A DNA stretch of 32,304 bases, taken from positions 1 through 32,304 of the forward strand of contig JANYIT010000220.1 in the NCBI GenBank assembly GCA_025358725.1. The letters run 5' to 3'. Position numbers and translations under genes: made by a program. This DNA comes from Chamaesiphon sp. GL140_3_metabinner_129_sub. Lineage in GTDB: Bacteria > Cyanobacteriota > Cyanobacteriia > Cyanobacteriales > Chamaesiphonaceae. Positions 1 through 32,304 of this stretch are shown here, in pieces; within the stretch, counting starts at the first letter, position 1, and each line of letters starts with the position of its first letter. The notes beneath the pieces are model-generated. The model made no database searches and was not told where the DNA came from. It worked only from the letters and a program-made list of their open reading frames with translations.

Positions 1-2
1 GA

Positions 3-119
3 AGTAACCCGCGCGTTGTTAAAAAGACCCGTTCAAAATTTCCAGCGAAAAAACCTTTTCATCCTGGTACGGGAACTCAGCACCCACACCTTAGTTTCTC
101 TATTGCTAGCACTGCTTAG
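3..119 (+). pseudogene. 3' end of a probable IS4-family transposase (partial at window edge)
   Basis: The frame starting at base 3 is open from the window edge to a TAG at 117-119 and encodes 38 residues starting SNPRVVKKTRSKFPAKKP. The pattern N/HPRVVK + (K/R)xxR + KKP + GTGTxH is what I know from the C-termini of IS4-family DDE transposases. The catalytic part lies outside the window, so it cannot be said whether the element is intact. It lies 21 bp upstream of a gene that lacks its N-terminus, which suggests that an insertion sequence landed in that gene. The alternative is an unrelated basic C-terminal tail. Confidence 0.42.
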
Positions 120-140
120 AGCTTAACCGAGAAGTATTGA

Positions 141-623
141 ATGCCGATTTCCCTCTCAGACCACGATTGGGCGCATTTGCAGTCTTTGGGTGGTGCTAAG
201 TGGATTGTCGTTACCAATTCCGACCATATTCGCGCCAGCCAGGAAATTGCCGAGAAAACGGGTGCCCAAATTGCGGCTCCTGGAGGCGAGAAGGGTACTT
301 TTCCGATTCCAGTTCAGCGATGGTTATTTGATGACGATGTCGTCGTTCCTGGGCTGGATTCGATCGCATTACATGGCTCCAAAACTCCTGGCGAATTAGC
401 TCTAGTATTGGAAGAAACTACGCTGATTACTGGCGATTTAGTCAGAGCGCATCAGGCTGGCTCGTTGATGTTATTACCTGATGGTAAATTGGTCGATCGA
501 TCCTTGGCAATAGCTTCTGTGCGGCGATTGGCTCAGTTAAGCCAAATCGAAGCTGTGCTTGTCGGCGATGGTTGGCAAATCTTCCGCGATGGGCATATTC
601 GGCTGCAAGAATCGATCGCTTGA
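141..623 (+). CDS. Metallo-beta-lactamase-fold hydrolase-like protein, N-terminally truncated
   Basis: A 160-residue protein resembling the C-terminal two thirds of a cyanobacterial MBL-fold family. What can be seen is a degenerate metal-site segment VVTNSDHIRASQ (about residues 23-34, in place of HxHxDH), then LITGDLVRAH (about 95-104) in the position of the conserved second-metal Asp, and a C-terminal VLVGDGWQIFRDG. The first beta strands of the fold, normally some 40-60 residues before the metal motif, are missing. An in-frame TGA lies directly before the ATG (138-140), so no longer start is available. Upstream is the tail of a likely transposase, so the gene is probably an IS-truncated remnant whose ATG is an internal Met. 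Whether it is expressed, and its substrate, are unknown. Confidence 0.6.
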   Translation: MPISLSDHDWAHLQSLGGAKWIVVTNSDHIRASQEIAEKTGAQIAAPGGEKGTFPIPVQRWLFDDDVVVPGLDSIALHGSKTPGELALVLEETTLITGDLVRAHQAGSLMLLPDGKLVDRSLAIASVRRLAQLSQIEAVLVGDGWQIFRDGHIRLQESIA

Positions 624-720
624 TGTTGGAGAATTAGAATCAGGATCGTCAGAATTTTCTCCAATAGGATTGATTGAATCCCAAGGTAGTTGTGAATGTT
701 GACTTATTACCTGTTTTTCA

Positions 721-744
721 TTCAGTTGAGATGTCTCAACTGAA
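721..744. terminator. 10-bp hairpin in the MBL / DUF5678-like intergenic region
   Basis: Perfect 10-bp inverted repeat: arm 721-730, loop ATGT, arm 735-744. It lies between two convergent genes, so it could stop transcription from either side. No strong T-run follows on either strand, so terminator function is only inferred. Confidence 0.35.
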
Positions 745-877
745 AAGTCCTGTAAATTTTACTATTCCCACGATCGCGCTGTAGATCTAGATATTATAAA
801 AAGAAGCTTAAATTAGGTTGGTTTACTTAGCCTCACCTCGCCACTTAAATTCGATCCGTTCCTCCGCTTGAATAAAC

Positions 878-1114
878 TCAATATTTAAACCAAAAAAATT
901 GAAACTCTGAGGTCTGGGCGGGAATCCACTTTACTAAATAGGGTTCTTTTTCTGCTTCAGCAAGGGCTTCTACCAAATCCCAATCCTTTCCCGATGATAA
1001 TAGTCGAGTAGAACTATAGGCGACAAATTGGCGACAATATTTTTCCCGCAGCATCTGACGATGTTGGTGTCCCCAGCGGATGATTTCTCGCGTTTGTTCG
1101 GGAGTAGGTTTCAT
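878..1114 (-). CDS. Small DUF5678-like hypothetical protein, probably frameshifted near its C-terminus
   Basis: A 78-residue protein with a basic, helical N-terminus, then KYCRQFVAYSSTRLLSSGKDW and a PYLVKWIP segment. This is the order seen in DUF5678-like small proteins (K-Y-x-x-x-x-V-A, a G-K-D turn, P-Y/F-L-V). No enzymatic function is known for such proteins. The last residues FFWFKY follow a run of seven A bases (+ strand 892-898). Removing one base from that run would let the frame continue for 22 more residues (ending EERIEFKWRGEAK) to a stop at 823-825. That tail reads like real coding sequence, so the present stop is probably a frameshift, a sequencing error or a slippage site. The ATG at 1112-1114 is the only good start. 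Confidence 0.55.
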   Translation of the reverse strand: MKPTPEQTREIIRWGHQHRQMLREKYCRQFVAYSSTRLLSSGKDWDLVEALAEAEKEPYLVKWIPAQTSEFQFFWFKY

Positions 1115-1275
1115 GAGAGTTTGCTAACATAGGAAGTATTAAAAACCAAATGATGCACTGATTCAGCAATTTTCTCTTTCAATCTACCTTTCGATAGATA
1201 TTACGATCGCTCTAAAGGAAGTAGCGATCGAATGAGATAATTAGTATCATAAAGGGGGTAAATTCGGAAATTATT

Positions 1276-3720
1276 GTGGTAGATACTATCTCAAATATAA
1301 ATCCCAATCTGACTCCAACCGCTACATCTTCACCTACTCTCACCCCCACAGAATTACATCAAATCCACGGCTTTTGGCGGGCTTGCAACTACCTCGCCGC
1401 TGGCATGATTTACCTGCAAGACAATCCCCTCCTGCGCGAACCGATCCAACCCGAACATATCAAAAATCGCTTGTTAGGGCACTGGGGCACTAGTCCTGGC
1501 TTGAGCTTCATTTATACCCATATCAACCGCGTCATCAACAAATTTGACCTCAATGCCATCTATTTGGCTGGGCCTGGACATGGTGCGCCGGGAGTTCTCG
1601 CTCCGGTATATTTAGAAGGCAGCTACTCCGAAATTTACACCGATAAAACTGAAAATATTGACGGGATGCGGGCGTTTTTCCGCCAGTTTTCCTTTCCGGG
1701 TGGAATTGGAAGTCACTGTACGCCTGAAACTCCTGGCTCGATTCATGAGGGTGGCGAACTTGGTTATAGTATTTCCCACGCTTATGGTGCGGTATTCGAA
1801 AATCCTGACTTAATTAGTGTGGTTGTCGTCGGTGATGGTGAAGCCGAAACTGGGCCACTAGCAACCGCTTGGCATTCAAATAAGTTCCTCGATCCGCGTC
1901 GTGATGGGGCGGTATTACCAATTCTGCATTTGAACGGTTACAAGATTAATAACCCGACGATTTTGGCACGGATTAGCCATCAGGAATTAGAGCGATTATT
2001 GCAAGGTTATGGTTATACGCCTTACTTTGTCGAAGGGGATGACTATGAATTAATGCACCAAACAATGGCGGCGACACTCGATCGAGCCATCCAAGCTATT
2101 GATGATCTCCAAACCCGCGCCCGTGTTGATGGAGACACCACTCGCCCCATGTATCCGGCGATCGTGTTCCGCTCTCCCAAAGGTTGGACGGGGCCAAAAG
2201 AGCTAGATGGGCATCAGATCGAGGGTTCCTGGCGATCGCATCAAGTCCCGCTCAAGGCTGTCAAAACCGATCCTAAACAACTAAAAATGTTAGTTGATTG
2301 GCTCCAAAGTTATCACCCAGAGGAACTATTCGACGAAACGGGTAAATTGCGATCGGAATTTCGCGCTGTCGCTCCTGAAGGCACAAAACGGATGGGTAGC
2401 AATCCCCACGCTAATGGCGGTTTACTCCGTAAATCTCTCCGCCTCCCAGATTTCCGTCAGTATGGAGTAGATGTATCGACACCCGAACAGATCGAAGTCT
2501 CGAATACTTATCCATTGGGCGTATTTATGCGGGATATCATCCGCGCTAATCCCGATAATTTTCGGTTATTCGGTCCCGATGAGACGGCTTCTAATCAACT
2601 TCAAGCGGTGTATGAAGCCACCAAGAAGGTGTGGTGGGGTGAGTATTTGCCCACAGATGCCGATGGATGTGAACTGGCGACTGATGGGCGAGTCATGGAG
2701 ATGTTGAGCGAACATACTTTGGAGGGTTGGTTGGAGGGCTATTTATTAACGGGTAGACATGGTTTATTGTCTAGTTATGAGGCATTTATCCACGTTATTG
2801 ATTCGATGTTCAACCAACATGCTAAATGGTTAGAAATTTCGCGCAAATTATCTTGGCGGGCGGAAGTTGCCTCGCTAAATCTATTAATTACTTCGACAGT
2901 ATGGCGGCAGGATCATAATGGTTTTACCCATCAAGATCCAGGCTTTCTCGATTTAGTTGCGAATAAAAGTATGGAGGTGGTGCGGATCTATTTACCGCCG
3001 GATGTTAATTGTTTACTAACAATTGCCGATCGATGTTTTAGAAGTACCGATCGAATCAATGCGATCGTTTCTGACAAACAGCCTCATCTTCAGTACCTGA
3101 CGATCGATGCGGCGATCGCCCACTGCACTAAAGGGATGGGGATTTGGGAATGGGCGAGTACCGATCTTGGTGTTGAGCCAGATGTAGTGATTGCCTGTGC
3201 GGGAGATATTCCTACTCAAGAAGCTCTTGCTGCTGTCGCAATTTTACACGAGTCATTTCCCGATCTGAAGATTAGGTTTATTAATGTTGTCGATTTACTT
3301 GCGCTCCAACAGCCGAGTGAATATGCCGACGGTTTAACAGACAGAGATTTTGATAGTTTATTTACAATTAATAAACCGATTATCTTCAATTTCCACGGCT
3401 ATCCCTGGCTAATTCATCGTTTGACATATCGTCGGACAAACCATGAGAATCTGCATGTGCGGGGCTATAAAGAAAAAGGGAATATTAATACGCCCCTAGA
3501 ATTGGCGATGAATAATCAGATCGATCGATTTACCATTGCCATTGATGCGATCGATCGGGTACCAAAATTACAAGTCGCTGGGGCACATACTAAAGAACAA
3601 CTAAAAAATCGTCAAATCGAATGCCGTCAATATGCTTATAACCACGGTACCGATTTACCAGAAGTTGTGAATTGGCGTTGGAAAAGTTTCGATGAGAATA
3701 CTCAAGAAAGTCTCATCTAA
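1276..3720 (+). CDS. xfp: Xylulose-5-phosphate/fructose-6-phosphate phosphoketolase
   Basis: Thiamine-diphosphate enzyme that splits xylulose 5-phosphate (and usually fructose 6-phosphate) with inorganic phosphate to acetyl phosphate plus glyceraldehyde 3-phosphate (or erythrose 4-phosphate). In cyanobacteria it bypasses glycolysis and supplies acetyl-CoA. The 814 residues match the family length of about 800. Visible are the phosphoketolase signature [14 protein letters not shown] (158-171), the ThDP/Mg motif GDGEAETGP (186-194) with Asn220 in the downstream HLNG, and the substrate-region [10 protein letters not shown] (98-107). The start is a GTG with only a weak ribosome site; no better in-frame start precedes the conserved N-terminal [14 protein letters not shown]. 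It stands alone on this strand, facing rnc. Confidence 0.96.
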
Positions 3721-3760
3721 ATCTCCCCCTATTCCCTATCCCCTGATTTTCGCCGGAAGT

Positions 3761-4465
3761 CTATTGTTTCTGCTCCATTAACTGAGTAAAGGCTACTTTA
3801 GCAGCAGCTTGTTCGGCGGCTTTTTTAGATTGTCCGACACCTGTACCCAACTGTCGATCGCGAAACCAAACTTCAGCGATAAAGCGTTGAAATCGATCGA
3901 GTTTGAGCGGATCTTCATGTACTCGGTATTCTGGCAAGGCTTTATAGTGTGCTTGTGTCCACTCTTGGAGCGCATCCTTATAATTTTGCCGAGCGGGATC
4001 GTCGAGAATTTCAGTAGCTAATTGTTTAAAATGTGGATCTAGCCAGGGACGAATTAATTGGAGATTATTCGTCGTCAGATATAGTGCGGCGAGTACCGCC
4101 TCAAACGCATCAGCCAGCCGCGAAATTCGCCCGGAAGGATCGCCGATAGCCGAAGCTGCCAGAGTGAGATAGCGATCGAATCCATAACCATCGGCAAGTT
4201 GCGCCAAAATTCGATCGCTCACCAACACTTTCCGAATCGCCGAAAAATCACCCACAGACTTGTCTGGATAAATTTCCCACAGAAATTCCGAAGCAGCTAA
4301 TCTGACAACGGCATCACCGATGAATTCTAATTGCTCGTAGTTGGGTACTCCCATCGTCGGATGAGTCAAAGCAATATCCAACAATTTCCAGTCGATCTGA
4401 GTATCTCCAGGCAATCCCAACCGACTCATTAACTTTATTAACTCTTGTTGTCGGCGTGGGTACAT
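3761..4465 (-). CDS. rnc: Ribonuclease III
   Basis: Double-strand-specific endoribonuclease acting in rRNA processing and RNA turnover. The 234-residue protein has the usual two parts: an RNase III domain (about 1-150) with the signature EQLEFIGDAVV, in which E44, E47 and D51 match the conserved acidic cluster, and D119/E122 in RLADAFEAVLAALYL completing the metal site; and a C-terminal dsRNA-binding domain (about 160-232) ending in QSKKAAEQAAAKVAF. It lies 25 bp downstream of the RNase P RNA gene on the same strand, so the two could be co-transcribed. That would place an RNase III gene next to an RNA that carries a long repeat hairpin. Confidence 0.96.
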   Translation of the reverse strand: MYPRRQQELIKLMSRLGLPGDTQIDWKLLDIALTHPTMGVPNYEQLEFIGDAVVRLAASEFLWEIYPDKSVGDFSAIRKVLVSDRILAQLADGYGFDRYLTLAASAIGDPSGRISRLADAFEAVLAALYLTTNNLQLIRPWLDPHFKQLATEILDDPARQNYKDALQEWTQAHYKALPEYRVHEDPLKLDRFQRFIAEVWFRDRQLGTGVGQSKKAAEQAAAKVAFTQLMEQKQ

Positions 4466-4490
4466 CAGTAATTTTATGCGCTCAAAAAAT

Positions 4491-4949
4491 AGAGAGAGAG
4501 TCGGAACGTAAGCCGGGTTCTGTTATCTCTGGCGAGACGGCGGTTATCTATCTGGGTAGTTTGTTACCAAGTACCTCAAGCGGATCGTAACGGAACAGGG
4601 AAAAGACCAACCATAGCTCCTGCCTTGCTTCCAACTGGGGTTTACCGAGCCAGTACCTCTCGATACTGCTGGTGCGCTCTTACCGCACCTTTGCACCCTT
4701 ACCAGTCTAGGCTTTAGGCTTTAGATGTTAGGTGTTAGGTATTTAGAAAATAGGAATATTTTCCTATCTTTTGTTCCCTAAAGCCTAAAGCCTAAAGCCT
4801 AAAGCCTAATTCACGGCGGTATTTTTCTGTGGCACTATCCTCACGATCGCTCGCACTGGGGATTACCCAGCAAGTTTGGTCTTTCGGAAGCCCGGACTTT
4901 CCTCGAATTCAACTAGTGAAATCGCAACCACCTCACCTACTCTCTCTCA
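4491..4949 (-). ncRNA. rnpB: RNase P RNA
   Basis: Catalytic RNA of RNase P, which matures tRNA 5' ends. On the minus strand the conserved GAGGAAAGTCCGGGC core occurs near 4890-4904 and its partner ACAGAACCCGGCTTACG at 4507-4523. The ends pair as a P1 helix (GAGAGAGAGT with ACTCTCTCTC, about 4940-4949 and 4492-4501). The GGTGCGGTAAGAGCGCACC and GTACTGGCTCGGTAAACCCC segments are typical of cyanobacterial type A RNA. The P12 arm is enlarged by heptamer repeats (about 4706-4809). End positions are set from the P1 pairing and may be off by a few bases. Confidence 0.95.
4706..4809. repeat. Heptamer (CCTAAAG/CTTTAGG) repeats forming a hairpin inside rnpB P12
   Basis: About 4.7 tandem copies of CCTAAAG at 4777-4809 face two full and some degenerate copies of the reverse complement at 4708-4739. 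The arms 4708-4724 and 4792-4808 pair perfectly over 17 bp and continue with mismatches inward. A 7-bp stem ATAGGAA/TTCCTAT (4750-4767) closes the tip. Short tandemly repeated (STRR) sequences inside rnpB are described for some cyanobacteria; this is an example of the same kind. Confidence 0.9.
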
Positions 4950-4956
4950 ACTATTT

Positions 4957-4962
4957 ATTGTA
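4957..4962 (-). promoter_or_regulatory. Candidate -10 box of rnpB
   Basis: On the minus strand TACAAT lies 7 bp before the predicted 5' end of the RNase P RNA. No good -35 hexamer is seen at the usual spacing. Confidence 0.4.
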
Positions 4963-5014
4963 CAAGGTAGTCGGTGGACATCACCACTAGAAAAAGAACG
5001 ATTCTCTCGCTCTA

Positions 5015-5089
5015 GTGGCTGCGCCGACGAAATCGGGCACTAAGTCAACCCCGCTAGATCGCATGATCCGACTGCTGGAAGAATACTAG
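5015..5089 (+). CDS. Possible 24-residue small protein (unrecognised)
   Basis: A GTG-initiated frame encodes a 24-residue peptide beginning VAAPTKSGTKSTPLD and ending MIRLLEEY. The composition (an Ala/Thr/Ser/Lys-rich disordered start, then an amphipathic helix DRMIRLLEEY) looks protein-like, but the frame is short and only a weak purine stretch precedes it. No family is recognised. It lies in the 280-bp gap between the divergent rnpB and DUF4335 genes. A chance frame is just as plausible. Confidence 0.2.
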   Translation: MAAPTKSGTKSTPLDRMIRLLEEY

Positions 5090-5181
5090 ATCTGGAAATC
5101 GATCGGTTTTGAGATCTCCATTTTCAAGAGAAAACTGGGCATGATCTAGAACAAGCATTCATTTCTCATTTCGCAACCACT

Positions 5182-5190
5182 TGATATAAT
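5182..5190 (+). promoter_or_regulatory. Extended -10 promoter of the DUF4335 gene
   Basis: TGATATAAT, an extended -10 (TGnTATAAT), ends 38 bp before the ATG at 5229, predicting a leader of roughly 30 nt. No clear -35 hexamer, as expected for an extended -10 promoter. Confidence 0.5.
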
Positions 5191-5228
5191 CACATTACAT
5201 ATATTAAATTTTACGGAAAAGCATCACC

Positions 5229-6611
5229 ATGACTATTCGCCGTCAGTATAGTTTGCCAAACTGCAACCTAGTTTTAGACGGATTAAGTGATGGAAACTCC
5301 AGCACTGGCATCCCCGATTCTCGCCCTTTGATGTCTAGTTTATTTAATGTTGAATGTCACTTTGTCGGTTCTGAACAGCCGCTATTTGGCGGACGAGATT
5401 TCTTGACTAGTTTAGTTGCAACAGTTAGTAATTATGCCCAGGAATTTTTAAGTGGCATCCCCCATCCTCCACAGCCACAACAACCCAATAGTTTAGTATC
5501 TTTGGTTAAAGGCGATCGCGAGAATACTCATCACCTGACAGCTAGGATCGATGCTAATACCAACCAACCGGGTGAAACGGAATCAATCGCTACTAGTAAG
5601 CCTACTGAAATTAATTTATCTACAGTGCAGTTGTTTGATCTGCTAGAAGCGATCGATCAATTTTTGGCAGACAAAAGAACTTTGCCAGACATCATGATTC
5701 CACTCCAACCAATTAGCAAAGCCATTGCCCAACCAATCTCCGCCCAGGCTGTCCCAGCGGGATTAGGATTGGCGAGTTTAGTTGTTGCTAGTTTGATTTG
5801 CCATGCACTACCTGCGCCTCAAGTATTGGCACCAAAATCGATTAATTCTGCACCTGTCACCACACCGACAACACCCAAGCCAAATACATCACCAGCAGCG
5901 CAAGATCCCGCCAAACCAGCGAACAATCCCCAGCCTTCATCAAGTCCAACCTCATCACCCAGCAGCTCTCTCCCCACCAAAACTGGCACAATTACTGAAG
6001 CTACTCAAATCGGATTTCTCGAACGCAAATTACACCGAGATCTCGACCAAAATTGGCAGGAACGCGGTCAAATTAAACAAGCTGCTAATTTTCTAGTCAA
6101 AGTCAATCAGGATGGTCAGATCGTCAATTATCAAGTGTCAGGGAAGACCAATCCATCCCAATCTAAGCTCACACCTCTACCCCAACTTTCAACTCAGAGT
6201 GCCGATCCCAATCAAGCGATCGGTAATTTCAATGTGGTGTTTAATCCGACTGGAGTCGTCGAAATTAGCCCAACAGCGGATTTGCAGGGAAATATGAGCT
6301 TTGGGAAGCTGATTACTGAACCAAAGTTGAAAATCACTTTAGCCGAGCAACTCAAAACTACATTACAAAAATCATTAACTAGTCCGAAACCAATCCATTC
6401 CCAAAATCTGAACTATCGAGTTGCTGTCACCAAAACTGGTGAAATCGCCGACTATGCGCCGACAGATCGACGTGCTGCGGACTATGAAGCAAAAACTCCG
6501 CTACCGAAGCTAGCCAAATTTAACTCTCAAGCGGCTATTTCTGAAGAGCCACTAGCTCAACACAATGTCGTCTTTCGATCGAATGGAGAGATCGTCGTCA
6601 CCCCCAAATAG
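5229..6611 (+). CDS. DUF4335-domain protein with a membrane segment and Pro/Ser-rich linker
   Basis: A 460-residue protein of the cyanobacterial DUF4335 family; its biochemical role is unknown. Order of parts: N-terminal DUF4335 region starting TIRRQYSLPNCNLVLDGLSDG (about 1-75) and continuing to a LFDLLEAIDQFLADKRTLPDI segment (about 137-157); a hydrophobic stretch GLGLASLVVASLICHAL (about 178-194), probably one transmembrane helix; a Pro/Thr/Ser-rich linker (about 195-255); and a C-terminal soluble region with repeated VNQDGQIVNYQ- and VTKTGEIADYAP-like elements, suggesting two copies of a small beta-rich unit. An extended -10 promoter lies just upstream and a strong hairpin after the stop, so it is probably transcribed alone. 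Confidence 0.8.
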   Translation: MTIRRQYSLPNCNLVLDGLSDGNSSTGIPDSRPLMSSLFNVECHFVGSEQPLFGGRDFLTSLVATVSNYAQEFLSGIPHPPQPQQPNSLVSLVKGDRENTHHLTARIDANTNQPGETESIATSKPTEINLSTVQLFDLLEAIDQFLADKRTLPDIMIPLQPISKAIAQPISAQAVPAGLGLASLVVASLICHALPAPQVLAPKSINSAPVTTPTTPKPNTSPAAQDPAKPANNPQPSSSPTSSPSSSLPTKTGTITEATQIGFLERKLHRDLDQNWQERGQIKQAANFLVKVNQDGQIVNYQVSGKTNPSQSKLTPLPQLSTQSADPNQAIGNFNVVFNPTGVVEISPTADLQGNMSFGKLITEPKLKITLAEQLKTTLQKSLTSPKPIHSQNLNYRVAVTKTGEIADYAPTDRRAADYEAKTPLPKLAKFNSQAAISEEPLAQHNVVFRSNGEIVVTPK

Positions 6612-6638
6612 CTCGGAATATCCACCGCCAAGCTAGAC

Positions 6639-6671
6639 AGATGCCCGACTGCTTGAACAAGTCGGGCATCT
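6639..6671. terminator. 12-bp CCCGACT hairpin, likely bidirectional terminator
   Basis: Perfect inverted repeat with arms 6639-6650 and 6660-6671 and a 9-nt loop, followed by ATTTTGG. It sits 28 bp after the DUF4335 stop and 14 bp before the end of the opposing gene. The same GATnCCCGACT core recurs at 7059-7091 and 13687-13719. Confidence 0.75.
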
Positions 6672-6684
6672 ATTTTGGACGATC

Positions 6685-6969
6685 TTAGTCGCTAGCCCAC
6701 GCTAGTGCATCTTTAAAAGTAAATCCAGCTATCTCATCGACAATCCCAATTTCTAGCACAGCTTGGAACACGATCGAGCATTGAAGATTGGTAATTGTTT
6801 CTCGATCGATCCCCCAAGTTTGGAAAAAAAGTGACAGAGTTTTAGTCTGATCAGATCTAGATCGATCGCCGCCAATAATTAGACAGCGTGGTTCTTTAGT
6901 TGTGGCTGGATACTCAATCAAGGTAAAGACATTACTGATTTCTCTTTCCCAAACAGGTTGGCTCGGCAT
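6685..6969 (-). CDS. Hypothetical protein, family not recognised
   Basis: A 94-residue acidic soluble protein with no signal peptide, membrane segment or Cys cluster. It reads as a small alpha/beta domain: a strand NVFTLIEYP, a strand CLIIGGD, a helix TKTLSLFFQTWGI, and a C-terminal IVDEIAGFTFKDALAWASD. Codon use and HIP1 content match the neighbours, which supports a native gene. It is bracketed by two palindromes of one family and follows the aminotransferase gene on the same strand after a terminator-like hairpin, so it is probably a separate transcription unit. I cannot assign a function. Confidence 0.6.
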   Translation of the reverse strand: MPSQPVWEREISNVFTLIEYPATTKEPRCLIIGGDRSRSDQTKTLSLFFQTWGIDRETITNLQCSIVFQAVLEIGIVDEIAGFTFKDALAWASD

Positions 6970-7058
6970 ATCTCAATTTAAGTTTGCTTGTTGAAAAAAT
7001 CTATTGTTACTCTCGATGTCTGGAATAATAGGTCGAGTCCATTATTAATTTGTGTGAC

Positions 7059-7091
7059 ATATCCCCGACTGCTTCAAGAAGTCGGGGATAT
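7059..7091. terminator. 12-bp CCCCGACT hairpin after the aminotransferase gene
   Basis: Arms 7059-7070 and 7080-7091 are perfectly complementary, with a 9-nt loop (GCTTCAAGA). It lies 17 bp past the 3' end of the minus-strand aminotransferase gene and shares its sequence with two other hairpins in the window. Confidence 0.65.
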
Positions 7092-7107
7092 CGCAGTAAT
7101 GGTAGAT

Positions 7108-8292
7108 TTACTCGTAGCGAATTCCAGCATCTATCAGTCGTTGAATTGCTTCACCTAACCTATCAAGATCGGCAATCAAACTAATTCTGACATACCCTTC
7201 GCCGCCAATGCCAAAGGCATTACCAGGCGTAAAGACAACACCCGTTCGTTGCAATACCATCAATGCGAAATCAGTAGAATTCCAACCCACAGCGCAAGGA
7301 ATCCACAGATACATCGTTGCTTTTGTGGGTTTAATCTTCCAGCCTAGTTTTGATAACCCATCAATCATGAAATCGCGCCGTTCACGATAGCGGGTTTGAA
7401 CTTGGGTGACATATTCGTCAGGAAGTTCTAATGCTGTCTGAGCGGCTGTCTGGAGCGCGGCAAAAATACCGTAATCAAGATTGGTTTTGAGGGTGCGAAG
7501 TCCTTGGATGATCTGACTATTCCCGACGACAAAACCGACGCGCCAGCCCGCCATATTATAGGTTTTGGAGAGTGTATGGAACTCGACACCGATTTCCTTA
7601 GCCCCAGGGATTTCCAGCAGGCTGGTGGGCTTGTAGCCGTCAAAGGCGAGTTCGGCGTAGCAGAGATCGTGAACTAATAAAATTTTGTACTCGTGGGCAA
7701 AGGCGACGACATCTTCAAAGAAGGATCGGGGTGCGGTTGCGCCAGTGGGATTGCTAGGATAGTTGAAGAACAGAATTTTGGCTTTGCGGGCAACATCCTC
7801 TGGGATATCATGGAGATCGATTTCCCAATCATTTTCGGGCTTGAGGATGATGTTATGGATCTGAGCACCGGCGATCGCTGGCCCCCGAAAGTGGACGGGA
7901 TATGAGGGGCTGGGGACTAAGACGGTATCGCCAGGATTGATATAAGCAAGGGCAAGATGTGCCAAACCCTCCTTGGAACCGAGCAGGGGGAGTGCTTCAC
8001 TATTGGGGTCAAGAGTGACACCATAGCGACGATAATACCATTTGGCGATCGATCCTCGAAAGTTGGCAGTACCTTCAAAGGGGGGATAACCATGATTGGT
8101 GGCTTCGTCGAGGGCATCCTTCGCCGCCGCAATTACAGGTGCAGGCGCGGGACCATCTGGATTGCCCATGCCCAAATCAATCAGATCTATCCCCTGACTG
8201 CGGGCACTGGCTTTGAGTTCATCCAGCCGAGCAAATACGTATTGAGGCAAGGATTGGAGGCGTTCGGCGGGGCTAATCCAGTCTAAGGTCAT
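7108..8292 (-). CDS. Class I/II PLP aminotransferase, AlaC-like (alanine/diaminopimelate type)
   Basis: Cytosolic PLP-dependent transaminase of fold type I, 394 residues. Visible: GSKEGL (105-110, cofactor phosphate), NPTG (181-184), D209 and Y212 contacting PLP, and the Schiff-base lysine K243 in FHTLSKTYNMAGWRVGF with R251. The start PQYVFARLDELKASARSQGIDLIDLGMGNPDG closely follows the E. coli AlaC (YfdZ) pattern, and cyanobacterial relatives are often labelled LL-diaminopimelate or aspartate aminotransferase. The exact amino donor cannot be decided from the sequence; glutamate-pyruvate transamination is the best guess. Probably monocistronic. Confidence 0.85.
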   Translation of the reverse strand: MTLDWISPAERLQSLPQYVFARLDELKASARSQGIDLIDLGMGNPDGPAPAPVIAAAKDALDEATNHGYPPFEGTANFRGSIAKWYYRRYGVTLDPNSEALPLLGSKEGLAHLALAYINPGDTVLVPSPSYPVHFRGPAIAGAQIHNIILKPENDWEIDLHDIPEDVARKAKILFFNYPSNPTGATAPRSFFEDVVAFAHEYKILLVHDLCYAELAFDGYKPTSLLEIPGAKEIGVEFHTLSKTYNMAGWRVGFVVGNSQIIQGLRTLKTNLDYGIFAALQTAAQTALELPDEYVTQVQTRYRERRDFMIDGLSKLGWKIKPTKATMYLWIPCAVGWNSTDFALMVLQRTGVVFTPGNAFGIGGEGYVRISLIADLDRLGEAIQRLIDAGIRYE

Positions 8293-8544
8293 TGTCTATA
8301 ATCGTAGCTTCGTGATGTGTATCTAGGATATCAGGTTCGGTCACGAAGTGTGGGCTATGCTCAATCGCTATTAATGTAATTTGATTCTGCAAGGAAGACC
8401 TTCCGCAACCGAGGAGAAACTCACCAATAATCTGAGGGGAGCTGGTAAACTGACATTTGATGCTAGTAGTTAATTAGGCAACTTTATCTCAGGTTCGATC
8501 GTCTCGATTTATATATCTACATCACCGCTTAATCCCAGATTACC

Positions 8545-9066
8545 ATGTCCAAGTTCTCGATCGTCATTCTCACTGGCATTGGAATGATTGCAACTACATT
8601 GCTTACCCCACAATTTCCCTTGGATGCTAAGTCACCGACGCTTAGAACTTGTGTCGATTCTCTCCCGATCTCCCAGCGTGTCGCGCTTACTCTCAAGGCT
8701 GATAAAAAAGTGATCAAGGATAACAAAGTGATCTTTCAACCCATTGCGGGAAAAGCATCTGTTAAACCTGGAGATATCATTAAATATACAGTCATTGCCA
8801 AAAATAATAGTCGGTGTCCACTCAAGAACCTGATCTTAAAACAACCAATTCCTAGAGGCACCAACTATCTCAAAGACTCAGCCATCTCGATCGATGGTGC
8901 TGAGTTATTATTTAGTATTGATGGCGGCAAAACTTTTTTTGCGAAACCAATGATTGGTAAGCAAGCAGCACCTGAAACTTCTTACAATTACTTGCGGTGG
9001 AAATTTAGTGGCCGGATGGCAACTAATGCTCAAGTCAAAACCACATATAAGCTTCAAGTCAAGTAG
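8545..9066 (+). CDS. Secreted DUF11-type repeat protein
   Basis: A 173-residue exported protein. The N-terminus MSKFSIVILTGIGMIATTLLTPQFPLDAKS looks like a signal peptide (lysine, hydrophobic core, small residues). The rest is a single beta-sandwich domain typical of DUF11: KASVKPGDIIKYTVIAKNNSRCPLKNLILKQPIPRGTNYLKDS, then LLFSIDGGKTF and a closing LRWKF. Such domains occur in bacterial surface and adhesin-like proteins; the role here is unknown. Its stop is only 2 bp from the stop of the opposing CPBP protease gene, so the two messages overlap at their 3' ends unless termination is precise. Confidence 0.75.
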   Translation: MSKFSIVILTGIGMIATTLLTPQFPLDAKSPTLRTCVDSLPISQRVALTLKADKKVIKDNKVIFQPIAGKASVKPGDIIKYTVIAKNNSRCPLKNLILKQPIPRGTNYLKDSAISIDGAELLFSIDGGKTFFAKPMIGKQAAPETSYNYLRWKFSGRMATNAQVKTTYKLQVK

Positions 9067-9068
9067 CA

Positions 9069-10670
9069 CTAATTACCACTTCCCAAGATATATAAACTCA
9101 CCAAAGTGCTACTGTTCCAGAGACTATGTAATAGCATTGGTGCTAATAGATTGCGAGTGCGAACATAGACGATGCCGAGTATAATTCCCAGCGTTGTTAA
9201 TGGCACAATTTCTGATAGGCTCAGATGGGCAATACCAAATAACAAACCACTAATGACGATCGCTGCCCACACAGGTACATAGCGGGTCAAAGAAGGTAGT
9301 AGAAATCCCCGAAATAGAAATTCTTCAAATAGTGGTGCCGCAACTGCCGCAGTGAGGAAAAATAGCAGTAAGGCGATCGCATCTTTACCTTCAAGGACAA
9401 TTTGCAGCAGTGGATTACTGCCACCTTGTCCCTGCCAAATTTTTTCATTGATGATTGAAACAAAAATCACAATTGGTGTCGCCACTAAATAGCCACCAAT
9501 TCCCCATAGTAACCAATTAGATTTCCAGTTAAATTTAAACCAATCCGGTGGTAGTGGAAAATAAGATTTAATCGACAAATACAATACGCCAATTGCCAAG
9601 CTAGACATTAAAGCATAACTCGTAAATACATACAGTCCTTGTCCTCTCATCGTTAATGTACCTGGAGTAACGAAGGCACCAAATACAATCGGCAATAAAA
9701 ACTGTCCGACAAAAAAGAAGCCCAGCATAAATACTTGCCACACAATCTCCCAATCCCACGGAGATGACCACGGAATATCTATCTTGTCGAGGATAATAGC
9801 TGAGATCGATTGATTTTGTTGTCGCTGAATAATGCGGATAATTAATCTAATTGTAAAAAAGATAATTAAGCCTAACCCACTAAGTCCAATTACTACTCGT
9901 GGAATTGTATTTGCAGCTAGTTTGATTAACGCATTCTTTGATTTTACTTGTTCTGTTTGATGGAGATTAGCTAATTCAGTCTTGTCACCTAAATCTGTAT
10001 ATAATTGAGATTGGACTCGATCGCGAAACCAGCCATCAAAATTTGAATTAATTTCAGCTTCGATTTGCGGTGCTGTATTTTGATTAATCCCCGCTGGTTG
10101 TCCCCAAATATTGATTAAGGATGCTGCGACATTTTTAGATGTAGATTGGTGTGAATTAGCAATAACTTGTTGCCAAGTCTTAATTGCTTGCTCTGGCTGT
10201 TTTGTTGCTGCCTGTAAAATTCCAATCCGCAGATCTATTTTATCTATTTCGAGCTGTGCAGCGGAAATCGTCTGATTAATTAGATCGGTTTGTAGCTTGA
10301 TCGATAGCTTATTCTGTTCATCAGTAGCTATTGCTTGTGAATCTGCTAGACTATGATTTAGCTTCTCAATTGCCAGCACATCACTTGCCCGCGCAGTTTG
10401 GTACTGTTGAGTAGCAGATTTGAGAAAATCTGCACCAATAATCGATGTTTGCAATGCACCCAATCCTTCTAGATCATCTGTAGGTTGCCATTCAGATGCT
10501 ACCAAAACGAGATTGGTTTGGTATAGCTCGAACTTGCCTTGAATCTGAGGTCGATCGAAGGTGCCAATCAGTGAGAAGATGAGCTTGATCAGCACAAAGA
10601 CTGTCAGCACACTCAGTAAAATGCGTCTGAGCGATTGAAAAGATGTGAGATTATAGCGATCGAGATTCAT
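9069..10670 (-). CDS. CPBP-family intramembrane protease with long N-terminal extramembrane region
   Basis: Membrane protein of the CPBP (CAAX protease/bacteriocin-processing, glutamic-type) family, 533 residues. Order: one N-terminal membrane helix (about 17-37), a soluble region of about 200 residues rich in Gln/Asn/Ala (about 40-245), then about eight hydrophobic helices. The active-site motifs are intact: EEFLFR (449-454), FGIAHLS with H482, and HSLWN (515-519). The substrate is unknown; relatives process membrane proteins or prenylated peptides. The soluble region could be a substrate- or partner-binding domain. It converges on the DUF11 gene with a 2-bp gap. Confidence 0.88.
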   Translation of the reverse strand: MNLDRYNLTSFQSLRRILLSVLTVFVLIKLIFSLIGTFDRPQIQGKFELYQTNLVLVASEWQPTDDLEGLGALQTSIIGADFLKSATQQYQTARASDVLAIEKLNHSLADSQAIATDEQNKLSIKLQTDLINQTISAAQLEIDKIDLRIGILQAATKQPEQAIKTWQQVIANSHQSTSKNVAASLINIWGQPAGINQNTAPQIEAEINSNFDGWFRDRVQSQLYTDLGDKTELANLHQTEQVKSKNALIKLAANTIPRVVIGLSGLGLIIFFTIRLIIRIIQRQQNQSISAIILDKIDIPWSSPWDWEIVWQVFMLGFFFVGQFLLPIVFGAFVTPGTLTMRGQGLYVFTSYALMSSLAIGVLYLSIKSYFPLPPDWFKFNWKSNWLLWGIGGYLVATPIVIFVSIINEKIWQGQGGSNPLLQIVLEGKDAIALLLFFLTAAVAAPLFEEFLFRGFLLPSLTRYVPVWAAIVISGLLFGIAHLSLSEIVPLTTLGIILGIVYVRTRNLLAPMLLHSLWNSSTLVSLYILGSGN

Positions 10671-10709
10671 TAAAATGTCAACTAAAATTTATAATTAGAT
10701 TGTTATTAT

Positions 10710-10889
10710 ATGTCTTTAACTCAGAAGTTTTCCTATCTTTTTAGTATTACTCTAGGTTTGAGTATTTTAGTCTATTTATTACGAGGTTTTGGCATCGTCA
10801 CTTTTTTGCCAGGTGGCGTATTGATCGGACTAATTATCCTATCAATCTCAACTTTTTTTATTTACAGTATTCTGATTACCAAAAGGTAA
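10710..10889 (+). CDS. Small two-helix membrane protein, 59 residues
   Basis: An uninterrupted frame from an ATG encodes 59 residues: MSLTQKFSYL, a hydrophobic segment (about 9-24), a short RGFGIVTFLPGG turn, a second hydrophobic segment (about 38-56) and a basic end ITKR. The pattern LLRGFGIVTFLPGGVLIGLIILS matches a small membrane protein I know as conserved in many cyanobacteria, so I regard it as a real gene. No function is assigned. It is divergent from the CPBP protease (39 bp between starts), so the two share a promoter region. No clear Shine-Dalgarno sequence is present. Confidence 0.72.
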   Translation: MSLTQKFSYLFSITLGLSILVYLLRGFGIVTFLPGGVLIGLIILSISTFFIYSILITKR

Positions 10890-10998
10890 TCATCGCAATT
10901 TTGGCATTGCTAGATTGAAAGATGATTGAGCGATTCTTCCAGTGAGCTGATATGTCAGCGAGAGCAACAAAGGTTCACTGAAACTTGCCAAACATCCT

Positions 10999-11709
10999 CT
11001 ATAGTTTAATGGAATTTTCTAACGATCGAGTCAGATCTTGATGTAGTTTTTCTGCACCTACCTTAGTCGAAAACTGTTGATAAGCCTGCACCTGTAATGG
11101 TTTACAAATCTGGATTGAAACTCGATCGCGAAACTTCGGTTCGGGATGCTCATAATTGAAGCTAATGGGGATAATCTTTAGATCCAAACCTGGCTTTAGA
11201 GCTTCCGCTTGCATGGCAATTCGGGCTAAACCCTTTTTCAGCGGATGCAAAGTCCCATCACGAAAAATATTACCTTCAGGAAAAATAGTTAGCATTTCGC
11301 CTTGATGGAGCAGTTCGACACTATGACGAATACTGCTGATACTGGGCTTATTCGTATCAACCGCAAAACCGCCTAATCTGCGGACAAACCAGCCCTGAAC
11401 CCCAGTCATTTCGTCTGAGCTTACCATATATCGCGAACTTCTCCCCGTGACGTATGGCCCAACCGCATAGGGAATCAGCAACGGATCCCATCTCGCCCGA
11501 TGGGTAGGAGCTAAAATTACCGCACCTGTATGGGGAATGTATTCTCTGCCGATTATTTCAATTTCACGAAAAAAGCCAGGGATCACTAAATAATTGCCGA
11601 TCGGATAGATAATTTTAGTTAACCAAGCGGATAATCCCGATCTAAGCTCTCGATTGGATTGAAGACTAGTATCATCAGCCTTGGGGTGAGTGAGCGGAGA
11701 TTGATTCAT
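10999..11709 (-). CDS. plsC: 1-acyl-sn-glycerol-3-phosphate acyltransferase (PlsC family)
   Basis: Transfers an acyl group to lysophosphatidate in phospholipid and galactolipid synthesis at the membrane. The 236-residue protein shows the glycerolipid acyltransferase motifs: HX4D as THRARWDP (H70, D75), the acceptor-phosphate motif FPEGN (143-147), and VIP/IIPISF-like strands (about residue 177). A hydrophobic stretch YPIGNYLVIPGFF near 35-47 may anchor it. The preceding 25 residues are polar and less typical, so an internal start is possible, but the ATG is the only Met there. Cyanobacteria often carry more than one PlsC paralogue, so the exact acyl acceptor is inferred. Confidence 0.88.
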   Translation of the reverse strand: MNQSPLTHPKADDTSLQSNRELRSGLSAWLTKIIYPIGNYLVIPGFFREIEIIGREYIPHTGAVILAPTHRARWDPLLIPYAVGPYVTGRSSRYMVSSDEMTGVQGWFVRRLGGFAVDTNKPSISSIRHSVELLHQGEMLTIFPEGNIFRDGTLHPLKKGLARIAMQAEALKPGLDLKIIPISFNYEHPEPKFRDRVSIQICKPLQVQAYQQFSTKVGAEKLHQDLTRSLENSIKL

Positions 11710-11961
11710 GACAGTTAAGGGATGTATCTATCTATAAATCTACCCAACGGGGAGATAATTAGTGAGATTGTTCATGACAGTTTTTTAAGTGACACTTTGA
11801 GTAAACTCTCTAAGTTCTAACATCTAGGCTCTAAATAATTCACATCCAGAAGGACAAATAACCCGTAGAATGGATCGAATGCTAATAACCGATAACTCAA
11901 TCGCTGTCTTTTCGTGTGATGAAGTGAAGCGGTGGCTGGAAATATTGAGTGGAAAGAAATT

Positions 11962-13647
11962 ATGTCAGAGAATAAGCGCAGTCAAGCTATTACCCAGGGC
12001 GTACAACGCTCCCCCAATCGTGCAATGCTACGAGCCGTTGGGTTTGGGGACAATGATTTTACCAAACCGATCATCGGACTAGCGAATGGGTATAGCACGA
12101 TTACCCCGTGCAATATGGGGATTAACAAATTAGCCATCCGTGCTGAGGCTGCCTTGAGAACTGCGGGGGCGATGCCGCAGATGTTTGGGACGATTACCAT
12201 CAGCGATGGGATTTCGATGGGTACCGAGGGGATGAAATACTCTCTAGTATCGCGGGAAGTAATTGCTGATTCGATCGAAACTGCCTGCACCGGACAGAGT
12301 ATGGATGCTGTGCTGGCGATCGGTGGATGTGATAAAAATATGCCAGGGGCGATGATTGCGATCGCCAGAATGAATATTCCGGCGATCTTTGTCTATGGCG
12401 GTACAATTAAGCCCGGACATCACAATGGCAAGGATTTAACTGTTGTCAGTTCGTTTGAAGCCGTCGGCCAATTTAGCGCGGGCAAAATTGATGAGGTAGA
12501 ATTGACAGCCATCGAACAAAAAGCCTGTCCTGGTGCGGGTTCCTGTGGGGGAATGTTTACTGCAAATACCATGTCTTCAGCGATTGAAGCAATGGGGCTG
12601 AGTATCCCTTATTCCTCGACGATGGCGGCTGAAGACGAAGAAAAAGCTGTCAGTGCCGAAAAATCTGCTCACGTACTAGTCGAAGCTGTGCGGAACCAGA
12701 TTTTACCTACGCAAATATTGACCAGGAAAGCCTTTGAAAATGCGATCGCGGTAATTATGGCAGTTGGGGGATCTACTAATGCTGTCTTGCACCTGCTAGC
12801 CATCTCTAGAACGATTGGCGTTCCGCTCTCGATCGATGATTTTGAAGCGATTCGGGCAAAGGTACCCGTCATCTGCGATCTCAAACCATCTGGTAAATAT
12901 GTCGCCACTGATTTACATCAAGCGGGTGGTATTCCCCAAGTAATGAAAATTTTACTAGAGCAGGGATTACTCGACGGTGACGCGCTCACCATCAGCGGCC
13001 AAACTGTCGCCGAAGTCCTGGCTAATATCCCCAGTACTCCTCGCGCTGACCAGGATGTGATCCGCCAATGGGATAATCCGATGTATGCTCAAGGTCATTT
13101 GGCGATCCTCAAAGGTAATCTCGCCACCGAAGGCGCAGTTGCTAAAATTACTGGAGTCAAGAAAGCCGTAATTACTGGCCCCGCACGGGTATTTGAATCA
13201 GAGGAAGCCTGTCTAGATGCCATCCTCGCCGGAAAAATTCAAGCCGGAGATGTGATCGTCATCCGCTATGAAGGGCCAAAAGGCGGCCCAGGCATGCGGG
13301 AAATGCTCGCGCCAACCTCGGCGATTATCGGTGCGGGTTTGGGGGATACAGTGGGCTTGATTACCGACGGACGCTTTTCTGGTGGTACCTATGGCATGGT
13401 AGTCGGACATGTTGCACCGGAAGCCTATGTCGGTGGGACGATCGCCCTAGTGAATGAAGGTGATAGTATCACGATCGATGCCCCACAACGGCTATTGCAG
13501 TTGAATATTGCTGAAGCAGAATTAGCAACTCGTCGGGCAAACTGGCAAGCACCTGAACCGCGTTATAAAACAGGGGTTTTGGGTAAATACGCTAAGTTAG
13601 TTTCTTCAAGTAGTTTAGGTGCAGTAACAGATCTGAATCTGTTCTAA
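11962..13647 (+). CDS. ilvD: Dihydroxy-acid dehydratase
   Basis: Fe-S enzyme that dehydrates 2,3-dihydroxy-isovalerate and -3-methylvalerate in valine, leucine and isoleucine synthesis. The ATG at 11962 gives 561 residues, the usual cyanobacterial length, starting [13 protein letters not shown], with GGAAAG a few bases upstream; the frame is open to a GTG at 11932 but those ten residues look non-conserved. Cluster ligands are visible in [10 protein letters not shown] and [16 protein letters not shown], and the C-terminal half has [13 protein letters not shown] and [10 protein letters not shown], both family hallmarks. It stands alone and ends in a 15-bp terminator hairpin. Confidence 0.96.
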
Positions 13648-13686
13648 TCTAGCAACCGCCAATCTGGTTAAGACATTTGAGCGGCT

Positions 13687-13719
13687 AGATCCCCGACTTC
13701 TCCGAGAAGTCGGGGATCT
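13687..13719. terminator. 15-bp CCCCGACTTCT hairpin between ilvD and menH
   Basis: Perfect inverted repeat, arms 13687-13701 and 13705-13719, with a 3-nt loop (CCG). It lies between the convergent ilvD and menH and probably ends both. It is the longest of three related palindromes in the window. Confidence 0.75.
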
Positions 13720-13746
13720 GATATGTCCTAATCGCCTTAGCAGTTG

Positions 13747-14529
13747 CTATATCAAGTAATCGATCCAAATTTGTGGATTTTGAAAATGGATATTGTGGCT
13801 ACAGTCTGGAACGATCGCAAGTATAGTAGCTGGACAATCTTGATGCATCGTTCGATTGATCGTCACAAATTTACGATCGAGTGCCCCAACAATTAATGAT
13901 ATCGACTGAGTATGCACTTTTAGCCTATCGCCTAAATAGGGCTGCATTCCTAAGCCTGCACGTTCCACTGATTTAATTAAATTACTGGGCTGATTAGTGG
14001 CGATTCTACGTTGAATCAGATCATCGAAATTTGGATGTTTCTCAATGCCGACAAATATCGATTGTCGATACCAATCCCGCACAAAGTCCGCGAAATTAGC
14101 TGTTTCTAATCGATCGATAGTTTGCCAATCTTGAATAACTCTTGTTTGTCGATCGAACTCACTAGGCAACCCTGGGGATGTAGATTCCAACATTACCCGA
14201 GCGAACCTGTCTGGAAATTCTAACGCCAGATATAATCCTAATCTACCACCAAAAGAATAACCCGCGATCGATGTTCGATCTATTTCTAAACTATCTAATA
14301 ACTGAATAATGCCCAGTGCTGTATTAACGAAGTTATAGCCAAGATCGTTACCAATTACCTCAGTTTTACCATGTCCAGGTAGATCGATCGCGATACAATA
14401 AAATCTCGATCTTAATAACTCAATTATCTCAGCATAGTCTTCACAACTGCCCATCCAACCATGTAAAAGTAATAGTGGTGGTAGGTCTAGATTGCCAGTT
14501 AAAGTAAAGTGCCATTGATACATACACAA
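13747..14529 (-). CDS. menH: 2-succinyl-6-hydroxy-2,4-cyclohexadiene-1-carboxylate synthase (MenH-like hydrolase)
   Basis: Alpha/beta-hydrolase that removes pyruvate from the SEPHCHC intermediate in the menaquinone pathway, which makes phylloquinone for photosystem I in cyanobacteria. The 260 residues show the oxyanion segment LLLHGWMGSCEDY (about 20-32), AIDLPGHGKT (47-56), the nucleophile Ser92 in GYSFGG, an Asp in VGALDRKF and a His in DCSHNIHFQNP. HGWMGS and SHNxHxxNP are typical of MenH rather than of generic hydrolases. Met3 is an alternative start. Divergent from pepA. Confidence 0.85.
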   Translation of the reverse strand: MCMYQWHFTLTGNLDLPPLLLLHGWMGSCEDYAEIIELLRSRFYCIAIDLPGHGKTEVIGNDLGYNFVNTALGIIQLLDSLEIDRTSIAGYSFGGRLGLYLALEFPDRFARVMLESTSPGLPSEFDRQTRVIQDWQTIDRLETANFADFVRDWYRQSIFVGIEKHPNFDDLIQRRIATNQPSNLIKSVERAGLGMQPYLGDRLKVHTQSISLIVGALDRKFVTINRTMHQDCPATILAIVPDCSHNIHFQNPQIWIDYLI

Positions 14530-14660
14530 AGTAGAGATGGGATCAGTACCACTACAAGAGCAGAGCCTTAATTTTTACATCATCTCTGTGCGAAATGCTA
14601 TGTAAGCAATCTTTAGATATTTGATGAGAATGCCTTTACCAACCAGCTAGGATTGATATA

Positions 14661-16172
14661 GTGAATGAAAGACTATTGAAATCATCCCGACAAAACGTAA
14701 ATATGGATATCAAAGCGATCGCTACACATCGTCTAGACTGGACTGGAGATCTTTTGGCGATTGGGTTTTATGAGGATGCTATCGAACTCAGCGGCGATCT
14801 TGCCGAACTCAATACCAAGTTGGCAGGTGTGATTGAGGCACTGATTGCTGAGACTGAGTTCAAAGGTGCTAAATCTAGTAGTGCCGTAACTCGCGTGGGT
14901 GTAGATACCCCGATTGCGAAAATTATGCTGGTGGGTTTGGGTAAAGCTGAGGGGATGAAACCCGATACCCTGCGCAAGGCTGGTGCGACAATTGCGCGAG
15001 CCGCGAAACGTGAAAAAGCTAAAACCCTGGGAATTAGTCTCCCGATCTGGAATGGGGATAGTGCGACAACTGTTCAAGTAATTAGTGAAGGATTGCGCTT
15101 GGCTCTGCACCAAGACACTCGGTTCAAGTCAGAAGTCGAACCCAAACATCAACTCAAGCTGACAGCAGTTGATCTGTTGGACTTCGCTGGCAACGATGCG
15201 GCAATTAGTAAAGCACAAGCGATTTGTGATGGCGTGATTTTAGCACGGGAACTAGTCGCCGCACCTGCGAATGTAGTCACGCCGATGAGTATGGCAGCAA
15301 CCGCTGAAGAAATAGCTAAAGATTATGGGTTCGCGCTAAAAATCCTCGAACAGGCTGAATGTGAAGCGTTAGGCATGGGAGCCTTTTTAGGTGTGGCGCA
15401 AGCTTCAGAAATGCCACCAAAATTTATCCATCTGACTTATACACCCGCAGGTACACCTCGGCGTAAACTAGCGATCGTCGGCAAGGGTTTAACCTTCGAT
15501 TCTGGTGGCTTGAATATTAAAGGTGCTGGGATCGAAACGATGAAAATGGATATGGGTGGTGCTGCGGCAATGTTTGGAGCTGCCAAAGCCATCGGCCAAA
15601 TCAAACCCGATGTCGAAGTTCACTTCATTAGTGCAGTCACTGAAAACATGATTAGTGGTCGTGCTATGCACCCTGGGGATATCCTCACAGCTTCCAATGG
15701 CAAAACGATCGAAATCAACAACACTGACGCAGAGGGACGATTAACTCTTGCTGATGCGTTAGTCTATACCGATAAATTGGGACTAGATGCGATCGTCGAT
15801 TTAGCAACGCTTACAGGTGCTTGTATTGTCGCCCTAGGTGATGATATCTCTGGCTTGTGGAGTCCAGATCAGTCTCTCGCCGACGGAATCCTGGCAGCGG
15901 CGGAACTCGCGGGTGAGAACTTCTGGCAAATGCCTTTAGCTGAGAAGTATTTTGATGGGATTAAATCACCTATCGCCGATCTCAAAAATACTGGGCCTCG
16001 TGGCGGTGGCTCGATTACAGCAGCTTTATTCCTGAAGCAGTTTGTCAAAGATACTCCCTGGGCGCATTTAGACGTGGCTGGGCCAGTTTGGATTGACAAG
16101 GAGCATGGCGTAAATAATGCTGGCGCAACTGGTCATCCGGTCAGAACTTTGGTGAATTGGGTATTGAGTTAG
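14661..16172 (+). CDS. pepA: Leucyl aminopeptidase (M17)
   Basis: Cytosolic two-metal aminopeptidase that removes N-terminal residues in peptide turnover. The C-terminal catalytic domain has all expected motifs: [16 protein letters not shown] with its Lys and Asp ligands, [13 protein letters not shown], and the family signature [14 protein letters not shown]. The N-terminal domain (from [14 protein letters not shown]) is the usual macro-like hexamer-forming part. The GTG at 14661 gives 503 residues and has AGGA 8 bp upstream; an ATG at 14703 would give 489 residues starting [16 protein letters not shown], closer to the usual family start. Both are plausible. Confidence 0.95.
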
Positions 16173-16174
16173 AT

Positions 16175-16253
16175 TGTGGGGGTACGGAGATCTACCCACC
16201 CGCACTATAAATGTGCTGCCCTACGGGCATCCCTCCTTGGAGGGGATTTTTCA
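16175..16253. repeat. Dispersed repeat with ACGGGCATCCCTCC terminator, copy 1
   Basis: Contains GGGGT, CGGAGATCTACCC and CTACGGGCATCCCTCC, then GGAGGGGATTTTT. It shares these blocks in order with 20256-20316. The end (CCCTCC TT GGAGGG, then ATTTTTC) is a short stem with a T-run, so it probably terminates pepA transcription. Confidence 0.7.
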
Positions 16254-16262
16254 CAAAGCAAT

Positions 16263-16311
16263 CCCAACTCCCATCTCCCACCTCCCATCTCCCATCTCCC
16301 ATCTCCCATCT
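16263..16311. repeat. Heptamer array (CCCATCT)7
   Basis: Seven tandem heptamers, five exact CCCATCT plus CCCAACT and CCCACCT variants. It lies 97 bp before the S2P protease start. The same heptamer recurs at 22817-22886. Confidence 0.95.
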
Positions 16312-16408
16312 CAAATTAAATCAGTACTAGCCACTACCGAATATTGCTGTCATCCTATAGATAGGTGGCGAAAAGTGCTACTTATTTATAAGTATCTAAC
16401 TATTAAAA

Positions 16409-17908
16409 ATGACTACAGCAGGAAATACAACAACGATCGCTCTTCTAATTATCACAATCGGTATTTTGGGTTGGGGTTATTATCGGAATCGAGACTTGGG
16501 TAAATTTGGGATCCTCTCATGGTTGCAATCAGCCGTGCTGATGATTCCATGGCTGTTGAGTTTTGGTACATTGTCCGCTGGATTGTATATCAATCTAGCG
16601 GGAATTCTTCTGCTACTGGTAATTTCCAGCGGTCTATATATTTGGTTGGGAAGTCAAGTCAGACTGGCAGCACAAGATCCCGAAACAGCCGTCAAAATTG
16701 CCGACAGGTTGGCAAAATCCCGTAGTAAACAGTTAGCCAAAGCCCCTGAAAATGGCGAACAAGCTCTATCGATCGACACAGACGTACTCAGTTTATCTGA
16801 AGCAGATTTGAGCAGTATTAGAGGCATCTTCGGCATCGATACTTTTTACGCTACCGAAACTCTCGCCTATCAACAGGGCGCAATTTTCAAAGGTAATTTA
16901 CGTGGCGATGCCGCCGCAGTACATCGGCGATTGACGGATAAACTGCACGATAAATTTGGTGAGAAATACCGTCTATTTCTCGTTCCCGATCCTGATGAAC
17001 GTCCCGTCGTCGTTGTTTTGCCGAGTACTAACGATCCGCAACCTGCAACAGTCGGACAACAGATCCTTGGACTAGTGATGTTTGTCGCGACAATTGCCAC
17101 TAGTTTAGAGGCAATGGGAGTATTTTTAGGATTTGATTTTTACGAACATACCGATCGAATCAAAGAAATTCTACCCCTCTCGCTAGGCATTTGGACAATT
17201 TTGATCGCCCATGAACTGGGACATCAAGTTCTAGCCCGAATGCGTCAAATTAAAATCGGTTTACCGTTCTTTTTACCCACCGGACAAATTGGTGCATTTG
17301 GTGCAATTACGCGGTTTGAATCACTCGTACCCGATCGTAGCGTCCTATTTGATGTCGCTTTAGCTGGCCCAGCAACTGGTGGTTTAGTCTCCCTGATCAT
17401 GCTAGTTATTGGTCTGTTATTATCTCATCCAGGTGGTGGATTAGAGATTCCATCCCAATTTTTACAAGGTTCGATTCTGGTTGGGACTATTGCTAAAATT
17501 GTCTTAGGTGCGACGATCCATCAAGCCAATATCTCCATTCATCCGCTGGTAGTTATTGGTTGGTTGGGACTAGTAATTAATGCGCTAAATCTGATGCCAG
17601 CCGGACAACTAGATGGCGGGAGAATCGTCCAAGCTATCTATGGACGCAAAACAGCTCAACGCAGCACCCTGGTTACTTTAGTAATTTTGGGATTTGTGGC
17701 ATTTTTCAACCCGGCTAATCTAGTGATTCTCTATTGGTTGATTTTAGTTGGTTTTCTCCAACGTGCATTAGAACGCCCTAGTTTAGATGAAATCACCGAA
17801 CCAAATGATGCTCGCGCTGCATTGGGCTTACTGGCACTGTTTCTGATGGCGGCAACAGTGATTCCGTTTAGTCCAGATTTGGCGGGAAGATTGGGGATTG
17901 GGGGTTAG
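16409..17908 (+). CDS. Site-2-protease (M50) family zinc metalloprotease, EGY-like
   Basis: Intramembrane metalloprotease related to plant chloroplast EGY proteins and to cyanobacterial S2P homologues. 499 residues: several N-terminal membrane helices (about 8-27, 41-56, 60-81), a soluble alpha/beta region (about 90-210) starting with SLSEADLSSIRGIFGIDTFYATETL, then a membrane core with the zinc motif HELGH (268-272) and the third ligand in NLMPAGQLDGGR (394-405), and further helices to the end. S2P enzymes cut membrane-bound regulators such as anti-sigma factors; the target here is unknown. The slipin gene follows 60 bp downstream and is probably co-transcribed, and membrane proteases often work with SPFH proteins. 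Confidence 0.92.
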   Translation: MTTAGNTTTIALLIITIGILGWGYYRNRDLGKFGILSWLQSAVLMIPWLLSFGTLSAGLYINLAGILLLLVISSGLYIWLGSQVRLAAQDPETAVKIADRLAKSRSKQLAKAPENGEQALSIDTDVLSLSEADLSSIRGIFGIDTFYATETLAYQQGAIFKGNLRGDAAAVHRRLTDKLHDKFGEKYRLFLVPDPDERPVVVVLPSTNDPQPATVGQQILGLVMFVATIATSLEAMGVFLGFDFYEHTDRIKEILPLSLGIWTILIAHELGHQVLARMRQIKIGLPFFLPTGQIGAFGAITRFESLVPDRSVLFDVALAGPATGGLVSLIMLVIGLLLSHPGGGLEIPSQFLQGSILVGTIAKIVLGATIHQANISIHPLVVIGWLGLVINALNLMPAGQLDGGRIVQAIYGRKTAQRSTLVTLVILGFVAFFNPANLVILYWLILVGFLQRALERPSLDEITEPNDARAALGLLALFLMAATVIPFSPDLAGRLGIGG

Positions 17909-17938
17909 TTGAAAGTTGAAAGTTGAAAGTTGAAAGTT
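17908..17938. repeat. Heptamer array (GTTGAAA)4
   Basis: Four exact GTTGAAA units plus GTT, starting in the last base of the S2P stop codon and ending 30 bp before the slipin start. It fills half of the spacer. Confidence 0.95.
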
Positions 17939-17968
17939 TTTACAATTAATTAATCACAACTAAAAATC

Positions 17969-18907
17969 ATGGGCGAATTTGCATTATTGATTGCAGCAGG
18001 GATTGCAGCAGCGATCTTCAAATCGGGAGTTAGAGTCGATCGAGAATATGAACGGGGCGTGATGTTTCGACTGGGACGCTTTCAAAAAATTCAAGGGCCA
18101 GGGTTGTATTTTACAGTACCAATTATCGACCAAAAAGTCCAAGTAGATATTCGGACAAAAACTGTCGATATTGCACCTCAAGAAGCAGTTACCGCTGATA
18201 GTGTCACGATTAAAATTAATGCTGTCCTTTACTACCGCATTATCGATCCGATGAAGGCAATCAGTCGGGTAGAAAACTATCAGATGGCAGTTTATCAGGC
18301 TTCGATGACCACATTACGGAATATTGTCGGACAACACAACCTTGATGATATGCTCCAAAGTCGCGATAAAATCAATGCGAAAGTGCAGGAAATCGTCGAT
18401 GAAATCACCGAACCGTGGGGGGTGGAGATCGAGCGAGTCGAACTCAAAGATGTCGAAATCCCGATCTCGATGCAACGAGCAATGGCAAAAGAAGCCGAAG
18501 CCGCACGGGAAAAACGCGCCCGACTAATCAAAGCTGAAGCTGAACAGGAAGCCTCCAAGCTCCTGAGTCAAGCCGCTCAACAAATGATGGAAAATCCCGC
18601 TGCATTGGAGTTGCGACGGTTGCAAATGTTGACTGAGATTGGCGCAGAAAATAACACTACGACACTCGTGATGATTCCTTCGGACATTATCAGTTTAGCC
18701 AAAGAATGGTCTACAGCAGCCCAACACAGTAATATTGCCGCTCTTGCTAATCAATTGAATCCAGCGCAGCATGTAGAGCGACTTAATGCGGCTACTTCAG
18801 TCGCGCAACTAAACTTATCTGCACCAGTTGATACTCAACAACCACTGATTAGCCCTAATGAATCAACCACATCGCCACAGGGACAAGGCAATAACAATAT
18901 AACCTAG
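17969..18907 (+). CDS. Slipin / SPFH (band 7) membrane scaffold protein
   Basis: Stomatin-like protein of 312 residues. A short hydrophobic N-terminus (about 4-17) anchors it; the SPFH domain follows with YERGVMFRLGRFQKIQGPGLYFTVPIIDQ (about 28-56), DIRTKTVDI and TADSVTIKINAVLYYRI (about 61-93); then ELKDVEIPISMQRAMAKEAEAAREKRARLIKAEAEQEASKL, a charged coiled coil (about 150-192); and a QLTEIGAEN-like oligomerisation region. The C-terminal 60 residues are polar and low-complexity. Slipins form membrane microdomains and regulate membrane proteases and channels; the preceding S2P protease is a natural partner. Its stop shares a CTAG with the stop of the opposing GTPase gene. Confidence 0.93.
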   Translation: MGEFALLIAAGIAAAIFKSGVRVDREYERGVMFRLGRFQKIQGPGLYFTVPIIDQKVQVDIRTKTVDIAPQEAVTADSVTIKINAVLYYRIIDPMKAISRVENYQMAVYQASMTTLRNIVGQHNLDDMLQSRDKINAKVQEIVDEITEPWGVEIERVELKDVEIPISMQRAMAKEAEAAREKRARLIKAEAEQEASKLLSQAAQQMMENPAALELRRLQMLTEIGAENNTTTLVMIPSDIISLAKEWSTAAQHSNIAALANQLNPAQHVERLNAATSVAQLNLSAPVDTQQPLISPNESTTSPQGQGNNNIT

Positions 18908-19431
18908 CAATTAACCATTGTTTCCACAGCAGTAGTAGATTGCTGATAGTACTCGACTACTGCGAGTAGTGACATGACTACCGATTCTGGATCCTGGGCA
19001 TTGATCAAGATGATTGGTGGTTGTTGTGCTTTGTCTGGATAGCCCAATGCTAGGGCAATCTCTGCGCTACTCCACGCACCGTCACAATCACTGTGCGTAA
19101 TCCCCATCATCATCGGAATCTGCGCCCGCCGATTCATGAAATTCATCATCCGTCGTGCATACTGAAACTCATTCGGTTGATGCGCTGCAATCAGTAACAG
19201 ATAAGCATGGGCGTGTTCAACAGCAATATCCCACATGGGATCGAACCCGATCTGGCTGGGCGTTCCATAGATGTGCAATGCTATCTCATCGTCAAATTGG
19301 AGTGTGCCAAAATCTATATCAGTAGCCTGCTTGTCGGTATCGACAACTTCGATCTCTCTTACCGAACGAATAAAGGTGCTTTTGCCTGCGCCTACTGTTC
19401 CCGTTACGACTAGATTAATAATTTCCATCAT
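18904..19431 (-). CDS. Small GTP-binding protein (MglA/CvnD-like)
   Basis: A 175-residue P-loop protein. The Walker A motif GTVGAGKST lies at 11-19. The G3 position reads HIYGTPSQIGFDPMW, matching the GTPGQxRF form of conservon-type (CvnD) and MglA-like GTPases but with Ser for the second Gly. A GITHSD segment stands in the place of NKxD. These proteins act as polarity or signalling switches, usually with roadblock-domain partners, none of which is seen here. It converges on the slipin gene with a 4-bp overlap. Whether it binds ATP or GTP cannot be told from the sequence. Confidence 0.8.
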   Translation of the reverse strand: MMEIINLVVTGTVGAGKSTFIRSVREIEVVDTDKQATDIDFGTLQFDDEIALHIYGTPSQIGFDPMWDIAVEHAHAYLLLIAAHQPNEFQYARRMMNFMNRRAQIPMMMGITHSDCDGAWSSAEIALALGYPDKAQQPPIILINAQDPESVVMSLLAVVEYYQQSTTAVETMVNC

Positions 19432-19594
19432 TTCTCAACCCTTAATGATTTTAGCTATTGTTCCCACAGAAGCAAAATCTCTAACAATAGGGAGAAAAAA
19501 ACTCAACAATTCAGATCCTGTCAAAAATTCAGACTTCCTAATTCCGATTCCTCAGTTAATATAGGAATGTAAAGTTATCTCGTTTCAGGTATAG

Positions 19595-20221
19595 ATGGAA
19601 TTCCTATCACTAGAGACAATCCAGGAACTGGCAAGTCAATACGGATATCTCGCTGTCTTTGTAGGCATTCTGTTAGAAAATCTAGGGATTCCATTACCTG
19701 GTGAAACCATCACAATTGTGGGTGGCTTTTTGGCTGGGAGTGGCGAACTAAATTATTGGCTCGTCCTCGCATGTGCGGCGATGGGCGCGTTTATCGGCGG
19801 GATTTGTGGCTATTTGATCGGTAAGTATGGCGGCTGGAAACTGATCCTGGCTGGCTCAAAAGTCTTCCGCATCCAGGAAGTGCAGTTAGAAGAGATTAAG
19901 ACCAAATTTAGCGAAAATGCCGTTAAAGCCGTCTTCTTCGGTCGATTTATCGCCTTACTGCGGATTTTTGCGAGTCCGATGGCTGGTGTCGTTGAGATGC
20001 CATTTGGTAAGTTTTTGGCTGTCAATCTGGCTGGAGCAACGGCGTGGGCATCGGTGATGACGACACTTGCTTTTTTCGTAGGGCGTGTCGTCTCGCTCGA
20101 ACAGTTATTAGGTTGGGTGAGCCAGTTTGCTATTCTCGCATTGTTGATCGCGATCGGGTTTATTGTGGTACCGATCTGGTTGGAGTCTCGTGCTGCGGCG
20201 AAAGCAGGCGAGGGGAAGTAG
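19595..20221 (+). CDS. DedA/VTT-domain membrane protein
   Basis: A 208-residue polytopic membrane protein of the DedA (SNARE-associated/VTT) family, implicated in lipid scrambling (undecaprenyl phosphate recycling or phospholipid flip) and in membrane homeostasis. Motifs: YGYLAVFVGILLENLGIPLPGETITIVGGFLAG (about 15-47), which is the first re-entrant segment with E-N-x-G-x-P-x-P-G-E, and FFGRFIALLRIFASPMAGVVEMPFGKF (about 110-136), which is the second with the conserved F-x-R-x-x-x-x-x-R. AGG lies 6 bp before the ATG. A hairpin follows at its stop codon. Confidence 0.93.
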   Translation: MEFLSLETIQELASQYGYLAVFVGILLENLGIPLPGETITIVGGFLAGSGELNYWLVLACAAMGAFIGGICGYLIGKYGGWKLILAGSKVFRIQEVQLEEIKTKFSENAVKAVFFGRFIALLRIFASPMAGVVEMPFGKFLAVNLAGATAWASVMTTLAFFVGRVVSLEQLLGWVSQFAILALLIAIGFIVVPIWLESRAAAKAGEGK

Positions 20222-20245
20222 GGGCAATTCATGACTTGCCCCTAC
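20218..20245. terminator. 10-bp GTAGGGGCAA hairpin at the DedA stop codon
   Basis: Arms 20218-20227 and 20236-20245 are perfectly complementary, with an 8-nt loop. It overlaps the dedA stop codon. It belongs to a GTAGGGGC...GCCCCTAC type that recurs, less perfectly, at 29044-29105 and 30265-30365. Confidence 0.6.
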
Positions 20246-20255
20246 CTCGGTGATT

Positions 20256-20316
20256 GGGGTGCTGCGGAGATCTACCCCACCCTACGGGCACCCCTCCCAA
20301 GGAGGGGATTTTTTAC
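20256..20316. terminator. Dispersed repeat, copy 2, ending in a strong terminator
   Basis: Shares GGGGT, CGGAGATCTACCC and CTACGGGCA with copy 1 at 16175-16253. The end is a 7-bp stem CCCCTCC/GGAGGGG (20291-20297 and 20301-20307, loop CAA) followed by ATTTTTT, a classic intrinsic terminator for dedA. Confidence 0.75.
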
Positions 20317-20362
20317 GCCAGACATGTAGAATTGTTTTTGAAGATCGCAACTGAGAATATCT

Positions 20363-21331
20363 ATGAATTGTCATCAATGCGGGGAAATAGTCACAATAAG
20401 CGATCGATTTTGTGAAGAATGTGGAACAAATCTCGTCGAGACTTCCACCCCCCAGGAGATTGGCAATGGCTGTCAGAAATGTGGTGCAGCACCCACCCAA
20501 ATCGATGCCGACAGGTATTGTATCCAATGTGGATTTCGGCAAGTGGCAATCTCTGATGATTTTGTCGAACTTCAGCCAGCTCCTAATCTAGCTGGAGCAA
20601 GTGATCGCGGGCGTAGGCACCATCAAAATGAAGACGCGATCGCTCTAAAAATAATTGACGCTGACACGTATATCATCGTGGTGTGCGATGGGGTATCTAG
20701 CTCCCAACAGCCCGAACTCGCCTCCCAAGCTGCTGCAACTGCTTGTATTCAGGCAATCGAAATTGGCATCCATCAACATCAAGATGCAGCTACCGCAATT
20801 TGCCAAGGGGTTGCCGCCGCGCTCACAGCAGTTGCGAGTATTCCGATCGATCCTACCTCTTCCATCGATCCATCCTCCACCACGATCGTCACGGCAATCG
20901 TCCATGATCATATTGCTACCATCGGTTGGTTAGGCGATAGTCGTGCCTACTGGATCGCCGCAGACAAATCCCTCCAGCTTACTCAAGATGACTCCTGGAT
21001 GCGCGACGCGATCGAATCAGGAACATTCACCCCCGCCGAAGCCGAAGCATCCCCTTCCGCCCATGCGATCGTTCGTTGGCTCGGTGCAGATGTCGCCGAT
21101 GAAGATAGCACTCCCAACATCACCACTTTTCCCATTCGTAACGCGGGTTATCTCCTCCTCTGTACTGACGGCTTATGGAACTACGCTCCAGATCCTGCCT
21201 ACCTCCACCATCTGATCCAACAATCCCCCAATTCCGACAGCCGATCGATCGCCCGTCACCTAATTAGCTATGCTAATCAACAAGGTGGGCAAGATAATAT
21301 TACTGTGGGCATTCTCTCCACTAGCAACTAG
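20363..21331 (+). CDS. PP2C-type Ser/Thr phosphatase with two N-terminal zinc ribbons
   Basis: A 322-residue metal-dependent protein phosphatase. Two CxxC...CxxC zinc ribbons come first (C3/C6/C17/C20 and C37/C40/C53/C56). The PP2C domain follows with DRGRRHHQNEDA (81-92), VVCDGVSS (107-113), WLGDSRAYW, LCTDGLW and GGQDNITVG (308-316); the Asp residues of the two-metal site are all present. It should remove phosphate from Ser/Thr of partner proteins. The VWA and FHA genes lie downstream in the same orientation, and the FHA protein carries similar zinc ribbons, which suggests a shared assembly. PP2C, VWA and FHA together recall the TerY-P type phosphorylation systems. No kinase is present nearby. 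Confidence 0.92.
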   Translation: MNCHQCGEIVTISDRFCEECGTNLVETSTPQEIGNGCQKCGAAPTQIDADRYCIQCGFRQVAISDDFVELQPAPNLAGASDRGRRHHQNEDAIALKIIDADTYIIVVCDGVSSSQQPELASQAAATACIQAIEIGIHQHQDAATAICQGVAAALTAVASIPIDPTSSIDPSSTTIVTAIVHDHIATIGWLGDSRAYWIAADKSLQLTQDDSWMRDAIESGTFTPAEAEASPSAHAIVRWLGADVADEDSTPNITTFPIRNAGYLLLCTDGLWNYAPDPAYLHHLIQQSPNSDSRSIARHLISYANQQGGQDNITVGILSTSN

Positions 21332-21460
21332 TGAATTTTTGGATATTGATCGATCGCATCTCCACCCAATCCTTGGTAGCACGAAACCCAACAGCAGCAA
21401 GATCGACTTACAAAATTGTTGAGTTTCACGTTAATTAGTCAGTGATAGCCGTTGGCGACA

Positions 21461-21506
21461 CTAAAACCCAACCTAAAGCCTAAAACCCAAAGCCCAAAAC
21501 CTAACT
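21461..21506. repeat. Degenerate heptamer array (CCTAAAG-type) abutting the VWA start codon
   Basis: Units CCTAAAG, CCTAAAA, CCCAAAG, CCCAAAA and CCTAACT are in register from 21472; related sequence begins at 21461. The array ends one base before the ATG at 21508. It contains no Shine-Dalgarno-like purine run at the proper spacing. Confidence 0.85.
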
Positions 21507-21507
21507 T

Positions 21508-22776
21508 ATGTTTATCGCAGAAGTCTTCCAAAATCCCTACCTTCCCCAAGGTGCGAAAGAAGTAAACGCTATCATGACAATTACCACCAATGGTAATGAT
21601 GGAGTAGCTATTGCAGCACCCAAAAGTCAACGTTTATTCGGCATTATTTGCGATACATCTGGCTCAATGGGTGGAGCAAAGATGATTGCAGCTAAAGAAG
21701 CGATCATTCAAATCATTAATCTCCTGCCTACCGAAGCAGCATTTTTTGTGATTACCGGATCGAGTCGAGCAAAATTATTAGTCCCACTAGTAAATGCTGT
21801 ACCTGAAAATAAACTGCGAGCAATTTCCCAGGTAAAAGAAATTAGTGCCAACGGGGGAACAGTGATGTCGAGCTGGCTGCATCCTGCTTTAGGTGAATTT
21901 AATAAAATGCCCCAAGCAATTTGTCAAGCCTTATTACTCACTGATGGACAAAACGATCCTAGTGATGAGCAGGATTTAACTCGAACTCTAGCTGCCTGTG
22001 AAGGTAGATTTCAGTGTGATTGTCGTGGCGTAGGTACAGATTGGCGCGTAGCTGAATTGCAACAAATTGCTACAAGATTATTAGGTACGACTGATATTAT
22101 TTCTTCACCCGATCGCATTGCCGCTGACTTTCAAGAAATACTTACCAAAGCAATGGGAAAAACTGTTAGTGATGTTAGTCTGAGGCTCTGGACTCCGGTA
22201 GGTGCAAAGGTGTTATTTTGCAAACAAGTAAGTCCAGAAATCGTCGATGTTACCAGTCGCGCCAAAGTCGTGAGTGAAAGAATTGTAGACTATCCTACAG
22301 GTGCTTGGGGGAGTAATGAATCTCGCGATTATCATTTCTGTATCCAGATTAATGCTGGGAATATTGGTGATGAAATGTTAGCTGGAAGAGCGAGTTTGAT
22401 TACGCAGACGAATGGACAAGAAACCAAAATTACTGAAGCAAAAATCCTCGCCACTTGGACAGAAGATGAAGCCAAAACAGCTAAGATCGATCGACGAGTT
22501 GCTCACTATACCGGACAAGCAGAACTCAGTCAATTTATTCAAGAAGGTTTAGAAGCCAAAGCGCAAGGCAATATTGACGTAGCCACAGCAAAATTAGGTA
22601 AAGCCGTCAAACTTGCTCACGATTCTGGTAACGAAGCCACAGCCAAACTCCTACGCTCTGTCGTCGATGTCGAAGATGCCGCCGCTGGTACCGTCAGAAT
22701 CAAACGCACCGTAGCCAAAGAAGATGAAATGATGCTAGAGACTCGATCGACCAAAACCGCTAGAATTCAGAAGTAG
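21508..22776 (+). CDS. VWA-domain protein with intact MIDAS (TerY-like partner)
   Basis: A 422-residue cytosolic protein. The VWA domain spans about 42-220: MIDAS DTSGS (49-53), Thr118 in SANGGTVMSSW and Asp146 in LLTDGQND make a complete metal-dependent ligand site. A middle beta-rich region (about 225-335) and a helical C-terminus with QAELSQFIQEGLEAKAQGNIDVATAKLGKAVKLAHDSGNEATAKLL (about 340-395), resembling a TPR-like or helical bundle, follow. VWA proteins of this kind serve as adaptors in Ter-type and kinase/phosphatase systems. The leader is a heptamer array with no clear ribosome site. Substrate and partners are inferred from context. Confidence 0.88.
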   Translation: MFIAEVFQNPYLPQGAKEVNAIMTITTNGNDGVAIAAPKSQRLFGIICDTSGSMGGAKMIAAKEAIIQIINLLPTEAAFFVITGSSRAKLLVPLVNAVPENKLRAISQVKEISANGGTVMSSWLHPALGEFNKMPQAICQALLLTDGQNDPSDEQDLTRTLAACEGRFQCDCRGVGTDWRVAELQQIATRLLGTTDIISSPDRIAADFQEILTKAMGKTVSDVSLRLWTPVGAKVLFCKQVSPEIVDVTSRAKVVSERIVDYPTGAWGSNESRDYHFCIQINAGNIGDEMLAGRASLITQTNGQETKITEAKILATWTEDEAKTAKIDRRVAHYTGQAELSQFIQEGLEAKAQGNIDVATAKLGKAVKLAHDSGNEATAKLLRSVVDVEDAAAGTVRIKRTVAKEDEMMLETRSTKTARIQK

Positions 22777-22779
22777 GGG

Positions 22780-22805
22780 TTAGGCTTTAGACTTTAGACT
22801 TTAGG
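22780..22805. repeat. Heptamer array (CTTTAGA/CTTTAGG)
   Basis: About three tandem CTTTAGR units directly after the VWA gene. This is the reverse complement of the CCTAAAG heptamer seen in rnpB and before the VWA gene. Confidence 0.85.
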
Positions 22806-22816
22806 GCGTTTTTATT

Positions 22817-22886
22817 CCCATCTCCCAACTCCCATCTCCCATCTCCCATCTCCCATCTCCCATCTCCCATCTCCCATCTCCCATCT
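22817..22886. repeat. Heptamer array (CCCATCT)10 abutting the FHA start codon
   Basis: Ten tandem heptamers, nine CCCATCT and one CCCAACT, ending one base before the ATG at 22888. The entire 70-nt leader contains no G, so no Shine-Dalgarno pairing is possible there. Confidence 0.97.
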
Positions 22887-22887
22887 C

Positions 22888-23601
22888 ATGTATATTTGTC
22901 CAAAAAATCATAATTCAACAGAAGCCGATTTTTGCTCTGAGTGTGGGGCAAAAATTATGGGATTGGGGGTAGCCGAACTTAACTCAAATCCACTCAATCC
23001 ACAGATTTCGACCACATCAACATCTGTTTCAGCCCAACCTTGTCCCGATTGCAGTACACTTCATGAGGCAGATAGCGGCAGTTTTTGTGAGATTTGTGGT
23101 TACAATTTTCTTACTGGTACTCAAGGGGGAGATCCCTTGTCTGTTTTTCCACCACCAGTCAAGTCACCAGCCAATATTGCCACTGCACCAACTCGGCTAC
23201 CAAACAGCTCTGTTAGTGCGCCAATTTCCTTGCCTAGTAACGTTAGCCAATGGCAGATGATCATCTCGATCGATCCGAGTTTAGCCACCCCTGACAGCCC
23301 CACAGCCCCCGTACAAGCTCCAATTACCATTCAATTAAACCAGGGTACAAATCTGATCGGACGTACCAGTCAAGCGCGTGCTATTAATCCTGAAATTCCG
23401 CTAGATTTGGATGATGCTGTCTCCTCTCGTCACGCTATTCTCACTCTCCACCCCGATGGCTCTCTAGTGCTCAGAGATATCGGCTCATCAAATGGCACAC
23501 TCGTAAATGGTAAGGAGATCGCCATTATGGCAGATATTTTGATCTCCAGAGGCGATCAAATCACCCTCGGACATTGGACGAGAATTCAGGTAAATAAATA
23601 A
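22888..23601 (+). CDS. FHA-domain phosphothreonine-binding protein with two zinc ribbons
   Basis: A 237-residue protein. Two N-terminal zinc ribbons (C4 to C19 region, with NH...C16xxC19; and C52/C55/C67/C70), a Pro/Ser-rich linker (about 82-122), then a C-terminal FHA domain (about 145-235) with the phosphopeptide-binding residues GR (158-159), SSRH (179-182), and [10 protein letters not shown] (199-208). It should dock on phosphothreonine peptides made by a kinase elsewhere. The start is fixed by the zinc ribbon, since Met1 is 3 residues before C4. It follows the VWA gene by 111 bp of repeats and ends in a strong terminator. Confidence 0.92.
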
Positions 23602-23602
23602 C

Positions 23603-23640
23603 TTAAACCCCGATCGAAACTAATCTCGATCGGGGTTTAA
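23603..23640. terminator. 15-bp bidirectional terminator between the FHA gene and ssrA
   Basis: Perfect arms 23603-23617 and 23626-23640 with an 8-nt loop. Arm ends are AAA/TTT-rich, so it can act on both strands: after the FHA gene on + and after the tmRNA 3' end (23649) on -. Confidence 0.85.
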
Positions 23641-23648
23641 TCATAAGA

Positions 23649-24044
23649 TGGAGCTGGGCAGAGTCGAACTGCCGTCCGCCCTGGGTATTCACTTTCCGCT
23701 CATTCACAGGTATAGTCTATCTAATCCTCAAGACGGGAGTGACCAATTATCCCAGGTCGCAGGATTCTCTGATGAATCTTAGCTATCTAACCTACCAGAG
23801 ACGGTTGAATAGAGCATCCGTTGAGGGTTATCTATAGTAATTAACGGAGTCATACTATAAATGCTCGAACTTAGAAATTAATCTTAAGCGTTTTTTTAAG
23901 CAGCTACAGGAGCGGCTTTACGAGCGAAAGGTACAATGTTGTTTGCATCTATATTTATTTGAGCCGATATTAACGAGAGTGGACTCCCTCTCGACCTGAA
24001 TCACAGTGCAGCTTTCGCCAACACGTCGAAACCTTTACAGCCCC
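23649..24044 (-). ncRNA. ssrA: tmRNA (tag ANNIVPFARKAAPVAA)
   Basis: Transfer-messenger RNA that frees stalled ribosomes and tags the nascent chain for proteolysis. Ends pair as a tRNA-like acceptor stem: 5' GGGGCTG (24044 down) with CAGCTCC plus discriminator A (ending 23649). The 3' half has GGCAGTTCGACTCTGCC, the T-arm. CCA is not encoded. The tag frame runs 23946 down to 23896 (GCA resume codon to TAA) and reads ANNIVPFARKAAPVAA, a typical cyanobacterial tag with a hydrophobic Val-Ala-Ala end. One-piece, standard arrangement. Confidence 0.97.
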
Positions 24045-24054
24045 AAGTTTCTTT

Positions 24055-24083
24055 ATTATATGGTATTTTGCGGGAATTGTCAG
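24055..24083 (-). promoter_or_regulatory. Sigma70-type promoter of ssrA
   Basis: On the minus strand CTGACA (24083-24078), a 17-bp spacer and TATAAT (24060-24055) precede the tmRNA 5' end by 10 bp. Near-consensus spacing and hexamers, as expected for an abundant RNA. Confidence 0.85.
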
Positions 24084-24092
24084 GGGAGGGGG

Positions 24093-24127
24093 CTTTAGGT
24101 TTTAGGCTTTAGGCTTTAGGCTTTAGG
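24093..24127. repeat. Heptamer array (CTTTAGG)5
   Basis: Five tandem units (four CTTTAGG and one TTTTAGG), 24 bp before the lipid-A-disaccharide-synthase-related gene and just upstream of the ssrA promoter on the other strand. Confidence 0.95.
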
Positions 24128-24151
24128 AAGAAACTCCCAATTCCTAACTCA

Positions 24152-25426
24152 ATGAAATTACTCTGTATCAGCAATGGACATGGTGAAGATGCAATCGCAT
24201 TACCCGTCTTACAAGAATTGCGAAAACTGTCCCCATCCACCGAAATAGTCACATTGCCAATCGTGGGGGTGGGCAAGGCTTATAGTAGTAATGATTTCTC
24301 GATCGTTGGGAATGTCCAGACGATGCCATCGGGAGGATTTCTGAATCAGGATCATCGTCAATTGGTGCGGGATCTACGGGGTGGATTAGTGGGATTGACG
24401 ATCGACCAAATTCGGACTGTCCGCAATTGGGGGAAATCTGGTGGTAAAATTCTGGCAGTCGGCGATATTGTGCCGCTATTATTTGCGTGGTTGAGTGGGG
24501 CTGATTATGCCTTTATCGGTACGGCGAAATCAGAATACTATCTTCGGGATAGTCAGGGACAAATTTTAGCATCACAGCGCGATTCGATCGAGGTTAAAAC
24601 CGGATCTTATTATTTTCCGTGGGAACGTTGGTTATTGAGTCGGAGTAGGTGTAAAGCGGTGTTTCCGCGCGATAAATTGACGGCTGAAATTCTCCTACAG
24701 CATCAGATTCCCGCTTTCGATCTCGGCAATCCAATGACGGATGGAGTTTCGACAAGTCCGAATACACCCATATTTTACCAACCTCAGTCAGCCAAACGCG
24801 AACTAGCCCGCCCTCTCATTGTCACATTACTCCCTGGCTCTCGTCCGCCGGAAGCTTATGCTAATTGGGCACAAATACTGATCGCTGTAGGTAGTCTAAT
24901 TCCAGTCTTGCAGCAGCGTGAAATCATCTGTCTAGCTGCAATTACTCCGACACTAGATTTGGATATCTTACAGGGCAATTTGGGCGAGTTAAGTTGGATA
25001 CAATTGGTTAATCCTGACAGCGATTTAACTACTCTCATTACCGATGAGCAGGCGATTTATTATCGACGAGATCATGTAACGATCGTGATTAGTACTCAAG
25101 CTTATCGACAGTGTATGCAGAAAGGAGACTGCGCGATCGCGATGGCGGGTACAGCGACGGAACAATTTATCGGTTTGGGTAAGCCTGCATTTACGATTCC
25201 AGGTGCTGGCCCTCAGTTTACCCCAGGTTTTGCCGCAGCTCAAACGCGACTATTGGGTGAGTCGGTAATTTTGGTTGCTCAGGCGCAAGCTGTGGGGGTG
25301 GAGATGCAGAGATTATTACAGCAGCCAGATCGATTACAATCGATCGCACGGAATGGCTTATTACGAATGGGTACTCCTGGTGCGGCGAGACGGATTGCTG
25401 AATGTTTGATGGAGGTAATCGGTTAA
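24152..25426 (+). CDS. Lipid-A-disaccharide-synthase-related glycosyltransferase-like protein, paralogue 1
   Basis: A 424-residue protein of the cyanobacterial family that is distantly related to LpxB (GT-B fold). Motifs: SNGHGEDAIALPVL (7-20), PIVGVGKAY, MPSGGF, LAVGDIVPLLFAWLSG, LLPGSRPPEAYANW, and the C-terminal MAGTATEQFIGLGKPAFTIPGAGPQFTPGFAAAQTRLLG (about 330-370), which corresponds to the nucleotide-sugar binding end. True LpxB makes the lipid A disaccharide; whether this paralogue uses that substrate is unknown. A second member at 27761-28999 shares every motif listed, and an ABC exporter sits between. Confidence 0.85.
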   Translation: MKLLCISNGHGEDAIALPVLQELRKLSPSTEIVTLPIVGVGKAYSSNDFSIVGNVQTMPSGGFLNQDHRQLVRDLRGGLVGLTIDQIRTVRNWGKSGGKILAVGDIVPLLFAWLSGADYAFIGTAKSEYYLRDSQGQILASQRDSIEVKTGSYYFPWERWLLSRSRCKAVFPRDKLTAEILLQHQIPAFDLGNPMTDGVSTSPNTPIFYQPQSAKRELARPLIVTLLPGSRPPEAYANWAQILIAVGSLIPVLQQREIICLAAITPTLDLDILQGNLGELSWIQLVNPDSDLTTLITDEQAIYYRRDHVTIVISTQAYRQCMQKGDCAIAMAGTATEQFIGLGKPAFTIPGAGPQFTPGFAAAQTRLLGESVILVAQAQAVGVEMQRLLQQPDRLQSIARNGLLRMGTPGAARRIAECLMEVIG

Positions 25427-25458
25427 TTAGTTACAATATCCTAGAGCAGGGAGGATGA

Positions 25459-25602
25459 GTGAAAACACTAATAGAGATTCAGCATCAGCTACAGACTGGC
25501 GCATTTGGATTTACCCATCATGCCTTCAAACGTGCCGTCGAGCGGAACATTAGCGAGCTAGAAATTGTTGAAACAATTTCGATGGATGTTTATGCTTATT
25601 AG
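25459..25602 (+). pseudogene. Truncated DUF4258-like small protein
   Basis: A GTG frame (GGAGG 4 bp upstream) gives 47 residues: KTLIEIQHQLQTGAFGFTHHAFKRAVERNISELEIVETISMDVYAY. The FTxHAxxRxxERNISExEIxExI order is typical of the N-terminal half of DUF4258, a small toxin-like family. The continuing GEIIEDYPDDK... part is missing: the frame ends in a stop after SMDVYAY. Probably a decayed remnant; it lies 57 bp before the ABC transporter gene. Confidence 0.55.
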
Positions 25603-25658
25603 GCTTTGCGAACAAACCAAAAGCTGCTAGCGTCTAGTAAGTATCATTTAGCGATCGA

Positions 25659-27395
25659 GTGGCTCTTTTGAAACAGCGTTCTAATTATTGGCAACTTCTC
25701 CCCTATCTCAAACCGCATCGTCAGATGATTGTGGTGGGATTATTGTGTGTGATTATCTTTAGCTTATTTTCGCCATTGATGGCATCTTTAGCGGGGGATA
25801 TTTCCAAAAATCTGGGAGATGGTAATGTCCAATTATTAATTAAATTTGCCCTGATTGGTTGCTTAGTCTATTTGCTGCGCGGTATCGCTCAGTACGGACA
25901 AGATTCACTGATGGCAAAAGTTGCTTTCTCCGTCACGTTAGATTTACGCAAACGAGTTTACGCCCATCTTTTGAAAGTCGGATCGGGATACACTCAAACA
26001 GTCCAAACTGGTGATTTAGCTTATCGATTAACTGAGGATGTCGATCGAGTTGCCGAAGTTGTTTACAAATTTTTTCATCAATTTATCCCCTGTACGCTCC
26101 AATTAATTCTAATTTTAGGATATTTGATCTGGGTAAATTGGCAACTGACGATTTCTGTGTTTGTTCTCGCACCAATCATCGCACTTATTGTTGGTTGGTT
26201 TGGTAACAAATTGCAGAAGTTCTCTCTGCGTAGTCAGAATCGAACATCCGATCTAGCCTCGTTAATTACCGAATTTACAGGCAATATGCGATCGATCCAA
26301 GCATTTGCGGCTGAGGATTATGCAAACTATCGATTTGGACAAGAAGCTGAACTAAATTATCAGGCAAAATATAGCACTGAGAATCTGAAGGCTTTCCAAT
26401 TTCCGATTATCAGTCTGATTCAAGCTATCAGTATTTTGTTCTTGTTTGTTTTAGCTGGTTGGCAAATTTCGCTAGGAAATTTGACTGGAAGTAATTTCGT
26501 TAGTTATGCGATCGCGATCGCCTTATTAATCGATCCGATTAGTATGACTACAGGGAATTTTAATGATATCAAGCAAGCTGAAGCTTCAGTCGATCGGGTA
26601 TTTGAACTATTCAAAATCCCCGTCACAATTACCGAAAAAGCTAACGCGATCGAGTTACCCCGCATCACAGGTAAAATTGACTATCATCATGTCAGCTTTG
26701 GTTATACGCCTGAAAAACCGATTCTCAAATCATTTGATCTCAAGATCCAACCAGGTGAAACAATCGCCCTTGTAGGGGCTTCTGGGGCAGGTAAAAGCAC
26801 GATTCTCAGTCTCTTAAATCGCTGCCACGACGTATCATCTGGCAGCATCTCGATCGATGGATTCGATATCCGCGATGTCACGCTCAAAAGTCTGCGCCGT
26901 CAAATCGGGATCGTTCCACAAGATACAGTATTATTATCTGGACATATTGCCCAAAACATCGCTTTCGGACAGACAGAATTCGATATTCAAGCAGTAGAAG
27001 ATGCAGCTAAAATTGCCAATGCTCATCAATTTATCTCCCAACTTTCCCAAGGTTACTATACCTATGTCGGCGAAAAAGGGACGACATTATCAGGTGGACA
27101 AAAACAACGAATCGCGATCGCTAGAGCCGTATTATTCAATCCCCGCATTCTAATTCTCGACGAAGCAACTTCCGCATTAGATTCTGAATCCGAAGCGTTA
27201 GTTCAAGAAGCACTAGAACGGATTATGGCAGACAGAACTGTATTTATTATTGCCCATCGTCTAGCAACAGTCAGAAAAGCCGATCGAATTTTAGTCATCG
27301 AAAACGGCGAGATTGTCGAAGCTGGTACTCATAGCGAATTACTCGACAAAACTGGACGCTATGCTCAATTTTATGCCCGACAATTTAATGAATAA
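25659..27395 (+). CDS. ABC exporter, fused permease and ATPase (MsbA-like)
   Basis: A 578-residue half-transporter that should work as a homodimer. The permease part (about 1-315) has six membrane helices starting with MIVVGLLCVIIFSLFSPLMASLAG; the ATPase part has Walker A GASGAGKST (373-381), the signature LSGGQKQR (477-484), Walker B ILILDEATSALD (with D501 and E502) and the switch His in FIIAHRL. Such exporters move lipids, lipid-linked sugars or peptides out of the inner leaflet. It starts with GTG with no strong ribosome site. Flanking LpxB-related genes make a lipid or glycolipid substrate plausible, but this is inference. Confidence 0.92.
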   Translation: MALLKQRSNYWQLLPYLKPHRQMIVVGLLCVIIFSLFSPLMASLAGDISKNLGDGNVQLLIKFALIGCLVYLLRGIAQYGQDSLMAKVAFSVTLDLRKRVYAHLLKVGSGYTQTVQTGDLAYRLTEDVDRVAEVVYKFFHQFIPCTLQLILILGYLIWVNWQLTISVFVLAPIIALIVGWFGNKLQKFSLRSQNRTSDLASLITEFTGNMRSIQAFAAEDYANYRFGQEAELNYQAKYSTENLKAFQFPIISLIQAISILFLFVLAGWQISLGNLTGSNFVSYAIAIALLIDPISMTTGNFNDIKQAEASVDRVFELFKIPVTITEKANAIELPRITGKIDYHHVSFGYTPEKPILKSFDLKIQPGETIALVGASGAGKSTILSLLNRCHDVSSGSISIDGFDIRDVTLKSLRRQIGIVPQDTVLLSGHIAQNIAFGQTEFDIQAVEDAAKIANAHQFISQLSQGYYTYVGEKGTTLSGGQKQRIAIARAVLFNPRILILDEATSALDSESEALVQEALERIMADRTVFIIAHRLATVRKADRILVIENGEIVEAGTHSELLDKTGRYAQFYARQFNE

Positions 27396-27760
27396 AATAA
27401 AGATGCTATTAATTAATCTCATCATAATATAAGGATGATAACCCCTAAAAACATGACTTGAATTAATTACTAATGAACAAGAGAGCGATTGGCATTCAAC
27501 TTCTCCAGGTTCAGTCAAATCATAAAATTAATTTTTCTAACATTTAACGAGGTTCCATGACTTAATGCCCTCTTTATCTTCGATCGACAGCCTGAAGGGA
27601 TAGTTCAGAAGATCTAGTAAATTCCATTTTAACACTGGCTCTCAATTTATCCACCACCCCTTCTTTCCAAAATTAAGCAATTACTTAGTTGGATCGTTGG
27701 CGTAAGCGCAAAGCGCAGGCGTTGCCAACGCGTAGCGTCTGCCTTAGCAGAAGCCTACGA
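27396..27760. other. Gene-free stretch with a GC-rich palindromic repeat at its end
   Basis: 365 bp between two convergent genes. Frames up to about 24 codons only and no RNA gene recognised. The last third (27695-27760) holds GGCGTAAGCGC, AAGCGCAGGC and GCGTAGCGTCTGCC motifs arranged as nested inverted repeats; CGTTGGC (27695-27701) pairs with GCCAACG (27724-27730). GCGTAGCGTC-type sequences are widespread interspersed repeats in cyanobacteria. The rest is AT-rich and featureless. Confidence 0.7.
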
Positions 27761-28999
27761 TCAGTAATCGGTTTTTAAAAATAGATCGCCCAAAACCCGC
27801 GCCATTGCGTCACCACCACCCGCATTTCCAATCCGCTCCAATCCATTTTCTCGACATTGCTGGAGATATTCTTTATCCCCCAGCGTGCGATGGATAGCTT
27901 GCGCGGCTTGAGTAATTGTTTCAGCGGTAGCTGGTTTGGTACCGATGGTTTGCACCGACGATCCGAGTAGCCGCATTTGCGCTTCGGCGAAAACATAGGT
28001 AAACTGAGGCCCAGCACTAGGGATTTGAATTATTGGTTTACCTAAACCTACGGCTTGTTCGATCGCAGTACCAGCCATGCCCGCAACTAGATCGCATTGC
28101 TGTAAAATATCTGCAAAGGCATCATCAATGCACCGTAGCTTAATTTGATGTTCGGGATGAGTCAAATTACCTGCGGGGTGATATTCCCACCCGCGTTGCT
28201 CGGCTAGCTGTTGCAGGGGAATTATTCCAGTTGGATCTGGCAAACATAAATTCGGTGTCACGGCGGCGCAAAATTGAATCCCATTCGGAAAGAGGGGAGC
28301 TGTCGCAATCGCCAGATCTAAGAGTAACTGTAAATTAGTTCCGGCTTCAGGTAATCTACTCCCTGGTAATAATGCAACGAAGGGTAAATTAGGTAATAAC
28401 TGTAAATCTTTTCCTGTCAATTCCAACGCATCCATCGCGGGGAAACCGACAAATATTGCTTTTGGATAACCCAGATCGTTTAACATCTGAGCTGTATATC
28501 GATCGCGTGTAAATATCTGCCGACATTGATCGGATTTTAGCAGCCAATCAGTCAGCAGCGGAAATTTCATCCGATTTTCATAATATGCCGAACTCGATAC
28601 CATAAATGAGATATATGGTTTACCTGTTAAATAGGCACCCAACAATACAACCACATCCCCGACAGCTAAAATTGCGGTACAATCTCGACCATATGTCCGA
28701 ATAGCTTGAATCTGTCGCCACAGTAGGGTAAATAAACCCGATCGAACATCATCTACTAATTTTAATCGATCGCTATAGACAAATCCACCGGATGGTAAGG
28801 CTTCAGTTGGGCCGATAATATTTACATCTAAATTTCGATAAGCATTCCCATATCCGACAATTGGCATCGCACCGATTTCTAACTGCGGTTGTTGTTGGCG
28901 CAATGCTTTTAAGATTTGAATGGCATTGAGATCTTCTCCATGTCCATTACTGAGGAATAAAACTTTTTTATTGGCTTGCTGTGAGTCTAGGCTATTCAT
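27761..28999 (-). CDS. Lipid-A-disaccharide-synthase-related glycosyltransferase-like protein, paralogue 2
   Basis: A 412-residue member of the same LpxB-related family as the gene at 24152. It has SNGHGEDLNAIQIL (17-30), PIVGYGNAY, LPSGGF, LAVGDVVVLLGAYLTG, LLPGSRLPEA and the C-terminal MAGTAIEQAVGLGKPIIQIPSAGPQFTYVFAEAQMRLLG. The sequence between motifs differs throughout, so the two are old paralogues rather than a recent duplication. Start: the ATG at 28997-28999 gives a 10-residue polar N-terminal extension before the first strand; no better Met. The GT4 gene lies upstream on the same strand. Confidence 0.85.
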   Translation of the reverse strand: MNSLDSQQANKKVLFLSNGHGEDLNAIQILKALRQQQPQLEIGAMPIVGYGNAYRNLDVNIIGPTEALPSGGFVYSDRLKLVDDVRSGLFTLLWRQIQAIRTYGRDCTAILAVGDVVVLLGAYLTGKPYISFMVSSSAYYENRMKFPLLTDWLLKSDQCRQIFTRDRYTAQMLNDLGYPKAIFVGFPAMDALELTGKDLQLLPNLPFVALLPGSRLPEAGTNLQLLLDLAIATAPLFPNGIQFCAAVTPNLCLPDPTGIIPLQQLAEQRGWEYHPAGNLTHPEHQIKLRCIDDAFADILQQCDLVAGMAGTAIEQAVGLGKPIIQIPSAGPQFTYVFAEAQMRLLGSSVQTIGTKPATAETITQAAQAIHRTLGDKEYLQQCRENGLERIGNAGGGDAMARVLGDLFLKTDY

Positions 29000-29043
29000 T
29001 TTTAACCGCAGCGGTGCAGAGGACGCAGAGAGTTAGGATAATG

Positions 29044-29105
29044 TAGGGGCAGGTTTATGCTAGAGATTGCATACCTGAAAATAAGTCTACAACGAACCTG
29101 CCCTA
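29044..29105. repeat. TAGGGGCAGGTT inverted repeat element
   Basis: Arms 29044-29055 and 29095-29105 are complementary except for one missing C. Similar GTAGGGGC...GCCCCTAC elements occur at 20218-20245 and 30265-30365, always between genes. Confidence 0.6.
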
Positions 29106-29130
29106 ACCACCCTAGCAAAGATTGCATGTG

Positions 29131-30240
29131 TCAATTGAGAAGTTTAACATATAAATCTTCGGTCTTAATTAACATACGATCGAGTGCGAAATATTCCTCA
29201 TATCTTTTACGTCCATTCACTGCGAATCGATCGACTAATTCAGGTCGATCGAGTAAATACTGCAATTTATCAGCTAGACTGTCTACATCTTGTGGTGGAA
29301 TTAGAAATCCAGTTTCACTATCGGCAACTTGCTCGACGATACCACCGATACTGGTACCAATCACTGCTTTCTGTTGAGCCATTGCTTCAGCACATGCTAG
29401 ACTGCAAGCTTCTTGTAGAGATGGCAAAACAAAGAAATTGAATAGGCTCATTAGTTCGGGTAGAGTATTCACATATCCAGCAAAGATTGTCCGATCTGCA
29501 ATACCCAAATCTTGTGACTGTTGTTTGAGTTGTTGTTCTAATTCTCCCACCCCAGCGATAACTAACCGCAAATTTGGTCGATCTTTTGCCACTCGTGCAA
29601 ATGCTTGCAATAAGTAAGTCAATCCCTTTGCTTCAGATAGTCTAGCTGCTGTACCGATAATAGTTTGGGTGTTAGGATTTAGATCGAATTTTTTAGATAG
29701 AGATTCTACTATCGATCGATCGATCTTCGGTGTCGGTACACCATTATATATCATCTCCAGCTTTGCCGGATTCATTCCAAACTTAACTAATAGATCGTAT
29801 TCAGTTTGACAAACACAAATTATCCTTGTTGCCCACAGATTGGCAAATAAACAAGCTAACCGATAGCTAATATTAGCACTAGCACCATGATAGCCATGTA
29901 CCGTAAACACGATCGGCAAATTTGGAAATAATAACCGCAGCGGAATCATCAATTCATGTGCGCCATGAACGTGAATTAGATCGATCGATTTATGCTTCTG
30001 AGCGGCTTTAATTCCTGCAATTAATTCTCTCAATCCTCGAAAGAAATTTCGATCCCATGAAGTAAACTCACAGTAATTAAGCCGTCGTTCTAAAAACAGT
30101 GGTAAAGTTTTACCAGTCGGTGCTAATAGCGAAACCTGATAACGATCCTGAAACTCTTCAATCAGACTTAAAGCCTGTTTCTCAGTACCACCCTGTTCTA
30201 AATACGGTAAAACATAAACCAAATGTTTGGTATTTCCCAT
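29131..30240 (-). CDS. Family 4 glycosyltransferase
   Basis: A 369-residue GT-B glycosyltransferase. N-terminal motif YVLPYLEQGGTEKQALSLIEEF (9-30), acceptor-side HVHGAHELMIPLR and FTVHGYHG; the C-terminal donor domain has GTAARLSEAKGLTYLLQAF (about 195-213), a GVGELEQQL loop, and SLQEACSLACAEAMAQQKAVIGTSIGGIVE (about 275-305), the EX7E-like region in which E-A-C-S-L-A-C-A-E fits E-x7-E. It transfers a sugar from a nucleotide donor to an unknown acceptor, probably envelope polysaccharide or glycolipid. It is in line with the LpxB-related gene downstream (131 bp), so may be co-transcribed. Confidence 0.92.
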   Translation of the reverse strand: MGNTKHLVYVLPYLEQGGTEKQALSLIEEFQDRYQVSLLAPTGKTLPLFLERRLNYCEFTSWDRNFFRGLRELIAGIKAAQKHKSIDLIHVHGAHELMIPLRLLFPNLPIVFTVHGYHGASANISYRLACLFANLWATRIICVCQTEYDLLVKFGMNPAKLEMIYNGVPTPKIDRSIVESLSKKFDLNPNTQTIIGTAARLSEAKGLTYLLQAFARVAKDRPNLRLVIAGVGELEQQLKQQSQDLGIADRTIFAGYVNTLPELMSLFNFFVLPSLQEACSLACAEAMAQQKAVIGTSIGGIVEQVADSETGFLIPPQDVDSLADKLQYLLDRPELVDRFAVNGRKRYEEYFALDRMLIKTEDLYVKLLN

Positions 30241-30264
30241 CGTAATTTAGCCATAATGTAAATC

Positions 30265-30365
30265 TGTAGGGGCGGTGCTTCACTTGTACTGAGCGTCTTG
30301 CACTGAGCGTAGGCACAGTGAGCCGAAGTATGCCCGCTCTCTAGGGCTTAAGCTGCACCCCTACA
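30265..30365. repeat. TGTAGGGGCGGTGC inverted repeat element with CACTGAGCG core
   Basis: Outer arms 30265-30278 and 30355-30365 are complementary with a small gap. The interior carries two copies of CACTGAGCGT/TACTGAGCGT and AGCCGAAGT, a motif set I associate with cyanobacterial dispersed repeats. It lies between the GT4 and comB genes. Confidence 0.6.
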
Positions 30366-30396
30366 AGTTGATTGTAGAAACCCTCAACTAACTATC

Positions 30397-31131
30397 CTAA
30401 TTCGCCTGCAACACACCTAAACTTGTTTGAATCGGCACAATATTCAGCGTGTCAGGAGTTGCACAGAATTTGAGATCGTCAAAACATTCCAGTCGAACCA
30501 ATCTTTGTCCGTGACTGGCAAGGTAAAATAAATCTAGCAGATTGTCCTTCCACTGTCGGTATAGTGCGATCGAAGCTACCAATTCATCATTACCAGATAC
30601 ATCTGCCAAAGATACGCCCAACTTAGTAATAATACTATCGGCGATCGCGCCCGCACAAACCGTATCCTCCAAAGAATAATCACCCTCCCATCCCGATCCT
30701 ACCATCCACACTGTCTCCGGCTGCTGAGAGACCACATAATCCACGATCGCCTGACGATTGACTAAAGCTGCTGCGAGAACGATTTTCGCATCCTGTACAC
30801 GCTCCAAGGTGCGAGTACCGTTGGTGGTACTAATAAATAACCGCTTACCTTTGACAACCTCTGGCGTGCAATCTAAAGGAGAATTTCCCAAATCGCAACC
30901 CGCTACTTTTGCACCGCCGCGCTCGCCACCGCGCAAACGTAATTCAGGCGACCACTTGTCACTCACTTTCATTAGCGTATCCATGTCGCTAAAAGCTTGA
31001 ATTGCCTCAGCTCCAGAATTAAGTGCCGCTGCGATTGTCGATGTAGCTCGTAGTACATCGATCGCGATCGCACATACTGGCAATTCGTTTGAGGGAGTAC
31101 GTTCGGGAGTATGGTAAGTATATAATTTCAC
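30397..31131 (-). CDS. comB: ComB-family 2-phosphosulfolactate phosphatase
   Basis: A 244-residue member of the ComB family. In methanogens ComB removes phosphate from 2-phosphosulfolactate during coenzyme M synthesis; cyanobacteria have no coenzyme M, so the physiological substrate here is unknown. Family motifs: [19 protein letters not shown] (about 23-41), [19 protein letters not shown] (about 67-85), and [11 protein letters not shown] (about 99-109), which holds the phosphate-binding Thr/Asn residues, then [19 protein letters not shown] (about 146-164). Intact and of usual length. Probably its own transcription unit. Confidence 0.88.
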
Positions 31132-31258
31132 AGTTAAATCGAGATAATTCTTATTCGCAGGGGCGTTCTTTACCCTAACTCAATCTTAATCTTAGTCGCA
31201 CCCGAAAATCGATTCTCTCCGCAGGCGGCTACGTCAAAGAACAAATCTTCCAACACAA

Positions 31259-31300
31259 ATCCCTTGATGAGTGCCAATTTATCGACACTTATCAAGGGAT
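31259..31300. terminator. 15-bp hairpin after the MoeB-rhodanese gene
   Basis: Arms 31259-31273 and 31286-31300 pair over 14 of 15 positions, with a 12-nt loop. It lies 19 bp past the 3' end of the minus-strand MoeB gene, so it is a likely terminator, though the T-run is weak. Confidence 0.6.
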
Positions 31301-31318
31301 AGATCTAATTCGCAGGTA

Positions 31319-32304
31319 TTAGTACTCTAGTACTGAAGAATCGACTTCTCGACTCCAAGCTTGAATTCCACCTTTGACATTCGTCCCTTCAATTCCGGCT
31401 TCCTGGAGAATTGCCAGGGCTTTTGCCGATCGACCACCCATCTTACAATGAGCAATGAGGCGATGACCATTGAGAGCCGCTTTTACCTGCTCGATCCCTT
31501 TACCCTGTTCGATGTCGGGTAGGGGGATCAAAATCGAGCCAGGAATTTTGGCAATCTCATACTCATTGGGATTGCGGACATCAATCAAGACGAAATCGTC
31601 AGCACCACTATCAATGAGTTGCTTGAGTTCCGTAACAGTCATTTCTGTAAGCATACTTTGTTGTTCGGCTTCAGCCGCTTGAGCTTGAGGAATTCCACAA
31701 AACTGTTCGTAGTCAATTAATTTCTCAATTACTGGACGCACGGGATTGGGGCGAAGTTTCAACTCACGGAACTTCATTTCGAGGGCATTATATAACACCA
31801 ATCGACCGCTGAGAGTTGTCCCCTGTCCGAGGATAATCTTCACCGTTTCCGTTGCCTGAATCACGCCGATAATGCCTGGGAGGATGCCTAAAACACCACC
31901 TTCGGCACATGAAGGCACCATCCCTGGTGGTGGTGGCTCTGGATACAAATCGCGATAGTTTGGTCCGCCCTGATAGTTGAAGACAGTCGCCTGTCCTTCA
32001 AACCGGAAAATCGACCCATACACATTGGGTTTATCTAATAAGACGCAAGCGTCATTGACCAGATAACGGGTGGGGAAGTTATCTGTACCATCAACAACGA
32101 TATCGTAAGGACGAATAATATCTAGAGCATTCGCCGAACTCAATGCTGTCTCGTAGAGATCTACCTGACAGTAAGGATTGATTTCATGAATTCGGTTTTT
32201 TGCCGATTCAATTGTGGGTTTACCGACCCAAGAAGTACCATGAATGACTTGACGTTGGAGATTGGAATGGTCAACCACATCAAAATCAACGATGCCTAAG
32301 CGAC
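31319..32304 (-). CDS. moeB: Adenylyltransferase-rhodanese fusion (MoeB/MoeZ type), N-terminus cut by window edge
   Basis: E1-like enzyme that adenylates the C-terminus of a ubiquitin-like sulfur carrier (MoaD/ThiS) and, through a fused rhodanese domain, helps thiolate it for molybdopterin, thiamine or tRNA thiolation. The frame is open to the window end, where it reads RLGIVDFDVVDHSNLQRQVIH, the ATP-binding core of ThiF/MoeB. The nucleotide-binding Gly-rich loop lies beyond the window. Further on are VDGTDNFPTRYLVNDACVLLDKP and CAEGGVLGILPGIIG; the rhodanese domain (last about 110 residues) has the active-site Cys in HCKMGGRSAKA. The zinc Cys pair of typical MoeB is not seen in this part. 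Confidence 0.9.
   Translation of the reverse strand, partial: RLGIVDFDVVDHSNLQRQVIHGTSWVGKPTIESAKNRIHEINPYCQVDLYETALSSANALDIIRPYDIVVDGTDNFPTRYLVNDACVLLDKPNVYGSIFRFEGQATVFNYQGGPNYRDLYPEPPPPGMVPSCAEGGVLGILPGIIGVIQATETVKIILGQGTTLSGRLVLYNALEMKFRELKLRPNPVRPVIEKLIDYEQFCGIPQAQAAEAEQQSMLTEMTVTELKQLIDSGADDFVLIDVRNPNEYEIAKIPGSILIPLPDIEQGKGIEQVKAALNGHRLIAHCKMGGRSAKALAILQEAGIEGTNVKGGIQAWSREVDSSVLEY

Follow-up and report, generated by a model that had tools for sequence, protein, structure and literature searches.

Three genes lie side by side on the forward strand of the window (the whole stretch of 32,304 nucleotides analysed here, from a Chamaesiphon contig), encoding a PP2C Ser/Thr phosphatase, a VWA protein and an FHA protein, as the preliminary description had read them and as their Pfam domains agree. 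The phosphatase (322 aa, 20363..21331) begins with a double zinc ribbon (20369..20530) formed by four CxxC knuckles, C3/C6 and C17/C20 in the first ribbon and C37/C40 and C53/C56 in the second, which is matched by DZR at 3e-06 (27.7 bits, cut-off 27.3). Its PP2C_2 domain (residues 84-287, 20612..21223; 1.4e-12) retains motif residues such as N89, D91, D109-G110, D192, D269-G270 and D311-N312, identical in 25–26 of the 26 sequences compared. The VWA protein (422 aa, 21508..22776) matches VWA_3 (3.9e-13) and, at its C-terminus, VWA_3_C (1.7e-19). Its MIDAS (21652..21945) is complete, in line with the preliminary description: D49-x-S51-x-S53 (21652-21666), T118 (21859-21861) and D146 (21943-21945) are invariant across 19 sequences.

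The FHA protein (237 aa, 22888..23601) carries two N-terminal zinc ribbons (C4/H8/C16/C19 and C52/C55/C67/C70; 22897..23097) and an FHA domain (residues 157-228, 23356..23571; Pfam FHA 5.1e-13). It had been described, like the phosphatase, as bearing two CxxC-type ribbons; this stands for the phosphatase, but the FHA protein has only three CxxC knuckles, the place of the first being taken by C4-x3-H8, with C4 and H8 both invariant among 19 aligned relatives (DZR 3.5e-05, 24.3 bits, under its cut-off).

The kinase and the neighbouring genes

The genome gave 23 protein-kinase matches (21 over cut-off), all of them on contigs other than that of the trio (C325), so that the lack of a local kinase, on which the preliminary description had remarked, is confirmed. 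Its suggestion that a kinase acts from elsewhere in the genome, to be sought by its double zinc ribbon, is matched by a PknG orthologue on another contig (G000:C39:19452-21716, locus L009). This is the only PknG-type kinase in the genome, with two N-terminal zinc ribbons and a C-terminal TPR domain (PknG_rubred PF16919 2.2e-17, Pkinase PF00069 7.5e-35, PknG_TPR PF16918 1.1e-61), and its nearest solved sequence is PknG itself (2pzi, 1.3e-123). An asparaginase-like gene, so named from its sequence, adjoins pknG on this contig; it is absent from all four other Chamaesiphon pknG stretches examined (L074, L076, L077, L081), and the functional hint that it might have offered was dropped.

As a property of the system, however, the absence of a kinase does not hold. 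A kinase gene beside the cassette in most relatives is the outcome that the preliminary description had named as contradicting it, and this is what we found: outside Chamaesiphon, 16 of 21 loci have a PknG-type kinase upstream in the same orientation (16 of 19 if only those with 3 kb or more of upstream sequence are counted), compared to none of five Chamaesiphon loci. The 'kinase-less' reading thus arises from the view of a single contig and is corrected here. Most other cyanobacterial loci fetched share the same-strand order HEL-PknG-PP2C-VWA-FHA-GlnX, where HEL is a helical protein. In Calothrix sp. PCC 7103, PknG, PP2C, VWA and FHA share a single locus (L054); one locus has the permuted order VWA-FHA-GlnX-HEL-PknG-PP2C (G345), and in the actinobacterium Nonomuraea, our one actinobacterial example, the six genes are followed by GlnH on one strand. 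In the present genome all six genes are found, dispersed on four contigs. The trio is therefore part of a six-gene signalling set whose kinase is encoded on another contig of this genome. No publication describing this cluster surfaced in our literature searches.

The gene following FHA was assigned from its match to NF058618 ('GlnX family'; 5.9e-83 in locus L042, above cut-off), to which GlnX of the present genome (on G000:C35) scores 264.4 bits (cut-off 250). Members of the GlnX family relay extracellular amino-acid levels in mycobacteria and Corynebacterium. A solute-binding gene was seen to adjoin GlnX in only two loci, L060 (Peripla_BP_6) and Nonomuraea (GlnH-like, assigned by inspection), the remaining loci having been searched with the L060 protein only. 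The AlphaFold2 model of the helical protein (mean pLDDT 86) has no PDB match at E <=0.001.

We regard it as scarcely credible that the trio consists of three unrelated genes which are neighbours by chance. The intergenic spacers of 176 and 111 bp, both with heptamer repeats, do speak against close operon packing in this genome, but this reading is already refuted because the gene order is conserved, in several genera and an actinobacterium, where the genes also co-occur, and the same genes recur in a second, permuted arrangement.

The trio had also been likened to the modules of TerY-P-type systems, and a triad of that type, with VWA and PP2C in a tellurite- or defence-associated module and the kinase lost locally, would share several of its parts: TerY-P too combines a VWA protein, a PP2C phosphatase and a zinc-ribbon Ser/Thr kinase (PMC11090510). 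It is also favoured by two loci (L042 and L043) in which PP2C and VWA are separated by a ParA-like gene and by a gene whose product matches Mrr_cat weakly, under the cut-off (0.02). The likeness nevertheless fails, since the partner kinase here, of PknG type, has its ribbons at the N-terminus and TPRs at the C-terminus, whereas the ribbon of the TerY-P kinase is described as fused at the C-terminus (PMC11090510), and since the constant partners are GlnX and FHA. The Pfam scan, which covered 17 of the proteins encoded in the window (31 ORFs of 100 aa or more), also showed no TerD or restriction family. We consider a TerY-P origin most improbable. A defence-system reading was likewise rejected, as PADLOC returned only PDC-M21C (5.6e-09) and a weak PP2C match for the phosphatase, PD-T4-6 (0.044) for the FHA protein, and nothing for the VWA protein.

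Co-occurrence and inheritance of the set

Among 120 related genomes, VWA, GlnX and HEL are each present in the same 12, which span five of the 66 genera, and PknG and FHA are each present in 11 of those 12; none of the five was detected in the other 108 genomes at the thresholds applied. Of 292 genomes drawn from across the phylum, five have VWA_3_C, and matches to GlnX (<1e-50) and PknG_TPR (<1e-30) fall in the same five. The association goes beyond chance, because VWA, PknG, GlnX and HEL coincide in the same few genomes, and together with the conserved order it bears out the earlier proposal that the three genes of the window belong together. PP2C of the trio type was missing from three of 15 genomes examined (G009, G010 and G396).

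Part of this co-occurrence is joint inheritance of one cluster. All ten pairs of gene trees are congruent (Mantel r 0.67–0.98, with none of 2000 permutations as high for any pair), which, as the trees were compared only among themselves, counts as weak support. A match in an Acidobacteriaceae metagenome-assembled genome (L059) was the only one among 199 genomes of its phylum, so that spread of the cluster in that phylum was rejected; this case is likely to represent transfer or misbinning.

A further possibility is that another Hanks-type kinase writes on the trio, and that the association with PknG and GlnX is historical. The genome offers 23 kinase-domain matches from which such a writer might come, and in one Chamaesiphon relative (L040), in whose genome (G007, 89% complete) no PknG was detected, a different FHA-kinase adjoins the trio in convergent orientation. 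Several kinases also phosphorylate Corynebacterium OdhI, at least in vitro (PMC9769921). Against this, 11 of the 12 genomes with VWA also have PknG, though unlinked to the trio in Chamaesiphon, and we judge another writer to be quite unlikely.

Resemblance of the VWA–FHA pair to archaeal ArnAB

The AlphaFold2 model of the VWA protein (mean pLDDT 77) has a VWA domain inserted in a beta-sandwich and a C-terminal helical domain, as in ArnB, and in a structure search it matched ArnB (8s05_A) at E 3.3e-20 with TM 0.63/0.68. At the level of profiles the family matches human ITIH4 (3.4e-10) as well as ArnB (3.1e-10), over the VWA domain only. The FHA profile matches the ArnA chain 8s05_C over profile positions 46-225 (3.4e-05), with ten other FHA chains ranking above it, and the ribbon part searched alone gave no ArnA match. 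On the strength of the predicted fold and these matches, the pair appears to be a bacterial switch of the ArnAB type.

In Sulfolobus acidocaldarius a zinc-finger FHA protein (ArnA) and a VWA protein (ArnB) of the same three-part fold have consecutive locus tags (PMC12852372). That paper names an ArnB_C domain (IPR040929); the C-terminus of the present VWA protein is the part matched by Pfam VWA_3_C. The preliminary description took the common ribbons as a sign of assembly on one scaffold, which would be a possibility here; in ArnAB the zinc finger of the FHA protein does contact the VWA protein (PMC12852372). The archaeal module responds to nutrients and is the target of a phosphatase and of ArnC, a kinase with a TPR-like stretch (PMC12852372); a kinase and a phosphatase are also found in the cyanobacterial set. 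The two systems differ in that ArnA has one zinc finger rather than two ribbons, the phosphatase is PP2A rather than PP2C, and the kinase here is PknG-type. The ArnB phosphosites reported in PMC12852372 lie in the helix bundle, whereas the candidate site here is in a disordered tail, and bacteria have no archaellum.

This tail (residues 412-420, 22741..22767) is predicted to be disordered (pLDDT <50) and is nearly invariant, with a mean majority fraction of 0.96 compared to 0.78 for the whole protein. T417-x-R419 is kept in 37 of 37 tails. We tried E-T-x-S as the phosphosite and rejected it; because T412 is lost in Nonomuraea and G345 and replaced by Ser in L084, T417 (22756-22758) is preferred, and would most likely be the phospho-threonine of the VWA protein.

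A candidate PknG-type pathway

We propose, with a probability of about 70%, that the trio supplies the phosphatase, the VWA protein and the FHA protein of a PknG-type pathway, with PknG, GlnX and the helical protein encoded at other loci in Chamaesiphon. GlnX would activate PknG, and PknG would phosphorylate the VWA protein in its C-terminal region, most probably on the tail that contains T417. As reader, the zinc-ribbon protein may then bind the phospho-threonine through its FHA domain, so that a loose VWA–FHA contact becomes tight, as it does in ArnA–ArnB, and the zinc-ribbon PP2C, as eraser, would reverse the phosphorylation. The data establish the gene content and order, the co-occurrence, the assignment of PknG and GlnX to their families, the intact catalytic and phospho-binding motifs and the ArnAB matches of the VWA model (fold) and the FHA family (profile); the signalling order, the phosphosite and the complex are inferred.

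Among the closest known counterparts is the PknG-GlnX-GlnH pathway of Mycobacterium and Corynebacterium glutamicum, which likewise comprises a PknG kinase with rubredoxin and TPR domains, the membrane protein GlnX, an FHA protein and a phosphatase; Nonomuraea has the GlnH-like gene as well. This pathway differs from the present set in that the genetic partners here are PP2C, VWA and an FHA protein with zinc ribbons, in that a solute-binding gene is seen in only one cyanobacterial locus, and in the dispersal of the Chamaesiphon genes.

This comparison raises the alternative that the FHA protein is OdhI/GarA-like, that is, itself the PknG substrate, the unphosphorylated form of which inhibits a metabolic enzyme, with the VWA protein an accessory. 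PknG does phosphorylate FHA proteins in actinobacteria (PMC8546545, PMC9769921), and GarA/OdhI chains are among our FHA matches. However, these cover the FHA domain only while the ArnA match is longer (a comparison of ranges only), and an alignment of 19 sequences shows no invariant Thr N-terminal to T204, a residue of the FHA domain. The ETTS phosphorylation motif, read from the alignment, is not conserved in 29 aligned FHA proteins of the trio type; the protein is therefore not simply OdhI/GarA, and orthology was rejected. We regard such a role as unlikely, and favour the VWA protein as the PknG substrate.

More tentatively, at somewhat less than even odds, the ancestral PknG operon may have been a seven-gene circuit (helical protein, PknG, PP2C, VWA, FHA, GlnX and GlnH) whose native substrate was a bacterial ArnAB-type VWA–FHA switch. 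On this view the GlnX-PknG-OdhI/GarA systems of mycobacteria and corynebacteria would have arisen by reduction, with a different FHA protein as substrate, and an old VWA–FHA core would be common to archaeal ArnAB and bacterial PknG signalling. The proposed pathway provides PknG, which the literature cited here has studied via OdhI/GarA, with a second candidate substrate system far from the actinobacteria, and opens the roles of GlnX and the zinc ribbons to tests in harmless cyanobacteria. It also supplies candidate partners (FHA reader, kinase and phosphatase) for the family of the Catenulispora acidiphila VWA protein (PDB 4fx5), which is cited in ArnAB papers as a structural relative of ArnB, in passages that name no partners (PMC12852372). 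That protein is 45% identical to the VWA protein over its full length, and ends in the same T-x-R tail.

Kinase, phosphatase and phospho-binding partners

The three neighbouring plus-strand genes of the preliminary description are present and their Pfam families were confirmed: a PP2C phosphatase (20363–21331, 322 aa, PP2C_2), a VWA protein (21508–22776, 422 aa, VWA_3 with VWA_3_C) and an FHA protein (22888–23601, 237 aa, FHA). The MIDAS, reported as complete, has all five residues (D49, S51, S53, T118 and D146), invariant among 19 sequences, as are G158-R159, S179, R181-H182 and N202-G203-T204 of the FHA domain, which we take to be its phospho-binding residues. Two CxxC-type zinc ribbons were attributed to both flanking proteins; this holds for the phosphatase (four CxxC knuckles), but the FHA protein has three CxxC knuckles and one C-x3-H knuckle, of which C and H are invariant in the 19 sequences. 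The Pfam double zinc ribbon model (DZR) scores slightly over its cut-off in the phosphatase and under it in the FHA protein. DZR PP2C is a known architecture that, according to PMC12088040, occurs chiefly in Pseudomonadota, Cyanobacteriota and Chloroflexota. The spacers around the trio contain heptamer tandem repeats (21470–21504, 22780–22804, 22816–22887 and 24091–24127), and a tmRNA gene (23649–24044, minus strand, tag ANNIVPFARKAAPVAA) lies directly past the FHA gene.

The trio had been likened to TerY-P systems lacking a kinase. Among the 23 kinase-domain matches in its own genome (G000; 4.39 Mb, 408 contigs, 92.6% complete), 21 of them over the cut-off, none lies on the window contig, and to that extent the statement stands; however, the genome encodes a PknG on another contig (G000:C39:19452-21716), so that the absence reflects local dispersal. 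This protein has rubredoxin, kinase and PknG TPR domains, its best solved relative is PknG 2pzi, and it carries an N-terminal C-x4-C/C-x2-C ribbon in addition to the rubredoxin, thus matching the double-ribbon kinase to be sought elsewhere in the genome. The TerY-P label does not fit and was rejected, as the kinase is of PknG type and, judged by gene content, the trio is part of a GlnX-PknG pathway.

Gene order within and beyond cyanobacteria

A pattern scan of genome contigs, designed for close relatives only, yielded 26 loci with a close VWA relative, of which those closest to the window VWA (89–91% identity) are from Chamaesiphon. Of the 21 loci outside this genus, 16 have a same-strand PknG gene upstream; PP2C is present in 17, FHA and GlnX in 20 each and HEL, a helical protein gene with no confident Pfam family, in 14. 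Loci L047 and L055, without PknG, offer merely 1,462 and 195 bases of upstream DNA, while PknG is absent from 5–8 kb upstream in L045, L051 and L058; L045 is also the sole locus without FHA and GlnX, and its sequence stops 70 bases past the VWA gene. PknG, GlnX and HEL are all absent beside the trio in the five Chamaesiphon loci, although L037 and L039, with < 1 kb downstream, provide little information on GlnX. In G345, a genome belonging to a different class of the phylum, the order on a single strand is VWA-FHA-GlnX-HEL-PknG-PP2C, and G009 and G010 carry HEL-PknG on one contig and VWA-FHA-GlnX on another. The same gene set in differing orders argues for a functional unit.

The gene following FHA scores over the cut-off of NCBIfam NF058618 (GlnX family signal transduction membrane protein) in L042 (5.9e-83) and L059 (1.5e-85) and under it in L060 (2.6e-40); matches of L042 and L059 to the equivalog NF041460 (protein kinase G-activating protein GlnX) are weak. 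In L060 (Pseudanabaenaceae) a Peripla_BP_6 solute-binding gene follows GlnX. In mycobacteria the solute-binding lipoprotein GlnH has Asp, Glu and Asn as ligands, and a relay from it via GlnX to PknG has been proposed (PMC6069109). In C. glutamicum OdhI is under the control of the same three proteins, Ppp being the phosphatase (PMC9769921).

PknG is described as mostly restricted to Actinobacteria, with homologues mentioned for Calothrix and Ktedonobacter, in PMC8546545. In one actinobacterium, Nonomuraea gerenzanensis (NZ_LT559118.1, L107), VWA (40.5% identity) and PknG (36.2%) genes lie ~1 kb apart, and profile-free phmmer searches recovered, on one strand and in this sequence, HEL (2.8e-22), PknG (1.6e-117), PP2C (3.5e-29), VWA (1.9e-96), FHA (6.1e-23) and GlnX (5.1e-33). 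Reading of the frames revealed zinc ribbons in PP2C and FHA, and past GlnX a gene whose sequence reads as a GlnH-like lipoprotein. Around two plasmid-borne PknG genes of a Nocardia sp., an incomplete annotation shows none of these neighbours.

Several loci display further features. A second partial copy, VWA-FHA-GlnX-HEL, occupies a 4.5-kb contig of G345 (L130, G345:C444). An insertion encoding a ParA-like ATPase and two other proteins, one small and one weakly matching Mrr_cat, separates PP2C from VWA in L042 (6258–7837) and L043 (6255–7892), and part of it recurs in L050 (7429–7842). On the MAG contig L061, PknG (201–2407) and VWA (3656–5055) each appear as two overlapping frames. In one Chamaesiphon relative another kinase, fused to FHA, lies beside the trio in convergent orientation (L040, 5151–6341, minus strand); its N-terminus by eye resembles that of the G000 kinase on C155 (L011).

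Co-occurrence and dispersal

Among 120 relatives including G000, VWA, GlnX and HEL were each found in 12, PknG and FHA in 11 (cut-offs 1e-20 for VWA and FHA, 1e-40 for PknG, 1e-10 for GlnX and HEL), all confined to the same 12 genomes from 5/66 genera. PknG is missing from G007 (89% complete, 650 contigs), and FHA from G002, where the VWA gene lies 133 bases from a contig end. In an overlapping phylum-wide draw of 292 genomes VWA_3_C occurs in five, and GlnX matches < 1e-50 and PknG_TPR matches < 1e-30 in exactly those five, one of which (G345) has its GlnX match under the cut-off. Weak matches to GlnX (2e-07 or weaker) and PknG_TPR (4e-09 or weaker) occur in 17 and 75 further genomes respectively, 21 of the 75 still over the low cut-off of the PknG_TPR model. 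An orthologous PP2C (< 1e-35) was present in 12 of 15 genomes examined, G009, G010 and G396 having generic PP2C matches only.

In G000 the trio, PknG, GlnX (G000:C35:25508-26839) and HEL (G000:C49:3997-5184, minus strand) are spread over four contigs. G006 is assembled into three contigs, one of which carries the trio at 2.92, HEL at 3.07, GlnX at 4.09 and PknG at 5.60 Mb, thus the genes are truly apart. VWA, PknG, GlnX and HEL were all found in six of nine Chamaesiphon genomes; of these genes G007 lacks PknG only, while all four and FHA were not found in G001 (82% complete) or G008 (77%). Four unlinked losses through incompleteness alone have an estimated probability of 0.1–0.3% in each genome, assuming independence, so joint loss is likely. 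That the parts were kept or lost together once the cluster had broken up is the best evidence here for shared function. In G000:C35 (L124, 5473–8314) and relatives, a gene read from its sequence as glycogen synthase is located close to GlnX; 6/7 Chamaesiphon GlnX loci examined have a close match.

Likeness to ArnAB and a candidate phosphosite

By analogy with the archaeal FHA/VWA pair ArnA/ArnB, the trio most probably works as a phospho-switch. As modelled by AlphaFold2 from 19 sequences (mean pLDDT 77), the VWA protein comprises N-terminal strands, the VWA domain, further strands and C-terminal helices. The best PDB match of the model is the Catenulispora VWA protein 4fx5 (45% identity), followed by 8s05, 'ArnAB complex an archaeal ortholog of the Sec23/24 core motif' (E 3.3e-20, TM 0.63/0.68), and 5a8j, an ArnB paralogue (2.1e-18). 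The VWA family sequence profile matches 8s05_A (3.1e-10) and human ITIH4 (3.4e-10) equally, each over the VWA domain. For the FHA family profile, the matches to ArnA (8s05_C, 3.4e-05, profile 46–225; 5a8i, 6.5e-05, 50–225) cover a range beginning ahead of the second ribbon, while ten other FHA chains outscore ArnA over the FHA domain and the ribbon part alone gives no ArnA match.

PMC12852372 describes a loose hold of the ArnA zinc finger on unphosphorylated ArnB that phosphorylation replaces by tight binding through FHA; it also reports a TPR-like stretch in ArnC, gives PP2A as the phosphatase and names 4fx5 as a structural relative, such architectures being considered mostly uninvolved in multi-phosphorylation-dependent processes. 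The gene cluster suggests that the 4fx5-type VWA family may take part in such processes. No title or abstract on the cluster or on an ArnAB-PknG link was found in the portion of the open-access literature searched.

The PknG site of OdhI and GarA lies in an ETTS motif (PMC8546545), whereas the FHA family here is without ETTS. VWA residues 412–422 are predicted to be disordered (pLDDT < 50), yet the mean majority fraction over positions 412–420 is 0.96, compared to 0.78 for the whole protein and 0.45 and 0.72 for two other disordered stretches. This nearly invariant tail with a threonine would suit a candidate phospho-dependent ligand. T417-x-R419 occurs in 37/37 C-terminal tails (38 rows less one N-terminal fragment of L061; L127 and L128 are duplicates of L041 and L042), those of Nonomuraea and G345 among them, and is also present in 4fx5.
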